This document shows positions 1 through 64,000 of a stretch of DNA of 64,000 nucleotides, one piece after another; position 1 is the first letter of the stretch; the number at the start of each line of letters is the position of its first letter. This DNA is from Jonesiaceae bacterium BS-20 (GTDB lineage: Bacteria > Actinomycetota > Actinomycetes > Actinomycetales > Cellulomonadaceae): NCBI GenBank assembly GCA_039995105.1, contig CP146203.1, positions 2,852,001 through 2,916,000 of the forward strand, written 5' to 3'. The notes under the pieces are model-generated. The model searched no databases. It had not been told where the DNA came from and saw only the letters and a program-made list of their open reading frames with translations. Position numbers and translations under genes: made by a program.

Positions 1-141
1 AGCCGCGTTTGGGGTTTGGACTTTGACCCGGGGTCAAACGTGGTCGATGTTTACGTGCGTTACTTGCGTGGAAAACTCGGCGAAGACACAATCGAAACGG
101 TCCGTGGAGCAGGCTACCGCCTGCAGGTTAGCAACATGTGA
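1..141 (+). CDS. OmpR/PhoB-family response regulator, C-terminal end (partial)
   Basis: Only the last 46 codons are in the window; the reading frame is open from base 1 to the TGA at 139-141. The translated tail contains VVDVYVRYLRGKL followed by ETVRGAGYRL, which is the recognition-helix and beta-hairpin signature of the winged-helix DNA-binding domain of OmpR/PhoB response regulators. The receiver domain and most of the effector domain lie upstream. Its sensor kinase is not visible. It is followed on the same strand by the DUF4956/VTC pair after about 90 bases, so it could regulate or be cotranscribed with them, but that is inference. Confidence 0.85.
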   Translation, partial: SRVWGLDFDPGSNVVDVYVRYLRGKLGEDTIETVRGAGYRLQVSNM

Positions 142-232
142 AGTCTCTAATGTTCGTCTCACCGTAGTCTCACACTCGGGCGACATGATGAATACAGTCA
201 ACAAAACGACGCACGTATTCTAAGGAGTTTTC

Positions 233-844
233 ATGTCATTCACTGCCCCGATTATCGTAGCCATTGTTACCAACCTGATCGCGATTACGGTCTTGGCTTA
301 CGGTTTGTACTTCCGCCGCCACCGCCGTGCAGATCTCTTACTGGCCTACACCGCGCTCAACGTGGGTGTCATGACCGTGACTATGGTTCTGTCCACCGTT
401 GAGGCCGGGATTGGGTTGGGCTTAGGACTCTTTGGAATCCTGTCGATTATCCGGTTGCGTTCCGACCAGATCACCCAGCAAGAAATTGCGTACTACTTTG
501 TGTCGCTGGTTTTGGGACTGCTAGCAGGGCTGCACCCCACGGCGTTGTGGGTAGTTCCAGCATTCTCGGCACTGATCCTGGCCGTGATGTGGATTATGGA
601 TAGCCCAATCGTTGCACCTCGCGCTCGCCACACGACCATTACGTTGGACCGGGCTTACACCCAGGAAACCGAACTTATTCTTGCTCTTGAACAACTCTTG
701 GGTGGCGAAGTTATGCGCGTTGAGGTGCAGGAGCTCGACGTTGTCCGTGACATCACCGTGGTAGACGTTCGTTACCGCATTGCAAATGTTGATTCTTCGC
801 TGACCGCAATTGCGACCCGTTTTGCAGAGCTGGTTTCCAAATGA
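233..844 (+). CDS. DUF4956 membrane protein
   Basis: A 203-residue protein with about four hydrophobic segments in its first 120 residues (roughly 5-25, 38-55, 58-75 and 92-118) and a soluble C-terminal domain of about 80 residues. This layout and sequences such as GLGLFGILSIIRLRSDQI match the DUF4956 family. The ATG at 233 is preceded by a perfect AAGGAG at 222-227. The gene overlaps the following VTC-domain gene by four bases (ATGA), so the two are translationally coupled. DUF4956 proteins are commonly found beside VTC-domain polyphosphate-polymerase-like proteins; a membrane-partner role for polyphosphate or an anionic polymer is inferred from that association. The precise function is unknown. 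Confidence 0.85.
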   Translation: MSFTAPIIVAIVTNLIAITVLAYGLYFRRHRRADLLLAYTALNVGVMTVTMVLSTVEAGIGLGLGLFGILSIIRLRSDQITQQEIAYYFVSLVLGLLAGLHPTALWVVPAFSALILAVMWIMDSPIVAPRARHTTITLDRAYTQETELILALEQLLGGEVMRVEVQELDVVRDITVVDVRYRIANVDSSLTAIATRFAELVSK

Positions 845-1617
845 GCCTTGCAAACATTGACACCCTGAACCCAATTTCGCTCACGGAACTCACGGAGTCA
901 TCGGCTCTCATGAGCCGCGTGGACCGCAAGTATTTTGTGCCACGCGCCGTGGTCGAAGAGCTGATTGCAGAGAATCAGCACCAAGCCCGAGTCTTAGAAA
1001 TTGATGGCCGGCGCAACTTCACCTACGAGACCGTCTACTTCGACTCCCCCGAGTTCGGTTTCTACCGAGACCACGCACAGGGTAAACGCCACCGGTTCAA
1101 GGTGCGGGTGCGCACCTACGTTGATAGCGGCCTGCGCATGCTGGAAGTGAAGTCCAAGGGATTCCGCGGACGCACCTTGAAGGAACGCATTCGGTTCCCT
1201 CATGGCCAAGCCCAGCAGGCATCGGAAAACCTTGTTCTTACGCCCGAGGGCACCGCATTTGTGAACCAGATTGTAGGCGGCGACGCGAGCGTGTTGGAAC
1301 CGGTGTTGACCACCGTGTACCGCAGAACGACCCTTGCCCTTGGTGATCAACGGGTCACGCTGGACATGGCGCTTGAGTGCCGCGATGGCCAGGCCGTCTT
1401 CTACGGCCCGGATGACATTTTGGTCGAAACCAAGTCTCCATCACGCGGCAGTTCCTTTGATGCCGCATTGCGGGCCCGCAATATTCGGCCACACTCGGTC
1501 AGCAAGTATTGCGTCGCAGCGTCGCTGTTGTACCCGGAGCTGCCCCGCAATAAGTGGAATCGCACACTGCAGCGCTTCTTCCTGCCGGACGCCGCACAGA
1601 ACCGACTTGCCGCCTAA
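841..1617 (+). CDS. VTC-domain (polyphosphate polymerase domain) protein
   Basis: A 258-residue protein of the CYTH/triphosphate-tunnel fold related to the catalytic domain of yeast Vtc4. Visible family features are SRVDRKYFVP near residue 25, ETVYFDSP near residue 63, the basic strand GKRHRFKVRVRTY near 80-95 and LEVKSKG near 100-107; alternating basic residues of this kind line the phosphate tunnel, and later acidic residues (LEPVLTTVYRR, LDMALEC) would bind metal. No transmembrane segment is seen, so membrane attachment would depend on the DUF4956 partner encoded by the overlapping upstream gene. Eukaryotic members make polyphosphate from ATP; activity of bacterial members of this kind is less certain. 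The stop lies 3 bases from the convergent GNAT gene. Confidence 0.85.
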   Translation: MSLANIDTLNPISLTELTESSALMSRVDRKYFVPRAVVEELIAENQHQARVLEIDGRRNFTYETVYFDSPEFGFYRDHAQGKRHRFKVRVRTYVDSGLRMLEVKSKGFRGRTLKERIRFPHGQAQQASENLVLTPEGTAFVNQIVGGDASVLEPVLTTVYRRTTLALGDQRVTLDMALECRDGQAVFYGPDDILVETKSPSRGSSFDAALRARNIRPHSVSKYCVAASLLYPELPRNKWNRTLQRFFLPDAAQNRLAA

Positions 1618-1620
1618 AAT

Positions 1621-1935
1621 CTAGCCAAGCAGATCTTGGTACACCGGGTTACGGTCAATGTAGGCCTTGATGAACGGGCAAATCGGGTTGACCGTAGCAC
1701 CGAGTTTGCGGGCCCAGGAGAAGGATTCCGATGCGAGCCTGCCGGCAATGCCGCGGCCCTCATATGCCGGTTGCACAACAGTGGAAGGAATGGCCAGGGT
1801 CTTGTTGAATAGTCCGGTTCCCTGCAGTTCATATTGCAGGTAACCAACTACGGTGCCATCTGGAAGTTGGGCTTCAAAACGGCTGGCCCCAGCGTTTTGC
1901 ACAATCTCAACTTCTTCCTCGTTATTCTCCGTCAT
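1621..1935 (-). CDS. Small GNAT-family N-acetyltransferase (COG2388 type)
   Basis: A compact protein of 104 residues if translation starts at ATG 1935 (MTENNEEE). A longer open frame reaches 1971, but its extra residues look non-coding. The segment VVQPAYEGRGIAGRL carries the acetyl-CoA pyrophosphate-binding loop (R/Q-x-x-G-x-A) of GNAT motif A, and the C-terminal NPICPFIKAYIDRNPVYQDLL is the signature of the small YidJ-like GNAT branch (COG2388), which lacks the N-terminal motifs of larger GNATs. The acceptor substrate is not predictable. It is convergent with the VTC gene, with a 3-base gap. Confidence 0.85.
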   Translation of the reverse strand: MTENNEEEVEIVQNAGASRFEAQLPDGTVVGYLQYELQGTGLFNKTLAIPSTVVQPAYEGRGIAGRLASESFSWARKLGATVNPICPFIKAYIDRNPVYQDLLG

Positions 1936-2080
1936 GTATCTATCTTGGTCTTCCCCACCGATATTGACCACTCACCGCTCCGTTTGTCTACGCCATACAG
2001 TAATAAACATGCGGCGACGTCACAGACCATAGGAGTCAAAAAACGCTAGAAACTTGGGTGTAAACAGGGATAATAAGTGT

Positions 2081-3376
2081 GTGCCTTCAACCCCAGAATC
2101 GGTGAGTTCGCCCTCCCGTAACCCTTATGCAACCCTATTTGCGCACCCCGGTGCTGCCCGGTTCTCTATTTCCGGTGCCGTAGCCCGGTTGCCCATGTCC
2201 ATGGTGGGAATTGGCATCCTGCTCATGGTCGAGGGAATCTACAAATCGTACGAGCTCGGTGGCGTTATCAGCGCCGCGTACATCATTGCCCAAGCTATTT
2301 GCTCTCCGCAGTTAGCCAAACTGGTCGACAAACGGGGCCAGGCTAAGATCATGCGGCCCGCGATTGTTATCAGCGCGGTTTCATTGGTCGCCCTCATCAT
2401 CTGTGCCATCACCCAGGCACCAATTTGGACCCTGTTTGCCTTTGCTATTTTAACCGGTTCAACCATCGGTTCCATTGGCGCAATGGTGCGAGCCCGCTGG
2501 TCACACGTCATTGACAGCCCCAAGGATCTGCACACGGCCTACTCCCTTGAGTCCGCGATCGATGAGATGATCTTTGTGGTTGGCCCAATCGCAGCCACCA
2601 TGCTTGCTACGTCGGTTGCGTCATTTGCCGGGTTGATCGTTCCACTGTTCTTCATGGTCATTGGCGGGTTCTGGTTCCTATCAAATAGGGACACCGAGCC
2701 CCCAGCGGTCACCTACGCCAAGGATGACAAGGTTAAGTCGGTTCTATTGAACCCGGCCCTGCTGTGTGTGATCGCCGTCTTTATTTGTATTGGTGGGCTC
2801 TTTGGGGCTACCGACGTCACCACCATCGCGTTTGCGGAAGAGCAGGGCAAAAAGGAGTTGGCCGGGGTGATCCTTGGTATCTTCGCCCTTGGATCCGGGA
2901 TCTCCGGTTTAGGATACGGTGCTCGGCAGTGGGCTTCTCCCCTGTGGCAGCGGTTTGCCTTTGGAATCATTGGACTAGCTGTCGGTGTCTCACTATTCTT
3001 ATTCGCAACAAACCTATGGGTTTTGGCAGGTGTCATGTTCGTGACCGGTTTTGCTATCTCACCCACCTTGATCAACGGTAACAACCTCGTGCAGTTGGTG
3101 GTTTCACCACGGCAATTGACTGAGGGGCTGACCTGGGTGGGAACCGCTCTGGGTGCAGGCGTTGCCGTTGGCTCGGCTGTGGCCGGTGGTCAGATTGATA
3201 ACCACGGAGCCCATGCCGGGTTCTTCATTGTCATGTACGCGGCCGCAGTCTCGGTGGTTGTCGTCTTGGTTTCACTGCCCGCGTTACGCAAGCGCACGGC
3301 AGTCCAACCACACACCATCACCGAGATGGACCTGACCAAACCGGATACAGAACCCGGCGTAGAGCCGCAGCAATAA
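2081..3376 (+). CDS. MFS transporter
   Basis: About 431 residues with twelve hydrophobic segments and the cytoplasmic loop 2-3 motif LAKLVDKRGQAKIMRP, a variant of the GxLaDrxGrr/k signature of the major facilitator superfamily. The C-terminal tail is hydrophilic. I place the start at GTG 2081, which has AGGGA at 2066-2070 ten bases upstream; a TTG at 2054 in the same frame would add nine residues. The sequence resembles uncharacterised actinobacterial MFS permeases annotated as drug or sugar efflux; no substrate can be assigned. It stands alone, with short non-coding gaps on both sides. Confidence 0.88.
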   Translation: MPSTPESVSSPSRNPYATLFAHPGAARFSISGAVARLPMSMVGIGILLMVEGIYKSYELGGVISAAYIIAQAICSPQLAKLVDKRGQAKIMRPAIVISAVSLVALIICAITQAPIWTLFAFAILTGSTIGSIGAMVRARWSHVIDSPKDLHTAYSLESAIDEMIFVVGPIAATMLATSVASFAGLIVPLFFMVIGGFWFLSNRDTEPPAVTYAKDDKVKSVLLNPALLCVIAVFICIGGLFGATDVTTIAFAEEQGKKELAGVILGIFALGSGISGLGYGARQWASPLWQRFAFGIIGLAVGVSLFLFATNLWVLAGVMFVTGFAISPTLINGNNLVQLVVSPRQLTEGLTWVGTALGAGVAVGSAVAGGQIDNHGAHAGFFIVMYAAAVSVVVVLVSLPALRKRTAVQPHTITEMDLTKPDTEPGVEPQQ

Positions 3377-3504
3377 AAGATAGTCTGCATTACCCATTGA
3401 GCCATGTTCTGGCATATTTGCGGACAAAATCATCGTAGGATCTAAGCAGTCGTGCTCACGGTCACAGTTGGGTGCGTTCAGAACTCGGCTTATCTAGGAC
3501 TCTC

Positions 3505-4005
3505 ATGATCACGTTCATCGTTGTTGGCATCATCGGTTTATCCCTGCTGGCCTTGTCCACACTGTTTGGGGAAATCCTAGACCTCGCAGACGGTGCTGTG
3601 TCAGGAACCGGACTCGGATCAGGGCTTACGGTCTTTGGTGCGGTTGGGCTACTGACCTACCGCGGTGATGGTTCCCTGCTCTGGCCCATTGTTTGGTCCG
3701 CTATAGCGGGCTTTGCCATGATGGCCATTGTGCAGTTCGCCATTGTTCGGCTGCGCAAACTCGATGACGGCGTGCGTGGCTCGGTAGTCGGTGTCCAAGG
3801 AATTGCAACGACCGATATCACTTCCTCCCGCGGTGAGGTCTCTCTGGACGACCCTGCGGAATTGGAACGTCGGATGGCCTGGTCAAACACTCCCATCGCT
3901 GAGGGTTCCCGCATCGTTGTCAGAGAACAGGCCGGAAGCCGCGTGCGAGTCGAGCCCATTGGCTCCGCCGCCTCACCGGACCAGACCTTTGCACCTAAGA
4001 ACTAA
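3505..4005 (+). CDS. NfeD-like membrane protein
   Basis: A 166-residue protein with three hydrophobic segments (about residues 4-24, 40-55 and 60-82) followed by a soluble beta-rich domain (about 95-150; VGVQGIATTDI, GSRIVVREQAGSRVRVEP) that looks like the OB-fold domain of NfeD/YuaF proteins. The start at ATG 3505 is preferred because AGGA at 3496-3499 sits upstream; a GTG at 3472 is in frame. It lies 39 bases upstream of a flotillin/SPFH gene on the same strand. NfeD-like proteins are typically encoded with and bind to flotillins, so a role in membrane-microdomain organisation is inferred. Confidence 0.78.
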   Translation: MITFIVVGIIGLSLLALSTLFGEILDLADGAVSGTGLGSGLTVFGAVGLLTYRGDGSLLWPIVWSAIAGFAMMAIVQFAIVRLRKLDDGVRGSVVGVQGIATTDITSSRGEVSLDDPAELERRMAWSNTPIAEGSRIVVREQAGSRVRVEPIGSAASPDQTFAPKN

Positions 4006-4044
4006 ACTCTTGTCCACCAAACCGAAAGGAAGCCCGTACGCCGG

Positions 4045-5499
4045 GTGAACCATATGTTTGATTCGAATACTTCGATCGGTATCTTCGCGATCATCGCTCT
4101 TGTCATCGTGCTTTTTGCGCTGGTCGCATTTGTGGCCAACCGTTTGCGCCGCGTACCACCAAATGAGGCCCTCGTTATTGTGGGCCGCGGTGCGGGAGGC
4201 GGCGCCCAGGACGTCAACCAGCGCGTAGTTGTTGGTGGCCGCGTATTTGTGTGGCCAATTCTGCAGCAGGGATTCTCCATCTCCTTGGAACAGCGCCAAA
4301 TCGGAATCACCGTTGAGGGCGTAGACAAGAACCGCATCAAGATTGCCATTAAGGCATCGATTAACTTCAAGGTCCGCGGTGATGAAGAAGGCGTGCGCCG
4401 TGCCGCCCAGCGCTTCTTATCCCAGCAGGAAATGTTGACCGAGATCATTAAGGAATCCCTCGAAGGATCCCTTCGTTCGATCGTGGGTGACATGACCATC
4501 GAGCAGATCATTTCCGACCGTAAGGGTCTGTCAGACCGCGTTGTTGACTCAACCAAAACCGACCTATCCGAGCAGGGTCTGCAGGTTGACCTCCTGAACA
4601 TCTCCGATATCTCCACCCCGGGCTCCGATTATCTAGCGAACCTCGGCCGCGCGGAAGCTGCGCGCGCCCGCCAGATCGCTGAAGTTTCTGAGGCTGAAGC
4701 TCGCCGGGCATCGGAATTTGCTGTTATTGAAGCAGCCGAGCAGATTGCCGAGCGTCAAAAGGCGCTGGACCTGCGCAAGGCCACCATTAAGGCAGAGACG
4801 GACCGGGCAAACGAGGAAGCTGAGGCTTCCGGTCAGCTTGCCCGCGCCGAGCAGGACCGCATTGTTGCAACTGAGCAGCGCGAGGCCCTGTCCGAGCAGG
4901 CCAAGGTGACCGAGGAAGAGTTGGACATCTCCGTGCGTAAGCCAGCCGAGGCTGCCGCGTACGCCCAGGTCCAAGAGGCTAACGCTAACCGTGATGCTGC
5001 CAACGCCGCCACGGAAGCCGATGCGTACAAGCGCAAGGTCATCGCTGAGGCAAACAAGACCGCAGCGATTCAGGACGCCGAGGCAGCTGCCGAGGCCGTG
5101 CGCCGTCAAGGTGAGGCAGAGCGTGACCGTCAGGTTGCCCTCGCGGCCGGTATTAAGGCCGATGGTGATGCCCGGGCATTCGCGGTTGAGGCCGCTGGTC
5201 GCGCCGAGGCTATTGCAACGGACCTCAAGGCCGAGGCACTCAAGAAGTACGGTGAAGCAGCGCTGGTACAGGAGCTCATTGAGCGTCTGCCCGAGATTGT
5301 GCGTGCGGCAGCCGAGCCGGTTGGCAACATCCAAGGCATGACCGTGATCTCGAACGATGGCGCATCCGCCATTTCCAAGACCGTCACAGACGTGCTCGCC
5401 GAGGGTCAGCAGATTGTGAAGCAACTGACCGGTGTGGACATCGCAGATCTGCTCTCCAAGGCAGCCCACAAGGCAGATGTAACGAACTCAAACAACTAG
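4045..5499 (+). CDS. Flotillin-like SPFH/band 7 protein
   Basis: A 484-residue protein: an N-terminal membrane helix (about 10-30), an SPFH domain (about 33-200, with ALVIVGRGAGGG, the INFKVRGDEEGVRRAAQRFL stretch and VGDMTIEQIISDR), a long Ala/Glu-rich coiled coil (about 200-400) with the EA-repeats typical of flotillins, and a C-terminal segment ending in ADLLSKAAHKAD. This is the architecture of bacterial FloT/YuaG, which scaffolds functional membrane microdomains on the cytoplasmic face. The upstream NfeD-like gene supports that assignment. The start is GTG 4045; ATG 4054 in the same frame is equally possible. A strong terminator follows at 5526-5576. Confidence 0.92.
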   Translation: MNHMFDSNTSIGIFAIIALVIVLFALVAFVANRLRRVPPNEALVIVGRGAGGGAQDVNQRVVVGGRVFVWPILQQGFSISLEQRQIGITVEGVDKNRIKIAIKASINFKVRGDEEGVRRAAQRFLSQQEMLTEIIKESLEGSLRSIVGDMTIEQIISDRKGLSDRVVDSTKTDLSEQGLQVDLLNISDISTPGSDYLANLGRAEAARARQIAEVSEAEARRASEFAVIEAAEQIAERQKALDLRKATIKAETDRANEEAEASGQLARAEQDRIVATEQREALSEQAKVTEEELDISVRKPAEAAAYAQVQEANANRDAANAATEADAYKRKVIAEANKTAAIQDAEAAAEAVRRQGEAERDRQVALAAGIKADGDARAFAVEAAGRAEAIATDLKAEALKKYGEAALVQELIERLPEIVRAAAEPVGNIQGMTVISNDGASAISKTVTDVLAEGQQIVKQLTGVDIADLLSKAAHKADVTNSNN

Positions 5500-5525
5500 T
5501 CCGCTGTTGCCTTAGTCCAATCTAT

Positions 5526-5576
5526 GGTTGGCCGGTTCCGCGTCGCTGCATGCGAAGTGGAACCGGCCAACCTTTT
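5526..5576 (+). terminator. Rho-independent terminator after the flotillin gene
   Basis: A 14-bp perfect stem (GGTTGGCCGGTTCC at 5526-5539 pairing with 5559-5572) is followed directly by TTTT. It lies 27 bases after the flotillin stop codon. Confidence 0.9.
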
Positions 5577-5669
5577 CACCCGTGCTTCCTATCACAAATG
5601 TCTATTTAACTGCACAAGAATCGTTTATGCTGCGAGGAGTTACGTTTACGAGTTGATGGGACAAAGAAG

Positions 5670-6737
5670 TTGCATTTCAAGAAAATACTCACTGTAGCAA
5701 CAGCAGCTACAGTTACCCTTGCACTATCCATTGGGATGAGCACACCCGCACTAGCCGCCACGGATGAGTACCGCCCCGGGATTTCCAGCCCCAGCGATAC
5801 CGGAAATGCTTCCTGGCACCCAACCGGTGCTGACGTTTCCTTAATCGCACAAGCTTTTACTCAACCGGAAACCGGTCAGGTTGCTTCATTTACCTTCAAG
5901 CTCCATGACGTTGCATCGAATAACCTGTTTACTGCAGCTGCATTGCATACGTTTGACAATGAAGCTGGTCCCTCCGCAGAGCCCATCACCGGAGGGGTAG
6001 CCCAGATTTCACTTGAGGACTCGGTTGATAACCAGATCGATGCTCTCCTGACGTTCCCCGACCGCCCAACGCTGCTGGAAGGTGAACGTTACGCGATTGT
6101 CTTTAATCCGCTCCTGCAAGAACCCGATACTGAAGACCCCGACAGTGAAGTATCCATCGCTTCGTTTGTTAACTATTTCAGTTGGTCGGCACACGATCCC
6201 AACTTCGTTACTTGGAATGTACTCAACGGTGTTTGGGAGGGCTACAGCACCAGTCACCTAATCTTTTCTTCCCAACTAGTTACTTCGGTTGCTACTCCCG
6301 AGGCTCCGACTTTGGGAACCGCCGAGTGCGGCATTGTTCCTGAGGTAGTTCTACCGGTCACTGAAGGTATTACCTATGACGTTCAGCAAGAAGGAATGTC
6401 CTGGGTTATTACTGCAGAAGCGGCTGAAGGCTACGAGCTTGCTGCCGAGAGTGCTACTTCTTGGACGCTTGAGTTCACCGTCGCCGCCTGCACAATCGTG
6501 CCTGCCGACCCGGTCGATCCTGGTGAGACCGAGGACCCTGTTGATGAGGAAAAGCCAGTTATCACCGATAAACCAACAACCGAGGACAAGTTGGTTGTGC
6601 AGCAGAAACCAGCCAACCCCAAGGGCACACTGGCTGATACCGGCGTGAACGTTACCGGCCCCTTGGTTATGTCCCTGAGTCTATTGTTGCTTGGCGCCGG
6701 CGCCTTCGTTGCTACCCGCCTGGCAAGGGTGAACTGA
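5670..6737 (+). CDS. Secreted cell-wall-anchored protein with LADTG sorting signal
   Basis: A 355-residue exported protein starting at TTG 5670 (AAAGAAG lies just upstream). Residues 1-29 form a signal peptide ending at ALA-ATDEY. Residues 30-210 contain a choice-of-anchor-like beta domain (SLIAQAFTQPETGQVASFTF). A second small beta module follows, with an acidic Pro/Asp/Glu-rich stalk (PADPVDPGETEDPVDEE). The C-terminus holds the sortase signal LADTG, a hydrophobic helix and a short basic tail (RLARVN). LAXTG motifs are typical substrates of actinobacterial class E sortases, so covalent attachment to peptidoglycan is expected. The ligand is unknown and no sortase gene is present in the window. 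Confidence 0.82.
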   Translation: MHFKKILTVATAATVTLALSIGMSTPALAATDEYRPGISSPSDTGNASWHPTGADVSLIAQAFTQPETGQVASFTFKLHDVASNNLFTAAALHTFDNEAGPSAEPITGGVAQISLEDSVDNQIDALLTFPDRPTLLEGERYAIVFNPLLQEPDTEDPDSEVSIASFVNYFSWSAHDPNFVTWNVLNGVWEGYSTSHLIFSSQLVTSVATPEAPTLGTAECGIVPEVVLPVTEGITYDVQQEGMSWVITAEAAEGYELAAESATSWTLEFTVAACTIVPADPVDPGETEDPVDEEKPVITDKPTTEDKLVVQQKPANPKGTLADTGVNVTGPLVMSLSLLLLGAGAFVATRLARVN

Positions 6738-6758
6738 CACCTACCGTATCCTTGGGGA

Positions 6759-7136
6759 ATGATGTTGACTCGACACGAAGCCGCTATCCGGCTCGATATC
6801 TCCCCTGAAATGGCAAAACGCCACGATATTCCGGCGCGTATTTCTGAGGAAGAGTTGGCCGAGTTGGATTCCAACCCGCCGCCATGGCTTGCTCAGTCAA
6901 GGGCCAACCGGACCGGTAAACGCCCCGTTTGGGTCACGCTCACGTGCGTGGTCTGCGGCGCAACCGAGATCGCGCGACCTAAGAAGTGGTGGCCGCAGTT
7001 CACGTACCTCAGCTGCACCGAGCACTACGAGGATGAACTGCCACCCGTTGCCGAGGGTTTGCAACGCCACGAGGTCAGCGGGATCGGAAATAGTTTCTAT
7101 GGCGTGATTGATGAGAAGCTCATCGATTTCTCATAG
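6759..7136 (+). CDS. Conserved hypothetical protein with zinc-ribbon-like cysteines
   Basis: A 125-residue soluble protein that I recognise only as a conserved actinobacterial hypothetical. The N-terminus (LTRHEAAIRLDISPEMAKRH) looks like a short helical, HTH-like segment. The middle carries CVVCGATE near residue 65 and a single Cys-x-x-His (CTEH) near residue 85, which together could form a CxxC...CxxH metal site. A conserved RPKKWWPQF stretch lies between them. ATG 6759 and ATG 6762 are adjacent alternative starts. It begins 21 bases after the LADTG gene, but may be independently expressed. A hairpin terminator follows at 7146-7191. Function unknown. Confidence 0.75.
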   Translation: MMLTRHEAAIRLDISPEMAKRHDIPARISEEELAELDSNPPPWLAQSRANRTGKRPVWVTLTCVVCGATEIARPKKWWPQFTYLSCTEHYEDELPPVAEGLQRHEVSGIGNSFYGVIDEKLIDFS

Positions 7137-7145
7137 CCCAAAAGA

Positions 7146-7191
7146 CACGTTTGGCCCTGTCCGTGGTTATCCACAGGCAGGGCCAAACGTG
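7146..7191. terminator. Bidirectional hairpin between convergent genes
   Basis: A 14-bp perfect inverted repeat (CACGTTTGGCCCTG at 7146-7159 with its complement at 7178-7191) lies between the convergent small Cys protein gene and the VIT1-type gene. No long T-run follows, so termination strength is uncertain. A second 10-bp inverted repeat, TCTGATCAAC at 7211-7220 with its complement at 7228-7237, overlaps the stop codon of the VIT1-type gene. Confidence 0.7.
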
Positions 7192-7232
7192 CTAATAACT
7201 CGATGCTAGGTCTGATCAACACCTCAGGTTGA

Positions 7233-8351
7233 TCAGATCCCGGAGACTCCAAAGAGCCAGCCGAGCACGTAGGTAGCCGCGGCCGCCCCGTAGCCAATCG
7301 CGAGTTGGCGCAGTGCCCTACGCATAGGCGATGCCCCGGATAGGATCCCGACCGTCGCCCCAGTACCCAGGAGTGCGATGCCTACAAGCGCCGCGGAGAT
7401 CACCACAGCAAGGAATCCGGTTGCCCCAAGGATGTAAGGCAACAGCGGGATGATCGCACCGGAGGCAAAGAAGAAAAAGCTTGAGATCGCAGCACCCCAA
7501 GCGGTTCCCACGGACTCGTGCTGCTCCATGTCCACGGACTCGGCAATCTGGGTGTGCTCACCAAATGACTCAATCATCTGGACAGCGTGTTCGTTGGCTT
7601 CTTCCTCGCCCATGCCCCGCGCCCGGTACACCAGGGCAAGTTCATTCTCATCCACATCAAGGTGTGCAATCGCGGCCGATGCCTCCGGTGCAGGTGATTC
7701 CGCATCCAACAGTTCCAGTTGGGACTTGATAGAAACAAATTCACCGGCGCCCATTGAAAGTGCCCCGGCGAGCAGCCCTGCGGCGCCCGTCAGGATGATG
7801 ATCGAGTTGCTCGCTCCCGATGCCCCAATTCCGAGGATGAGCGCAAGGTTGGATACCAGCCCATCATTTGCGCCAAAGACGGCGGCCCGGAACGTTCCGG
7901 ACATCCGCTGGCGGCCACGGGTGGCGAGTCCGCGCACAACTTCACCGTGGATGCGCTCGTCAGCTCTCATCTGCTCGGAAGCGTCTTGCTCTTCCAAGTA
8001 TCCGGTGCGCAGCTCTGCCTGTTGGGCCAGCGCCAACACGAATACGCCACCAAAGCGGCGGGCCAAGAAACCTAGGGCCCGGGTGCGCTTGGACCCCCTC
8101 AGGGGTTTGCCTTCATGCTCGCCCAGCAGGGAACGCCAGTGGTCTTCATGGCGCTTTTCAGCGTCTGCTAAGGCTAGGAGAATTTCACGTTCTTCGCCGG
8201 TTCGCCGGCTGGCGAGGTCGCGGTACGTGGCGGCCTCGGCCCGCTCATCAGCCAAGTGGTTACGCCACCGCCTGATTTGTTTCTTGGTAATCTGTGGATT
8301 CTGCGATCCAGCGGTCTGCGGGAAATTCGCCGGTACATTCATGTCTTTCAT
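7233..8351 (-). CDS. VIT1/CCC1-family transporter with N-terminal ferritin-like domain
   Basis: About 372 residues. The N-terminal 140 residues form a rubrerythrin/ferritin-like four-helix module with di-iron-type motifs (DERAEAATYRDL, EKRHEDHW, then QAELRTGYLEE and DERIHGEVV). A VIT1/CCC1 domain follows, with FGANDGLVSNLALILG, LAGALSMGAGEFVS, cytoplasmic metal-binding helices and three C-terminal membrane segments. This fusion resembles MbfA-type exporters that remove iron or manganese from the cytoplasm. The start is taken as ATG 8351 (MKDMN); ATG 8342 is also possible and the frame is open to 8411. It is divergent from the MazG-like gene, with about 120 bases between. No iron box is evident by eye. 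Confidence 0.9.
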   Translation of the reverse strand: MKDMNVPANFPQTAGSQNPQITKKQIRRWRNHLADERAEAATYRDLASRRTGEEREILLALADAEKRHEDHWRSLLGEHEGKPLRGSKRTRALGFLARRFGGVFVLALAQQAELRTGYLEEQDASEQMRADERIHGEVVRGLATRGRQRMSGTFRAAVFGANDGLVSNLALILGIGASGASNSIIILTGAAGLLAGALSMGAGEFVSIKSQLELLDAESPAPEASAAIAHLDVDENELALVYRARGMGEEEANEHAVQMIESFGEHTQIAESVDMEQHESVGTAWGAAISSFFFFASGAIIPLLPYILGATGFLAVVISAALVGIALLGTGATVGILSGASPMRRALRQLAIGYGAAAATYVLGWLFGVSGI

Positions 8352-8471
8352 TGTGCCAAGGATTGGAAAAACCAAAGTTCGGATAGTCGAAGTATTAGTT
8401 GCGAGCACCAATTACTCGCCAAACCGGGTAGGTGGGTTGGAGCGTGTAGCCCGGTGTGAAAGTCTTAGGGC

Positions 8472-8828
8472 ATGACAGATTTGGCTCAGCTTACCGCCGT
8501 GGTGCGGGCGTTCTCGGTGGCCCGCGACTGGGAACAGTTTCAAGACCCTAAGTCCCTCATGCTTGCCCTCGTTGGCGAGGTCGGGGAGTTAAGCGAGCTC
8601 ATGCAGTGGATCCCTCAAGATGAGGTCTTGACCGAGTTCTCATCGCCCGAGCGCAAGGACCGTATTGCCGACGAAATCGCCGATGTACTGATCTACCTCA
8701 TCAGGCTGGCCGACGTTATGGGTGTTGACCTCGAAGAGGCAGCCCTAGCCAAGTTGGCCCGCAACGAGAAACGGTTCCCAGTGACTGGACCTGCCAGCAC
8801 AGTGGGAACCGCTCCTGTAAAACGTTAA
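8472..8828 (+). CDS. MazG-like nucleotide pyrophosphohydrolase (dCTPase/RS21-C6 type)
   Basis: A 118-residue all-alpha protein of the MazG/NTP-PPase superfamily. It shows ALVGEVGELSELMQW (the ExxE helix) near residues 34-48 and DRIADEIADVLIYLIRLAD (the ExxD helix) near 63-81, the paired acidic helices that bind Mg2+ and the triphosphate. These short proteins hydrolyse non-canonical or excess dNTPs to monophosphates and pyrophosphate (house-cleaning). The length matches the RS21-C6/dCTP-pyrophosphatase branch. It is a single gene, divergent from the VIT1-type exporter and convergent with the class II aldolase. Confidence 0.9.
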   Translation: MTDLAQLTAVVRAFSVARDWEQFQDPKSLMLALVGEVGELSELMQWIPQDEVLTEFSSPERKDRIADEIADVLIYLIRLADVMGVDLEEAALAKLARNEKRFPVTGPASTVGTAPVKR

Positions 8829-8854
8829 TTTAAGAGATCTGCAATAGACGGCCG

Positions 8855-9538
8855 TTAGTGGGATTCCATCCGCGCCAGCGAATGAGCGATCCGTTCTGGG
8901 CTTATCTTTCGCTCGCCACCGATCATGCGCAAGAGCGCTGTAGTCTGTGCTAACGACTCAACTCGTTCCATTGTTAAGTAGGCTTCCTCAAGACCATTGC
9001 CCCAGCTAAGGGCTCCGTGATGCTCGAGCAAGCACGCCTTGTGTGATGCAACGAATGGTTGAATCGAGTCCGAAACTTCCTCCGTCCCGGGGGTCGCATA
9101 TTGCGCTACTGGGACGCTTGGCAAGGCCGTGAGGGTTTCGGTCATCAGGTCTCCGTGCAGTTCTTCACCACGGATCGCAAAGGCGGTCGAATACGGCGGA
9201 TGCGCATGAACCACTGCTTTGGTGTGTTGGTCCAGTTGGTAGACCTTCAAGTGCATCTTGATCTCGGAAGACGGTCCGCCTCCTGTTCCTGCATCTATTA
9301 GTTCCCCGGTCAGAGCCACTACTGCAAGCATCTCCTCAGTTAGGTTGCCCTTGCTCACTCCGGTTGGTGTGCACAACACAGTGTCGTTTGCGAGCCGCAC
9401 CGAGATATTCCCATCATTTGCGGCGACTAGTCCTCGTTGCCACATTCGCCGCCCGATATCCACTATTTGGCGGCGCATAACAGCCTCTTCACCCAAATTG
9501 AACTTCCCCGAAATTGAAGCCTCGGAACTTTCATGCAC
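8855..9538 (-). CDS. Class II aldolase/adducin-family protein
   Basis: About 227 residues from GTG 9538, chosen because AGGAAGG lies ten bases upstream; the frame is open to 9598, but that extension looks non-coding. Family hallmarks of L-fuculose-1-phosphate-type aldolases are AANDGNISVRL (phosphate loop), SSEIKMHLKVY with the catalytic Glu, VVHAHPPYSTAFA with two zinc-binding His, and EHHGALSWG with the third His. It would cleave a ketose-1-phosphate to dihydroxyacetone phosphate plus an aldehyde, or act as an epimerase or decarboxylase-like relative. It is the last gene of the ABC-SIS-DhaKL operon, about 105 bases after the kinase, so it probably acts on the product of that kinase. The exact substrate is unknown. 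Confidence 0.88.
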   Translation of the reverse strand: MHESSEASISGKFNLGEEAVMRRQIVDIGRRMWQRGLVAANDGNISVRLANDTVLCTPTGVSKGNLTEEMLAVVALTGELIDAGTGGGPSSEIKMHLKVYQLDQHTKAVVHAHPPYSTAFAIRGEELHGDLMTETLTALPSVPVAQYATPGTEEVSDSIQPFVASHKACLLEHHGALSWGNGLEEAYLTMERVESLAQTTALLRMIGGERKISPERIAHSLARMESH

Positions 9539-9643
9539 GTCAATCACACCTTCCTCTAATCCGAAAAATATCAATCGCAGGAGTGGCAGGAATGACAAAT
9601 TGCTGGCACATCAGCGAGTAAACCAACTATTGAGGCAGTACCT

Positions 9644-11359
9644 CTACTGTTGTAGTTCTCCCATCAAGGAATCTACGATCAGGGCGAATGAAACCGCTCC
9701 AGGATCAGGATTCCCAATGCTTGCATCTTGGTGGGTTCTAGCTCGCCCTCGTTTGGCCGCCAATTTTGCAGTGTCTTGTGCACTTTCGTGTGCCACCTGC
9801 ACGGCCGTTTCCCACGCCTCTGAGAGGTCCTTACCTTCTCCTAAGGTTTCGGAAAGCGCGTGTTCCCAAGGGATAACTGCATCTAGCATGGTTTTATCCC
9901 CTACCCGAGCCTGACCTAAGGATTCCAGAGACCGGACGAAAGCTTGGGCAGCTGCGGAAATGGCTTCATGGTTTGGCAATTGTTGGTCACCGAGGACTGC
10001 GCCAGCGGATCGTAGTGCTGAGCCCCACAAGATCCCCGAGGTTCCTCCCGCTTTAGCGCCCCATGCATCACCCGCTGCCTGCAGGACGGTTCCAGCGCCA
10101 GCTCCCGCAGTGACCGATTTCTTTGCACTTTCATACGCAGCGCTCAAACCACGGACCATTCCTCGTCCATGGTCGCCGTCGCCAGCGATTGAGTCCAAAT
10201 CGGCGAGTTGTGCTTCCGCGTTACGAATTACTTGCAGTGCCCGCTCCAAAGCCAACAGGATTTGTGCTGCAAGGCCCTGAGAGGCAGCAGATCCTTGTGG
10301 AATCTCACTTAGTTCATCTTGCTGGGCAGCTCCATCATCAAGACCTTCAACATCCCCTTGTTCCTGCGCATGCCGAGTCCACGCCGGGGTTCTTGCATGC
10401 GCCGTCCATAGTGGTTCCAATTCATCGTTCAACCACGTCACGGTCAAAGATAAGCCAGCCATGTCAAGGCTTGTAACTAGTTCTCCCACTTCGGGCATAA
10501 CCAGCGTGTAACCCTGCGACATTAGGATTTTTGCGGTGTCTTTCCAGACAATAAAGAGCTCTTCGTATTTGGTTGAACCTAATCCATTGAGAAGGACAGC
10601 AATACGCTTGGAATCTCCTGGGGCTTCTGCCAGAACGGTTTGAGCTAAGTAGGTAGCGATTTCCTTTGCTGTCCCAAGGTCAACTGTCTTCAGACCCGGC
10701 TCGCCATGAATGCCAAGACCAATAGCCATTTTTCCTTCTGGAACCGTAAATAGCTGTTGGTCCGCGCCCGGCATGGTGCACCCTCCAAGAGCGATACCTG
10801 CGGTACGCGTGCGATCATTAGCCAAATTGCCAATTCGTTCGACTTCGTCAATGTTCGCGCCGGTCTCTGCCGCTGCAGATAGGAACTTAAACACGTTGAA
10901 GTCGCCAGCAATACCCCGGCGTCTTTGCATCTCTGAAACTGGCGCGGACAGGATGTCATCCGTGACGATTACATTCCGCGCTTCTATTCCTTCTGCTTGG
11001 AGCTGTCTACTTGCAACTCCGAAGTTCATGACATCACCGGCATAGTTGCCGTACGCGAATATGACGCCACTGCCTCGGTGTGCGGCTTTCCCAACTGAGT
11101 ATCCATACTGCGCGGAAGGAGAAGTGAATACGTTGCCTACAACAGCTCCGTCAGCGAATCCTGGACCGACGAGTCCAGCAAAGGCAGGATAGTGTCCACT
11201 ACCCCCGCCTAGGAGAACCGCTACTTTTCCGGTGTCTCCCGGCACCCGTCGAACTACTCCCCCGGGAACTTGACGAACATACCGGTTATGGAGCTGCGCA
11301 AAGCCTTCTAACGCATCTTCTGCAAACTCTTCTGGATCATTTGAAATACTCGCATCCAT
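9644..11359 (-). CDS. Fused DhaK-DhaL kinase (dihydroxyacetone/ketose kinase family)
   Basis: About 571 residues from ATG 11359, which has GAGGAG six bases upstream; the ATG at 11365 abuts that site and is less likely. The N-terminal DhaK domain (1-320) contains LLGGGSGHYPAFAGLVG, whose His forms the covalent hemiaminal with the ketose carbonyl. After a linker, the DhaL domain (about 365-570) has IAGDGDHGRGM, the Asp cluster that binds Mg-ATP. This is the ATP-dependent fused form, also used by erythrulose kinases, so the substrate may be a ketose other than dihydroxyacetone. It lies ten bases after the SIS gene in the sugar-transport operon. Confidence 0.88.
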   Translation of the reverse strand: MDASISNDPEEFAEDALEGFAQLHNRYVRQVPGGVVRRVPGDTGKVAVLLGGGSGHYPAFAGLVGPGFADGAVVGNVFTSPSAQYGYSVGKAAHRGSGVIFAYGNYAGDVMNFGVASRQLQAEGIEARNVIVTDDILSAPVSEMQRRRGIAGDFNVFKFLSAAAETGANIDEVERIGNLANDRTRTAGIALGGCTMPGADQQLFTVPEGKMAIGLGIHGEPGLKTVDLGTAKEIATYLAQTVLAEAPGDSKRIAVLLNGLGSTKYEELFIVWKDTAKILMSQGYTLVMPEVGELVTSLDMAGLSLTVTWLNDELEPLWTAHARTPAWTRHAQEQGDVEGLDDGAAQQDELSEIPQGSAASQGLAAQILLALERALQVIRNAEAQLADLDSIAGDGDHGRGMVRGLSAAYESAKKSVTAGAGAGTVLQAAGDAWGAKAGGTSGILWGSALRSAGAVLGDQQLPNHEAISAAAQAFVRSLESLGQARVGDKTMLDAVIPWEHALSETLGEGKDLSEAWETAVQVAHESAQDTAKLAAKRGRARTHQDASIGNPDPGAVSFALIVDSLMGELQQ

Positions 11360-11369
11360 TGTCATCTCC

Positions 11370-11930
11370 TCATTCAAAGTTGCGGTGCCGAGCAGCAAGT
11401 TGCTCATTTGTTACACCTGTAAGGCGTGCAAGTTCAAGAATGACCGTGTCAAACAGTAGTTGGAGGCTCTGCTCAAATAGGCTTCCCATCGGCTGAATAG
11501 ACTCCACTAGGTCGCCAGAGCCCCGGTAAACGGTCGCTGGGACAGACACGACCACATCGGCTTGCATGGGGGTTTCTGCAGTTGGGACCCCCGTCACTAC
11601 AACTGTCGTTGCCCCTGTGGCCCGAACCTGTGCAAATACGTAATCTAGGTGGCCAATCGCACCCGAGCCGTTCACCTGAATAAACAGATCCTGGTCTGTC
11701 ACATTTGGTGTGGTCTCATCCCAACCCCAATGGACCTCAAATCCAAGGTGCATGAGCCGCATCGCAAAGCCTCGTGCAGCGAGCCCCTCTCTGCCAACAC
11801 CAAGGACAAAGATCCTTGGAGCGGTACCGATTACCTTAATTAGTTGTTGTACTTGATTCGGGCTAATACGCTCGAATACAGATTTCAATTCTGCAAGAAT
11901 CTGCAGGGTAGTCGGCAGGGTTGGGCTCAT
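11370..11930 (-). CDS. SIS-domain sugar-phosphate isomerase (6-phospho-3-hexuloisomerase-like)
   Basis: A 186-residue single SIS-domain protein. RIFVLGVGREGLAARGFAMR, MHLGFEVHW, the PMGSLFEQ motif and the C-terminal ARHRNFE follow the pattern of 6-phospho-3-hexuloisomerases (HxlB/PHI), including the phosphate-binding Ser/Gly loop (NGSGAIGH). No 3-hexulose-6-phosphate synthase is present, so formaldehyde fixation is unlikely. Isomerisation of a sugar phosphate in the pathway of the neighbouring kinase and aldolase is inferred. The ATG at 11930 overlaps the end of the permease gene by four bases, showing translational coupling. Confidence 0.85.
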   Translation of the reverse strand: MSPTLPTTLQILAELKSVFERISPNQVQQLIKVIGTAPRIFVLGVGREGLAARGFAMRLMHLGFEVHWGWDETTPNVTDQDLFIQVNGSGAIGHLDYVFAQVRATGATTVVVTGVPTAETPMQADVVVSVPATVYRGSGDLVESIQPMGSLFEQSLQLLFDTVILELARLTGVTNEQLAARHRNFE

Positions 11931-12997
11931 TTCTGTACCCCCACGTTTTCCCTCGCTTTGGGGACTGCTTGCGGTGGAAGAGCTGCGACAGGGCGTTTTG
12001 CAGACTGCTGGTTCAAGATGTGGTTAGCAACCATCACAGTCAACAGCATTGCACCCCAAATAAATGTTTTCATATAAGGGTCTAGGCGCATGATCGTGAA
12101 AGCACTTTGCAGTGACTGCAGCATGAAGAGACTCAAGAAGAGGCTTCCCACTCGGCCTCTCCCTCCGTAAGGGTCAAATCCGGCCAAGACCACCACGAGG
12201 ATCGCTTGGAGAAGATAAGAGTCACCGAATCCAACACGAGCCGAGTTGACGCGTGAGGTCATGATGATTGCGGCTATTCCCACGAGAAGCCCGATCACCG
12301 CATACGTGACTAGGATCAGTCGTTCATTGCGCGCCCCGGAGAACCGGAGAGCAACACTATTTTCTCCGTACAGGAAGATCCTGCGTCCGTTGCGGGTGTA
12401 CTTCAAGAAGAAAGCTAGGCCAGCAAACGCAACACACATGATCAAGAAGATCATTGGGATTGAAGCGAAAGTCGCTATTCCGATGTTGGCGAAAGCTGGG
12501 AGTGCAACGGCAACGCTCTGCCCATTAGTTATCACCATTCCCACCCCGGTGAACAAGATGAATGTACCTAGGGTTGCGAGAATCGGGGGTATCGAGAACT
12601 TTGCAATTAGCAGGCCGTTGAGCAGCCCGCACAGCACTCCAGTCACAAGTGCAGCAAGAATTGCTACTCCCATTACCAGCCCGGAGTTACTGTCAGTAAT
12701 TGTAAGGATGTCTCCCGAAAGAAACTTCGCACAGACAATCGCAGAAAGAACTGCGGCAGCGACGATCGAGAGGTCGATACCACCCGTGAGCATGGCCAGT
12801 CCCATTGCAAGAGCCAGCAAACCAAATTCTGCTATTTGGGTTGCCATTGACTGCATATTGCTACCGCTAAGGAACCTATCGCCGAGAACCGCAACCATGG
12901 TCACGACCACTGCAAGCGTTAGAACAGCGAGGATGTTAAAGTTCCGATCGGCCCGCACAAGATTTCGAAAAGTGTTCATGAGAGTTTTCCTATTCAT
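11927..12997 (-). CDS. Sugar ABC transporter permease (RbsC/BPD_transp_2 type)
   Basis: A 356-residue membrane protein with eight to ten hydrophobic segments. It carries LTGGIDLSIVAAAVLSAIV and GLLNGLLIAKFSIPPILATL, the conserved stretches of RbsC/AraH/XylH-type permeases, and VVLAGFDPYGGRGRVGS near the C-terminus. It is the second of two permeases in the operon, starting 2 bases after the first one stops, and the two probably form a heterodimer with the RbsA-type ATPase. The C-terminus overlaps the SIS gene. Two distinct permeases with one ATPase and one binding protein is the arrangement seen in autoinducer-2/rhamnose-type systems. Confidence 0.92.
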   Translation of the reverse strand: MNRKTLMNTFRNLVRADRNFNILAVLTLAVVVTMVAVLGDRFLSGSNMQSMATQIAEFGLLALAMGLAMLTGGIDLSIVAAAVLSAIVCAKFLSGDILTITDSNSGLVMGVAILAALVTGVLCGLLNGLLIAKFSIPPILATLGTFILFTGVGMVITNGQSVAVALPAFANIGIATFASIPMIFLIMCVAFAGLAFFLKYTRNGRRIFLYGENSVALRFSGARNERLILVTYAVIGLLVGIAAIIMTSRVNSARVGFGDSYLLQAILVVVLAGFDPYGGRGRVGSLFLSLFMLQSLQSAFTIMRLDPYMKTFIWGAMLLTVMVANHILNQQSAKRPVAALPPQAVPKARENVGVQK

Positions 12998-12999
12998 GA

Positions 13000-14028
13000 T
13001 CAGCTCGCCACAAAGACGAGGTTGCGTCGGTCTGCTAGGCGCTGACGGCGGTACATAACCATGAGGCTAGCTAGCAGCACGGAACCAAAGAAAAGGTCGT
13101 TCCATGACGAGGACAGGCCAAGGAAAACTAGTGTCTTATCGAAGAGCTGTACCGTTACAACTCCAAGGATCGTGCCCAAGACGGTGCCCTCACCACCGGT
13201 TAGTTTCGCGCCACCAATGACAACGGCTGCAATTACCATGAGTTCCGTTCCCACCAACGACGTTGGGTTCACATACTTCAGTTCTGAGAAGTAGATAATT
13301 CCCATTAGTCCTGCAAGTCCACCAGTAGTGCAGTAGACAAACAGTTTGACTTTGAGAATGCTGATTCCAAGGCGTGATGCTGATTCTTCATCTGAACCAA
13401 TCGCGTAAACCGAGCGCCCCAATAGGGTTCGGTTTAGCATGAACCAGATCCCGACGACTGCGGCGACGACGATTGGGAGAAAGACTGTCAGTCCGTAACG
13501 TCCTGACTCAGTGTTCACCGTGAACAAGTTTGCAGATCCAAAGTTCGCAAGTGAGTCTGGCATCTGCCCTAGCGGATAAGATTTTGTTCCAAATAGAACG
13601 GCCATCAACCCGTGGAATACGCTCATTGTTCCGAGCGTTACGATCAAGGTTGGCAACTTCAAGTAGTGGATCAACAGAGCGTTTATCGCTCCCAATCCGG
13701 TACCAATAGCGATCGCAATAATGCTTGCTAGGATCACGTTATCGATCCCTAGGTTCAATATTGTCAGAACTGATAGGTAGGAAGAGACGATGGCAACGGC
13801 CGTGAATGAAACATCAATTCCACCTGATACCAAGACAAGCAATACACCTAGGGCAAGTAACATCACGCCAGATCCACTTCGGATCATGTCGAAAAGTGTT
13901 TCTGGACTGAAGAAGAGCGGGTTCTTGACTGCAACAATTACGATGTAGGCAAGAATAATCGCCGAAAGGTACTTCTCCATGGTTGTTGCCTTGCGATGCA
14001 TCAACTTCTGGAATGGGGACACCTTCAC
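13000..14028 (-). CDS. Sugar ABC transporter permease (RbsC/BPD_transp_2 type)
   Basis: A 342-residue inner-membrane permease. It shows LVSGGIDVSFTAVAIVSSYL, INALLIHYLKLPTLIVTLGT and AAVVIGGAKLTGGEGTVLGT, all diagnostic of the ribose/rhamnose-type permease family. The N-terminus (MKVSPFQKLMHRKATTMEKY) is basic and cytoplasmic. The ATG at 14028 overlaps the ATPase stop by four bases, so it is coupled to that gene. It pairs with the downstream permease to form the translocation pore. Confidence 0.92.
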   Translation of the reverse strand: MKVSPFQKLMHRKATTMEKYLSAIILAYIVIVAVKNPLFFSPETLFDMIRSGSGVMLLALGVLLVLVSGGIDVSFTAVAIVSSYLSVLTILNLGIDNVILASIIAIAIGTGLGAINALLIHYLKLPTLIVTLGTMSVFHGLMAVLFGTKSYPLGQMPDSLANFGSANLFTVNTESGRYGLTVFLPIVVAAVVGIWFMLNRTLLGRSVYAIGSDEESASRLGISILKVKLFVYCTTGGLAGLMGIIYFSELKYVNPTSLVGTELMVIAAVVIGGAKLTGGEGTVLGTILGVVTVQLFDKTLVFLGLSSSWNDLFFGSVLLASLMVMYRRQRLADRRNLVFVAS

Positions 14029-15584
14029 TGTGCTCCTCCTGTATTAGTTCCTGGTACGGCCGAAGCGCTGTCAGGGTTTGAGATGATCCTGGCTAACTCG
14101 TCCTTAAACCCAGGAGCAGAGCGGTCTGAATCCTCGAAGGTCGCAATCACATCACCCTCGTGCATGACAATTACTCGGTTGCAGTTTGCGATGATCTCTT
14201 CAGGTTCATCTGAAATGAAGACGACGCCCATTCCTTGAGCGGCAAGTTTCTGGATGCGGTCATAGATTTCTTCTTTTGACCCGATATCGATTCCGACCGT
14301 TGGGCTATCTAGAATAAAGACTGTTGGATCGGTTGCGATCCACTTACCAATCACAACTTTCTGGGCGTTACCTCCCGAAAGGTTGCCCACAATTGCTTCG
14401 GTGTTCTTGTTATTGACCCCCATCAACTCGACAGTTTGCTGCGCGAGAGCTCTTTCCTCGCGAGCATTAACTAGACCGAATTTATTGAGAAGTTTGTCCA
14501 AGCGTGTAGAAGACACGTTGTGGTTAGTTGTATGGGTCAGAAACAGGCCTTGAGCATTGCGGTCCTCGGGGACAAGTGCCAGCCCAAGTGAAATCGCTTC
14601 CCATGGATCATTGATCCGGACCTGATCGCCCTTGACTCTAATGGTTCCAGAGTCTGGCTTGTTCAGCCCAAACAAAGTCAGCGCCAACTCCGTACGCCCA
14701 GCTCCCAAAAGGCCAGTCAAACCTAGAATGTCCCCCGGGCGAACAGCGAATGAGACATCTCGGTACTGATCAGATTTGGTGAGGTTTTCTACTGCGAGCA
14801 GCGGAGCAGAGGCGCCATCAGAATCCAGTGATTTCCTTTGGTACGGCTCATGGAGAACTTCTCTACCCGTCATGTGGTAGGTCAAGGACGCTTGATCAAG
14901 GTCACCGGCCTTGAAATCTCCTACCTTCAGTCCATCCCGGAAGATGGTGATGGTGTCAGCAACATCAAAGACCTCGTCCAGCTTGTGGCTAATGAATACA
15001 ATGGCCAAGCCCTTTTCTTTGAGTGCATGCACAATGGTCAGGAGTCGCTTGACTTCTTTGGTGGTTAGGGCTGTAGTGGGCTCATCCATGAAGAGTATCT
15101 TGGCGTCCATACTCAAGGCCCGCGCGATTGCCACCAGCTGCTTATTGGCCACCGAAAGCGTACTTACGGGGTCATTCAATGGCAGTTCAACTCCCATTTC
15201 TTGCAGCTGACTTACCGCAATCTCTTCCATTTGCTTGCGATTAACGTATACCGAGCCCTGGTGCAGCACTACATTGAACGCAATATTCTCCGCTACGGAG
15301 AGGTGGTCAAAGAGGGACAAGTCTTGGTAGATTACTTGAACTCCGGCCGAGATAGCTTCCCTTGGGTCGTGCGCTCCAAGCGGGGCTCCTCCAACTGTTA
15401 CTGTGCCTTCATTTGGCACATAAACACCAGAGACGATTTTTACAAATGTTGACTTTCCGCTGCCATTTTCGCCAACAAGGCAACGGATTTCTCCTGCGCC
15501 GATTGTCAGGTCTACACCGCTGAGGGCGCGGACTTCTCCAAACGCAATTGAGAGGTTTTTCGCCACGAGAATTGGGGCACTCAC
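14025..15584 (-). CDS. Sugar ABC transporter ATP-binding protein (RbsA type, two ABC domains)
   Basis: About 519 residues from GTG 15584, which has GAAAGG upstream; the frame is open to 15674, but the extra N-terminus has no family similarity. Two tandem ABC modules are present. The first has Walker A GENGSGKST, signature LSVANKQ and Walker B KILFMDEPT. The second has the degenerate Walker A GLLGAGRTE, signature LSGGNAQK and Walker B VFILDSPT, as in RbsA/MglA. The degenerate second Walker A is normal for the family. It energises import through the two permeases. A stem-loop lies between it and the binding-protein gene. Confidence 0.93.
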   Translation of the reverse strand: MSAPILVAKNLSIAFGEVRALSGVDLTIGAGEIRCLVGENGSGKSTFVKIVSGVYVPNEGTVTVGGAPLGAHDPREAISAGVQVIYQDLSLFDHLSVAENIAFNVVLHQGSVYVNRKQMEEIAVSQLQEMGVELPLNDPVSTLSVANKQLVAIARALSMDAKILFMDEPTTALTTKEVKRLLTIVHALKEKGLAIVFISHKLDEVFDVADTITIFRDGLKVGDFKAGDLDQASLTYHMTGREVLHEPYQRKSLDSDGASAPLLAVENLTKSDQYRDVSFAVRPGDILGLTGLLGAGRTELALTLFGLNKPDSGTIRVKGDQVRINDPWEAISLGLALVPEDRNAQGLFLTHTTNHNVSSTRLDKLLNKFGLVNAREERALAQQTVELMGVNNKNTEAIVGNLSGGNAQKVVIGKWIATDPTVFILDSPTVGIDIGSKEEIYDRIQKLAAQGMGVVFISDEPEEIIANCNRVIVMHEGDVIATFEDSDRSAPGFKDELARIISNPDSASAVPGTNTGGAQ

Positions 15585-15642
15585 GGGGGGCCTTTCGTAA
15601 GATGGAAACTTCGGGCGTCTTCCGCTCCGACGCATTGGAATA

Positions 15643-15679
15643 TCTGGGTGCCTCCAGAACTGCGTCGAAGGCACCCAGA
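15643..15679 (-). other. Intercistronic stem-loop between binding-protein and ATPase genes
   Basis: An 11-bp perfect stem (15643-15653 with 15669-15679; core CTGGGTGCC) lies in the 149-base gap after the binding-protein stop codon. There is no T-run, so it is more likely an mRNA 3'-end stabiliser or partial attenuator than a full terminator. Such hairpins often raise binding-protein expression above that of the membrane components. Confidence 0.65.
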
Positions 15680-15733
15680 ATCAATCCAAATAATTACGGT
15701 CTTACCTCGCCCGAGGAAACTCGGGCAGTCTAA

Positions 15734-16807
15734 TCAGAATGGGTAACCATCTGGGAACTGTCCCTTTGACAGCATGAGGACAGCTTCACCAATCACCAAA
15801 CCGTTCTCGATGGTTACATTCTCGTAACCCTCTTGGTTGAGATCAATTCCGCTTTCAATGGTCTCGCCGTTAAGGACCTTCAGCGCCAGTTCGTTGGCTG
15901 CATACCCTGCTGCACCTGGGCTCCAGGCCTGAGCTGAGTAGATCCAGCCTTCCTCTAGGTAGGGTCCTGCGACTGACGGTAGCGAGAGTCCGGACATGCA
16001 GACGTTCTTGTTGTCCTTCTCCTTGAGGACAGCCGCCATGTTCGCGTTGGCGGAAACGGATCCATTCACAAAACCACCCAAGTCCGGGTAAGCCTTCAGA
16101 ATTTCAAGTGCGTTCGCACGTGCCTTGGCATCATCGTTGCTGTCTTCGTACGGCTGCGGTGCAACTGCGGTGATACCCGGAGCATTTTTCTCGAGCCACT
16201 CGACGCCGGCGTTATACCAAGCCATGTGTGTTTCTGAAGTTAGCGAGCCAACCATGCCTACGAAAGTTCCTTCACCTTCCATGCATGAGGCCAACTGTTC
16301 AAACATGACTTCACCGAAGTACGCGTTATCGAATGCTTCAAGGTCGTAGTCAATTGCATCTGTTCCGGCAAGAGCAGGGGCCTCGTGAGTGATAACGACG
16401 ATCCCACGGTCACGTGCCTTCTTGAGGGCGGGGGTTAGCGCTTGGGGATCATTTGGAACCACAACGATCGCGTCAACTTCTTGCGCGATGAGGTCCTCAA
16501 TGATCTGGACTTGTTTGGCTGCGTCTTCAGTGTCTGGACCAATTTGCCAGGCGTCTACTGCATCGCCTTGGGCATCGTTGAACTCGTTGACACCTTCCTT
16601 CATGGCCTCAAACCATGAAATTCCCTCTACCTTGGGCACGGTAGCAATACGGTACGGCCCTTCTGGCTTGGAAGATCCACCCCCTGCGGAGTTCTCCGCG
16701 GAAGGCGAAGACTTCCCGGAATCAGCGGTGGTTCCGCATGCGGACATGAAACTTAGGGAAGCAATTGCGGCGATGCCAACAATTGCCTTGCGGGCGCGAA
16801 ACTTCAT
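15734..16807 (-). CDS. Sugar ABC transporter substrate-binding lipoprotein (Peripla_BP_4, rhamnose/AI-2 type)
   Basis: A 357-residue lipoprotein. Residues 1-25 are a signal peptide with lipobox SFMSAC. A Ser/Gly-rich linker follows (GKSSPSAENSAGGGSSKPEG), then a periplasmic-binding-protein type I fold (YRIATVPKVEGISWFEAMKE, VDAIVVVPNDPQALTPALKK, VVITHEAPALAGTDAIDYD). The latter is close in style to RhaS/LsrB proteins. ATG 16807 is chosen because AAGGAG lies six bases upstream. This is the promoter-proximal gene of the transport-catabolic operon and determines substrate choice. The ligand cannot be read from sequence alone. Confidence 0.92.
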   Translation of the reverse strand: MKFRARKAIVGIAAIASLSFMSACGTTADSGKSSPSAENSAGGGSSKPEGPYRIATVPKVEGISWFEAMKEGVNEFNDAQGDAVDAWQIGPDTEDAAKQVQIIEDLIAQEVDAIVVVPNDPQALTPALKKARDRGIVVITHEAPALAGTDAIDYDLEAFDNAYFGEVMFEQLASCMEGEGTFVGMVGSLTSETHMAWYNAGVEWLEKNAPGITAVAPQPYEDSNDDAKARANALEILKAYPDLGGFVNGSVSANANMAAVLKEKDNKNVCMSGLSLPSVAGPYLEEGWIYSAQAWSPGAAGYAANELALKVLNGETIESGIDLNQEGYENVTIENGLVIGEAVLMLSKGQFPDGYPF

Positions 16808-16846
16808 CAAGTTCTCCTTTGAACCGTTCTAAAATGTTTTGATTGA

Positions 16847-16859
16847 TGTGATGATCACA
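16847..16859. promoter_or_regulatory. Palindrome TGTGATGATCACA upstream of the sugar operon
   Basis: A 13-base palindrome (6-bp arms around one central base) sits 40 bases upstream of the binding-protein start codon, where an operator would control the operon. It could bind the adjacent DeoR-family regulator or another repressor. The assignment is inference. Confidence 0.45.
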
Positions 16860-16985
16860 CTACATAACACCGTAGGAAAAGCGCAAGCCACAATCCAATA
16901 ACGGTAAATTCCGCAGTTTGGCGGTAATCATTAACCATTTCAGCAGCTCTCACACTCTCAACCTGAGACGCTTCATGAACGCGAC

Positions 16986-16995
16986 ATCACGTGAT
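16986..16995. promoter_or_regulatory. Palindrome ATCACGTGAT in the divergent promoter region
   Basis: A 10-base perfect palindrome shares the GTGAT/ATCAC half-sites with the palindrome at 16847. It lies midway in the 344-base divergent gap between the binding-protein and PfkB genes. The gap (16808-17151) contains no convincing ORF, only these palindromes and AT-rich promoter-like sequence. Confidence 0.4.
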
Positions 16996-17151
16996 AATCT
17001 CAATCTGTAACATTATGATTGCCTTGCCGGCCGGGACGACGGAGTCCTCAAACTCATGTTTCCGACAACCTGACTCAGCATTTTGGCCAATCACAACCCA
17101 ATCTTGGGTCTGCAGCAAAGTTGTTCAGACTCAAGCGTGAAAGGATTTTCG

Positions 17152-18099
17152 ATGCCTGAAGTAATCTCCTTTGGAGCCCACATTGCCGATGCCCTCGGTT
17201 GGCCATTCACAGAGGTTCCACCTGGGCAGCAACTTGCTATGCTCGACAGAATTAAGTTCACGGTAGCTGGCACAGCCGCTGCTCCTTCCGTTAACTTGGC
17301 GAAATTGGGCGTTGACGTAGCAACAGTAGGTCGGATTGGCAACGACTCAATCGGCGAGTTTGTCAGAACAACCATGACCGGATACGGCGTGAATACCAGC
17401 TACCTGAAGGTCGATCCAGCATTGCAAACTTCAGCAAGTCTCCTGCCCATCCGTCACGATGGCTCACGTCCAGCACTGCACGTCATCGGTGCCAATGCCG
17501 CTCTAACCGAAGACGACGTGCCTTGGGATGCGGTTGCTGAAGCAAAGGTTTTCCACCTCGGAGGCGCGTTCATCTTGCCTGGAATTGATGGTGAACCAAT
17601 GGCTCGAATCTTGCAACGAGCCAAGGAACTTGGATGCATTACTACCGTCGACTTCCTCATGAGCCCACGTCCAGACGCACAAGAGCTGATCAGCCCGTCC
17701 CTTCAATTCATCGACTTTGTCATGCCCAACATTGAGGAAGCAGGCTGGCTTGTTGGTTCAGAAGACCGCACTGAGATTATTTCCTGGCTGCATGATCAAG
17801 GCGTCGGCTGTTCAATTCTCACGCTTGGTGGAGACGGTGTAAGCATTGCAGAACGAGGTTCACCTGAGGTGGTCCTTCCTGCTTACAATATCGATGTTGT
17901 AGATACAACGGGCTGTGGAGACGCCTTCACCTCAGGGTTTATCTCCGGGCTACTTGAAGGGCTAGAGATTACTCAGGCCGCTGAGCGAGGACTTGCCTGT
18001 GGAAGTTTGGTCGCGACAGGCCTGGGATCGGATGCAGGTATTGAGAATCTCGCGCAAGTAGAGCATTTTCGTATGACTCATCCACGTTTGGCGGCATAG
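17152..18099 (+). CDS. PfkB-family carbohydrate kinase
   Basis: A 315-residue ribokinase-like sugar kinase from ATG 17152, which has AAAGGA six bases upstream; the frame is open to 17083. Family features are the glycine-poor N-terminal sugar-binding region (GTAAAPSVNLAKLGVDVATVG), GRIGNDSIGEF and the C-terminal anion-hole/catalytic motif VVDTTGCGDAFTSGF with the catalytic Asp. It is divergent from the ABC-DhaKL operon and lies about 95 bases upstream of the DeoR regulator gene on the same strand. It probably phosphorylates a sugar or intermediate of the same pathway; a second kinase in one locus suggests two phosphorylation steps or two substrates. Confidence 0.88.
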   Translation: MPEVISFGAHIADALGWPFTEVPPGQQLAMLDRIKFTVAGTAAAPSVNLAKLGVDVATVGRIGNDSIGEFVRTTMTGYGVNTSYLKVDPALQTSASLLPIRHDGSRPALHVIGANAALTEDDVPWDAVAEAKVFHLGGAFILPGIDGEPMARILQRAKELGCITTVDFLMSPRPDAQELISPSLQFIDFVMPNIEEAGWLVGSEDRTEIISWLHDQGVGCSILTLGGDGVSIAERGSPEVVLPAYNIDVVDTTGCGDAFTSGFISGLLEGLEITQAAERGLACGSLVATGLGSDAGIENLAQVEHFRMTHPRLAA

Positions 18100-18194
18100 A
18101 CGCTTTCCAGATCCGGCGCGTATATTCACCTGCAATCGCCAGAACCCTGATTAACTCTTCAGTAGTTACATTGTGTATACCAAGGAGAATTCCA

Positions 18195-19007
18195 ATGAGC
18201 ACCTCAGCAGATGGGGCACCCCACGTAAAACCGCTTTCGGGGAAACATTGGACAAAGGTAGCCCGGCTAGATTTCATCAGCACCGCAGTGCGCCAAGATG
18301 GTTTTGTCAACGTGGACGATTTGGCAGAAGCCTTAGGCGTTAGCAGAATGACGGTTCACCGGGATCTTGATGAACTGCAAGGTATTGGCACACTCCGTAA
18401 GATCCGAGGTGGTGCCTCTGCTCAGCGTTCAACCGGTTATGAGAGCGATCTTCCATACCGCAAGAAATCGGCTACCGAGGAGAAACAGCGTATTGCCGCC
18501 GTTGCAGCCCAACTTGCCAACAACGGTGACGTCGCGATTGTAGATGACTCGACTACCGGCTTGGAGATGATCCCCCACCTAGCCCAGCTCAGCCCAATAA
18601 CGGTCATTACTAACTTCATGCCAGCAATGGAAGAGTTGAGAGCACACCAAGCGGTAAATCTCATTGCCCTTGGCGGGCAGTTCGACCAGAAGTACTCAGC
18701 TTTTCTTGGTTTGATCTGCGAGAAAAATCTCTCTGAACTATATGCAGACGTCCTGTTCGCGTCCACATCGTCCATGCACAACAACGTTCTGTACCACCAA
18801 GATCAGAGAATTGTCTCCGTCCGCAGGGCTATGCTCAAGGCTGCAAGACAACGCGTTCTATTAATTGACCACACCAAAGTTGGGCAAGGCGCACTTTATC
18901 GCTTGGGTGATATCACCGAGTTCACGCATGTAGTTCTAGATGACCAAGTAAGCAACGAGGTTGTCAAAAGCATTCAAGAGGCAGGCGTTGAAGTCCTCAT
19001 TGCTTAG
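18195..19007 (+). CDS. DeoR/GlpR-family transcriptional regulator
   Basis: A 270-residue regulator starting at ATG 18195 (AAGGAG seven bases upstream). The N-terminal DeoR HTH has VNVDDLAEALGVSRMTVHRD followed by LDELQGIGTLRKIRGGA, the classic DeoR helix-turn-helix plus wing (normally RxHGGA). The C-terminal DeoRC sensor domain (KKSATEEKQRIAAVAAQL, DDSTTGLEMIPHL, VITNFMPAMEEL, ALGGQFDQKYSAFLG, LLIDHTKVGQGALY) binds a phosphorylated sugar in this family. It is the obvious local regulator of the flanking sugar locus and of itself. A strong terminator follows at 19022-19061. Confidence 0.9.
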   Translation: MSTSADGAPHVKPLSGKHWTKVARLDFISTAVRQDGFVNVDDLAEALGVSRMTVHRDLDELQGIGTLRKIRGGASAQRSTGYESDLPYRKKSATEEKQRIAAVAAQLANNGDVAIVDDSTTGLEMIPHLAQLSPITVITNFMPAMEELRAHQAVNLIALGGQFDQKYSAFLGLICEKNLSELYADVLFASTSSMHNNVLYHQDQRIVSVRRAMLKAARQRVLLIDHTKVGQGALYRLGDITEFTHVVLDDQVSNEVVKSIQEAGVEVLIA

Positions 19008-19021
19008 CAAACTCAAGAAAT

Positions 19022-19061
19022 AAGAAATACCCAGGCCCTATCAATGGTCTGGGTATTTCTT
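19022..19061. terminator. Bidirectional terminator between DeoR regulator and MetS genes
   Basis: A 13-bp perfect stem (AAGAAATACCCAG at 19022-19034 with its complement at 19049-19061) has A-rich and T-rich ends, as expected for a terminator acting in both directions between convergent units. Confidence 0.85.
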
Positions 19062-19095
19062 TGAGCAATAAAAATTGCACTTTTGATACTTCTGT

Positions 19096-19239
19096 CTAAA
19101 GGTCTCGGTGGATGAACTTCTCCATGGCCTCATCCGGCTCGGGTGGCTTGGCATGGGTCAGCATGACGATTGCGCTGATCAGCCCGCCCCACAGAATGAG
19201 GATTGATACACAGAGCATCACGATTGCTGGTGCAGTCAT
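19096..19239 (-). CDS. metS: MetS-like small subunit of an NSS transporter (47 aa)
   Basis: A 47-residue protein, MTAPAIVMLCVSI... ending EKFIHRDL, with one transmembrane helix (about residues 4-27) and a short acidic/basic cytoplasmic tail (AKPPEPDEAMEKF). It begins three bases after the stop of the NSS transporter gene. This matches the methionine/alanine importer small subunit MetS, which accompanies MetP of actinobacteria. Dependence of transporter activity on such a subunit was shown for the corynebacterial MetPS system; by analogy this is the partner of the adjacent transporter. Confidence 0.85.
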   Translation of the reverse strand: MTAPAIVMLCVSILILWGGLISAIVMLTHAKPPEPDEAMEKFIHRDL

Positions 19240-19242
19240 GGT

Positions 19243-20823
19243 CTAGTCCTTTCCGCTTACGCTGAGCGCCTTAGCGTCAATGATCTCGCCGGGCAGTGCA
19301 GGCTCCGGGGTGAAGTCGTCTACATCAATGCGCCATCGCACCTTGGACATCACGATCGCAAAGAGCACCATGAATCCGATGGCTCCCCAACCAAACACGT
19401 TATTGAACCAGTGCGGGTTATCGTTATAAGGCTCCGTAATAACCTTGACCACCCCGGATATGAACATTGTTAGCAAGACCAAGGGCGCGAGTATGCCAAC
19501 GAGGAATTGCCAGCCCTTGCCAAGTTGGAACGACGAGGATGCGTTCAGGTGGCGGCGAACCGTGGGCAGCATGCGCAGGCTGAGCATGAGTACCAGCATG
19601 ACAATTGCGGAAGCAACAATGCCAACCTCGTTAGCCCACTTGTCCATGGTGTCTAGCGTCATCAAACCATCGGTGCGGGCAAACAGGAAGACTGAGACAA
19701 TCGCAGCCGCGCCACCAACGCGTAGCGCCGCCTGTCGCGGGCTGATATTGAACTTGTCTTGGAAGGCACCGGAAACCACTTGCAACAAGGAAAGTAGCGA
19801 AGTCAGACCGGCTAAGAACAAGGAACCAAAGAAGAGCAATCCAAAGACTGCTCCACCCGGCATAGTCGATACAATGTGCGGGAATGTCACAAAGGACAGT
19901 GCTACACCCGCAATATTTTCCAGTTCATTCACGCCTACATTTTGCTGCTGTGCCATGAATCCGAGAGTTGAGAACACCCCAATACCGGCGAGCATCTCAA
20001 ATGAAGAGTTAGCAAAACCAACGACAAGACCGGGGCCGGTCAAGTTGGACTTCTTCTTCAAATAGGACGAGTACGTAATCATGATGCCAAAGGCGATCGA
20101 CAGCGAGAAGAAGATCTGTGCATACGCCGCCAGCCACACACCGGGGTCAAGCAGAGCTCCCCAGTTAGGGGTGAAGAAGGCATTCAAGCCGTCAAGAGCA
20201 CCCGGCAAGAAGAGGGACCGCAGTACAAGAGCCACAAACAAGATCACCAGAAGCGGCAAGAAGACAATATTGGCTTTCTCCACACCCTTTTGCACACCAA
20301 ACGCAAGGATGACCAGGGTAATAACCCAAACGCCAATCAAGGCCCACAAGATCCAGGGAACAAAGTCCAACCCAAAGCCCGGGTCGCCGTCTGGCTTCTG
20401 CAGATAGTCGTTGAAGAAGAACGCGGACGAATCATCGCCCCACTTCAGGTCAAGGGAGAACACCGCATAACTGCCGGCCCAGGCAATAATTACGGCGTAG
20501 TACAAGATAATAACGAGGCAGATAGCAACCTGGAACCAGCCAAACCCTTCCGCCCACTTGCGGATCCGGCGAAAGGCCGTTGGAGGTGCTCCGCGGTAGC
20601 GGTGCCCAATGGCGTAGTCCAGAAACAGGATAGGAATACCCGCGGTCAGCAGCGCAATGAGGTAGGGGATAATAAAGGCGCCCCCACCGTTTTCATATGC
20701 CACTCCAGGGAAACGCCAAATATTGCCTAGGCCCACCGCGGAGCCGATCGCGGCGAAGATGAATCCCATCTGCCCGGACCACTGTTCGCGGCTGCGTGCC
20801 ACCTTGGGTTGTTGCTGAGCCAT
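19243..20823 (-). CDS. metP: Sodium-dependent NSS/SLC6-family transporter (MetP-like)
   Basis: A 526-residue transporter with about twelve hydrophobic segments from ATG 20823 (GAGGT upstream; the frame is open to 20892). The TM1 signature GSAVGLGNIWRFPGVAYENG, with the unwound sodium-binding glycine region, and GGGAFIIPYLIALL are diagnostic of the neurotransmitter:sodium symporter family. The 3-base spacing to a MetS-like small subunit points to the methionine/alanine branch (MetP). It would import a hydrophobic amino acid with Na+. The substrate is inferred from that pairing. Confidence 0.9.
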   Translation of the reverse strand: MAQQQPKVARSREQWSGQMGFIFAAIGSAVGLGNIWRFPGVAYENGGGAFIIPYLIALLTAGIPILFLDYAIGHRYRGAPPTAFRRIRKWAEGFGWFQVAICLVIILYYAVIIAWAGSYAVFSLDLKWGDDSSAFFFNDYLQKPDGDPGFGLDFVPWILWALIGVWVITLVILAFGVQKGVEKANIVFLPLLVILFVALVLRSLFLPGALDGLNAFFTPNWGALLDPGVWLAAYAQIFFSLSIAFGIMITYSSYLKKKSNLTGPGLVVGFANSSFEMLAGIGVFSTLGFMAQQQNVGVNELENIAGVALSFVTFPHIVSTMPGGAVFGLLFFGSLFLAGLTSLLSLLQVVSGAFQDKFNISPRQAALRVGGAAAIVSVFLFARTDGLMTLDTMDKWANEVGIVASAIVMLVLMLSLRMLPTVRRHLNASSSFQLGKGWQFLVGILAPLVLLTMFISGVVKVITEPYNDNPHWFNNVFGWGAIGFMVLFAIVMSKVRWRIDVDDFTPEPALPGEIIDAKALSVSGKD

Positions 20824-20949
20824 TTTTACCTCGTTTGTTACTGGACCAAATTTGTTACAGGTCAATGGGCTAAATCTACCCGTATTCCACACATTTTGGC
20901 GGGATAAATCCTGACCTCAGGCTTGCCAATTTGGTGACGTTGATCTGAC

Positions 20950-21621
20950 CTAGCGTCGGATGATCCGCTGCTCAATTGCAATGGCAATCGCCGCAGTGCG
21001 GTTTTCCGCCCCCAACTTGTCAAAAATATGGACCAGGTGGGTCTTGATGGTGGCTTGCGAAATAAACAGCTGGGCAGCCAATTCCTTGTTGGATTTGCCT
21101 TGGGCCAGCAGTTCTAGGATCTCAAGTTCTCGGGCGCTGAGTTGCGGCGCCGGACTTTGAATACGCTGCACCAGCCTGGCCGCGATCTGCGGAGAAAGGG
21201 CGCTGGCCCCGGTGGCCGCGGCGCGCACGGCCGCCTTGATATCGGCGGGAGGAGCATCCTTAAGCATGTATCCGCTGGCTCCGGCACTCATCGCAGCAAT
21301 GATGTCCGCATCCGAGTCGTAGGTGGTCAACACCAGAACGGGTGTTTCCTCCCCGGCCGCGCGCATTTCCTTGATTGCAGTGACGCCGTCCATCCCCGGC
21401 CCCATCTGTAAATCCATGAGCACCAGGTCCACGCTCTCACCGGTGGTTTTCCATTGCTTAAGCAGCGCCAGTGCCTCGGTTCCGTCGCTGGCTTCAGCTA
21501 CGACCTCAACGCCACGATCGTCCGTGAGCATGGCCCGTAGGCCCGCCCGCACCACGGGGTGGTCGTCGACCAGCAGCACGGTTACTGCAGGAGCTGCAGA
21601 CTCGTCCGCGTTCAAAGTCAT
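20950..21621 (-). CDS. NarL/LuxR-family response regulator
   Basis: A 223-residue regulator from ATG 21621 (GGAAG upstream; a TTG at 21636 is in frame). The receiver domain has VTVLLVDDHPVVRAGLRAML, the phospho-acceptor in LVLMDLQMGPGMDG and the switch VLVLTTYDSDADIIAAMSAG. The C-terminal LuxR HTH has LSARELEILELLAQGKSNKE and the recognition helix SQATIKTHLVHIFDKLG. It is cotranscribed with the histidine kinase, whose gene ends 12 bases upstream. It probably controls the divergent ABC exporter, as is common for this arrangement in Gram-positives. Confidence 0.93.
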   Translation of the reverse strand: MTLNADESAAPAVTVLLVDDHPVVRAGLRAMLTDDRGVEVVAEASDGTEALALLKQWKTTGESVDLVLMDLQMGPGMDGVTAIKEMRAAGEETPVLVLTTYDSDADIIAAMSAGASGYMLKDAPPADIKAAVRAAATGASALSPQIAARLVQRIQSPAPQLSARELEILELLAQGKSNKELAAQLFISQATIKTHLVHIFDKLGAENRTAAIAIAIEQRIIRR

Positions 21622-21632
21622 GGCACTTCCAA

Positions 21633-22946
21633 TCAAGAATCAGAGTTGAGGTTATTTTCACCGAGCGGGATGAGGACCGACACGAGCGTTCCGTGATCGG
21701 GCTGGGAAGCATCAGACTGCGAGGCAATCTCAATTGTGCCGCCCAAAGCGTTGACTCGTTGGGTGGCGCTGCGTAGGCCGTAGCCGCTCCCATCACTACG
21801 GATAGTCGGTGGTGTGCTGAGTAGTGCTGTGTCCGGGGTAAACCCGCGCCCGCTGTCGTAGACGTCGAGGCTGACCGCATCCGGAAAACTGGTCAGGGTG
21901 ACCACGCAGGTCAAGGCGCCGGAGTGAGCGGCCACATTGCCCAGCAGGGTCTGAGCCACCCTCATGAGCCCGAGCGCAACCGCGCTCGGCAGAGGGCGCG
22001 GGTCGCCATCGGAGACAAAAGTAGCGGTTGCATCCGCACCCGCCGCCCGCATCTGGTCTTGGATCCGGGCGCACAATTTTTCCAAGTTGGCGCCAAGCAC
22101 GGTGCTGGAATCCTGGCCCTGATGAGCCGGCTCGCTCGTGACTGCTCGCACAAAATCGCGAGCCTGGGTCAGGTTTTCGCTCGCCGCATGTTCAACCACT
22201 TCAAGACGCTGCTCAGCTAGCTGAGTGTCCCCGGCCGCGAGCGCCGTACGGGCCGCCCGGGAGACCAAAATGATTGAGGAGAGCCCCTGCGCAAGGGTGT
22301 CATGGATTTCCCGTGCCATACGTTCGCGTTCTGCAATGACCCCCGCCTCATGCTGAGAGACTGCCAAGTCCTGACGGGTTTGACGCAGTTCATCCACGAG
22401 GGTGCGTTGCCTAGTCAGGTCCGCTAGGAGTTCCCGGTACACCCAGGTAAAGGCCCAGGCAAAGGCGATTCCAAAGAAGGGGCCCAGAATCATTGCGGCC
22501 TGGGGCGAGGAAGACTGCGTCAACTGCACGGCGACCACGGCAACGGTCATGGTAATTGTTGTCAACGCACCCCAGGCAGCAGGCAGGACCGTGAAGTGCA
22601 CAAAGAAGAGTGGGAATGCCAACCAAGAGAACTCCGCGTTTCCCACCAGCAGTGCCAACCATAGGAGGGTGACGCCTGCCAACCACCAGCGGGCGAGCGT
22701 GGGTGCTACTTTGTCTCCCCGGTCCGAGCGCCTTTTCTCAATGAACGTGCCGGCAAAGTACACCAGGCCCAGAAGTACGCCAAAGACCAAAATCATGCCA
22801 ACGTGCATGTTCTTTACGGGAGAGACTCCCATGGTGGACCGGACCAAAGCGACCAGCAAAAGTGTTGCAAAGGAGACATGCAGGATTACCCGCATGCTGC
22901 GTAACAGCGAACTTCCTCGCATCTGATCAGTCAAGTTTTCTCCCAC
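21633..22946 (-). CDS. Sensor histidine kinase (HisKA_3, NarX/DesK type)
   Basis: About 437 residues from GTG 22946, which has a perfect AGGAG at 22954-22958. The frame is open to a GTG at 23108, but that start would overlap the divergent promoter region and lacks a good ribosome-binding site. Six hydrophobic segments in the first 180 residues form the sensor. They are followed by a coiled-coil (RTLVDELRQTRQDLAVSQHE), the phospho-acceptor motif MAREIHDTLAQGLSSII and a HATPase_c domain (ALGLMRVAQTLLGNVAAHSG, DVYDSGRGF, GSGYGLRSATQRV). The N-box has Gln-Thr...Gly-Asn rather than the usual QEAL-TNxxKH, a variant. It pairs with the downstream NarL-type regulator. Confidence 0.88.
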   Translation of the reverse strand: MGENLTDQMRGSSLLRSMRVILHVSFATLLLVALVRSTMGVSPVKNMHVGMILVFGVLLGLVYFAGTFIEKRRSDRGDKVAPTLARWWLAGVTLLWLALLVGNAEFSWLAFPLFFVHFTVLPAAWGALTTITMTVAVVAVQLTQSSSPQAAMILGPFFGIAFAWAFTWVYRELLADLTRQRTLVDELRQTRQDLAVSQHEAGVIAERERMAREIHDTLAQGLSSIILVSRAARTALAAGDTQLAEQRLEVVEHAASENLTQARDFVRAVTSEPAHQGQDSSTVLGANLEKLCARIQDQMRAAGADATATFVSDGDPRPLPSAVALGLMRVAQTLLGNVAAHSGALTCVVTLTSFPDAVSLDVYDSGRGFTPDTALLSTPPTIRSDGSGYGLRSATQRVNALGGTIEIASQSDASQPDHGTLVSVLIPLGENNLNSDS

Positions 22947-23108
22947 CAAAGTGCTCCTAGGGTACCGCTGTACTCGGGGGTAGGCATCAACCAAACGGTT
23001 GATTTTGGAATCAGCCTTTGCAGCGTCAGGATCAACCGGTCCACCGATTCTTTTGGGGCCATCCGCGGCCAGACTGATAGGAGACAGCTTACGAAGGGTA
23101 GTTTTCAC

Positions 23109-24200
23109 ATGTTTCTAGGTTTGCGTGACATTAGATTCGCCAAGGGACGCTTTGCGTTGATGGCAACCGTCATTGGTTTAATTACGATGCTGCTGGTGCT
23201 GCTTTCCGGCCTCACCGCTGGGTTGGGCAACCAATCCACGTCCGCCGTCGCCGACCTGGCGGCCAAGTCGGTCGTGTTTAACACCCCCAAGGACGCCAAG
23301 CCGTCGTTTACGGAGTCTGCCATTTCTCCTGCGCAGCAAGCGACCTGGCAAGAAAAATTAGGGGGCGCAGTTCAGCCGCTTGGTATCAGCCAAGCGCGCG
23401 CTGAGGCCTCCAACGTTGCTAACGTGACCGTATTTGGCTCCCAAGTAGCACCTGAGCTGGCCGGTACGACCGCCAGTTTGGCTAAGGGCCAGGTTTTTGT
23501 TGATGCCACCACTGCGCAAGCGTTGGGTGTCCTCGAGAGCGACGGTCAACTAACCCCCGACAACTCAGTGAAGCTAAACGGTCAAACCTTCACGGTGAGC
23601 GGGTTGACTCCCGAGGCTTGGTACTCACACATGCCGGTCATGTGGATGGGACTAGAAGACTGGCAGGCGCTAACCCACACCCCTGATACCACGGTAGGAA
23701 CGGTCTTGACGGTGCTGGATAAGACCGCTGACCAAGACCAAATCACCGCGCTAGCAAGCGAAACGGGCACTACCGCGCTGACCCCTAAGCAGAGCTTTGC
23801 GGCGTTGAGCTCCTACTCCTCAGAGAATGGCTCGCTCATGATGATGCAGGCATTCCTGTATGGCATCTCTGCCCTAGTCATTGCCGCGTTCCTTGCGGTG
23901 TGGACCGTACAGCGCACCCGCGACATTGCGGTTCTGAAGGCATTGGGCGCAGCCAACCGCTACGTTGTTTTCGATTCACTGGTGCAGGCAGCAGTCGCCC
24001 TGGTCGCGGGAACGCTGGTGGGCGGTTTGATCGGACTATTCGCAGGCTTTGGAGCCCAGCAGGTTGCCCCATTCTTGATCACCGCCGGTACATTTGCCAT
24101 CCCGGTTCTTGGCGTCATGGTCCTTGGTATGGCCGCTTCGGTTGCCGCAGTACGCGGGGCAACCCGAATCAATCCACTCATCGCGCTGGGTGGAAATTAG
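23109..24200 (+). CDS. ABC transporter permease (FtsX/MacB type)
   Basis: A 363-residue protein: one N-terminal helix (about 15-35), a large extracytoplasmic MacB_PCD-like domain (about 40-245) and an FtsX domain with three helices (about 255-275, 300-325 and 335-355). AVLKALGAANRYVVFDSLVQ is the cytoplasmic coupling-helix region of FtsX permeases. With the adjacent ATPase it forms a MacB/LolCDE-like mechanotransmission or export complex. It is divergent from the two-component system, an arrangement often used for antimicrobial-peptide or envelope-stress response. Confidence 0.88.
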   Translation: MFLGLRDIRFAKGRFALMATVIGLITMLLVLLSGLTAGLGNQSTSAVADLAAKSVVFNTPKDAKPSFTESAISPAQQATWQEKLGGAVQPLGISQARAEASNVANVTVFGSQVAPELAGTTASLAKGQVFVDATTAQALGVLESDGQLTPDNSVKLNGQTFTVSGLTPEAWYSHMPVMWMGLEDWQALTHTPDTTVGTVLTVLDKTADQDQITALASETGTTALTPKQSFAALSSYSSENGSLMMMQAFLYGISALVIAAFLAVWTVQRTRDIAVLKALGAANRYVVFDSLVQAAVALVAGTLVGGLIGLFAGFGAQQVAPFLITAGTFAIPVLGVMVLGMAASVAAVRGATRINPLIALGGN

Positions 24201-24304
24201 GAGCAGGCAGCAGTTAGGGGCCCGTGGGAACTCATCCTCTCGCATGGCCACCTAACACTCCCGCCCCCATTCTCCCCACACTCGCTAATCTTTTGGAGGT
24301 CATC

Positions 24305-25039
24305 ATGACAACTCGTGCCACAGTTTCATCCCCCGCACTCACACCGGCTCTCGAAATTAAGCAATTAACCGTCGAATACCCGGACGGTGACAGCATCCTC
24401 AAGGCCATGGATCGGGTGAACTTCTCCGCCCAGTCCGGCACGATGACCGCAATCGTTGGCCCATCCGGTTCTGGCAAGTCCACCTTGCTGTCCGTTTCAG
24501 CCATGCTCACCAAACCCACAAAGGGCGCAATCCTTTTGGGTGGCCAAGACGTTTGGCAGCTCACCGAGTCCGAGCGGGCAAAGATCCGCCGCCACGAGGT
24601 AGGCGTGGTCTTCCAGCAGCCCAACCTGTTTGGATCGTTGACCTCGCTTGAGCAGCTACTGGTGACCTCGCACGTGCGTGGTGAGCTCAAGGGAGGCTCT
24701 AAAAAGGAACGCAGGGCCACCGCCCAGGAACTGCTGGACCTGGTAGGGGTAGGTCACTTGTCTGACCGCCGGCCCCACCAGCTCTCGGGAGGGCAGCGCC
24801 AGCGCGTCAACGTCGCCCGGGCCCTCATGAGCAACCCGAGCGTTATCTTGGCTGATGAGCCCACCGCGGCTCTCGATGAAGCAAGTTCGGCGGCAATTGT
24901 TGAGCTACTCGCTCAGGTGACAAATGACCTAGCGGTCGCAACAGTCATGGTTACCCACGACACCGAGTTTGTATCCCGTTGTGACGCCGTCTACGCAATG
25001 CGCGATGGTGTCTTGAACAACGAACTCGTGTCCGCTTAA
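24305..25039 (+). CDS. ABC transporter ATP-binding protein (MacB/LolD type)
   Basis: A 244-residue ATPase from ATG 24305, with GGAGGT four bases upstream; the frame is open to 24224. Walker A GPSGSGKST, Q-loop VGVVFQQPNLFGSL, signature LSGGQRQRVNVARALMS, Walker B VILADEPTAALDE and H-loop VMVTHD are all intact. The ADEPT-AALD form and length match LolD/MacB-type exporters. It pairs with the preceding FtsX-type permease. A terminator follows at 25058-25102. Confidence 0.93.
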   Translation: MTTRATVSSPALTPALEIKQLTVEYPDGDSILKAMDRVNFSAQSGTMTAIVGPSGSGKSTLLSVSAMLTKPTKGAILLGGQDVWQLTESERAKIRRHEVGVVFQQPNLFGSLTSLEQLLVTSHVRGELKGGSKKERRATAQELLDLVGVGHLSDRRPHQLSGGQRQRVNVARALMSNPSVILADEPTAALDEASSAAIVELLAQVTNDLAVATVMVTHDTEFVSRCDAVYAMRDGVLNNELVSA

Positions 25040-25057
25040 CACTGCGACATGTCCTCG

Positions 25058-25102
25058 CGGTAGCCCCCGTCTTGTGCCCAAGCACCTAGGCCGGGGCTAC
25101 CG
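25058..25102. terminator. Terminator-like hairpin after the ABC exporter operon
   Basis: A 10-bp perfect stem (CGGTAGCCCC at 25058-25067 with GGGGCTACCG at 25093-25102) lies between convergent genes, without a long T-run. It probably serves both strands. Confidence 0.65.
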
Positions 25103-25105
25103 TCA

Positions 25106-26113
25106 TTACTGGGTAACCGTCGCAAGAATTCCGTAGTGGTCGGTGCCCGTGACAGATACTCGCTCCCACTCCATTGGATTAAACCCTCGAACCAGCACGT
25201 GGTCTATCGACGTAAATGCTGGCACCCGACCGGTTGCCGGCCAGGTGGGAACAGCAATACGTCCATTTGCCGATGCCGTATTCACCAGGTCCTTGGCTAC
25301 CTGTCTAAAAACTGGGTGGGCATAGCTGGCATTAAAATCTCCGGCCATGATCAACGGCAGATCCGTGTGGGTGTTCTGCCAGTCCCTGATCGCACCCAAC
25401 CCTTCTTTCCAATCCGCGGCCCCTGCTACCGGCGGAAACGGGTGGATTGCGGCGACCCTAAACTCACCTAATTGCGGGTGGGTGACTCTGACTACGGGCT
25501 GATCAAAAGCCACTGCGCTGGCGGGAACAGGGATGTCCCCCTCTTCAACAAGCGCGTACTTTGACAGGATGACGGATCCAGAGGCACCCCCAGTGGTGAC
25601 GGTTCTGGACCGGAAGGGCAAATCCTTGAAGACCTCAGGGGAGAGTACTTCTGAAATCAAATTCTCATCCGCCTCAATGAGCACAACCACATCCGTTTTC
25701 TGCCGCAAGATGAGGTCGGTGAGCTCCGAAACACTTGCATTTCCAACCTGAACGTTCACGCTCAAGACAGTCAGCCGGTCTGCCTGCACATCAGCGGTGG
25801 AAGCGCCGGGCACCATTGATGGCAACCCACCCAGCAAAGCACCGACCAGCACAATAAGCCCCGGAAGCCGTGTGCGTTGGAACATCATCAAGCCCAGCCC
25901 CAAGGCCAGACCAGCTAAGCAAACTACCGGTGTAAGTGCCTGAAGCACCGGAACTATTCCCCCACCCAAGATATTGAGGTGGGGCAGAACCACAACAATC
26001 ATGGCCGCAATTGCAGCAAGGGCCGTCAAGAACGGTGCCCTAACTGGCAGCAACCATCGCTGTGTAGTGCTCATTGCCTTAGTCACCGGTTCCGTCACTG
26101 CTACCTCGCTCAC
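25106..26113 (-). CDS. Membrane-anchored endonuclease/exonuclease/phosphatase-family protein
   Basis: About 335 residues from GTG 26113; GTG 26098, with GAGG five bases upstream, is an alternative. The N-terminal 100 residues hold three transmembrane helices (ALAAIAAMIVVVLPHL, VVCLAGLALGLGLMMF, LIVLVGALLGGL). The C-terminal EEP (DNase I-like) domain shows SVNVQVGNAS, VVVLIEADE (catalytic Glu), IHPFPP, PLIMAGDFNASY (GDFN) and the terminal Ser-x-Asp-His and GTDHYG motifs. The catalytic domain faces outside the cell. Substrates of this actinobacterial architecture are unknown; nuclease or phosphodiesterase activity is likely. Confidence 0.85.
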   Translation of the reverse strand: MSEVAVTEPVTKAMSTTQRWLLPVRAPFLTALAAIAAMIVVVLPHLNILGGGIVPVLQALTPVVCLAGLALGLGLMMFQRTRLPGLIVLVGALLGGLPSMVPGASTADVQADRLTVLSVNVQVGNASVSELTDLILRQKTDVVVLIEADENLISEVLSPEVFKDLPFRSRTVTTGGASGSVILSKYALVEEGDIPVPASAVAFDQPVVRVTHPQLGEFRVAAIHPFPPVAGAADWKEGLGAIRDWQNTHTDLPLIMAGDFNASYAHPVFRQVAKDLVNTASANGRIAVPTWPATGRVPAFTSIDHVLVRGFNPMEWERVSVTGTDHYGILATVTQ

Positions 26114-26218
26114 TCGCCTTGAGGAACAACTTTGCCAGAGGAACCAGACACCGGCACGCGGTTATCCACTAGGTTCCAAGAACAAGCACCGGATCCCCTC
26201 ATGACATAGAATTCCCAA

Positions 26219-26536
26219 ATGAAATCCCAAGAATTCATAATCCGACAGACAACCGAAGAAGACTGGCAACGAGTCCGGGACCTGCGGCTAGAGATGATCC
26301 GGGATACGCCCATTGCCTTTGGTGAAACACACGAGCATGCACTGACGTTGACCGAGGCAGAGTGGAGGGAACGTGGCGCACGCGCCAGGAGCCCACAACT
26401 AACTCTTGAAGTTCATGAAGACAACCTGCGCGCACAGCGGTACTACGAACTTAGGGGCTATGCGCGAACCGGCAATACCAGTGCGTATGAACTCAACCTC
26501 TCAAAGACTCTGATCGAGATGACAAAGCTACTCTGA
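26219..26536 (+). pseudogene. GNAT acetyltransferase with large internal in-frame deletion
   Basis: The 105-residue frame begins like a full-length GNAT (IIRQTTEEDWQRVRDLRLEM, DTPIAFGETHEHALTLTEAE, WRERGARARS). It then jumps directly to the GNAT C-terminus (LTLEVHEDNLRAQRYYELRG, followed by YARTGNTSAYELNLS). The central region that should contain beta-4 and the acetyl-CoA-binding motif A (Q/RxxGxG/A) is absent; intact relatives have roughly 60 more residues here. The frame is preserved, so this is either a degenerate gene made by a deletion or a very unusual minimal protein. Catalysis should be lost. It lies about 105 bases upstream of, and divergent from, the EEP-family gene. Confidence 0.75.
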
Positions 26537-26651
26537 ACTCGCCGGCGCTGTGCCCTGCTGGAATGACCGCACCACAGGCATCGAGAATTTACAGTTGTTT
26601 ATTATGTGAGAACAACACAAACTTTGGCAATCACCAGTTACTCTTTGCAGT

Positions 26652-27218
26652 ATGACTAACACCCCGGACAACGGTTACGGCAACGCAACCCCACCGCAAC
26701 CAAACCCAATTGGCGGAACTCCCCAATACGGTGCCCCTCAGCAAGGTGTACCGTACGGCGCACCGCAATACAGCGCTCCCCAACAGGGTGCGCCTCAGTT
26801 TCCTGCCCAGCAGGGCATGGTTCCAACCTTCCCAAGCGGCGCCCAGCAACAGCAACCGCAGGGCAATTTTGGTCCCAGCGGCAAGATTCGCAACCCATTC
26901 TTGGTGTGGCTCTTCAGTGGCCTGACCTTTGGAATCTACTACCTCTACTGGTACTACAGCATCAACCGCGAACTGGCTGATTTTGACCGCCGCATTGAAG
27001 TTGAGCCAGGTCTAGCAACGGTTGCGCAGATCGTTCCGATTGCCAACCTCATTTCAGTCTGGAACTCGGGGACGCGCATTCGCACCGCACAGGGACTTAG
27101 CGGTCGTTTTGAAACCTGCTCGGGTGGCCTTGGTCTGCTCTTGGGAATCATTATTGGTGGTCACACCTTCTACTACCAGTCCGAGCTCAACAACATGTGG
27201 CGCAGCCGTCAGTTCTGA
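26652..27218 (+). CDS. DUF4234 membrane protein with Gln/Pro/Gly-rich N-terminus
   Basis: A 188-residue protein. Residues 1-75 are low-complexity with imperfect repeats of the YGAPQQGV type (QYGAPQQGVPYGAPQYSAPQ), like the cytoplasmic or surface tails of many actinobacterial membrane proteins. From residue 78 it enters a DUF4234 domain: KIRNPFLVWLFSGLTFGIYY, LYWYYSINREL, VAQIVPIANLISVW and a terminal hydrophobic stretch. The domain binds the membrane with two to three helices; no function is known. It is followed by a strong terminator and is probably monocistronic. Confidence 0.85.
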   Translation: MTNTPDNGYGNATPPQPNPIGGTPQYGAPQQGVPYGAPQYSAPQQGAPQFPAQQGMVPTFPSGAQQQQPQGNFGPSGKIRNPFLVWLFSGLTFGIYYLYWYYSINRELADFDRRIEVEPGLATVAQIVPIANLISVWNSGTRIRTAQGLSGRFETCSGGLGLLLGIIIGGHTFYYQSELNNMWRSRQF

Positions 27219-27245
27219 GCTAAATAATGAGTTTGAACCACATGA

Positions 27246-27290
27246 ACAGCGGCCGCTAACACCGATAATTCAGTAGTTAGCGGCCGCTGT
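27246..27290. terminator. Bidirectional terminator between DUF4234 and sbcC genes
   Basis: A 15-bp perfect stem (ACAGCGGCCGCTAAC at 27246-27260 with its complement at 27276-27290), encompassing NotI-like GCGGCCGC on both arms, lies between convergent genes. Confidence 0.8.
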
Positions 27291-27302
27291 CCGTATGAGC
27301 GA

Positions 27303-30300
27303 TCATGCCCGGAGGGTAAGCGTGCTGCCTCCTGCGGGCAGGTGGCGTACGGAGATGCCATCCAAAATGGTTTGTTTGAGGGCCTCGACGTGGGAGACAA
27401 CGCCCACGGTGCGGCCGCCGCTGCGTAGGGTTGCCAGGACCTGCAGCACAGACTCAAGGACTCCCGGATCCAAGGTGCCAAAGCCCTCATCAATGAATAA
27501 GGTCCCCAGTTCAACTCCACCGGTTTCCGCGGTGACTACATCAGCAAGACCTAACGCCAGGCACAAAGACACGTAGAAGGTCTCTCCACCGGACAGGGTC
27601 TTGGGATCCCGCGGCTCATCCAGGTCGTGGTCAATGATTTTGAGGGCTAGACCCAGGCGGTTTCCGCCCCCGGTTTCTCGGTCATCAGAACGCTCGAGTT
27701 CATAGCGACCATCCGAGATACTCACCAAGCGCTCATTGGCCATGACAATGACGTCCTCAAAGCGTTTGAGCAGGACAAAGGTTTGCAAGGTGAGGCGCTT
27801 GGCGTTGTCACTCGATTGCCCAGCCGCAATATCTGCCATGCGGATCACCGGGGCAGACTCGGCTAAGACCTTGGCGATCTTGGTCAGGCAGGTGTCTAGC
27901 ACTCGCTGGGCTTGGGCCGCCGCGGTAGCCCGGTTGGTTGCGGTTGTCGCGGCTGCCCCCGCCGTGCGGGCCTCTTCCACTGCCAAAAGAGACAGCTGTT
28001 CCAACCCCTCTAGGACCACGGTTATCTGAGATGGTAGGTCTTGGAGCTCGGGGCTGGCCAGTTCCGTTTGCACCCTGGTGACATCGGCTTCATAGGTTCT
28101 GATGAGGGTGGTTAGCCTCTCGGATTCGGACTTGGTGAGGGCAACCTCTTGGGCTTGCTGAGCGGTTTCAAAGCCTTGCTCCTGCAGTATCTTGGCTAGC
28201 CGCTCGGATTGTTCTGCCACTTGGCTGCGGGCACTTTCCAGATCTGTCAAGGCCTTCAAGAGATTCTCAAGGAGCACCTCTTGGTTCTCAAGTCCCTGCG
28301 CCAGCTGACCAATAGACGTCACCTGCGCAAATGACGTGTTCGTTTCTAACTCATCCGTAATCTTCTTGCGGTCCCCGGCAACTGATTTGGTGTTCAGGTC
28401 CAAGGTGACTTCTTGGGTCGCAATCCCGGTGTGCAAGTCAGCCGCTTGGTCCTTAACCATCTGGGTTTGGTATTCAAACTCCGTGACTGCCAAGGTAGCG
28501 GGCGCGAGGTCTTTTTGGGCCTGGCCTGATTGGGCTGCAGCAAGCTTCGCTTCTGCGAGCGCCGTTTGAGCAGCCTCGATGGTCAAACCGGCAATCTCTT
28601 GAGCCGCTAGCCGCTCGGCCAGCTGGGTGACCTTGTTCTGCCAGGTTCCTACGGTTTCTTCCGCCTGTTTCCGCTCAACCTCAGCTGCCTCAATCTGCTC
28701 AACGCTAACGGCATCCTCACCCAGTTTGGCTGGCTGCGGGTGTTCTGTTGCCCCACAGACCGGGCACGGGCACCCTTGTTCTAGGCTCTGGCCCAGTTCG
28801 CCAGCGATTTCAGAAACCCGTGCCGTGCGCAGTTGCGCCTCATACGTGATGGCCTGGGTGGCGGCGGTGTTGGCCAGTTGTAACGAGGTCTGCGCGGTTG
28901 TCAGTGCCTTCTTGGTTTTGATTGCCGCGGCGCAGGAATCGAGGCGCTCTTGGGCTCGCTCAACCGCATGTTGATCATTTTGGGACCGTCCCGCGGTTGT
29001 GGTCAGGCCGGCCACAATATCCTGAAGTTCACGTAACCCCGCGGGCCGTTTTTCAAGTAGGGCCTCGAGTTTGGCCAGTTCTGTGCGGTCCGCGGTCAGG
29101 GCGCTTTCAAGTTTAGTGTTGGCCTTCTCCCTGCTTGGGAGGCTCCGTTCAAGGTCAAGGAGTTGATCTAGGCGTCCTCGTTGCTGCCCCAAGGACCGCA
29201 GGTGTGCGCCGGCGGACTTACGCAAAGTGGCCTCATCACCGGTTTGATCCAGCCCCAAAATGGGAACCGTTGCTTCGGTTGCCCGCTCGAGCGCCGCGGC
29301 GGCTAGGTCAGTTACCTTGCGGGCACTGTCGGCTACCTCAACAGCCGGTGTCACAATGGCGGCCTTCGCCGCTGCCGCTAGTTCCATGCGCGACCGGTCT
29401 ATCCCGGGCATTTGCTCAACTAATTTGGCCTGTTCTCCCTGCAGTGCGGTGCGGCGCTGATCCGCCTTGAGCTGGGCCTGCCCCTTGTCCAGCTCTTGTT
29501 TGGCCTTGTCCGCTGCCTGTTGTGTGGTGGCGCTCCGCTCTGCCGTGTCCCGGCCAACAAGGTCAAGGTCCGCAAGGACCTTTCCAACAGCATCTAAGAG
29601 TTCTTCAGGGTGGGTGGCCTCGAACTCCGCAGCTTGTTCCTCTTCCAGACCGGCAGCGGTAACAAAACCGGTCTTAGCCCGGTCTAACTCCGCGTTTGCC
29701 GCGTCCGTTTGCCCCTTAACCTCCCGGCGCATGGCTGCCAGCTCATCTTGCACCCGCTGATAAATCTCGGTGCCAAAAACCTTTTGCAGCAGGTCCCGGC
29801 GTTCTTCAGGTTTGGCTTTGAGGAAATTAGCGAACTCGCCCTGCGGCAGCACAATGGTCTGAACGAACTGGGCGCGGTCCAATCCAATTGCCCGCGTGAT
29901 CTCCAGCCCGGCCTCATCCATGCGCTCGGACTTGAATTCGCCCACCACCAGGTTCTGTATGCCGTCACTACCAGCAGCCTTGATGCGTTCGAGGTCTGCA
30001 ACCGATAGCTGCCACAGCCTGACCTGTGCCTGGGTTCTAGTCAGTCCCGTGCCACGCTTCTTGGCTCGCATGAACTGGGGTGTGCGCCGCACGCGGTAAA
30101 TCCCGCTTGCAGTTTCAAAGACTAGGTCCACGTAGGACTCGGTATTACCGTCAACCAGCCCAGACCTAATCCGGTCGTTGCTTGAGGCACCCCCGGCGAC
30201 CTGCCCGTACAGACCAAACACAATTGCGTCGATCAACGTGGACTTTCCAGCACCCGTGGGCCCTTCCAACAGGAATATGCCCGCCGCACTTAGGGACTCA

Positions 30301-30365
30301 AAATCAATTGCATGGGTGCCCGCAAAGGGACCGATGGCACTGAGCTCAAGGAAGTGAATCTGCAT
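27303..30365 (-). CDS. sbcC: DNA repair exonuclease SbcC (SMC-family ATPase)
   Basis: A 1020-residue SMC-like ATPase from ATG 30365, one base after the sbcD stop; the frame is open to 30401. The N-terminal lobe has FLLEGPTGAGKST (Walker A) and a Q-loop region (FVQTIVLPQGEFANFLKAKP). Two long coiled-coils follow, joined at a zinc hook CPCPVCGATEHP near residue 505. The C-terminal lobe has the signature TLSGGETFYVSLCLALGLAD, Walker B TLFIDEGFGTLD and a terminal GVVSHVEALK. With SbcD it forms the MRN-like complex that processes hairpins and protein-blocked DNA ends. Length matches the family. Confidence 0.95.
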   Translation of the reverse strand: MQIHFLELSAIGPFAGTHAIDFESLSAAGIFLLEGPTGAGKSTLIDAIVFGLYGQVAGGASSNDRIRSGLVDGNTESYVDLVFETASGIYRVRRTPQFMRAKKRGTGLTRTQAQVRLWQLSVADLERIKAAGSDGIQNLVVGEFKSERMDEAGLEITRAIGLDRAQFVQTIVLPQGEFANFLKAKPEERRDLLQKVFGTEIYQRVQDELAAMRREVKGQTDAANAELDRAKTGFVTAAGLEEEQAAEFEATHPEELLDAVGKVLADLDLVGRDTAERSATTQQAADKAKQELDKGQAQLKADQRRTALQGEQAKLVEQMPGIDRSRMELAAAAKAAIVTPAVEVADSARKVTDLAAAALERATEATVPILGLDQTGDEATLRKSAGAHLRSLGQQRGRLDQLLDLERSLPSREKANTKLESALTADRTELAKLEALLEKRPAGLRELQDIVAGLTTTAGRSQNDQHAVERAQERLDSCAAAIKTKKALTTAQTSLQLANTAATQAITYEAQLRTARVSEIAGELGQSLEQGCPCPVCGATEHPQPAKLGEDAVSVEQIEAAEVERKQAEETVGTWQNKVTQLAERLAAQEIAGLTIEAAQTALAEAKLAAAQSGQAQKDLAPATLAVTEFEYQTQMVKDQAADLHTGIATQEVTLDLNTKSVAGDRKKITDELETNTSFAQVTSIGQLAQGLENQEVLLENLLKALTDLESARSQVAEQSERLAKILQEQGFETAQQAQEVALTKSESERLTTLIRTYEADVTRVQTELASPELQDLPSQITVVLEGLEQLSLLAVEEARTAGAAATTATNRATAAAQAQRVLDTCLTKIAKVLAESAPVIRMADIAAGQSSDNAKRLTLQTFVLLKRFEDVIVMANERLVSISDGRYELERSDDRETGGGNRLGLALKIIDHDLDEPRDPKTLSGGETFYVSLCLALGLADVVTAETGGVELGTLFIDEGFGTLDPGVLESVLQVLATLRSGGRTVGVVSHVEALKQTILDGISVRHLPAGGSTLTLRA

Positions 30366-30366
30366 G

Positions 30367-31539
30367 TTATTTGCTCCGCTCAGCGCGCTTGGCACGGTCA
30401 AAGGCTTGAACCAACACGTCCTGCTCAGATTTGGTGGCCGGATGACCCGTCACCTCAGCAACAAAGGAGGTGCCCACTTCAACCGGGTTGCTGGCCGGGG
30501 TCACCGTGATGGATTCCCGCACCCGAGTGGCGCCCTCAGCGGGGCGGTGTTGCATAACTAGTGCGTGTGGGAAGCGGGCCTTGAGCCTCGAGTTCATTTC
30601 TTGGGGTCGCTGTGGGTCGGTGACAAAGACCCGCAACCAATCATCGACAAACGGCTGCCCCTTGGCGCCAAGAAGTTCTTCAAGTTTTCCACTGACCTCG
30701 CTCAGTCTCCGTGAGCGAGGCGCCGCGATGAGCTCCGGGTCCTTCACTAGACCGCCTGGGCCAACATCCAACAGGACCGTGGACTTCTTGTGGTGCATCT
30801 CGGAGAACGAGTACGCAAGCGGTGACCCGGAATACCGTGCCACCACGCCCTGCCCCGCTCCCACAGATTGCGGGCCGTGTAGGTGGCCTAGGGCTGCGTA
30901 ATCCAGATCCTTAAACAGTCCAGCGGGAACGCTGTCCACCCCACCGATCTTGATGTCGCGTTCCGACTCACTTGGCTGCCCGCCCACAACAAATGCGTGG
31001 GCCATGACAAGTGCGGCCGGTCGTTCCCCTCCCCGAGCGGTCAGATCTGCACGTACTCGTTCCATGGCGGCTCCCATTACCGCCTCATGACTGCGAGCAA
31101 GTGGAGCATCCGGCCCACTCAACTCACTGCGGGCCGCGTCTGGATCTAGAAATGGTAGTGCGTAGATAAGTGCGCGCTCACCCGAATCACTTTGAAACTC
31201 GACCGGTTGCCCAACCTGAGCGATCTTGGCACGCACCGAGACCTTTCCCGTCATGAGGGCGGCACCAAATCCAAGCCTGGTAGCGGAGTCATGATTTCCC
31301 GGCGTGAGAATGACCCGGGTTTGCTCGGCCAACCTTGCCAGTGCACTCGAAAGCAGCTCGACGGCATCTACGGGAGGAATCGCTCGGTCGTATACATCCC
31401 CGGATACCAGCACCGCATCCACACGCTCCGACTGAACTACTTGAGTTAGGTGATCCAAATAGGCTGCTTGGTCCGCCAGTAAGTCAACCCCGTGCAGGGT
31501 CCGGCCAAGGTGCCAATCAGAGGTGTGAAGAATCCGCAT
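30367..31539 (-). CDS. sbcD: Exonuclease subunit SbcD
   Basis: A 390-residue metallophosphoesterase from ATG 31539 (MRILHTSDWHLGRTLHG); the frame is open to 31737, but the extra N-terminus is non-coding in character. Mre11-type motifs are HTSDWHLGR (metal ligands Asp and His), VLVSGDVYDR, ILTPGNHDS, LVMAHAFV and YAALGHLHGPQ, followed by YSGSPLAYSFSE. It supplies the nuclease activity of the SbcCD complex and is translated just upstream of sbcC, with a one-base gap. Confidence 0.95.
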   Translation of the reverse strand: MRILHTSDWHLGRTLHGVDLLADQAAYLDHLTQVVQSERVDAVLVSGDVYDRAIPPVDAVELLSSALARLAEQTRVILTPGNHDSATRLGFGAALMTGKVSVRAKIAQVGQPVEFQSDSGERALIYALPFLDPDAARSELSGPDAPLARSHEAVMGAAMERVRADLTARGGERPAALVMAHAFVVGGQPSESERDIKIGGVDSVPAGLFKDLDYAALGHLHGPQSVGAGQGVVARYSGSPLAYSFSEMHHKKSTVLLDVGPGGLVKDPELIAAPRSRRLSEVSGKLEELLGAKGQPFVDDWLRVFVTDPQRPQEMNSRLKARFPHALVMQHRPAEGATRVRESITVTPASNPVEVGTSFVAEVTGHPATKSEQDVLVQAFDRAKRAERSK

Positions 31540-31727
31540 GAGGTAACCGTAGCCGACCCACCAGACACGTAAGGTGTCCGAGCAGCGACACGCGTCGGTG
31601 ACAAAAGAGGGGGCAAGCGGGTGAAATTCATGTGATCTGTTGCCAAAATGTGAAGGTTTAGCGTTTGACGATACCGAAACGAGACTTTGGACGTGCATTT
31701 TTTCGTTTCTCGTTACATAATCGTTAT

Positions 31728-32177
31728 ATGAAGTCAAAGACGACTCGTCTAGCCGCCGCCTCAGTACTAGCGATCACCATCCCGCTCGCTCCTACTGCCG
31801 CGCTCGCCTCCCCAGACACCGCACCCAGTGGACTGAACCATGCCAAAGCGTTTGCACACCAGTTAGATGGCAACGCCAACCGAACTGGATTCGCTTCCAC
31901 CCTCAGCACCCCCCACCGGGCCGCAGTTCTGCACGCGGTTGATTCCGCAATAGCTGCCTCCACCGAGGCCATTACCGCGATCAAGAGTGCCCAAAAAGCC
32001 ACCACCTATTTGGCTGACCAGGCACGCGAAGACATCCAGGACGCAATTACCGCGCTCCAGGCAGCAATTGCCGAGGCTACGTATGTTCTGGATGAGATCC
32101 CGCAAGCTGGCCTTGCCTTCGATCTCCTATCTGAGATCCGCCAAGACATGCGCCTTTTGGAATCACAGCTAAGTTAA
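31728..32177 (+). CDS. Small secreted helical protein
   Basis: A 149-residue protein from ATG 31728 (MKSKTTRLAAASVLA...). A signal peptide ends at about ALA-SPDTA. The mature part is Ala-rich and strongly helical (VDSAIAASTEAITAIKSAQK, DIQDAITALQAAIAEATYVL), probably a coiled-coil or helical bundle. It has no cysteines and no sorting signal, so it is secreted or loosely wall-associated. I do not recognise a family. It stands alone between the divergent sbcD gene and a terminator at 32189-32228. Confidence 0.75.
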   Translation: MKSKTTRLAAASVLAITIPLAPTAALASPDTAPSGLNHAKAFAHQLDGNANRTGFASTLSTPHRAAVLHAVDSAIAASTEAITAIKSAQKATTYLADQAREDIQDAITALQAAIAEATYVLDEIPQAGLAFDLLSEIRQDMRLLESQLS

Positions 32178-32188
32178 ATCTTGTTCCG

Positions 32189-32228
32189 AATCCCGCACCG
32201 GTCAGTAGCATCTGCCCGGTGCGGGATT
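32189..32228 (+). terminator. Terminator after the small secreted protein gene
   Basis: A 13-bp perfect stem (AATCCCGCACCGG at 32189-32201 with its complement at 32216-32228) followed by TCTTG. It lies 11 bases after the stop codon and 20 bases before the next start. Confidence 0.82.
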
Positions 32229-32248
32229 TCTTGTGCCAGACTTTTAGC

Positions 32249-32683
32249 ATGACTAATGACGCCAGTTCCTCTATTCAGGCACCTTCGGTTCTCTTTGTAT
32301 GTTCCCGCAACGGCGGCAAGTCTCAAGTTGCCGCCGGGTACATGGCGCTCGAGGCCGGCGCTGCCATTGAGGTGTCTTCCGCTGGCACAAATCCCGCCGA
32401 TTCCATCAACACCTTGGCCGCCGAGGTTCTCCAGGAACAGGGCGTTGACATTAGCCAACAGGTTCCACGTCTCCTGACCGAGGCAGACATGCGCTCCGCC
32501 AGCCTCGTAGTTGTCTTGGGCACCGAAGCCCGAGTTCCGCAGATTGACGGCGTCACCATTGAACGTTGGGAAACCGATGAGCCCAGCCTCCGGGGAATCG
32601 AAGGCCGCGAGCGCATGGAGTTAGTCTGCGCCGATATTCACCGGCACGTGAACGCCCTAAAAGAACGCCTACTGCCTCAATAG
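32249..32683 (+). CDS. LMW protein-tyrosine-phosphatase/arsenate-reductase-like protein with Lys P-loop
   Basis: A 144-residue protein from ATG 32249. It has the low-molecular-weight phosphatase fold: P-loop FVCSRNGGKSQVAAGYM near residue 18, the SSAGTNPA strand and a late WETDEPS region in place of the usual general-acid DPY/DP loop. In canonical enzymes the P-loop is C-x5-R-S; here it reads C-SRNGG-K-S, so the phosphate-binding Arg is Lys. Similar Lys forms occur in actinobacterial proteins annotated as arsenate-mycothiol transferase-like or phosphatase-like. Activity is uncertain. It is convergent with the DinB gene. Confidence 0.85.
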   Translation: MTNDASSSIQAPSVLFVCSRNGGKSQVAAGYMALEAGAAIEVSSAGTNPADSINTLAAEVLQEQGVDISQQVPRLLTEADMRSASLVVVLGTEARVPQIDGVTIERWETDEPSLRGIEGRERMELVCADIHRHVNALKERLLPQ

Positions 32684-32771
32684 GAGTAGATCCATGCCGT
32701 GTTGTCACCCGATTCCAACGGCTACCTTGGCCCCGCTGACCGATACATTGTCCGCAAGGGCGAGTTCCGGG

Positions 32772-33314
32772 TCAGTTAGTACCCGTTTGCCCTTCCGCGG
32801 TGCTGACATCCCAGGCATGGTGAGCGAGATCGTGCAGTAGGTACAGCCCCAAGGTGAAGATGGTGAATTCCGACCCATCGGTACGCCGGCCGGGTCGCTG
32901 CGACTGAGCATCGGTTACCTGCTTGTACCCGTTAGCGAGCATCTGAGCTTCAATATCGATCTCATCGGCTACAAGCGCCGGGTTGAGCAGATCATAACGA
33001 CCATCGCGGGCCGCTTGATTCTGGTCCCAACTTGGCAGGTCGGGGTTGTCTTGAGTGAGCATGAGGTTCAGCCGCTGATGCATAATGATCAGCACGTCAC
33101 GCACGTGGGCCCCGTATTCAAGGGGTGACCAAGTGGCGCTATCCGGGCGCTGTTTTACCGCGGGACCGGACAGAACATCGTCCCAAATTTTCACCTGTTG
33201 CCGGATCGCACCGGGCAGTTGCGTCAGACCAATTTGGCTAGGATCAAACCCACACTGCATACAGACCTTTGAGGTTACCCAGGTCCAATCTTTGGTATCA
33301 GGTGCAATAGTCAT
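32772..33314 (-). CDS. DinB-like/YfiT-type four-helix protein
   Basis: A 180-residue soluble protein. The fold markers of the DinB/YfiT superfamily are visible: the SPLEYGAHVRDVLIIMHQRL helix with a potential metal-binding His, and the C-terminal LYLLHDLAHHAWDV with two His that would complete a nickel/zinc site. Actinobacterial homologues include mycothiol-dependent transferases and uncharacterised DinB_2 proteins; the substrate is unknown. N-terminal cysteines (CMQCGF) form a CxxC of uncertain role. It starts at ATG 33314. Confidence 0.85.
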   Translation of the reverse strand: MTIAPDTKDWTWVTSKVCMQCGFDPSQIGLTQLPGAIRQQVKIWDDVLSGPAVKQRPDSATWSPLEYGAHVRDVLIIMHQRLNLMLTQDNPDLPSWDQNQAARDGRYDLLNPALVADEIDIEAQMLANGYKQVTDAQSQRPGRRTDGSEFTIFTLGLYLLHDLAHHAWDVSTAEGQTGTN

Positions 33315-33351
33315 GTTTATAAACTAGCGCTTTGGTTTAAACCCGGCAATC

Positions 33352-33576
33352 TCATCCCACCTCAAAAGGCTGTTCGGGATCCGGGTCCGGCTCATACCGC
33401 TTAGGGATTGGCTCGGTTGCCGGAGTCGGTGCGCCCGGGCTCCACGGGGTCTCGGGGATCCTAGGGGCGCCAGGAATCACCGGCGGCTCCGGGGAAGTTG
33501 GGGACTCCGGAGCATCCGGCCAGTCCGGGTCTCCATCACCAAAGCGGGGACGGGCTGGGAAATCTGAATCGTACAT
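33352..33576 (-). CDS. Small proline-rich hypothetical protein
   Basis: A 74-codon ORF from ATG 33576 (MYDSDFPARP) with a perfect AAGGAG seven bases upstream. The product is dominated by Pro, Asp and Glu (PESPTSPEPPVIPGAPRIPE), has no hydrophobic helix and is expected to be disordered. I recognise no family. The good ribosome-binding site argues that it is translated, but composition bias in GC-rich DNA could also give such an ORF. It lies between the peptide-transporter operon and the DinB gene on the same strand. Confidence 0.5.
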   Translation of the reverse strand: MYDSDFPARPRFGDGDPDWPDAPESPTSPEPPVIPGAPRIPETPWSPGAPTPATEPIPKRYEPDPDPEQPFEVG

Positions 33577-33659
33577 TGCATCGCTCCTTATTTGGACGGC
33601 ACATCGTACTTTCAGCCTGTCACCGCGGAGCTTTGACCACAACCGCAAGAACCTAGCGG

Positions 33660-35318
33660 TTACGACCTGGCGGCGAGTAACTGCTTGGTATACGGGTGTG
33701 CTGGCTGCTCATAGATTTGATCTGCCGTTCCCGCCTCAACTACTTCGCCGTCTTTGAGGACCATGATGTGGTGGGCCAACTGCCGCACCACCGCGAGGTC
33801 ATGGCTAATGAACACCATGGCCAGCCCCAAATCCTTTTGCAACCGGGCTAGCAACCTGACCACCTGGTCTTGGACGGTCACATCGAGCGCCGAAACCGGT
33901 TCATCGCAGATGAGCACTTCCGGGTCCATTGCCAGCGCACGCGCGATCGCCACACGCTGACGCTGCCCACCAGAAAGCTGCCCCGGCTTGCGAGTCAGGT
34001 ACTCGGGTTCCAGCCCAACCTGAGCTAGCAACTCGGCCGCCCTGTCCCGGCTCTGGTCCTTGGATAATGCCGGCTGGTTGTGCAACCGCTGCCGCGCATC
34101 GAGGAATTCACCAATAACCTTGGCCACCGTCCAGCGGTGGTTCATGGCCGAGTAGGCATCCTGCGGAATGAGCTGCATCCGCCAACGCCTACCGCGCCGT
34201 TGGGACTCGGTCACAGATCCATCGTTCCAGGGTTCCCCGTGCAACAACACCCGGCCTGCATCTGGAGTTTCAAGCGCCAGCAGCATCTTGGCGATGGTCG
34301 ACTTTCCGGAACCGGATTCCCCAACCAATCCCAGTGTCTGCCCCTTTTGCAGGCTCAGATCAGTGTCTGCGACCGCGATCAGCTGCTGCCCACCGGGCAT
34401 GCGATAAACCTTGCGCAGGCTCGAAGCCTGCAAGACAACGTTGCTCGGTGGTGCTTGGCAGCCGAATGAGGCATCGGGAACTGAGTCATCTGTGACAGCA
34501 CCAACCAGTGGTGTTCCGTCGGGAACCGCTGCCACAAGCTCACGGGTGTATGGCTGTTGCGGGTTGCCTAGCACCTGATCCATGGCCCCCTGCTCAACGA
34601 CCCGGCCATCCTTCATGACCAGCACGTAGTCAGCCAGCTGGCTCACGGCCAAGAGGTCGTGACTGATCAAGACCAAGGCGGTTCCGTCACGTTTGATCTC
34701 CCCAAGCAGGTCCAGCACCTGAGCAGCCACGGTGGCATCAAGGGCCGTGGTGGGCTCATCGGCAATCAGAACCTGCGGTTGAGCGGCCAAACCCGCTGCG
34801 ATCAGGGCACGCTGGCGCAAACCACCGGAAAGTTCATGCGGATATTGGCGCGCACGCTCGGATGGTATGGGAATGGCCACCCGGCTCAGGAGTTCGTGGA
34901 CGCGCTGTTTGCGGGCCCCACGGTTCAGTTCCGGGGCATGAATCACGAGCGGCTCGCCAACCTCCTGGCCAACGCGGCGCAGCGGGTCCATTGAGACCAG
35001 CGCGTCCTGGCTCACCAGCCCAATGTTCGCCCCGCGTATTGCCCGCCACCTACGCTCAGCAACGGGACCACCCCTACAGCCTGAGGCATCGGCAGCATAA
35101 AAATCCTGACCAAAGAGCGTAAAACTCTGCGCGGAACTCGTGGCGGCGCTCGGCAGCAACCCCATCAGGGCCCGTCCGGTCATTGATTTGCCGGCTCCGG
35201 ACTCTCCCACCAATGCAACGCACTGGCCGGGCGCAAGTTCAAAGCTCAGGTCCTGCACAATCTGGTTTGCGCCAATGGCAATGTTGAGATTGGCAACGGT
35301 GATCAACGGGGTGGTCAT
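33660..35318 (-). CDS. Peptide/nickel ABC transporter ATPase, fused DppD-DppF type
   Basis: A 552-residue protein with two full ABC domains of the oligopeptide type. The first (1-255) has GESGAGKSM, LSGGLRQRALIAAGLAAQP and LIADEPTTALD. The second (about 285-550) has GESGSGKST, LSGGQRQRVAIARALAMDP and LICDEPVSALD. In model systems these are separate DppD and DppF subunits; the fusion is common in actinobacteria. It starts at ATG 35318, overlapping the DppC-type stop by four bases, with GAGGAGGGG upstream. It powers the importer formed with the two upstream permeases and the binding lipoprotein. Confidence 0.93.
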   Translation of the reverse strand: MTTPLITVANLNIAIGANQIVQDLSFELAPGQCVALVGESGAGKSMTGRALMGLLPSAATSSAQSFTLFGQDFYAADASGCRGGPVAERRWRAIRGANIGLVSQDALVSMDPLRRVGQEVGEPLVIHAPELNRGARKQRVHELLSRVAIPIPSERARQYPHELSGGLRQRALIAAGLAAQPQVLIADEPTTALDATVAAQVLDLLGEIKRDGTALVLISHDLLAVSQLADYVLVMKDGRVVEQGAMDQVLGNPQQPYTRELVAAVPDGTPLVGAVTDDSVPDASFGCQAPPSNVVLQASSLRKVYRMPGGQQLIAVADTDLSLQKGQTLGLVGESGSGKSTIAKMLLALETPDAGRVLLHGEPWNDGSVTESQRRGRRWRMQLIPQDAYSAMNHRWTVAKVIGEFLDARQRLHNQPALSKDQSRDRAAELLAQVGLEPEYLTRKPGQLSGGQRQRVAIARALAMDPEVLICDEPVSALDVTVQDQVVRLLARLQKDLGLAMVFISHDLAVVRQLAHHIMVLKDGEVVEAGTADQIYEQPAHPYTKQLLAARS

Positions 35319-36139
35319 GCCCCCTCCTCTAGTCGGCGTTGCAGGGGACGGGCGAGCGTGGTGATGGCTATGACCGTTGCGGCCAAGGCTAGGCCCGGGA
35401 AGAACGTAATCCACCAGGCGTTATGCAGTTGGTTCTTGCCCTCGGACATCATGAGACCCCACTCCGGGGTGGGCGGTGGAACGCCCAACCCGAGGAAACT
35501 CAAACCAGCCGCGGAGACAATCGCTGACCCAAAGCCCACGATGGCAAGCGCCGTGAGCGAGGCAAAGACGCCCGGAACCACGTGGCTGATAGTGCCGCGC
35601 CACGGACCCACCCCGGCCATCTTGGCGGAATCTAGGGGGCCGGCAAGCTTGAGCTGCTGGGCCGTGACCCGCGCCAGCCGCATGTATGCGGGGATGATTG
35701 AGATAGTCACGCCAAGCGCAACCGCACCGCCACCCTTACCCACAATCGCTACCACCAGCAACGCGATCAGGAACTCCGGGAATGCCATGACAATTTCAAT
35801 CAACCGGGAAACAATCTGGTCAATCCACTTGGGTGCTACCCCGGCAAGCGTGCCCAAGAGGGCGCCAATGACCAGGGCAATCCCAACCGCGCGCAAACCA
35901 ACCAGAACCGAGGTTCCGGCACCGTGCACAACGCGGGCGTAGATGTCACGGCCGGACTGGTCGGTTCCAAACCAGTGCTCAACGCTGGGCCGGGCAAGCA
36001 CCTGGGTCGCATCCGTGGACAGTGGGTCAACGCTCGTGAGCAGGCCGGGCAAGAGCGCCGCGGTAATGAGTAGCACAATGAAAATGGCTGCGCTGATTCG
36101 CGCGCCAAGAAGCCAAAAGCGTTTGAACGAATACCTCAT
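35315..36139 (-). CDS. Peptide/nickel ABC transporter permease, DppC type
   Basis: A 274-residue permease with an N-terminal helix (ISAAIFIVLLITAALLPG), the GTDQSGRDIYARVVHGAG motif that marks DppC/OppC proteins, and five further membrane segments with an EAA-like loop (AKMAGVGPWRGTISHVVPG). It overlaps the DppB-type gene upstream and the ATPase gene downstream by four bases each, so translation of the operon is tightly coupled. Confidence 0.93.
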   Translation of the reverse strand: MRYSFKRFWLLGARISAAIFIVLLITAALLPGLLTSVDPLSTDATQVLARPSVEHWFGTDQSGRDIYARVVHGAGTSVLVGLRAVGIALVIGALLGTLAGVAPKWIDQIVSRLIEIVMAFPEFLIALLVVAIVGKGGGAVALGVTISIIPAYMRLARVTAQQLKLAGPLDSAKMAGVGPWRGTISHVVPGVFASLTALAIVGFGSAIVSAAGLSFLGLGVPPPTPEWGLMMSEGKNQLHNAWWITFFPGLALAATVIAITTLARPLQRRLEEGA

Positions 36140-37131
36140 GGTGCCACCGCCCGGTTGGGCCGCAGCCGCGGGTCAATAACGAGCGCCAGCAAGTCGACCA
36201 CCAGGTTAATCACAATAAAGACCACACCGGATAACACCACCACGCCCATGACCACGGGCAGGTCGCGGCCCAAAATAGCCTCGAGGGTAACCCGGCCTAA
36301 GCCAGGGCGGGCAAACACAGTCTCCACAAGCACTGCGCCACCCAGCAGGGAACCAAAGATAAATCCGCCTAGGGTCAGGGTGCCAACCAAAGCGTGCCGC
36401 AGGGTATGCGTGGCAACCAGTGCGGTGCGGGAGCGACCCCGCGCCAGCACGGTCAACGTAAACGGCTGATTCTCCGCCCTGTCCAGGCCCTGGCGTAAGA
36501 CTTGCGCCAGCACGCCAGAGATTGGCAGAGCCATGGACACTGCGGGCAGGATCAGCCGAGTGAACTCGTTACCGCCAATGACGGGTAACCACTGCAACTG
36601 ATAAGAAAAAATGGATGCCAACAGCATGGCGGTCCAAAAGACCGGGGCAGACACGGCTATGAGTTCCGTAAAATTTGCCAGCCCCCGCAGGAACCCGCGC
36701 CGAGTTGCCAAGGCGGCCGGGACCGCAATCGCTATAGCAAGGACCAATGCGAACAGTGCCAGCAGCATTGTTGGCACAGCCTGTTCCCCAAGGATTTGTG
36801 CAACCGGTTTGTGCTGCTGATAAGACTGTCCTAGATCGCCCTGCAGGACCCTGCCCAAATAGGAGAAGTACTGCACCAAGACCGGCTCATCCAGTCCCAG
36901 GTTCGCCCGAATCTCGGCGCGAACCTCGGGCGGCACGCTCGACATTGGCCCAAGCATGACATCTACCGGGTCACCGGGAACCAACTTGAGCACCCCAAAA
37001 GCCAAGGTGATGGCGCCCCATAAAACGATGGCACCGCCCACAAGAAACTTCACTACAGCGCGCACAAGCGCCCTGCCACCCCTGAAATTGGGGGTGCCAG
37101 GACGCTTGGCAGGCGAGACATTTAAGCTCAC
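36136..37131 (-). CDS. Peptide/nickel ABC transporter permease, DppB type
   Basis: About 331 residues. The start is taken as GTG 37131; a TTG at 37143 in the same frame adds four residues. It has six membrane segments, the family region FGVLKLVPGDPVDVMLGP, LGLDEPVLVQYFSYLGRVLQ and GDLGQSYQQHKPV, and a cytoplasmic EAA-like loop (VLARGRSRTALVATHTLRHA). It forms the pore with the DppC-type permease. Confidence 0.92.
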   Translation of the reverse strand: MSLNVSPAKRPGTPNFRGGRALVRAVVKFLVGGAIVLWGAITLAFGVLKLVPGDPVDVMLGPMSSVPPEVRAEIRANLGLDEPVLVQYFSYLGRVLQGDLGQSYQQHKPVAQILGEQAVPTMLLALFALVLAIAIAVPAALATRRGFLRGLANFTELIAVSAPVFWTAMLLASIFSYQLQWLPVIGGNEFTRLILPAVSMALPISGVLAQVLRQGLDRAENQPFTLTVLARGRSRTALVATHTLRHALVGTLTLGGFIFGSLLGGAVLVETVFARPGLGRVTLEAILGRDLPVVMGVVVLSGVVFIVINLVVDLLALVIDPRLRPNRAVAP

Positions 37132-37204
37132 GCTAGGTTCCAACTCACACGAAGTCCAAACTCAAACTAAGTCACTTTCGTTTCCAGTAATTCTGGGCAA
37201 CTCG

Positions 37205-38890
37205 TTACTTGGTTAGGGTAACGCCCGCAAAGAGCGGCCAACCGTAAGAGTCGAACAGCAAACCGTCAACTGAAGGCAGGCTCGCGGTGGTGAACTGCGT
37301 CAGGTATAGGGGAACGATCGCTACGTTCTCCACGTTCCAGCGCTGCAGTTCCTGGTAAATGGGCTCACGCTGGGCCGGGTCGGTCAGGGTTGCGGCTTGG
37401 GTCAGCAGGGCATCAACGTTAGCGTCCTTGACCTGGCTAGCGTTTTGGTAGCCCTCGGAGTGCAGGTGCTGGCGCAAGATATCAGCGTCGAGGGATGAGT
37501 AACCCCAGTCGGTGATGTCGAAGTCCAAAATAAAGCCTTCTGACTCACTGAAGTAACGGGCCTGGTACTCGGGGCCTTCAACTGCCTCGTAGGTCAGTTC
37601 AAAACCGATTTCCTTGAGGTCGTCGATCATGAAGTTAAACAGGGCGCGGTTCTCGTCCGAGGATGGCAGCCACGCAAGCCATTCCGCACTCAAGCGTTCG
37701 CCGTCCTTGACGCGGATACCGTCGGCGCCGCGTTCGGTCCAGCCTGCCTCATCGAGCAGGGCATTCGCGGCAGCCTCGTCATAGGCCCAGGTCTCCTCTA
37801 CGGCGGGCTCATACGCGTTTGGGGTGGTGGGGCTCAAGATGCTCCACGCCCGGTTGTATTCGCCACCAAACGCCGCAGCTACTGCGGCATCGAGATCAAA
37901 GCCCTGCTGGAATGCGCGGCGCACCAAGACGTCGCTGAAGACGGTGCCACCTTCACGGTCCCAGTTCAGGAATGCGGAGTACGGCATTCCAGGGCTGTCC
38001 TGACGGTTGATATCCACGCCGGCAAGCTGACCAAGACCCGTTGGGGTCAGGTTCACAGCTACCTGGGCATCGCCCGACTGCAAGGCTCCTACGCGGCCGG
38101 ACTCTTCCGGAATAATCCGCACGGTCAATGTTTCCAGCTTGGTTGGGCCGCTCAGCACGCCGTCTTCGGTCTTCAACTCTGGCGCCCAGGCGTAGTCCGG
38201 GTTGGCCTTGAAGTCGATCTGCTGCTTGGCCACCAGGTTGGTCATGATGAACGGACCGGTTCCCACGTTTACCTCGGGGCCACCGGCCTTGAGTTCATCC
38301 TGGGTGCGCTCCTGCAAAACCTTAGGTGAGTAGAAACCCAAGGAAGGAGTGGAAAGGTTTGCCATCAGCGGCGCAAACGGCTCGCTCAGGTGCAGGGTGA
38401 GTTCGTATTCACCGGTTGCCTCGGCGGACTCAAACAGCTCACTTCCCAACATGGTCAACGCCTGGGTCGATGCCGTTGCTGGGTCAACCACGTGGTTGAA
38501 GTTTTGCACGGCCGCGGCTGCGTTAAAGGGCTCGCCATCGTGGAAGGTGACGTCTTGGCGCAGGGTAAAGACGTAGGTCTTGCCATCCTGCGAGATGTCC
38601 CATTCAGTCGCCAACCACGGCTTGAATGAGCCATCGGTGTCAAGGGCAACAAGGGAGTCGTAGACGTTGCGCAGTACGTAGGAGCTGGAGTCAATCTGGC
38701 TGGAGTGCGGGTCCATGTGCCCGTTTTCCAAGTTTGCCCCCGTGATCGCGAACGTCAGGTTCTGCGGCACGGAGTTAGCTTCGGGTTTCCCGGCCCCCTC
38801 ATCGGAGGAGCAGGCGGCAAGGGTGGCCGCCATTGAAACCGAGATAGCAAACGCTGCTGTGCGCTGCCAGACCTTCTTGTGTAACGCCAT
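37205..38890 (-). CDS. Peptide ABC transporter substrate-binding lipoprotein (SBP_bac_5)
   Basis: A 561-residue lipoprotein. The signal peptide ends in lipobox LAAC near residue 27. The family-5 extracellular solute-binding domain shows LATEWDISQDGKTYVFTLRQ, DVTFHDGEPFNAAAAVQNF, VNVGTGPFIM and LLDEAGWTERGADGIR. It could carry oligopeptides, nickel or other ligands; specificity is not readable. It is the first gene of the operon, and the 340-base upstream gap carries its promoter divergently from hrpA. Confidence 0.93.
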   Translation of the reverse strand: MALHKKVWQRTAAFAISVSMAATLAACSSDEGAGKPEANSVPQNLTFAITGANLENGHMDPHSSQIDSSSYVLRNVYDSLVALDTDGSFKPWLATEWDISQDGKTYVFTLRQDVTFHDGEPFNAAAAVQNFNHVVDPATASTQALTMLGSELFESAEATGEYELTLHLSEPFAPLMANLSTPSLGFYSPKVLQERTQDELKAGGPEVNVGTGPFIMTNLVAKQQIDFKANPDYAWAPELKTEDGVLSGPTKLETLTVRIIPEESGRVGALQSGDAQVAVNLTPTGLGQLAGVDINRQDSPGMPYSAFLNWDREGGTVFSDVLVRRAFQQGFDLDAAVAAAFGGEYNRAWSILSPTTPNAYEPAVEETWAYDEAAANALLDEAGWTERGADGIRVKDGERLSAEWLAWLPSSDENRALFNFMIDDLKEIGFELTYEAVEGPEYQARYFSESEGFILDFDITDWGYSSLDADILRQHLHSEGYQNASQVKDANVDALLTQAATLTDPAQREPIYQELQRWNVENVAIVPLYLTQFTTASLPSVDGLLFDSYGWPLFAGVTLTK

Positions 38891-39233
38891 GTTTTGGGCC
38901 CCTCAAGATTCGGTGACTTTGAAGATTTCCTGACGGCAGTCACGGTGTTAGCCGCCGTCTTCAGACTAGTGACCGGTGCCCGCATCGCAACGCGATTCCC
39001 AATACGTGAACAGACAAACCGCCCAAAACGCTACAGTTGTGTTCGCACTCACAGCTTTTTGTGTGTTTTTAACAGTCGTTAACATGCAATTTTGAGACGG
39101 ACCGCAGGATCTAGCGGATCCGGTTAACCGCTTTGAGTCCGCATTTGGTCCTAACCTCCAAATATCCCTGCTTCCGATGCCTCACCCGGAGCCGCTCGCG
39201 TCTTGCGCGCCGTAAAACAAATAATTGGGTCGA
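38891..39233. other. Divergent intergenic region, no gene seen
   Basis: This gap of about 340 bases separates the binding-lipoprotein gene (minus strand) from hrpA (plus strand). I see no convincing ORF or RNA gene. It holds T-rich promoter-like tracts near 39055-39075 and a GTTAAC-type repeat around 39069-39084. Confidence 0.5.
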
Positions 39234-42200
39234 ATGGCTTGCGGCTGGGACAATGGCACGGTGAGCAGTAAATCTTCTTCTTCATCCCAGCCCAATAGCA
39301 CCTCTGATGGCGCAGCTACCAGCCAGCGCCGCAACCATCGCAGTACCCAAAAGCGCCGCGGCAACCAAAACCGCCGCGGGAAGAAGCGAGAGAACTCCGG
39401 CTCGCAGGTGGCTCACGTCAACTTGGCCCGCCTTGCTAGGGCAGCCGAGCGCCGCGCAAACGTGCAGGTCCCGGTCATTACGTTCCCCGAGGAACTACCG
39501 GTCAGCGCCCGGCGCCAAGATATTGCCGCCGCGATCGCCGCTAACCAGGTGGTTATTGTTGCCGGTGAAACCGGATCCGGTAAGACCACGCAGCTCCCCA
39601 AAATCTTGCTCGAGCTGGGCCGCGGCCGCAAGGGCCAAATTGGGCACACCCAGCCGCGCCGTATTGCCGCGCGCACGGTGGCCGAGCGTATTGCTCAGGA
39701 GATTGGGACCGAGCTGGGCCAGATCGTTGGTTATCAGGTCAGGTTTACGGACCAGTCGGGCGAGAATACCTTGGTCAAGGTCATGACCGACGGTATCTTG
39801 CTAGCCCAGATTCAACGCGACCCGCAGTTGCTGGCCTATGACACCCTCATTATCGATGAGGCACACGAGCGGTCGCTCAACATTGACTTCCTGTTGGGGT
39901 ACCTGACCCGTCTGTTGCCCCAGCGCCCCGACCTCAAGGTCATCATTACCTCGGCAACGATTGACTCGAACCGGTTTGCACGCCACTTTGCCCCGGGTGG
40001 CCCGGTCGCAGTTGATGATTCCGGTGAGGTTCCAAAGGCCGCCGAGCTGGCTCCGGTTATTGAAGTCTCCGGACGTACCTATCCCGTTGAGATTCGGTAC
40101 CGGCCGCTGTCCCAAAACGAGTTGGGGGCTAGCCCTGACGATCAGTATGACGAGGACGGGCACCGGGTAGGCACCAACCCCAAGGCAGCTAAGAACGCCA
40201 AGAATGCGGGCAAGCGCCTGCAAGGTCAGCGACCCGGCGGCGACAAGCCCGGCACGGGAACCAACGCCGGGCCGTCCCGCAAACCCAAAGATGACACCGA
40301 TATGCTCACGGCTATCTGCCAGTCGGTTGATGAACTCATGGTTGAGGGTCCCGGGGATATTTTGGTGTTCCTGTCCGGGGAACGCGACATTCATGACACC
40401 GAAGACGCCCTGCGCAGCCACCTTGGCAGCCGCGCCAATGACACCAGGGCTCCGGGTTACACCGAAATCTTGCCGCTGTACGCACGGCTCTCCGCGGCCG
40501 AGCAGCACCGGGTATTCCAGACACAGAGTCACCGCCGCATTGTCTTGGCCACCAACGTTGCCGAGACCTCACTGACGGTTCCGGGGATCCGGTACGTCAT
40601 TGACCCGGGAACCGCCCGTATTTCGCGGTTCTCCAAGGCCACCAAGGTGCAGCGCCTACCCATTGAGCCCATCTCCCAGGCGAGCGCTAATCAGCGCGCG
40701 GGGCGTTGTGGCCGTGTAGCCGATGGTATTGCGATCCGGTTGTTCTCCGAGGAGGACTTTGAGCAGCGCCCCGCGTTCACCGAACCGGAGATTCTGCGTA
40801 CCTCGCTCGCCTCGGTCCTGTTGCAGATGATCTCCGTTGGCGTGGTGAAATCACCCGATGACGTTGCCAAGTTCCCGTTTGTCGAGCCACCAGACACGCG
40901 TGCTATTCGCGATGGTGTTGCTCTGTTGTCCGAGTTGGGGGCTCTCAAGGTCACCAAGGATGGCACCGCACTCACCCAGGTGGGCCGCCAGTTGGCCCAG
41001 CTCCCGATGGACCCTCGCCTTGCCCGCATGATCATTGAAGGATCCAAGCGCGGGGTAACCCGCGAGGTCATGATCATTGCCGCCGTGCTGTCTATTCAAG
41101 ACCCGCGCGAGCGCCCCAGTGAGGTGCGCGAGCTGGCCGATGCCCAGCACGCCCGGTTCACCGACGGCCACTCAGACTTTATGACGTACCTGAACCTGTG
41201 GCAGTACGTGCGCTCCCAGCAAAAATCGATGGGTTCAAGTGCGTTTAGGCGCATGTGCCGGGCCGAGTACCTGAACTTCATGCGGATCCGCGAGTGGCAG
41301 GACGTGGTGACCCAACTGCGCGACATGGCCAAGTCGATGGACCTCGAGGTCAAGGAAATCTCCGCCCAGCCAATCCGGGAAAAGATTGCCGAGGTTGAGG
41401 GCAAGAAGCTATCAAAGGTCAACCGCGAGGAACTCTCTCGCCTTGAGCCTGACACCCGCTTTGTTTGGGATTCCGAGACCATTCACCGCTCGTTGCTCTC
41501 CGGTTTGCTGTCCCAAATTGGTATGCAGGAAGCGACCGAGGTTAAGGCAAACCGCGGCAAGGAAACCGCCGCTGACCGCCGTTCCAAGCGCATGGCCCGC
41601 AACGATTACCTTGGGGCACGCGGCGCCAAGTTTGCCATCTTCCCCGGTTCCGGGTTGGCCAAGAAGCCGCCGGCTTGGGTCATGGCCGGCGAGCTCGTTG
41701 AGACCTCGCGCCTGTGGGCACGCGACGTTGCCCTGATTGACCCGGCCTGGGCGGAGGAGTTGGCCGGCCCCATCGCCAAGTACAACTACTCCGATCAGTA
41801 CTGGTCCACCCGTCACGGCGCCGCCATGGCCAAGGAGAAAGTCTTGGTTTACGGCGTGCCCATCGTGGCCGACCGTCCGGTGCTGTACTCCAAGGTTGAC
41901 CCCGAGGCCGCGCGCGAGATGTTTATTCGCAACGCCTTGGTTCAGGGTGAGTGGACCACCCACCACAAGTTTGCGGCGCATAACCAAGCCATCGTTGCAG
42001 AGGCACAAGAGCTCGAGGCCAGGTCTCGCCAGCGCGGCCTCATGGTCGACGATGAAGCCCTATTCGGGTTCTTTGACGCACGGTTACCGGACACGATTGT
42101 CTCAGCCAGGCACTTTGACCGGTGGTGGAAGGATGCTCGCCAAGAGACTCCGGACCTGCTGAATTACACCATTGACCTGCTCATTCCAACGGGCCCGCAG

Positions 42201-43817
42201 GCGGTTTCCGAGGATGAGTTCCCGCAAACCTGGCAGCAGGGCGACCTCACCTTGCCGCTCACCTACCAGTTCTCCCCCGGCGCGGACGCGGACGGCGTCA
42301 CCGTGCACATTCCCCTTGCGGTGCTGAACCGCGTGGTTCCGGACGGCTTTGACTGGATGGTTCCGGGCCTCCTTGAGGAGTTGTGCGTGGGCGCCATCCG
42401 CGCGTTGCCCAAGGCAATGCGCCGCCAGTTGGTCCCGGCCCCGGATGTGGGCCGCGACATTGCTAATTGGTTGCTTGAGCACTGCCCCGCTTGGGCTGAT
42501 ATGACCCGTGCCGGTGACATGGCTGAGTCCTTTGAGCACGCGTTTGGCCGCGCAATTATGGCGCTGCGGGACGTAGAAATGCTTGACGATGCCTGGGCTG
42601 CGGATAAGCTGCCGCCTCACCTCAGGATGACCTTTAGGGTCTTTGAGACCCACGGTACCGGTAAGCGTGAGATCACCGATGTGCTTGGCGAATCCAAGGA
42701 CCTTGCGGTCTTGCAGCGCCAACTGGCCAACAAGAACCAAGACGCGGTGCGATCCGCTGTCAAGGGTGCGGTGGGCCAGGCCCTCGCGGAAGCTCAGGCC
42801 GCAGCCAAGTCTGCTGGCAAGCAAAAACCCGGAACAGCCACACCGCAAGGGGGCGCTGGTAGTGGGGCAGGCATCGGCAATCCTCTGGCCAGCACGGCCG
42901 CCGGGTTTACCCACGCCATCAATGAACAGTCCGACCTCAAAACCTGGCCCGCCGGGCCCGGGTATGAGGTCTTGCCCGAGGTCATTGAGGGAACCGGCCC
43001 GGCCGGCGTAGTCGTGCGCGGCTACCCCACCCTCATTGTTGAAAAGGGCGGACAGGTAGCTTTGCGGATCTTGGCCCAGCAATCACGCCAGGAGCCTGAG
43101 CAAGCCAAGGCAGTGATTCGCTTGGTTACGGGCGAGGTTGCGCTAGCCAGCGCCCGGGTAAGCTCACGCTGGTCTGGGAATCAGGCCCTGACGCTGGCCG
43201 CGAGTCCGTATAAGAACACCGCCGCGCTCGTTGCGGACCTGCAGTTAGCCGCGGTGCAAGCCCTCGTGCCTGGCGCGGGTAAGGTCCGTACCGCAGCCGA
43301 CTACCAAGATGTTGTCGCCCATTGCCGCACCCGGATTGAAGACGAGGTCCACCGGATTGTCGGCGACGTCGTTGCCGCACTCACCGCGTATAGGGACCTC
43401 GACGTGGCCGTGCAGAACGCCAACTCCATGGCGCTGCTGTCTACGTTGGCGGATATCCGCAAGATCATGACCTCTTTGGTCTACCCCGGGTTCATCAGCG
43501 CGACCCCACCCGAGCAACTGCGCCACCTACCCAGGTATTTGCGAGCCCAACTGCACCGCCTCGAAAAGGCTGCCAGTAACGTCCACCGCGACAACGAGCT
43601 GGCGTGGAAGATCTCCAACGTGGTTGAGCAATATGACCGCGCCGTCCAAGCCGCCAAGGCCACCCCGGAACAAGGTCTCAACCCAGACCTCGTGGCCGTG
43701 CGCTGGATGATCGAGGAACTGCGGGTGTCCCTCTATGCCGTGCAACTCGGCACCAACGGCACCGTCAGCGAGAAGCGGATCCTCAAGGCGATCACGGAGG
43801 CCACTAATCGCTCATGA
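39234..43817 (+). CDS. hrpA: ATP-dependent RNA helicase HrpA (DEAH/RHA family)
   Basis: About 1527 residues, longer than the roughly 1300 of E. coli HrpA. The start is unclear: ATG 39234 or GTG 39261. A Ser/Arg/Lys-rich N-terminal tail (1-65) precedes the helicase core: GETGSGKTTQLPK (motif I), TQPRRIAARTVAERIA (Ia), LIIDEAHERSLNIDFLLGYL (II, DEAH), TSATIDSNRFARHF (III), TNVAETSLTVPGI (V) and QRAGRCGRV (VI). WH, ratchet and OB-fold-NTP-binding domains and the DUF3418 C-terminal domain (about 900-1520) follow. Two low-complexity basic or Gly/Ala linkers interrupt it near 300-350 and 1185-1220. A role in RNA processing or ribosome rescue is family knowledge. Confidence 0.95.
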   Translation: MACGWDNGTVSSKSSSSSQPNSTSDGAATSQRRNHRSTQKRRGNQNRRGKKRENSGSQVAHVNLARLARAAERRANVQVPVITFPEELPVSARRQDIAAAIAANQVVIVAGETGSGKTTQLPKILLELGRGRKGQIGHTQPRRIAARTVAERIAQEIGTELGQIVGYQVRFTDQSGENTLVKVMTDGILLAQIQRDPQLLAYDTLIIDEAHERSLNIDFLLGYLTRLLPQRPDLKVIITSATIDSNRFARHFAPGGPVAVDDSGEVPKAAELAPVIEVSGRTYPVEIRYRPLSQNELGASPDDQYDEDGHRVGTNPKAAKNAKNAGKRLQGQRPGGDKPGTGTNAGPSRKPKDDTDMLTAICQSVDELMVEGPGDILVFLSGERDIHDTEDALRSHLGSRANDTRAPGYTEILPLYARLSAAEQHRVFQTQSHRRIVLATNVAETSLTVPGIRYVIDPGTARISRFSKATKVQRLPIEPISQASANQRAGRCGRVADGIAIRLFSEEDFEQRPAFTEPEILRTSLASVLLQMISVGVVKSPDDVAKFPFVEPPDTRAIRDGVALLSELGALKVTKDGTALTQVGRQLAQLPMDPRLARMIIEGSKRGVTREVMIIAAVLSIQDPRERPSEVRELADAQHARFTDGHSDFMTYLNLWQYVRSQQKSMGSSAFRRMCRAEYLNFMRIREWQDVVTQLRDMAKSMDLEVKEISAQPIREKIAEVEGKKLSKVNREELSRLEPDTRFVWDSETIHRSLLSGLLSQIGMQEATEVKANRGKETAADRRSKRMARNDYLGARGAKFAIFPGSGLAKKPPAWVMAGELVETSRLWARDVALIDPAWAEELAGPIAKYNYSDQYWSTRHGAAMAKEKVLVYGVPIVADRPVLYSKVDPEAAREMFIRNALVQGEWTTHHKFAAHNQAIVAEAQELEARSRQRGLMVDDEALFGFFDARLPDTIVSARHFDRWWKDARQETPDLLNYTIDLLIPTGPQAVSEDEFPQTWQQGDLTLPLTYQFSPGADADGVTVHIPLAVLNRVVPDGFDWMVPGLLEELCVGAIRALPKAMRRQLVPAPDVGRDIANWLLEHCPAWADMTRAGDMAESFEHAFGRAIMALRDVEMLDDAWAADKLPPHLRMTFRVFETHGTGKREITDVLGESKDLAVLQRQLANKNQDAVRSAVKGAVGQALAEAQAAAKSAGKQKPGTATPQGGAGSGAGIGNPLASTAAGFTHAINEQSDLKTWPAGPGYEVLPEVIEGTGPAGVVVRGYPTLIVEKGGQVALRILAQQSRQEPEQAKAVIRLVTGEVALASARVSSRWSGNQALTLAASPYKNTAALVADLQLAAVQALVPGAGKVRTAADYQDVVAHCRTRIEDEVHRIVGDVVAALTAYRDLDVAVQNANSMALLSTLADIRKIMTSLVYPGFISATPPEQLRHLPRYLRAQLHRLEKAASNVHRDNELAWKISNVVEQYDRAVQAAKATPEQGLNPDLVAVRWMIEELRVSLYAVQLGTNGTVSEKRILKAITEATNRS

Positions 43818-44012
43818 TGAGATGAGGAAGCCGCTAATTTCGCCCGTGGGGTTCAAGGAAACATAGACATTCTCAGCCACAAGCTGGGCGGCCCCAAAAC
43901 TGAATTCATCAGTCCGAATTTGACCAGTTTGGGGATCGAAAAAGGCTGCCCGACTTGACCACGATGTTAGAGCCCGACACTCCCAAGTTGTACTTCCCCT
44001 TCCCGGGTCCAT
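43812..44012 (-). CDS. Short uncharacterised ORF downstream of the Rhs/immunity region
   Basis: A 66-codon ORF overlapping the end of hrpA by six bases. Its C-terminal half (FFDPQTGQIRTDEFSFGAAQ, ENVYVSLNPTGEISGFLIS) reads like a beta-strand-rich protein and the ORF lies in the AT-richer accessory stretch, but I see no ribosome-binding site and recognise no family. It could be the decayed 3' end of an older immunity or Rhs-tip cassette. The remaining gap to 44066 holds nothing I can identify. Confidence 0.25.
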   Translation of the reverse strand: MDPGRGSTTWECRALTSWSSRAAFFDPQTGQIRTDEFSFGAAQLVAENVYVSLNPTGEISGFLISS

Positions 44013-44066
44013 ATCAACTGAACACCTAAACAGAGTCCCAGTTAGGGAGTAGCCCTTTCCCGTGAT

Positions 44067-44582
44067 TCATTTTGTGCTGCTACTTCTGTGAGCCCCACCA
44101 GGGCCCCTACCAACGCGTTTTCGCTGTGGATGATCCTCTGGCAGACAGTCCAAGATTCCCTGCTTAATTCGTCCAACATGCTTTTGTCGACCAACCGACC
44201 CGGGCAACATTCTGACCCGCTTGTTATCTTGGATACTTACCACACGAACAAATCTGGGAGCCACGGTGATGAAAGTTCCACCGTCATACCGATCATCAAA
44301 TACACCTAGAATTTCGTCCGTTCGTATTCGAAAACTTGAAACAAAACCACGATATCGAAGTTCACCATTCCTTATCTCGAGTTTCAATCGGAGCGCTCCC
44401 AGAGTTAAGAACATCCCGTATACAAAGAGGCCGCAAACTTGAAGCCATTCCCCAACACTTTGTAAAGCATCCCAGCTTCCGACCAACTCAGATATCCAAA
44501 CGCAATGAACTAACAGACTGAAACCAATTGCAAAGTTTCGCATTGGTTTAACTGAAAATTGCTTCGCTATTGCTTGAGGCAT
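44067..44582 (-). CDS. Two-helix membrane protein with PH-like C-terminal domain (candidate Rhs immunity protein)
   Basis: A 171-residue protein. Two transmembrane helices (about 17-34 and 45-65: NFAIGFSLLVHCVWISELVG, VCGLFVYGMFLTLGALRL) are followed by a beta-rich cytoplasmic domain (LKLEIRNGELRYRGFVSSFR, GTFITVAPRFVRVVSI). That layout resembles small bacterial PH-domain membrane proteins. The tail is basic. It sits directly downstream of the Rhs protein and its mini-ORF, in an AT-richer stretch unlike hrpA. Membrane immunity proteins of this size are common beside polymorphic toxins, so an immunity role is a reasonable inference, not proven. Confidence 0.65.
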   Translation of the reverse strand: MPQAIAKQFSVKPMRNFAIGFSLLVHCVWISELVGSWDALQSVGEWLQVCGLFVYGMFLTLGALRLKLEIRNGELRYRGFVSSFRIRTDEILGVFDDRYDGGTFITVAPRFVRVVSIQDNKRVRMLPGSVGRQKHVGRIKQGILDCLPEDHPQRKRVGRGPGGAHRSSSTK

Positions 44583-44741
44583 CTTGGCTCCAAATTCGCT
44601 TTACCCATTTTGGCTGTTTTCACGCAGATAGTTGAAAACCATTGAAATTCTTGCCATTTAGACAGATCTCTATCCGGTTCACGGAAGCCTACGAGTGTGC
44701 GTGCAGTCTACGATCATTCGGTTCAGAGGGGTCACTAGCAT
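44567..44741 (-). pseudogene. Frameshifted mini-ORF between Rhs and the PH-like gene
   Basis: An ATG at 44739-44741 follows the Rhs stop directly and opens a 20-codon ORF (MLVTPLNRMIVDCTHTRRLP) ending at 44679. One frame over, a further stretch of about 46 codons is open (LVGFREPDRDLSKW, then QEFQWFSTICVKTAKMG). It stops at 44567, overlapping the start of the PH-like gene by 16 bases. This looks like one small gene of about 60 codons broken by a frameshift, or a programmed shift, but it is too short to be certain. Confidence 0.35.
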
Positions 44742-47700
44742 CTACCTCCTCCTCTTCGGGTTCGATATACGATAACCCACGGTTTGTTCTACAAGGTACT
44801 TACTTTGTCTCACTCCCAAGTCGTATCTCCTTAGCTGAGTCCGTGTCGCACCTCGGTAGAATGTGCTCTTGTTTGCTCTACCCGCTGCTCTTGACCAGCT
44901 ATTTCGCCCTAGCCCGCCTAGGACTTTGACTGCACCTCCGCCCGCGGCCGAATAAAGCATGGCCGCTACCGCACGATTGCCTTCCTTCTTTCGACCTTGG
45001 ATGTAATAAGAAACAGCCGTGACACCATTGCAAGCAGTACCCAGTTTTCCTGGTATAAAGCCGCAAGCGGCCAACGCTCCTTTTGCGTATTTATTGTCAG
45101 TTAAGAATCTAGCCCCTTTTTGAACAACTTTACGTGTAGCTTTATAAGCTTTCTTTGCCCATTTTGCTATCTTGAGGTTACCGTCGAGGTCGAACTCGTT
45201 GATGGGGTCTTGTGGGTAGGTGTAGGCGGTGGTGTTGCCACCTGGTACAGGGTCGACGGAAGTGAAGTGTCCGCTGATGTTGTTGTAGAGGCGTGCTCCC
45301 ATCAAGATCAGACCGGTGGTGTCTTGGGCTCGCTCTTTACCGCCGAGCCACCCATAGTTCAGTGCCCCTGTCGAACCTGCTTGGGTGATGCTGATGCCAT
45401 ATTCATCATATGTACCCACCGGTCCCATGGTTGGGGTTTGTGTGCTGTTAGTGATATCGATAGTGGTGGCGACGGACCCGAGCGGATCATTCAGCGTCAG
45501 CGTTTTGGTGGTATCGGTGATTTCAATGCCGAGTGAGCCGCCGATGTCTCCGCCGTACCAGGTCATTTTTTCTGGGTTAAAACCATCATTGATGGTGGCC
45601 CAGGTGGGGTTATCCGAACCGTCAGCGTAGTAGCGTTTGGTCGTACTGGTGCCACCGTTGCTGGTGGTGGTTGAGGTTGATCGGCGTCCTGCGGGGTCAA
45701 GGTCGTAGGTGGTGGTGACCCCGTTTTGGGTGATCGACCGCGCACTGTCGTCATCAAAGTAGGTGATGGTGAGGTCGCCTGCTGCTGTCCCTTGTGGGGT
45801 GTCGATGGCGGGGAGTTTGGTTTGCCGTCCCAGCGGGTCGTACTGGTAGATGCCGGAGCTGTTGGCGCCGGTTTGCATCCGGTCTGCTTGATCGTACGCC
45901 CAGGTCTTATTACTCGTGGTTGCAGGTTCGGTGTCTTCGCAGGTCTTGGTTGCTTCGCCAAGGCTCAGTCGGTGGCCACGTGTGGAGAACCCGTACGTTC
46001 TGGTCGCACACACCCCACCTGCGTTGTCGTTGACGGTGGTGAGCCGGTTTGCTTTGTCGAATTCGAATTGTTGGGTGCGGCTCAGGGAACCGAACCCGAT
46101 GATTTCACCGGTTTCTTCATCAATGACTGGCGCGCCGTTGGCTTGGGACTCAATAGCGGTGATGCGGTCTTGGACATCATTAGTCATCGACCAAGCCAAC
46201 ACTTCAACCGGGTCCCCGGTCGTAGGTTGGATGGTGTAGGACATGCTGGTGACCGCACCTGAGCGTGGTTCGCGCACAATATGCTGGGTGACCTTGCCGC
46301 CGGCTAGGGTTTGACTAGTCATGTCCCCAATGGAGTCGTACATGGCGGTGAAGGTGCCAACACCGGTGGTGTCTGTTTTGGTCAGGTGTCCGCGGCGTTC
46401 GTTGGCGTCCCCGTACGTGTTGGTGGTGGTTTTGCCTGCTGAATCTGTGAACGTAACGACCCGTGACAATGCGTCATACGTGGTGGTTGAGGTCTTGCCG
46501 TGGTTGTCGGTGTAGGTGGTTGCCCTGCCCCACCCATCTGCTTGGGTGGTGATCCGCCCAGTCTCAGTTCCAGCGCTGTTGCGCGAGATCGTGGTGGTGG
46601 CATCCCCTGTTGCTTGGTCATATACGGTTTCGGTACTGCCCATGGCAACAGACCCAGCAACGCCTTGCACCTGGGTAGCCACCTTGGTAGGTTGGCCTGC
46701 GTTATTGAACGTGGTCGTGGTGATCCGCTTAGCTGTCCCTAGGGTCTCGGTGACCAGTGCTGGGGCCATGAACATGGAATACGCGGTCATCGTTGATGGC
46801 ACCGTAGGAGTGCCTTCACCCGTGGTGGTCATACAGTTCATGCCCGCCCACTGTGGTTTATTGCCGCAAGCCGCAAAGACACCGGTTTGTGGACCCGCTG
46901 TGTAGAACCCTGCCAGTGAAGTACCAGCATCAGTCCCGTTAGAGCCGGGTTCAACCGATTTAACAACCCGTCCTTCACCGTCGAGGACGCTTTTGGTGAT
47001 GATGTTGTCAGCTGCGTTGTCTATGTGGTTGGTGACCAGCGTTGAGACCCCGTGCTTCCACCCGGATGTATTTCCCGTTGCTGCCGCACCGTCTACGGGG
47101 TCGTACCCCGTGGTTGATCGCGACAGCACGACGGGTGTGCTGGCATCATCACCGGCAGGTACTTGGGTCACAATAACTTCAGTTGGCAGCCGGTACGGCA
47201 ACTCGGTATCCGGGTTAATCCCGCCATTGGGTGCACCTTGGTCATAGTTGGTATGCGTGTGTAACCGCACCAGACCAGTATCGGTATTAACCGCTGGAGT
47301 CCACACGTCGGTGATGAGTGTGCCTTCCGGGTTGGTAGGGGTTTCCTCGTTGTACTTGGTGATCGTGGCATACGTGTCGATGTCCGTCTGTCCCAGTTCA
47401 CCGTTTGCGTTGACATCGCGCAGTTGTGCGGTGGCACGCTCGTCAAGGGACCTGATCTCGTTGCCCTTGGCATCGTAATCAGCGGCCGTGAACTGCCAGG
47501 TACCTGACCCAAAGTTTGCGGTGTTGACGACGCGTCCGTCGAGGTCTGTGTATTGCAGGTCTGCGTACCGCCAGTCATCTGCACTGGGCATAACAATCTG
47601 GTTCAGATCGCCTGTAGCAACGGACCTGTCAGCGCTGAACACGGCAGCACCATACACGGCTGGAGCAGACTGTCCGTACCTGGAAGCCATAGCTGCATCA

Positions 47701-50180
47701 ATGGTGGGCAGGTTGCCTTGGCCAGTCAGCGGGATGCCATAGGCAAACCGCGACTGCTGGACTTGACTGCCGCCACTTGGTGCGGTGCGTGAGACCGCAA
47801 GTAATGACTTTGGATCATGAACCGATTTACCCCACACCAGTGAGAATGGTTGCAATCCCGCAGGCTTGAGGGTTTCTAGTAGCGGTTGACCTGATGAAGA
47901 AACCCCTGGCCCATACGTGTAGTTCACACTGCGTGCGGATGCCGGGCCACTCGCGTCTGCGGTGTGAGGGTAGGTTACCTTGACCAGGCGGTGCGGGGCT
48001 GCCGGTTCATACCCATACTTGGCAATCTGGACACTGGCCATGCCTGCCCCACCCGGTTTGGCGGGGTCATAGGCAACATAGGAAACTGTATCCACACGTT
48101 GCTTACCACTGACACTGGTGTAGGTAATGTCCAGTGCCCGGCACCCTGGCGCTAACAACGGCGCACTAGCGGTACAGGTCACGCCATCGGGAGTGGGTGC
48201 TAGGATCCGTGCCACGGTCCCATTGGTGTTTCGGGTAAACGTGGTGGCTTTTGTGGATCCTGGTTCTTGGATCTTTGATGGAGCCCATGTGCTATTCGCG
48301 AATGCGAAGAACGTCTTGGTCCCGTCATCTTCCGTGAATACTAGGGTGACACGGTCGGTGAGGAGTTCAAGCGTTGCACCGTACTCAGCGGTGTCATCAT
48401 CAATTGGGTCGTACTTGCCTGCTTTGCGATCTCCCTTGATTCCAGAGGTGTGTTGGTAGACCAGTGGTTCACCCTCCGCGTCAACAAGGGCGATGACCCC
48501 GTCTTGGGCGGTGCTATCAAACACTTCCCACCCAGCAACACCGATATCGGTACCGTCAAAGTTGGCTTGCCACCCTGGCCCAAACACAGAGTCGTTATCA
48601 ACCCCAGACAGGCTCGAATAGGTCCGTGACATCGACAGGTCACCTGCATACCCCGGTACGCTAACATCTGTTTCTGAGTAGTTGTACTCACCGGTCCACA
48701 GTGCTACCTGGCCTGGACCAGCGTCAGCTGTTGGGTAGTTGTCACCAAACGCGTGCGGCACCCGGATCACAGTCGGTTTTTGCACAGCAGGGGCTGCGCT
48801 GTTCCACGAACACTTCGTGGTGGTTGCTCCACCGGTTGCCACGTATTTGACACAGACTTGCACTTCGATCGCCATGACCCGGCGCTCAAGGCCTTTACTG
48901 GTTGCAAACGGAGTTGCCGACCATGTCGCCGAATACGAACCATTAAACGCCTTAGCGCTACCAGCGACCTCCGTCCATGGAGCACCCGCACCGCCATTGA
49001 CGGAGTTATCTGAAGCCGTGGTCGTTCCAACTTCACGCACATACGTCGTAGCAGTAGCAGTGCCATCTTGAGCACTTGGTGGTCCAGACAACGTGGTGGT
49101 GAACCGGTCCGTAGATTTCAACCCACCAATCTGAGACGTCAGCGCGACACCACCGGCACCAAACGCAAACGTCTTTTCACCAGACGCCAACCCCGCACGG
49201 TCTACCGCTTTGACCTTGAGTGTGTGATACCCAGCCCCAGGGCTCCACGACACCGACGCCTTACCAGCCGATGCGTTGACGCGCTCAACCGCGCCCTTGT
49301 CCTTCTTGACCTCAAAGTAGCTCGTATCAGTAGCCGACTCCAACGCAAACGTCGTACCTGTAGCAGCAGTACCCAACCAACCACCATCAGTGTATTTATT
49401 CGACGTCACCTTCGGCAGCGTCGGGGCAACCAAGTCAACCGTGAACTTCCCAGCAGTTTCTCCTGGTATAGTTTCTGCCTTCGACGCGAGAGTCCCATCA
49501 GAACCACGCACCTTAAAGGTATACGTATGCCCGTTGACTAAAGTTGGCAGTCTATACGATGAAGTTCCACCGCTAGCGACGTAGTTCCCACTACCCCAGT
49601 TAGCAATGACAGCACCAGTGGTGTTATTTGTGACATGGAACTGAGCCCGCACGTTACCGCCATCAGGATCAGAGACCACTGCAGTGATTGTTGGGGTCGC
49701 ATTCCGCACAAACAACGTCCGGTTCGGAGCAGTTCCAAACCACTGATATTGCCCTGGTGTCAACAACACCGTTGTCGCCTTGTTCGGATACGAGTTATAG
49801 GTGACCGAAAGCGTTGGCTTATTCGACGTCGCATTACCCGAACGGAATTTCTTCCACCCAAAATTATCGGTTTCACTCGATGCTGCAAGACGAATGCCCC
49901 GGCTAGCTACCGTCCCATTGGCGTAGTCCTGCATCAACGTCGTCACGTTCGCGCTCGACCACCCAGCAGCACACGAACTGGAGTACCCCTTGGCGTCAGT
50001 GACGGTCACATAGTTCTTTACCAGACCGGGCTGATTTGACCACACAGTCGAGGCCGAGGTCGTTGCGGTTGAACCAACCACCCACGGCTTAGCTGTGCAC
50101 GACCACGAGTGGAACTGATACAACTTCAACGTTGCAGACGTAATCTTCTTCCCCAAAATCGGGGACACATTCACATTCAA
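44742..50180 (-). CDS. RHS-repeat polymorphic-toxin-like protein, main part (downstream of a frameshift)
   Basis: An 1812-codon frame that continues the preceding ORF after a one-base shift. In order it contains the rest of a DNRLRE domain (VNVSPILGKKITSATLKLYQ), fibronectin-like and beta-sandwich segments (to about 480), a DUF6531-like RHS entry (ALWTGEYNYSETDVSVPGYA, MSRTYSSLSG), and many YD/RHS repeats (for example YDALSRVVTFTDSAGKTTTN, FDKANRLTTVNDNAGG, YDPLGRQTKLP). The RHS-associated core ends YNNISGHFTSVDPVPGGNT and PINEFDLDG (residues 1659-1667). The last 145 residues are a unique, basic tip, which fits the position of the toxin domain. No repeat of this tip is seen elsewhere in the window. 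Confidence 0.88.
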   Translation of the reverse strand: MNVNVSPILGKKITSATLKLYQFHSWSCTAKPWVVGSTATTSASTVWSNQPGLVKNYVTVTDAKGYSSSCAAGWSSANVTTLMQDYANGTVASRGIRLAASSETDNFGWKKFRSGNATSNKPTLSVTYNSYPNKATTVLLTPGQYQWFGTAPNRTLFVRNATPTITAVVSDPDGGNVRAQFHVTNNTTGAVIANWGSGNYVASGGTSSYRLPTLVNGHTYTFKVRGSDGTLASKAETIPGETAGKFTVDLVAPTLPKVTSNKYTDGGWLGTAATGTTFALESATDTSYFEVKKDKGAVERVNASAGKASVSWSPGAGYHTLKVKAVDRAGLASGEKTFAFGAGGVALTSQIGGLKSTDRFTTTLSGPPSAQDGTATATTYVREVGTTTASDNSVNGGAGAPWTEVAGSAKAFNGSYSATWSATPFATSKGLERRVMAIEVQVCVKYVATGGATTTKCSWNSAAPAVQKPTVIRVPHAFGDNYPTADAGPGQVALWTGEYNYSETDVSVPGYAGDLSMSRTYSSLSGVDNDSVFGPGWQANFDGTDIGVAGWEVFDSTAQDGVIALVDAEGEPLVYQHTSGIKGDRKAGKYDPIDDDTAEYGATLELLTDRVTLVFTEDDGTKTFFAFANSTWAPSKIQEPGSTKATTFTRNTNGTVARILAPTPDGVTCTASAPLLAPGCRALDITYTSVSGKQRVDTVSYVAYDPAKPGGAGMASVQIAKYGYEPAAPHRLVKVTYPHTADASGPASARSVNYTYGPGVSSSGQPLLETLKPAGLQPFSLVWGKSVHDPKSLLAVSRTAPSGGSQVQQSRFAYGIPLTGQGNLPTIDAAMASRYGQSAPAVYGAAVFSADRSVATGDLNQIVMPSADDWRYADLQYTDLDGRVVNTANFGSGTWQFTAADYDAKGNEIRSLDERATAQLRDVNANGELGQTDIDTYATITKYNEETPTNPEGTLITDVWTPAVNTDTGLVRLHTHTNYDQGAPNGGINPDTELPYRLPTEVIVTQVPAGDDASTPVVLSRSTTGYDPVDGAAATGNTSGWKHGVSTLVTNHIDNAADNIITKSVLDGEGRVVKSVEPGSNGTDAGTSLAGFYTAGPQTGVFAACGNKPQWAGMNCMTTTGEGTPTVPSTMTAYSMFMAPALVTETLGTAKRITTTTFNNAGQPTKVATQVQGVAGSVAMGSTETVYDQATGDATTTISRNSAGTETGRITTQADGWGRATTYTDNHGKTSTTTYDALSRVVTFTDSAGKTTTNTYGDANERRGHLTKTDTTGVGTFTAMYDSIGDMTSQTLAGGKVTQHIVREPRSGAVTSMSYTIQPTTGDPVEVLAWSMTNDVQDRITAIESQANGAPVIDEETGEIIGFGSLSRTQQFEFDKANRLTTVNDNAGGVCATRTYGFSTRGHRLSLGEATKTCEDTEPATTSNKTWAYDQADRMQTGANSSGIYQYDPLGRQTKLPAIDTPQGTAAGDLTITYFDDDSARSITQNGVTTTYDLDPAGRRSTSTTTSNGGTSTTKRYYADGSDNPTWATINDGFNPEKMTWYGGDIGGSLGIEITDTTKTLTLNDPLGSVATTIDITNSTQTPTMGPVGTYDEYGISITQAGSTGALNYGWLGGKERAQDTTGLILMGARLYNNISGHFTSVDPVPGGNTTAYTYPQDPINEFDLDGNLKIAKWAKKAYKATRKVVQKGARFLTDNKYAKGALAACGFIPGKLGTACNGVTAVSYYIQGRKKEGNRAVAAMLYSAAGGGAVKVLGGLGRNSWSRAAGRANKSTFYRGATRTQLRRYDLGVRQSKYLVEQTVGYRISNPKRRR
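44745..44753 (-). promoter_or_regulatory. Strong Shine-Dalgarno encoded by the last three Rhs codons
   Basis: The final three Arg codons of the Rhs protein read AGGAGGAGG, immediately followed by TAG and then ATG. This near-ideal ribosome-binding site at the very end of the toxin gene would couple translation to whatever follows. Confidence 0.6.
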
Positions 50181-51352
50181 AACGAACGAGCCTTCGCACC
50201 CCCGCCGTTATACGTCCCAACCCGCAACTCACCATCGGTTGCCTTACTGCCGGTGATATCAGACTGCACGTACGTGTCATGGGTCAAACTCAACGAAATT
50301 GACGGGTCAATCACCAATGGAAACACCACATCATCACGGTCAAGCAACGCCTGTGTAGGTGCCACACTCACCTGGGTCTCATCCCCAGACGAATCCACAT
50401 CAACGACCAAAAGTTCTTCAACACCAACTCCACCATCTACCGGTGTTGAGGTATCTGCATCAGTCTCTACGAGGGTGTCCTCAGCCCATCGAGCAGGTAC
50501 ATCGGCACCCACCCATGGCTGGGTCACAGGATCAGCGCGCTGGGCATCTGCAACCGCATCCCACACCAACGGCGCCGTCACATTGGCAACGACCTCACTG
50601 TCTTCACCCACAAACACAATCGTGCCGTCAGCAGTTTCTTCAACCACAGTTTCAGGGACCGTCACCCCAAGCAAGAACGAAGCATCCTCAACAGTTTGAG
50701 GCTTTTCATGCACAACAAAGAACTGCTCAACACCAGTAGACGTCACCTCAACAACCATGTCCACACCATCACGAACACCCACAAATGTTGCCCGAGGGCC
50801 AGCAACCTCAGGAACCGGCAGATCCCCGGGATACGTCAACTCACTCACATCACCGGTAACCGGATCAGTCACCCTGGCAAATACCAACGGCGATGCTTCG
50901 CTCCCCACACCACCAGCAAGGATCGCAACCTTGTGCTCATGAGCCCGAGCTACAAACCAGTCCCCAGTACCCTTAATCAAGGTGGCATCAAACGGCGCCC
51001 AATCAGACTCCGCGGTCCCATCACCACCGGTCGGCACCCACACCGGTCCCGTCGCAAGCACCGTTTCCCACGTCCCATCAGGCAACGCAAACGTCGACGA
51101 CATCGACGTACGAGAAGAGAGCACCTCAACCTTCTCCCCCAACAACCGCGCATTCACCGACGCCGAAACAGCATCACCAGCTACCGGATTATCTGCCGCA
51201 ACAACGCTGCTTTGCGCATCCCCACTACTTGCATCCGACGGCTCCGCCTGCGCCGCTGGCACCACCCCGAACGCCAACAACAACGCACCCACAACAGAAC
51301 CAGCCACCGGAACAAACCAGTTCGGATAAACCAAAGCACCATTGCTTTTCAT
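50177..51352 (-). CDS. RHS-repeat protein, N-terminal secreted part (ends at a frameshift)
   Basis: A 391-codon frame from ATG 51352 (MKSNGALVYPNW). A signal peptide with a long hydrophobic core (VPVAGSVVGALLLAFGVVPA) is followed by AAQA-EPSD. An acidic Val/Asp/Thr-rich region comes next, then the first part of a DNRLRE domain (SLSLTHDTYVQSDITGSKAT, GELRVGTYNGGGAKARSF). The stop TGA at 50177-50179 interrupts that domain; in the next frame the domain continues without loss if one T is added to the TTTT run at 50179-50182. It is therefore the 5' half of one gene of about 2200 codons, broken by a frameshift or read through by slippage. Confidence 0.85.
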   Translation of the reverse strand: MKSNGALVYPNWFVPVAGSVVGALLLAFGVVPAAQAEPSDASSGDAQSSVVAADNPVAGDAVSASVNARLLGEKVEVLSSRTSMSSTFALPDGTWETVLATGPVWVPTGGDGTAESDWAPFDATLIKGTGDWFVARAHEHKVAILAGGVGSEASPLVFARVTDPVTGDVSELTYPGDLPVPEVAGPRATFVGVRDGVDMVVEVTSTGVEQFFVVHEKPQTVEDASFLLGVTVPETVVEETADGTIVFVGEDSEVVANVTAPLVWDAVADAQRADPVTQPWVGADVPARWAEDTLVETDADTSTPVDGGVGVEELLVVDVDSSGDETQVSVAPTQALLDRDDVVFPLVIDPSISLSLTHDTYVQSDITGSKATDGELRVGTYNGGGAKARSF

Positions 51353-51433
51353 AACAACCCCAAGCGGAAGATGAACGTAAATTAGCAAAACAATACGATC
51401 ACCAACAGCAGCCCTACAACACCAAAACACCAA

Positions 51434-51649
51434 ATATTTCTACAAAAACCCAAACTCCTAGCACCAACGCACCCAACAACCAGAAACACCATAGGACCAA
51501 AGTCCCGAAATTGTCACGCTTTGCCTTACATGCCCTTCTGCTTGCACACAAGAAAAGTGTCCGACTTCTACTCGACCAGCAACTTCATGGCAGGCAACTA
51601 CCAGGCCTTGTCTAGTCGCGCTTGAGCGCTATTGGCAGCACTCAAGTAG
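51434..51649. other. Non-coding stretch upstream of the Rhs gene
   Basis: Together with 51353-51433 this forms the leader of the Rhs gene and the 5' side of a decayed HTH gene. It is A/C-rich on the plus strand near the Rhs start. I see no intact gene, terminator or RNA in it. Confidence 0.5.
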
Positions 51650-51826
51650 AAGAGCAGCTGGCTGGGGTCCCAGAACTGCGCGCTAGCCGAGTCATATGAG
51701 CGCAAGGCGGCTGAGGAAACTAAAACTCTAGCCAAGTCGCTCGTTGCGCAAGACGTCCCATTACGCGATATCGGAGAAATTCTAGGGATCTCCCATCAGC
51801 GTGTGCATCAGATTATTAAGACCTAA
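51650..51826 (+). pseudogene. Remnant of a HicB-like/HTH small DNA-binding protein
   Basis: The open frame after a TAG at 51647-51649 reads AESYERKAAEETKTLAKSLV, then VPLRDIGEILGISHQRVHQI and a stop at 51826. The Asp-Ile-Gly-x-x-Leu-Gly-Ile-Ser-x-Gln-Arg-Val segment is a clear helix-turn-helix, as found at the C-terminus of actinobacterial HicB-like antitoxins whose N-terminal domain is missing here. There is no start codon with a ribosome-binding site. It is a degraded gene fragment between the Rhs leader and the DUF488 gene. Confidence 0.6.
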
Positions 51827-51847
51827 CCGTCTTTACGACTGGTGATC

Positions 51848-52207
51848 TTAGCGTTGGTTCATATAATCCAACAGGACCGCAACGTGGTTGATCTGGGGGT
51901 CCTTTGCGCCGTAGACAAGGGTGACGGTGTCATTGGAGTTGAGGAGTTCTTCTAGCGTTGCGACCGCCGGGTTGGTGTCCAGCTCGGCACGGTAGCGCTG
52001 GGAGAACTCCTCAAAGTTCTCGCGCTGGTGACCAAACCACTTTCGGAGCTCAGGCGAGGGCGCAATCTCCTTGAACCACAAATCAAGTGCGGCATCGGCC
52101 TTAGAAACTCCGCGCGGCCACAGCCTGTCCACGAGGGCCCTAAAACCATCGCTCTGTGCAGGCTCCTCGTATACGCGCTTCATGTGCAAATTCGAGTGTG
52201 TGTCCAT
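51848..52207 (-). CDS. DUF488 family protein
   Basis: A 119-residue protein with the DUF488 (YeaO-type) signature: MKRVYEEP, DGFRALVDRLWPRGVSKADA, LWFKEIAPSPELRKWFGHQ and TLVYGAKDPQINHVAVLLDYM. The FGHQ and RVDRLWPRG motifs are invariant in the family. The function of this branch is unknown; it often appears near stress or metal genes. It ends the run of genes leading from the GlcNAc region; the upstream ROK gene stops 19 bases before its start, so it may be cotranscribed. Confidence 0.88.
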   Translation of the reverse strand: MDTHSNLHMKRVYEEPAQSDGFRALVDRLWPRGVSKADAALDLWFKEIAPSPELRKWFGHQRENFEEFSQRYRAELDTNPAVATLEELLNSNDTVTLVYGAKDPQINHVAVLLDYMNQR

Positions 52208-52225
52208 ATTTCACTGTAATCCTTT

Positions 52226-53218
52226 TTACGCGGCTTTGGATTGCAGTTCTAATCGGTCGGCGGTTAACAGGGCCACACCCATGACGCCCGCTCGTTGCCC
52301 AAGCTCAGCGGTGACAATCTCGGGAACGTGCACCACGCGGGCCATTTGCTGGAGCCACCCGCGTACCGGATCGACGAGCACATCGCCCGCGGCGGCTAAG
52401 CCTCCGCCCAAGACAATACGGGCCGGGCCCACAACCGTCGTTGCCGCGAGTAACCCGTGCGCGAGGTACCGGGTCGCGGTGGCCCAGACCTCCCTGGCCA
52501 CAGGGTCGTTATCCAGAGCTAAAACAAGGTCACGCGAGCTCTTTGCGTCGGGGCCCCACGGGTCTATTCCCAACGCTTCGCTGTACCGGCGGCCAATAGC
52601 ACGCGCCGAACAATACAGTTCCAAGCATCCGTGCTGCCCACAGCTACATTCGGGGCCGTCTAGGGCAACGGGCAGGTGGCCCATCTCCCCCACCGGTTGG
52701 TGACCGCCAAGCGGTAGCGGCCCGCCGCTCAGCATGTGCCCACCCGAGGTCACGGTTGCGGCGATCCCGGTGCCAATGAATACCGAGAGCACATCGGCGG
52801 CGCCACGTCCCGCGCCAAGGCGCTGCTCCGCCGTGCCAGCGGCCGTGACATCGTGAAAGAGAAACACCGGTAACCCAAGCGCTTGCCGTAGTTGACCTGC
52901 CACGTCACGGTTACGCCAGCCCAGGTTGCTAGCAAACTTCACCGTGCCGGTAGTCCCGTCCAAGACTCCGGGCACGCCCAGACCAACGCCTACAACGCGG
53001 TCGCGTTGTCCCGGGGTGAGCAGGGCCAGCAGGCCCTCACTCAATGACGTGATCGCACGCATGGCGGCGTCCCCGTCTTGAACGGGTGTGGGTACAGCAG
53101 CGCTATGAAGTGGTGGGCTTAGTTTCCCACCCTCCGAAAGAAGCACTTCACCGCGACTGTTGGTTCCCCCGATATCGAGGGCCAACAAGATGGGGGCGGA
53201 GTCTAGAACGTTTGCCAC
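52226..53218 (-). CDS. ROK-family sugar kinase (probable GlcNAc/glucose kinase)
   Basis: A 330-residue ROK kinase from GTG 53218. Features are the ATP-binding LLALDIGGTNSRGEVLL, GVGLGVPGVLDGTTG, the catalytic-loop region LPVFLFHDVTAAGTAEQRLG, GTGIAATVTSGG and the zinc motif GHLPVALDGPECSCGQHGCL (His plus three Cys). It lacks an N-terminal HTH, so it is an enzyme rather than a repressor. The gene overlaps nagB by 16 bases, which strongly suggests it phosphorylates GlcNAc or glucosamine to feed NagA and NagB. Confidence 0.88.
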   Translation of the reverse strand: MANVLDSAPILLALDIGGTNSRGEVLLSEGGKLSPPLHSAAVPTPVQDGDAAMRAITSLSEGLLALLTPGQRDRVVGVGLGVPGVLDGTTGTVKFASNLGWRNRDVAGQLRQALGLPVFLFHDVTAAGTAEQRLGAGRGAADVLSVFIGTGIAATVTSGGHMLSGGPLPLGGHQPVGEMGHLPVALDGPECSCGQHGCLELYCSARAIGRRYSEALGIDPWGPDAKSSRDLVLALDNDPVAREVWATATRYLAHGLLAATTVVGPARIVLGGGLAAAGDVLVDPVRGWLQQMARVVHVPEIVTAELGQRAGVMGVALLTADRLELQSKAA

Positions 53219-53985
53219 TTCGGCTTCCGCTCAAATACTAGGTTGTAGTATTCGTAGTTCTTTAAGAACAACGCAGCCTCACGGTCCAAAAATACCGTTG
53301 CGCGCGGGTGCATTTGCAGGACCGAGGCGGGGCAGCTAGCGGCAAGGCCGCCTTCAACCATGGAAACTACTGCCTCTGCCTTGGACTTACCAATGGCGAT
53401 CAGCACAAGGTGTTTGGCATCGAGAATAGTGCCCAAACCCTGGGTAATTGCGTGGTACGGAACCTCATCCAAACCATCGAAAAACCTAGCGTTATCAATG
53501 CGGGTCTGTTCCGTCAGCGTCTTGACCCGGGTTCGCGACTGCAGGGACGAGCCTGGTTCATTAAAGGCGATGTGACCGTCCGTTCCGATGCCTAGGAGTT
53601 GGACGTCAATGCCCCCTGCTCCTGCAATCGCAGCCTCGTACCGCTCGCCGGCGGTCAAAATGTCATCCAACCCGCCGTCGGGGCTGTACACGTGCGCGTC
53701 CGGAATATCGATCAGGGTGGTGAGCTCATTGCGGATCACCTGTTGGTAAGACTCGGGGTGCCCCTCCGGCAGTCCTACGTATTCATCCAAGGTGAAGGAC
53801 TTTGCGTGCGCAAAGCTTAAGCCTTCTTCTTTGTGCCGGCGGACCAGTTCTGCATAAATGGGTAGCGGAGATGATCCGGTTGCCAGTCCCAGGACCGGGT
53901 TTTCTTTTGTCTTTAGAACATCTTCAAAGATTCCTGCCGCCATCCGGGCCATGTCCTCGACGGAATCATGAATGACAATCTCCAC
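53203..53985 (-). CDS. nagB: Glucosamine-6-phosphate deaminase NagB
   Basis: A 260-residue enzyme from GTG 53985, with AAAGGA six bases upstream; the frame is open to 54000. It converts glucosamine-6-phosphate to fructose-6-phosphate and ammonia. Family motifs are VLGLATGSSPLPIYAELVRR (phosphate loop), FTLDEYVGLPEGHPESYQ (catalytic Asp), GIGTDGHIAFNEPGSSLQSR (catalytic His and Glu) and ALFLKNYEYYNLVFE at the C-terminus. It is coupled to the ROK kinase gene. About 145 bases separate it from the end of the permease operon, with no terminator that I can see. Confidence 0.95.
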   Translation of the reverse strand: MEIVIHDSVEDMARMAAGIFEDVLKTKENPVLGLATGSSPLPIYAELVRRHKEEGLSFAHAKSFTLDEYVGLPEGHPESYQQVIRNELTTLIDIPDAHVYSPDGGLDDILTAGERYEAAIAGAGGIDVQLLGIGTDGHIAFNEPGSSLQSRTRVKTLTEQTRIDNARFFDGLDEVPYHAITQGLGTILDAKHLVLIAIGKSKAEAVVSMVEGGLAASCPASVLQMHPRATVFLDREAALFLKNYEYYNLVFERKPKWQTF

Positions 53986-54130
53986 GGTAAATCCTTTCAA
54001 TTACGCAGCTTCACCGACCCACCTCGATGCGCCGCGTGGGTTCCGTTTACTCATGTCTAGTGGTTTGTGGCTACTACCTTGCGGTGCGTACCGCGGCAAT
54101 AACCACACCCTAGAATAGCGGGTCTTGGTT

Positions 54131-54970
54131 CTAGCCCTTAACTGCCCCCGACACCAGTCCCGAAGTCATGCGCCCTTGGACAAGCATGAAGAAGATAATT
54201 ACGGGCACGGCTACCAGCACCGCACCGGCCATAACGGCTGGCCAGTCCACGGCCTTGTTGGAAACAACTGCTAAACCGCGCAACCAGAGCGGCAGGGTTT
54301 GGTTGGAGGGGCTCATGACCACCGTGGCGAGGGTGAACTCGTTCCATGCTTGGAGGAACGCGTAAACCCCGGAGGCCACCAGTCCCGGCGCTAGAAGCGG
54401 GAACGTGATCTTAAAGAACGCTTTGGAGCGTGAGCAACCATCAATCATGGCTGCTTGTTCTAGATCCGCTGGGATACCATCCACAAAACCTCGCAGCATC
54501 CATACGGTAAACGGTAGGACCGCGGCAACGTAGACGAGCGAAAGCCCCGCAATCGAGTTCAGCAGGTTCCAGCCCTGCAGCATCTTGTACTGCGAAATAA
54601 ACAGGGCCTCGGCCGGAATCATCTGAACCACAAGGATCATCAGGATGAATCCCTTGCGCCCCGCAAACCGGAACCGCGAGACCGCGAGCGCCGAGAGGAA
54701 GGCAAACACGAGGGCCACCGCGACCACGATCAGGGTGACGCTCAGGCTCAGCTTCATGGAGTTAAAGAAGTTCGGGGTCAACACACGGCCAAACGCGGAT
54801 AGGTCACCGCCAAACGGCGCAAAGGTTGGTGTCTGCGCACGCACCTTATCCATGGGCAGAAACGCCGTATTGACCATCCAATACACGGGGAATATCCAGA
54901 TCAGCGCGATGACAACGCCCAGGGTATTGATTCCCACCCGGGTGCTGCGTTTTGCTGTTACGCCACTCAT
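54131..54970 (-). CDS. Carbohydrate ABC transporter permease (MalG type)
   Basis: A 279-residue permease from ATG 54970, overlapping the MalF-type stop by four bases with AAGGAG upstream. It has six membrane helices, and the EAA loop ADLEQAAMIDGCSRSKAFFK near residue 185 is diagnostic of the CUT1 family. It partners the upstream permease. No ATPase gene is encoded locally; CUT1 systems in actinobacteria often share a single MsiK-like ATPase encoded elsewhere. The context indicates GlcNAc or chitooligosaccharide import. Confidence 0.93.
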   Translation of the reverse strand: MSGVTAKRSTRVGINTLGVVIALIWIFPVYWMVNTAFLPMDKVRAQTPTFAPFGGDLSAFGRVLTPNFFNSMKLSLSVTLIVVAVALVFAFLSALAVSRFRFAGRKGFILMILVVQMIPAEALFISQYKMLQGWNLLNSIAGLSLVYVAAVLPFTVWMLRGFVDGIPADLEQAAMIDGCSRSKAFFKITFPLLAPGLVASGVYAFLQAWNEFTLATVVMSPSNQTLPLWLRGLAVVSNKAVDWPAVMAGAVLVAVPVIIFFMLVQGRMTSGLVSGAVKG

Positions 54971-55953
54971 GCTGACTCCTTCAAGAGGCTGCGCACATAC
55001 CATGCGGTGATAATCAGGGTCAGCAGTAGCATGAAGAGCGCCACGGCTGATGCCACGCCATAGTTGGCTTGAGAAATACCCAGGCGGTACAGGTAGGTGC
55101 CTAGGAGGTCAGTTTTCGATGCCAGTCCCCCGGCTCCCTGCAGGTAGTAGATCTGCGTGAATACGCGCAGGTCCCAAATAATCTGCAGAACCGCGACCAC
55201 CGCAATAACGGGGGCGATAGTGGGAAAAATAATATACGCAAACCGCTGCCATCCGGTAGCTCCGTCGAGGGCGGACGCCTCGAGGACCTCATCACTGACT
55301 TGCGTGAGCGCCGCGTAGACGGAGAACACCACGAAGGGCACGCTCATCCACACGATGATGATGGTGGCGACAAAGTAGAAGGAGAGCGGCTCAACCAGCC
55401 ACGCATGCTGCTTGAAGTCGAGTCCCATGTTTGTCAGAACCCAGTTGATTACCCCGTGTTCGGTATCAAAAAGCCACTGCCAAACCGTCATCGCGGCGAT
55501 CACCGGCATGGCCCACGCAAACAGGAGACAGGTACTTAAGAAGAGCCGGACCGACTTATTCAGCTTGGTCATGAGGACCGAGATCCCAACCCCAATAATC
55601 ATGGTCGCGGCGGCGTTTACAAAGCAGAAGATGATCGAGCGAATAATGATCGCCCAAATGGCACGGTCGGTGACCAGGGTTTTGTAGTTTTGCAGCCCCA
55701 CCCATTTTGGCGGTTCAGTTCCAATCTGTTGGGCTAACCCAAATTCTTGGAACGACATGATGATCTGGCGGCCCAGCGGATAGGCCAACGCGAGGATCAA
55801 GGCCAATAGGGCTGGAACCAGCAAGAGGTAGGGTGCAAGTGTGCGCCGCTTCTTATGGACTGGCAGGTCATCAATGTGATCATCAAATTGGATGACCGGG
55901 AGGTCTTGCAGGGGGATCGGTCGATTAAGTTTCTCGCCCGCCAAGTTAGGCAT
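54967..55953 (-). CDS. Carbohydrate ABC transporter permease (MalF type)
   Basis: A 328-residue permease with a hydrophilic N-terminus and six or seven membrane helices (APYLLLVPALLALILALAYP as TM1). Its EAA loop is DEVLEASALDGATGWQRFAY. ATG 55953 has AAGGAG six bases upstream. It follows the binding-protein gene after a 90-base gap that contains a stem-loop, and overlaps the MalG-type gene by four bases. Confidence 0.93.
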   Translation of the reverse strand: MPNLAGEKLNRPIPLQDLPVIQFDDHIDDLPVHKKRRTLAPYLLLVPALLALILALAYPLGRQIIMSFQEFGLAQQIGTEPPKWVGLQNYKTLVTDRAIWAIIIRSIIFCFVNAAATMIIGVGISVLMTKLNKSVRLFLSTCLLFAWAMPVIAAMTVWQWLFDTEHGVINWVLTNMGLDFKQHAWLVEPLSFYFVATIIIVWMSVPFVVFSVYAALTQVSDEVLEASALDGATGWQRFAYIIFPTIAPVIAVVAVLQIIWDLRVFTQIYYLQGAGGLASKTDLLGTYLYRLGISQANYGVASAVALFMLLLTLIITAWYVRSLLKESA

Positions 55954-55973
55954 TGCTTGCTCCTTACAAATGG

Positions 55974-56009
55974 TCCGGGTCCGCCATGTATCCGCACGGC
56001 GGACCCGGA
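55974..56009 (-). other. Intercistronic stem-loop between binding-protein and MalF-type genes
   Basis: A 12-bp perfect stem (TCCGGGTCCGCC at 55974-55985 with its complement at 55998-56009) lies between the binding-protein stop and the MalF-type start, with no T-run after it in the direction of transcription. It probably stabilises the upstream mRNA and lowers permease expression, as in the malE-malF gap of other bacteria. Confidence 0.7.
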
Positions 56010-56043
56010 ACCGAAGTAGTTTGAGCGTTGAAGTGGACCGTTA

Positions 56044-57309
56044 CTAGTTCAGCTGCTCGTTCAGGATGACGTCATACTTAGCCGCAATTTCCTTCACGTC
56101 ACCGCCGCTTGCAATCTCATAGAAGAGCTCTTCTAGCTGCTTGGACTCTTCAAACGCTGCCCACTTGGCCGATGGAACCGGAATGATTCCGTCTGCTGCC
56201 GCAGCCGCAGAGGCTTCCTTAACCGGGTCACCCTTAGCCAGCTCCTCATGCTCCGGGTAGATGGTGGACAGACCGGCCTCAGCAAGAATGAGTTGGTAGT
56301 CCTTAGAGAGCATGAGTTTGAGAACTTCTGCCGCCTTTTCTTGGTTTGCAGAGGCCGCAGAGATGCCAATGTTGGATCCGCCAAGGAATACCGGAGCTAC
56401 ACCGCCGTCTACACCCGGCAGCGGGAATGCGGACCACTTAAAGTCGGCCTCGATCAAGCCAGCAGCCCAGCCCGGTGCCATGAACATGGCGGCTTTGCCC
56501 TCATTGAACGGAACCCACAGGTCCGCGTCAGTGCCATCCTTTGGTGCATTGGTGCCGGTGGCTAAGAGCGTTTGGAACTCGGTCAGGCCCTTGAGGGAGT
56601 TCTCTGAGGAAAGTTGTCCAACCCATTTTCCATCTTCAAACGTGGCAATCTGGCCACCGTTTGCAAAGATCCAAGAGATACCGTTACGCCAGTCTTGGCC
56701 ACCAATGTAAAAACCGGATACGTCATCGGTGTTGAGTTTCTCAGCCAGGGCGGTCAAGTCTCCCAAGGTCTTTGGCAGTTGGTCCGCGGCAACTAGGTCC
56801 TCGTTGTAGAACACCACGCGAGAACCGGCATAGTAGGGCGCCGCATAGAGGGTGCCCTCAACCGAGCCACCATCAACCATGCCCTGCAGGCTCAGGCCCT
56901 TACCGCCAATTGAGTCCCACAGTGCGGTGATGTCCGTAAACGCTCCCGCGTGGGTGAAGGCTTGCACCTGCGTGTTACCTAGTTCGACAATGTCTGGGGT
57001 AGTTGAGGCGTCACCGATAGAGGTGGTGACCTTAGGTACGAGGTCACCCCAGCCAATACGCTCAACCTTGAGGTCCACCTGGAGTTGGTCCGCAGCGGCC
57101 TTGGTCAGCCACTCTACGGCGGGCTCCGGAGTGTCCGTTTCACCGGCAAGCCACACGGTCAGTTCCGTGTTGGCCGCGGGCTCCTCGGGGGTTTCCGAGG
57201 TTGCGCTTGAATCGGTTGGTTTGGGCTCTTGCGTTGAGCCGTTTGTTGAACAGCCGGCAAGGGCAAGTGCTGCGATTGCTCCGACTGCTGCAAGGCGAGT
57301 GATCTTCAT
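56044..57309 (-). CDS. Carbohydrate ABC transporter substrate-binding lipoprotein
   Basis: A 421-residue family-1 solute-binding protein. The signal peptide ends with lipobox LALAGC, followed by a Thr/Glu/Pro-rich linker (TQEPKPTDSSATSETPEEPA). The mature domain has TELTVWLAGETDTPEPAVEW, PDIVELGNTQVQAFTHAGAF, YYAGSRVVFYN and KAAMFMAPGWAAGLIE, typical of chitobiose/GlcNAc or other oligosaccharide binders. It lies 42 bases downstream of the ROK repressor gene and probably shares its transcript. Confidence 0.93.
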   Translation of the reverse strand: MKITRLAAVGAIAALALAGCSTNGSTQEPKPTDSSATSETPEEPAANTELTVWLAGETDTPEPAVEWLTKAAADQLQVDLKVERIGWGDLVPKVTTSIGDASTTPDIVELGNTQVQAFTHAGAFTDITALWDSIGGKGLSLQGMVDGGSVEGTLYAAPYYAGSRVVFYNEDLVAADQLPKTLGDLTALAEKLNTDDVSGFYIGGQDWRNGISWIFANGGQIATFEDGKWVGQLSSENSLKGLTEFQTLLATGTNAPKDGTDADLWVPFNEGKAAMFMAPGWAAGLIEADFKWSAFPLPGVDGGVAPVFLGGSNIGISAASANQEKAAEVLKLMLSKDYQLILAEAGLSTIYPEHEELAKGDPVKEASAAAAADGIIPVPSAKWAAFEESKQLEELFYEIASGGDVKEIAAKYDVILNEQLN

Positions 57310-57351
57310 TGAACTCTTCCTTATCTAAAATGGACTGCCAAGGGGTAGAGG

Positions 57352-58506
57352 TTAAGACAGTCCTAGTTCTAAGCCCAGAACATGTGCGGCTGCTCCAATG
57401 AGTACGCCGTCATCTCCAAGCGCTGACATTCGTATGGCTACGTCTTGGTCACCAAAGTGACTGGTTGCAGCATTGATGGTTGTTTGTGCTGACTCGCACA
57501 GGGCGCCGTCTAGTAACTCGGCGGGACCAAATAGGGTGATGTCCAGGATTCCTAGGGCTTGCACGATTGGGGCAAGAACCTGTCCTAGTTGTTGACCGGC
57601 GTTGGTCAGCTCTTGAGTGGCCTGCGCCTCAGATTTTCCAGCAATACGGGAGCGCAGATGCGGGGTCGCTATGAATGCCTCTAAGCAACCCGTACGTCCA
57701 CACGCACAAAGCACGTTGTCATCAGAAATTCTGACGTGCCCAATTTCTCCTGCGGTGCCATCAGGCCCGCGCAAGAGAATACCGTCACAAAGGATTCCGG
57801 CACCAACACCGTGACTGATCTGCACAAGAATGAGCCCAGCCCCGTTGCCTTGACCAAACGTGCTCTCCGCAAGTACCGCTGTGTCCGCATCATTGGCAAC
57901 GTATGCGGGGTATTGCAGTTCCTGGGTTAGGAGTTGGGGAAGGTCAAGATCTTGCCATCCCAGGTTTGGCGCTTTTCTTACCAGCCCTTGAGCATTGACC
58001 ACACCCGGAGTGCCAACCCCAATTCCAAGAATGGGGGTATTGGTTCCCTTGATAAGTTCCTTGGCCAAGGCAAACACGATTTCTACCGCAGCCTGGCCGG
58101 TCTGGCCAGCCAGCTTGACCGCCTTACGGTAAAGAACTTCACCTTCAAGGTTTATTACTGCACCGCGAAACTCCGATTCATCCGACAGGTCCAGGCAAAC
58201 AATTGACCGGCCGTCATATTTCACTGTGACTAACGTTGCGGGCTTTCCAACCCTTGTTCCAGGCCTCGTTCCAATTTCTTCAATTAGGTCGAGTTCCAAA
58301 AGCTCGGTCACCACATCTGAAACGCTGACCCTGGTGAGTCCCGTTGCCCGGGCTAAGTCAGCGCGGCTCAGTGGTTCGCCCTTGAATAGGCACTGCATCA
58401 GCAGCGCCCTGTGGCGTTGCCTTACGTCACCGGGCAGAACCTTGTCACCCACCCTGCTTCGAGGATTGTGGGTACGTAACCCTGTACTTGCTGTGTTCCG
58501 TGCCAT
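57352..58506 (-). CDS. ROK-family transcriptional regulator (NagC/XylR type)
   Basis: A 384-residue repressor. An N-terminal winged HTH (LSRADLARATGLTRVSVSDV, TELLELDLIEEIG) precedes a ROK domain (IVCLDLSDESEFRGAVINLE, GIGVGTPGVVNAQGLVRKAP, VANDADTAVLAESTFGQG) and the zinc motif GEIGHVRISDDNVLCACGRT with GCLEAF. It would bind sugar or sugar phosphate and release its operator. A palindrome two bases from its start codon suggests autoregulation. It heads the operon containing the binding protein and the two permeases. Confidence 0.92.
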   Translation of the reverse strand: MARNTASTGLRTHNPRSRVGDKVLPGDVRQRHRALLMQCLFKGEPLSRADLARATGLTRVSVSDVVTELLELDLIEEIGTRPGTRVGKPATLVTVKYDGRSIVCLDLSDESEFRGAVINLEGEVLYRKAVKLAGQTGQAAVEIVFALAKELIKGTNTPILGIGVGTPGVVNAQGLVRKAPNLGWQDLDLPQLLTQELQYPAYVANDADTAVLAESTFGQGNGAGLILVQISHGVGAGILCDGILLRGPDGTAGEIGHVRISDDNVLCACGRTGCLEAFIATPHLRSRIAGKSEAQATQELTNAGQQLGQVLAPIVQALGILDITLFGPAELLDGALCESAQTTINAATSHFGDQDVAIRMSALGDDGVLIGAAAHVLGLELGLS

Positions 58507-58507
58507 A

Positions 58508-58526
58508 AAGTAAGTACACCTTACTT
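58508..58526. promoter_or_regulatory. Candidate ROK operator AAGTAAG-N5-CTTACTT
   Basis: A perfect 7-bp inverted repeat with a 5-base spacer lies in the 101-base gap between the divergent ROK repressor and GH20 genes, with its left edge two bases from the repressor start codon. A further CTTACTT-like half-site (TTACTTACTT) overlaps the right arm. This position allows control of both promoters. Confidence 0.6.
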
Positions 58527-58607
58527 ACTTATTATCGTCAACCCTCTTTTTTTGAGAAGTTCGGTAAAGTTTTGATTACGGTTTCAACCACAAAGGAGTG
58601 TCATCCC

Positions 58608-60050
58608 GTGCTACCCCACATCATCCCTGCACCCCAAAAACTGCATGCTATTTCCCCGCAGCCGCTCGTAGTTTTCACCACCACACTGCACGAGCTCGCA
58701 GGTCAACTCAGTTTGTGGGCTCCGGGAGCCGCGGCCCGGTTGACCGAGGCGGTTGGGTCACTGCCAGCCTTGACTACCTCCCCCGGTCAGGACTTGAGCG
58801 GCGCGGCGGCCAGCCAAACGGCCCACGCGGTTCTCGATGCCTCACTTCCGCCAGAGAGCTTCTCTCTCGTTGCGAGCGCCGCACAGATCACCCTCACCGC
58901 ATCAAATACCAACGGCGCGCTGTACGCAGTCAACGCGCTCATTCAGGCGCTGCGCACCGAAGGAGTCGTCGAATTCAGTGCCACCAGTGCGCCGCAGTAT
59001 GGCTGGCGGGGAACCATGTTGGATATCTCCCGGCATTTCTTTGGGGTCCCCGAGATTAAGGCGGTCATTGATCTGGCCTCGCAATACAATCTGAACCAAC
59101 TTCACCTGCACCTGTCTGACGATCAAGGCTGGCGAATCGAGATTGAGGGCCGCCCCGAGTTGGTTAAGTTGGCCGCGGATAATGACGTCGATGGTGGTAA
59201 AGGTGGCCACCTTTCCCTAGTGGACTACGCCGAGATTCAGGATTACGCGGAGCTGTACGGGATGACTCTGGTCCCTGAAATAGACCTGCCGGGGCACACA
59301 AATGCGCTTCAGGTTGCCTACCCCGAGCTCACCCCGGATGGGATACCCCGTAAACCGTATGCAGGAATCGAGGTGGGGTTCAGCTACGTGCACCTGACCT
59401 CCCCTAAGACTTGGGCGGTCCTTGAGGACATTGTGGCTTCTTTGGCCAAGCACACCCGCGGCGAGTACCTGCACATGGGCGGCGATGAGGTCCTCAAGGT
59501 CGACCGGCCCGATTTCGAGGCTTTTATGGGCCGCCTAGGAAAGTTGGTCAACAAGCACGGCAAGAAACTCACCCTGTGGCACGAGGGCGCCGGAGCGGAC
59601 CTACCGCCGGGCACTCAGCTGCAGTACTGGACCCACGACTCAAACCAAGAGAACCTCTCAAAGGCGTTCGATATCCCTGCGGTTAGCTTCATTGCCTCCC
59701 CGGCAAAGCATGCCTACCTCGATCTCAAGCCGGTTAAGGATTTTCCGCTGGGCCTGACTTGGGCGGGACTGGTCAACCTTGAAACTGCGTTTGATTGGGA
59801 TCCGGTTCAGGCCATTCCCGTGCCGGGCCACCTCATTAGTGGGGTTGAGGCCTGCCTGTGGACCGAGACGATTCGCTCGATCGACGACATCACCACCATG
59901 CTGTTGCCGCGCCTACCAGCGGTAGCCTCAGTCGCCTGGGGATCCACCGGGTCATTTGAGCGGTTCACGGATGCCATTGCCAACCATGCACGGCTCTGGC
60001 AGGACCAAGAAATCGTGTTCTACCGGGACCCAGCGGTCACCTGGCACTAA
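58608..60050 (+). CDS. Beta-N-acetylhexosaminidase (GH20)
   Basis: A 480-residue enzyme from GTG 58608 (AAAGGAG nine bases upstream; the frame is open to 58572). A GH20b-like N-terminal domain (1-130) precedes the catalytic barrel: YGWRGTMLDISRHFFGVPEI, LNQLHLHLSDDQGWRIEIEG, MTLVPEIDLPGHTNALQVAY and the catalytic pair in EYLHMGGDEV (Asp-Glu). No signal peptide is seen, so it acts in the cytoplasm on imported chitobiose or similar GlcNAc-containing oligosaccharides. It is divergent from the ROK repressor. Confidence 0.95.
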   Translation: MLPHIIPAPQKLHAISPQPLVVFTTTLHELAGQLSLWAPGAAARLTEAVGSLPALTTSPGQDLSGAAASQTAHAVLDASLPPESFSLVASAAQITLTASNTNGALYAVNALIQALRTEGVVEFSATSAPQYGWRGTMLDISRHFFGVPEIKAVIDLASQYNLNQLHLHLSDDQGWRIEIEGRPELVKLAADNDVDGGKGGHLSLVDYAEIQDYAELYGMTLVPEIDLPGHTNALQVAYPELTPDGIPRKPYAGIEVGFSYVHLTSPKTWAVLEDIVASLAKHTRGEYLHMGGDEVLKVDRPDFEAFMGRLGKLVNKHGKKLTLWHEGAGADLPPGTQLQYWTHDSNQENLSKAFDIPAVSFIASPAKHAYLDLKPVKDFPLGLTWAGLVNLETAFDWDPVQAIPVPGHLISGVEACLWTETIRSIDDITTMLLPRLPAVASVAWGSTGSFERFTDAIANHARLWQDQEIVFYRDPAVTWH

Positions 60051-60060
60051 CCACGCCCAG

Positions 60061-60105
60061 GTTTCAGAGCGTAGGTACGTTATTGGTGAACCTACGCTCT
60101 GAAAC
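60061..60105. terminator. Strong bidirectional terminator between GH20 and rtcB genes
   Basis: A 16-bp perfect stem (GTTTCAGAGCGTAGGT at 60061-60076 with its complement at 60090-60105) lies between convergent genes, with no T-run but high stability. Confidence 0.8.
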
Positions 60106-60117
60106 CCGGCGGCGTAC

Positions 60118-61335
60118 CTAGCCCTTCACACACAGAATCGTTCGGAGCCTTGCCACTACCTCGACCAGGTCGCTTTGCGCAGCGATCACGGACTCCAAAT
60201 CCTTGTATGCCCCGGGGATCTCATCAAGCACTCCGGCGTCCTTGCGGCACTCGACACCCTGAGTTTGGGCTTCGAGGTCCGCAACGGTGAAACGCTTCTT
60301 GGCCTGGTTCCTGGACATGACCCGCCCAGCTCCGTGCGAGGCCGAGTAGAACGAGTCCGGGTTGCCAAGGCCCCGCACAATGTAGGAGCCGGTTCCCATG
60401 GATCCGGGAATCAGTCCCAACCCACCCTTGGCCGCCCTGATTGCGCCCTTGCGAGTCACAATCAGCTCCTCGCCATCAATGATCTCGGTGGTGACGTAGT
60501 TGTGGTGCACGTTAACAGCCGGATCGAAGGTGATTTCCTTGGATGGAAACGCCCGCACCACCTGATTCACCATGAGGCGCATCATGACATCGCGAGACCG
60601 GGCTGCATACTCTTGGACCCACTCAATATCCGCCAAGTAACTATCCATGAGCGGGGTGCCGCCCAAGAAAACGGCGAGGTCCCGGTCTGGCAGGTCAAGG
60701 TTGTGGTCCAGCCCCTTGGCCGCACAGATGTACCACTCGGCCAGCTCCTTGCCCAGGTTCCTTGATCCGGAGTGCAGTTGGAGCCACACCCTGTCGTCTT
60801 GGTCTAGGCACACCTCAATGAAGTGGTTACCACCACCCAAAGTACCCAACTGGTTCCGTGCCCTACCTTCAAGCTTCTGAACAGACTGGTGCAGCGAACC
60901 AAAGCGGTTCCAAAATTGGTCCTCGGATCCGGCAAACGGCTGTGTTCCCACCAGGGTAGGCAACCGGTCGGTGGTTACCTGCTGTTTGTGGCTCTTGAAC
61001 CCGACCGGGATCGAGCGTTCAATTTTCGAGCGGAGCTTACCCAGGTCATCGGGCAGATCACTCGCAGTCAGGGAGGTCCTAATCCCGATCATGCCGCAGC
61101 CAATATCCACGCCCACCGCAGACGGTGAGACTGCATCCTTCATGGCAATGACCGAACCAACGGTGGCGCCCAGGCCAAAGTGCACGTCGGGCATGACTCG
61201 CAGGCCCCGCACCCAAGGCAGCCGCGCAATGTTGTACAACTGGTCTATGGCTTTGGGGTCAATGTCGGCTACGTTGGCCCACATGAGGGTCGATGCTCTG
61301 GCACCGGTAAGCGCTACCGGAAACTTGGTGTTCAT
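60118..61335 (-). CDS. rtcB: RtcB family RNA-splicing ligase
   Basis: A 405-residue enzyme from ATG 61335 (MNTKFPVALTGAR); the frame is open to 61371. RtcB joins 2',3'-cyclic phosphate or 3'-phosphate RNA ends to 5'-OH ends with GTP and Mn2+. Visible signatures are GVDIGCGM (metal-binding Asp and Cys), LGTLGGGNHFIEV (catalytic metal-ligand His), WLQLHSGSRNLG, VHHNYVTTE, SMGTGSYIVRG and SASHGAGRVMSR with the guanylylated His. It is a single gene with no RtcA or RtcR nearby, positioned between GlcNAc genes. Confidence 0.94.
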   Translation of the reverse strand: MNTKFPVALTGARASTLMWANVADIDPKAIDQLYNIARLPWVRGLRVMPDVHFGLGATVGSVIAMKDAVSPSAVGVDIGCGMIGIRTSLTASDLPDDLGKLRSKIERSIPVGFKSHKQQVTTDRLPTLVGTQPFAGSEDQFWNRFGSLHQSVQKLEGRARNQLGTLGGGNHFIEVCLDQDDRVWLQLHSGSRNLGKELAEWYICAAKGLDHNLDLPDRDLAVFLGGTPLMDSYLADIEWVQEYAARSRDVMMRLMVNQVVRAFPSKEITFDPAVNVHHNYVTTEIIDGEELIVTRKGAIRAAKGGLGLIPGSMGTGSYIVRGLGNPDSFYSASHGAGRVMSRNQAKKRFTVADLEAQTQGVECRKDAGVLDEIPGAYKDLESVIAAQSDLVEVVARLRTILCVKG

Positions 61336-61400
61336 GGCCTGATCATGCCCGCCAACGCAGCTAGAACACAATTTTTTATTTGTCGGGCAGGTCGCCCCGC

Positions 61401-62579
61401 TCAGTTTTCTGGGGAATTATCAACCGTCAGTTGACCGCGTTGGTAGACCCGCGCAACGGTCAGGTCCGGTTGCAACACCACAATGTCCGCGGTGGCCCCC
61501 GGCTCTAGGTGCCCAATGTCGGTACGCCCCAAGGCCGCAGCGGGCACCCTCGTGGCAGCCGCGAGCGCGGCCCGCAACGAGAGCCCGGCCTCTTGAACAC
61601 AGAATTGGACGGCACGTTCCATAGTCAGGGTGGAACCCGCGATCGAACCCAACTCGGCCCCTTGGGACTGCAGCCGCGCCACTCCGCTACGCACCTCAAC
61701 GGTGAGCGCACCCAAAAGATAGTCTCCGTCTGACATACAGGCGGCCGCCATTGCATCGGTGACCAGGATGACCCGGTCTTCACCGGCCACCTTTGCCGCA
61801 TGAGCCACCATTGCCGGGTGACTATGGACACCGTCGGCAATGAGCTCGACCATGATCCGCTCATCCTCAAGGAACTTGATGATCGGCCCCGGCTCTCGGT
61901 GGTGAATGGGGCTCATCCCGTTGAATAGGTGCGTCACGTTTGTGGCACCCGCGTCGATAGCTTGGCCCGCCAGATCATAATCCACGTCGGTGTGCCCCAC
62001 GGCAGCAATCGCACCGCGAGCCACAAAGTCAGCAATCGCTTCCATGCCCCCGTCCAGCTCAGGCGCAATCGTCACCATCTTGACCGTGCCGGGTGCGGCA
62101 TCGAAAATCTGGGCAATATCCTCGGGCGTTGGCAGGGCTAATAACTGCGGATCATGCGCCCCCTTGTGGGCGTGCGATAGCCACGGTCCCTCGAGGTGCA
62201 CGCCCGCAATCGTGCCGTCAGCAACGAGCGGACCCAGCGTTCGCACCGCATCCGCAAGTTGCCCAATCGGGTTAGTGACCAGGGAAGCGATCATGGTCGT
62301 GGTGCCGGTGCGCAGGTGGGTAGCCAAAATAGTTGCGGCATCGATAAGCCCCTGCTCACCAACCGCACCGAATGAGACCCCGCCGCCACCGTGGCAGTGA
62401 ATATCTACGTAGCCGGGGACCAAGATGGCATCGTCCAAATCAGTCACCGGTGCATCTTCATACTCGGCCGGGATGCGCCCGCTGCCAACGCCAGTGACGA
62501 CCCCCTCGGATAGTGCCAGCCAGGCATCGGAAAGTTCGCGCTGCGAGGTAAAAAGCTTACTTGCCCGCAAAATTTGCAT
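61401..62579 (-). CDS. nagA: N-acetylglucosamine-6-phosphate deacetylase NagA
   Basis: A 392-residue amidohydrolase from ATG 62579. It removes acetate from GlcNAc-6-phosphate to give glucosamine-6-phosphate for NagB. Motifs are PGYVDIHCHGGGGVSF, GVHLEGPWLSHAHKGAHDP (metal-ligand Glu), GHTDVDYDLA, ATNVTHLFNGMSPIHHREPG, LIADGVHSHP and VILVTDAMAAACM (catalytic Asp). HCHGGGG and the length match the actinobacterial NagA branch. About 73 bases separate its start from the PfkB-type gene upstream on the same strand. Confidence 0.95.
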   Translation of the reverse strand: MQILRASKLFTSQRELSDAWLALSEGVVTGVGSGRIPAEYEDAPVTDLDDAILVPGYVDIHCHGGGGVSFGAVGEQGLIDAATILATHLRTGTTTMIASLVTNPIGQLADAVRTLGPLVADGTIAGVHLEGPWLSHAHKGAHDPQLLALPTPEDIAQIFDAAPGTVKMVTIAPELDGGMEAIADFVARGAIAAVGHTDVDYDLAGQAIDAGATNVTHLFNGMSPIHHREPGPIIKFLEDERIMVELIADGVHSHPAMVAHAAKVAGEDRVILVTDAMAAACMSDGDYLLGALTVEVRSGVARLQSQGAELGSIAGSTLTMERAVQFCVQEAGLSLRAALAAATRVPAAALGRTDIGHLEPGATADIVVLQPDLTVARVYQRGQLTVDNSPEN

Positions 62580-62652
62580 GAGTTTGTTGCTTCCTTCGAT
62601 TCCAAGTGCGATGGTCCAAGCCTAACGCGGCCCCCAGAACTAACGGCCCCGT

Positions 62653-63579
62653 TTAGTTACCTGTCTCCAGGACGAGTTGGGCCAGTAGGCGCGAGTGGGA
62701 GGGGTGCAGTTCCCCGGCCGTTGGCATAAGGACCGCGGACGCAGACCAGGCCGCGGCCCGGGGCAGAATCACCGAACTGTGCTCATCCCCGCTAAATAGT
62801 CCGGCAGCAATTGCGGCAACGACCGAGTCGCCCGCCCCCGTTGGGTTACCAATAAGAGGTTGCGGCAACCTGGCGCTGTGCCAGGTGTTGCTCCCCGCGG
62901 CAAAGTGGATGAGCCCATCTTCACCCGCGCTGGCATATACGTGTTTGGCACCCAATTCCAGCAGCTGGCGGGCTCCCGCGGGCAGTTCCGTTTGACCGGT
63001 TACGGCGGCTAGTTCGTGGTGGTTTGGCTTGAGCGCGGTCGCACCGGCGCGGGCCGCCGCAAGGAGCGCCGGACCGGAGGTGTCAATGATGCTGGGGATG
63101 CCGCGGGCGGCAGCCTGGCGCACGCACCACGGGTAGAAATCTTCATCAGCGCCTGTCGGCAGCGACCCCGACGCAACCAAAACCGTGACACCACTATCTA
63201 ACTGGTCAACGATCCGGTCACGGATCAGGTCCCATTCCGCCTCTGAAAGCGCTCCTCCGTGCTCATTAACCACGGTGGTGCGGCCGGTCTGCTGCTCAAC
63301 CAAAGCAAAACTGCGCCGCGTCTCGGGAGCCACGGTCACCAGCACCTGCGGAATCCCCGAGCCGTCGAGTTCCTTAGCAAATACCTGCCCGTTGGGGCCA
63401 CCAACCGGGGCCAACGCGGCCACCGGGAACCCCTGGGCATGCAGGACACGGGCAACGTTGAGCCCCTTGCCCCCGGCCCGGCGCACGGGTGGGTCAGCCC
63501 GGTTGGTTTCACCGACTTCAAGCTCGGTAAACGCGTAGGTCTCATCAACGGCAGGGTTTGGGGTAATAGTCAGGATCAT
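62653..63579 (-). CDS. PfkB-family sugar-phosphate kinase (1-phosphofructokinase/tagatose-6-phosphate kinase type)
   Basis: A 308-residue enzyme of the LacC/FruK branch: ILTITPNPAVDETYAFTELE at the N-terminus, RRAGGKGLNVARVLHAQGFP (sugar-phosphate site), VLVASGSLPTGADEDFY and GNPTGAGDSVVAAIAAGL with the catalytic Asp. It would phosphorylate the C1 hydroxyl of a ketose phosphate such as fructose-1-phosphate, tagatose-6-phosphate or fructose-6-phosphate. The ATG at 63579 overlaps the upstream ROK gene by four bases (ATGA), so the two are coupled. The substrate is inferred from the context only. Confidence 0.88.
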   Translation of the reverse strand: MILTITPNPAVDETYAFTELEVGETNRADPPVRRAGGKGLNVARVLHAQGFPVAALAPVGGPNGQVFAKELDGSGIPQVLVTVAPETRRSFALVEQQTGRTTVVNEHGGALSEAEWDLIRDRIVDQLDSGVTVLVASGSLPTGADEDFYPWCVRQAAARGIPSIIDTSGPALLAAARAGATALKPNHHELAAVTGQTELPAGARQLLELGAKHVYASAGEDGLIHFAAGSNTWHSARLPQPLIGNPTGAGDSVVAAIAAGLFSGDEHSSVILPRAAAWSASAVLMPTAGELHPSHSRLLAQLVLETGN

Positions 63580-64000
63580 GAGTTGAATTTCCGTGTCTTA
63601 AAAGCTTTGAGGTAGGCACCGCGGAGGCCCGCGTTTTGCCCAAGTTGCGCCGCAACAATTTCTGGCACGCGCTGATAGGAAAGCTTGTTGCGAACCGCTT
63701 GGCGCAGTGGCACCAACAGGTTGTCACCGGCTTGGGAAAGCCCGCCGCCAATAATGATGACTTCCGGGGCAATAACCGCGCAGATCTGGGTAATGGAATA
63801 GGCCAATGCGTCTACCGCTTCGGTCCAAATTTTTGCGGCGAGCAGGTCGCCCTCATGCATAGCTGCAAGTACCTCACGTGCTCCGGGGGTTTCTTTTCCC
63901 GATGCCTGTGCGTAGCGGTTGGCGATGGCCGCGGCTGAGCCTACAGTTTCTAGGCAGCCGTGCAGGCCGCACGGGCAGTCAAGACCTCCGGGCACGGCCG
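63576..64000 (-). CDS. ROK-family protein, C-terminal part (partial)
   Basis: The frame runs off the window end, so the N-terminus and any HTH are unseen. The visible 141 codons contain PGGLDCPCGLHGCLETVGSA, the C-x-C-x4-G-C zinc motif of ROK proteins, then IAPEVIIIGGGLSQAGDNLL near the C-terminus. It may be a kinase (GlcNAc, glucose or ManNAc kinase) or a repressor; coupling to a PfkB-type kinase gene and nearness to nagA favour an enzyme of amino-sugar use. This is the third ROK protein in the last 12 kb. Confidence 0.85.
   Translation of the reverse strand, partial: AVPGGLDCPCGLHGCLETVGSAAAIANRYAQASGKETPGAREVLAAMHEGDLLAAKIWTEAVDALAYSITQICAVIAPEVIIIGGGLSQAGDNLLVPLRQAVRNKLSYQRVPEIVAAQLGQNAGLRGAYLKAFKTRKFNS

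Follow-up and report, generated by a model that had tools for sequence, protein, structure and literature searches.

The C-terminal tip of an Rhs protein and the small gene that follows it very probably form a polymorphic toxin–immunity pair, a candidate assignment that we derive from sequence comparison across genomes. The initial annotation of this locus had proposed such a pair, and the proposal is now supported by a family of related tips and by the co-occurrence of tip and downstream gene. The window, by which we mean the whole 64,000-nucleotide stretch of DNA that was analyzed, carries the following features.

50177-51433, minus strand: ORF A (418 aa), the N-terminal portion of the Rhs gene that continues in ORF B, in a different frame
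44742-50180, minus strand: Rhs gene, ORF B (1812 aa), with the last part of a DNRLRE domain, then DUF6531, RHS repeats, the Rhs core, and the tip
45180-45410, minus strand: Rhs-associated core TIGR03696 (NCBIfam), residues 1591-1667 of ORF B
44745-45179, minus strand: tip (toxin candidate), 145 residues, one of a family of 11 aligned tips; its stop codon lies at 44742-44744
44916-45077, minus strand: residues 35-88 of the tip, a stretch rich in glycine and moderately hydrophobic, which holds C39 and C50
44583-44741, minus strand: gap of 159 nt between the tip stop and the start of the immunity candidate
44067-44582, minus strand: immunity candidate, 171 aa, with two hydrophobic helices (residues 17-35 and 46-64) followed by a PH-like domain and by a helix at the C terminus

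A family of Rhs tips

ORF B is matched above cut-off by RHS_repeat and DUF6531 in Pfam/NCBIfam profile searches and by the Rhs-associated core TIGR03696 of NCBIfam (34.8 bits against a cut-off of 32.5, E = 1.8e-8). The core ends with the motif PINEFDLDG (45180-45206, minus strand), immediately ahead of the 145 residues that close the 1812-aa frame, as had been noted at the outset. These residues had been described as basic and unlike any recognized domain. The latter part of the description holds, as the window tip has nothing above the family cut-off in Pfam or NCBIfam and no match in PADLOC, and no known non-toxin domain was matched above cut-off either. The former part applies to the window tip, with its net charge of +28, but not to the family, since the charge ranges from 0 to +28 over the 11 tips and basic character is not conserved family-wide. 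The best Pfam match of the window tip, to microcin V (MccV, E 0.07-0.08), and its PDB sequence matches (E 0.14 and 0.33) were below threshold and were taken as chance. The MccV profile reached 14.1 bits against a cut-off of 27 in one of ten tips, and an identity with microcin V was rejected.

At the level of sequence, the tip belongs to a distinct family in Cellulomonadaceae and their relatives. A leave-one-out HMM recovered all 11 tips at E ≤1.5e-19, the window tip among them at E 1.5e-19, and identities to the window tip are 22-34%. Full-length tips were found in Luteimicrobium xylanilyticum HY-24 (G010), Cellulomonas sp. APG4 (G032), Oerskovia douganii (G230), Promicromonospora iranensis (G238), Promicromonospora sp. 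MEB111 (G242), Demequina sp. (G540), and the genomes G214 and G256, the last of which has three. Eight of the 10 relatives with the tip exceed the TIGR03696 cut-off. The core of L013, whose locus is clipped at a contig end, falls just under it (32.4 against 32.5 bits), and L036 has no core match and resembles an orphan tip.

The distribution of the tip was followed in several samples. A search of 99 genomes gave four with a match, including the window genome and one false match, in G033. A three-tip profile matched 16 of 221 family genomes, again including that of the window, with about half of the matches confined to the hairpin-like part or false. An even sample of the order gave at least 4 of 396 genomes with a tip match at E 1e-8 (window genome, G540, G499, and G347), and an even sample of the phylum gave at least 1 of 396 at E 1e-6 (window genome); as at most 10 candidates were scored per genome, both samples may miss tips. 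The match in G033 (L006/L015) lies outside any Rhs and was rejected as a false positive, and a match in G055 (L034) was likewise discarded because it lies within an unrelated protein.

Conservation is concentrated in the first part of the tip. Thr27, Cys39, Gly44, Cys50, and Tyr58 are invariant in 11 of 11 aligned tips, and the C-terminal half has no invariant residue. The pair formed by Cys39 and Cys50 is missing, as judged by eye, in all seven tips that have just the hairpin-like part.

Coupling of the tip to a downstream gene

At all nine tip loci outside the window where the DNA beyond the tip could be read, the same-strand gene that comes next encodes a protein of the same transmembrane (TM) plus PH-like architecture as the window neighbor, and in none was a homologous tip followed by a gene of another architecture. 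The nine products have 149-181 residues and hydrophobic segments near the N terminus; two segments exceed the hydropathy cut-off of 1.6 in seven of them, and a single one does so in each of L035 and L036. A good tip, G256:C80:170-538, was left out of this count because its downstream DNA ends at a contig edge. G499, which has a degenerate tip with one stop and TM plus PH-like genes on either side, was left out as well. In G347, which was tried as a further pair, a tip-like stretch is continued in the same frame by a hydrophobic protein, and the locus was excluded because the immunity HMM does not match that protein.

The controls behaved differently from the tip loci. Among 30 control Rhs loci, which were those with the best core scores and not a random draw, 28 of them containing 1500 nt of downstream DNA, the tip HMM gave no match and the immunity HMM gave one weak match (E 0.0057), although this HMM is too insensitive to detect all genes for two TM segments and a PH-like domain (2TM-PH), which limits the control. 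Likewise, none of seven loci that have just the hairpin-like stretch was matched by the immunity HMM. The co-occurrence across genomes that the initial annotation had named as a check is nine of nine, against one weak match in 30 and none in seven. The converse does not hold. At E 0.001, the immunity HMM matched 78 of 221 family genomes, mostly weakly and including that of the window, and at 17 of 18 non-seed 2TM-PH loci the tip HMM found nothing. At L066, a 24-residue match to the tip HMM (E 0.0014) lies about 150 nt upstream of the 2TM-PH match and is perhaps a decayed tip. As nine of nine tip loci have the neighbor, yet TM plus PH-like proteins are common without a tip, the tip predicts the neighbor and not vice versa.

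The window neighbor had been described as a two-helix protein with a PH-like domain, and the analysis agrees with this. Its hydrophobic segments span residues 17-35 and 46-64, and an AlphaFold2 model (pLDDT 68.3) predicts a PH-type domain with two long helices. The best VIA-align rows for the model are mostly PH, PTB, and FERM-F3 domains, with Z scores up to 9.1, and the best E value from Foldseek was only 0.01. The protein is thus predicted to adopt a PH fold; this prediction was made for the window protein alone, the PH-like part of the other nine being read from alignments. In Pfam, bPH_6 (PF10756) matched only one of nine immunity proteins (E 0.0079), and the window protein gave only DUF6585 at E 0.13, below cut-off. 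Against PDB sequences it gave nothing credible (best E 0.82).

The neighbor proteins are more variable than the tips, with identities of 9-19% to the window protein as against 22-34% for the tips. Leave-one-out HMMs recovered 8 of 12 neighbor proteins at E ≤5e-5 and missed those of the window (E 28) and L014 (E 1.4). The L026 protein scored E 0.0096, which is not above the best shuffle, and one of the G499 genes was weak (E 0.02). As a lone query against 99 relatives, the window protein found no Rhs-linked gene, its matches being a paralogue in its own genome and weak ones in three genomes, none at a tip locus. When profiles were compared, however, one built from the window protein and two non-Rhs relatives matched the seven-protein immunity profile with a probability of 88.9 (E 2.4e-6) and the PH part in register, whereas the tip profile, used as a negative control, gave 0.05. 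The group of L023, L026, and L014 reached a probability of 36 against the seven and 3 against the window group. The window immunity protein is distant by sequence and is tied to the others only through profile comparison, architecture, and predicted fold.

Module exchange and state of the window locus

The exchange of tips on a conserved core is seen in the window genome and in G256. In the window genome, a second Rhs end shares 74-97% identity per 100 nt with the core described here up to 26 nt beyond the junction and then carries a different tip, which is HNH-like by eye and is followed by a 118-aa neighbor. In G256, the DNA of two tips and their cores is 91-100% identical per 60 nt across the core and up to nucleotide 160 of the tip, beyond which the two diverge; their first 53 residues are common and the remainder is different. 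A further core copy on the same G256 contig diverges exactly at the tip start and has another tip and another neighbor. Orphan tip or immunity modules are present in G256 and in G499, where a further Rhs core comes after the degenerate tip and its two flanking TM plus PH-like genes. Comparison of the two Promicromonospora loci gives a dN/dS of 0.09 for the tip and 0.18 for the immunity gene, at a dS of about 1.9 that is near saturation.

These arrangements bear on the possibility that the tip is a surface or adhesive Rhs tail and no toxin at all, with a general-purpose membrane protein beside it. Such a tail would fit the failure to recognize a toxin domain in the tip and the wide occurrence of TM plus PH-like proteins outside tip loci (78 of 221 genomes, with 17 of 18 non-seed loci tipless). 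Nonetheless, we consider it very improbable in view of the tight coupling of tip and neighbor, the orphan tip and immunity modules of G256 and G499, the exchange at the core–tip junction, and a neighbor that varies more than the tip.

The AT-richer DNA that had been remarked on was recovered, the GC content being 56.5% for the Rhs core, 49.0% for the tip, and 46.3% for the small gene. Positions 44067-45179 are the lowest-GC stretch of that length in the 64-kb window (47.3%), a second trough near 13.2 kb being nearly as low (48.0%). The gap between tip and neighbor, which ranges from -14 to +33 nt at the nine other loci, measures 159 nt here; a sigma-70-like promoter or a terminator was sought within the 159 nt and none was found.

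The Rhs gene itself is interrupted. Its reading frame changes near 50177-50180, within the DNRLRE domain, which splits it into ORF A and ORF B, and the window genome as assembled does not encode a single continuous exported Rhs protein. This break was absent from the initial annotation. The two frames correspond end to end to residues 51-450 (ORF A) and 451-2268 (ORF B) of an unbroken 2323-aa homologue, L014, in L. xylanilyticum HY-24, where the Rhs frame is intact. The start of ORF A resembles a signal peptide by eye. Either a mutation or an error of sequencing or assembly could account for the break, as one assembly fits both. With the frame broken, the tip may go undelivered in this strain and the weapon may have been disarmed.

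It is nearly an even question, tilting slightly toward the negative, whether the window locus is a decaying relic with a broken Rhs frame and an orphan immunity gene. Apart from the break, decay is suggested by the unusual length of the gap (159 nt) and by the second Rhs end elsewhere in the genome, which is truncated and adjoins genes that look by eye like those of insertion sequences. Both the tip frame and the immunity frame are, however, full length and uninterrupted, and the break is possibly a sequencing error. A relic in this strain would be compatible with the toxin–immunity reading at the level of the family.

Putative membrane action and relation to known systems

We find it somewhat probable that the candidate tip has the membrane of the target as its site of action, where the membrane-anchored neighbor blocks it. 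The YD-repeat shell would export the tip from the cell, and the tip, which is mostly helical and glycine-rich with a two-cysteine hairpin, would enter the cytoplasmic membrane of the target and disturb it, by depolarizing it or by forming a small pore. Specificity may reside in the C-terminal half of the tip, which is more variable. The producer would be spared by the 2TM-PH protein in its own membrane, which could bind the incoming tip there. The model of the tip is all-helical, at low confidence (pLDDT 54.6).

A membrane target is suggested chiefly by the transmembrane partner, and the best argument is that hydrophobic control tips have TM neighbors. Sixteen of the 30 control Rhs loci could be scored, and in these a TM neighbor accompanied six of six hydrophobic tips and 2 of 10 other tips (Fisher p 0.007). 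Eleven of the 30 loci had no ORF in the neighbor window and three tips overran the locus; five of those 11 lay behind hydrophobic tips, so that 5 of 11 hydrophobic control tips had no ORF there, which counts against the membrane reading. Within the tip family itself, only four of the 11 members have a hydropathy at or above the cut-off of 1.6 (KD), and the window tip, at 1.33, is below it. The lack of an invariant residue in the C-terminal half, together with a charge of 0 to +28, argues against a conserved enzyme.

A division of labor within the tip has also to be weighed. The conserved half with the hairpin could be just an entry (pre-toxin) domain and the small, variable C-terminal half a warhead inside the target, in which case the membrane protein would block uptake or catch the emerging tip. 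Other Rhs tips do have hairpin-like stretches, lacking the two cysteines, ahead of HINT and HNH-like parts, the two G256 tips are alike over their first 53 residues and unlike beyond, and prevention of toxin uptake has been proposed for two-TM immunity proteins in Zhang et al. 2012 (PMC3482391). However, the cysteine-bearing hairpin was found solely with TM plus PH-like neighbors, and the C-terminal half, besides having no invariant residue, is uncharged overall and in part hydrophobic in both Promicromonospora tips. We therefore judge the entry-domain arrangement somewhat unlikely.

Extending the membrane-acting reading, the tip could be a membrane-active helical Rhs warhead of a new class in Actinomycetota, whose Cys39–Cys50 disulfide forms outside the producer. 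The neighbor would then represent a new type of immunity protein, a trap with a PH fold and a membrane anchor, EROS-like in overall architecture, that binds the tip hairpin at or inside the bilayer. Taken as a whole, this elaboration is unlikely. The work defines an Rhs tip family without prior assignment whose partner combines a membrane hairpin with a predicted PH-type fold. It also suggests a rule for Gram-positive Rhs loci, that a hydrophobic tip goes with a membrane-spanning neighbor (six of six against 2 of 10 scorable control loci), which would help to separate membrane-acting from enzymatic tips that lack domain annotation.

The principle of the Rhs toxin–immunity pair is known, and the tip family and the immunity architecture were not found in print by these searches. 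In the literature searched, which covered few subscription papers and is no proof of absence, we found neither an immunity architecture of membrane hairpin plus PH-type domain nor a combined mention of Rhs, immunity protein, PH domain, and polymorphic toxin. The Rhs/YD-repeat toxins in the accessible part of Zhang et al. 2012 (PMC3482391) share with this locus the Rhs core, the exchangeable tip, the small downstream gene, and the orphan modules. In contrast to them, the present tip matches no Pfam, NCBIfam, or PADLOC family above cut-off. PH-domain immunity proteins are absent from that part of the text, where "PH-like" occurs once, for EsaC.

The PH-type fold of the window immunity model is common to bacterial PH domains (bPH_6, PF10756). 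EROS (8kei_D), which also has two TM helices and a PH domain, aligned over 139 residues with a Z score of 8.7 and an rmsd of 3.2, covering both the helices and the PH part. EROS is a eukaryotic NADPH oxidase chaperone with 9% identity, and the shared fold says nothing of function. For the tip, Tse5, as described in PMC10684867, is similar in having an Rhs shell and, at the C terminus, a fragment of about 16 kDa that acts on membranes, a likeness by description; unlike the present case, it is delivered by a type VI secretion system in Gram-negatives. The CDI ionophore toxins with their two-helix CdiI proteins, as described in PMC11630599, likewise resemble the pair by description, with a helical glycine-containing toxin end, a TM-hairpin immunity protein, and immunity that is more variable than the toxin. 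There, the carrier is CdiA and the immunity hairpins have 72-100 aa, whereas here the carrier is Rhs and the neighbors have 149-181 aa with an additional PH-like part.

Rhs reading frame and a small ORF in the window

In the one assembly available, the DNRLRE domain of the Rhs gene is interrupted by a change of reading frame at 50177-50180, where ORF A and ORF B, the two parts of the gene, separate; the change may be a sequencing error. A small ORF also overlaps the helicase-like gene:

39225-43817, plus strand, helicase-like gene
43812-44012, minus strand, 66-aa ORF overlapping the 3' end of the helicase-like gene

Searches of Pfam and NCBIfam with the 66-aa ORF returned no match.

Related genes elsewhere in the same genome

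The genome carries a second Rhs end outside the window (L016:8201-9852), where the Rhs core is truncated, the tip appears HNH-like by eye, the neighbor encodes 118 aa, and the adjoining genes are insertion-sequence-like in appearance. A paralogue of the candidate immunity gene, likewise of the type with two transmembrane (TM) helices and a PH-like domain (2TM-PH), is located at L017:5692-6171. Its adjoining genes are lipoprotein-like in appearance, and no Rhs gene adjoins it within the stretch read.

Modules in other genomes

In genome G499, a TM and PH-like gene lies on either side of a degenerate tip, followed by another Rhs core; this region (L039:875-2290) is an array of orphan modules. 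On the reverse strand of locus L066, a 2TM-PH match is preceded at a distance of ~150 nt by a 24-residue tip-like stretch (~1274-1345, E = 0.0014), which is perhaps a decayed tip. Near a hexosaminidase-like gene in genome G016, several TM and PH-like genes stand side by side with other small genes (L018:3800-7900), which by eye looks like an immunity-gene cluster.

Hydrophobic tips of the control Rhs loci

Hydrophobic tips that are short and rich in glycine terminate many of the control Rhs loci (L080, L081, L087, L092, L093, L094, L098, L104, and L106). Where a neighbor ORF was found adjoining a hydrophobic tip in the control set, it contained TM segments (6 of 6).
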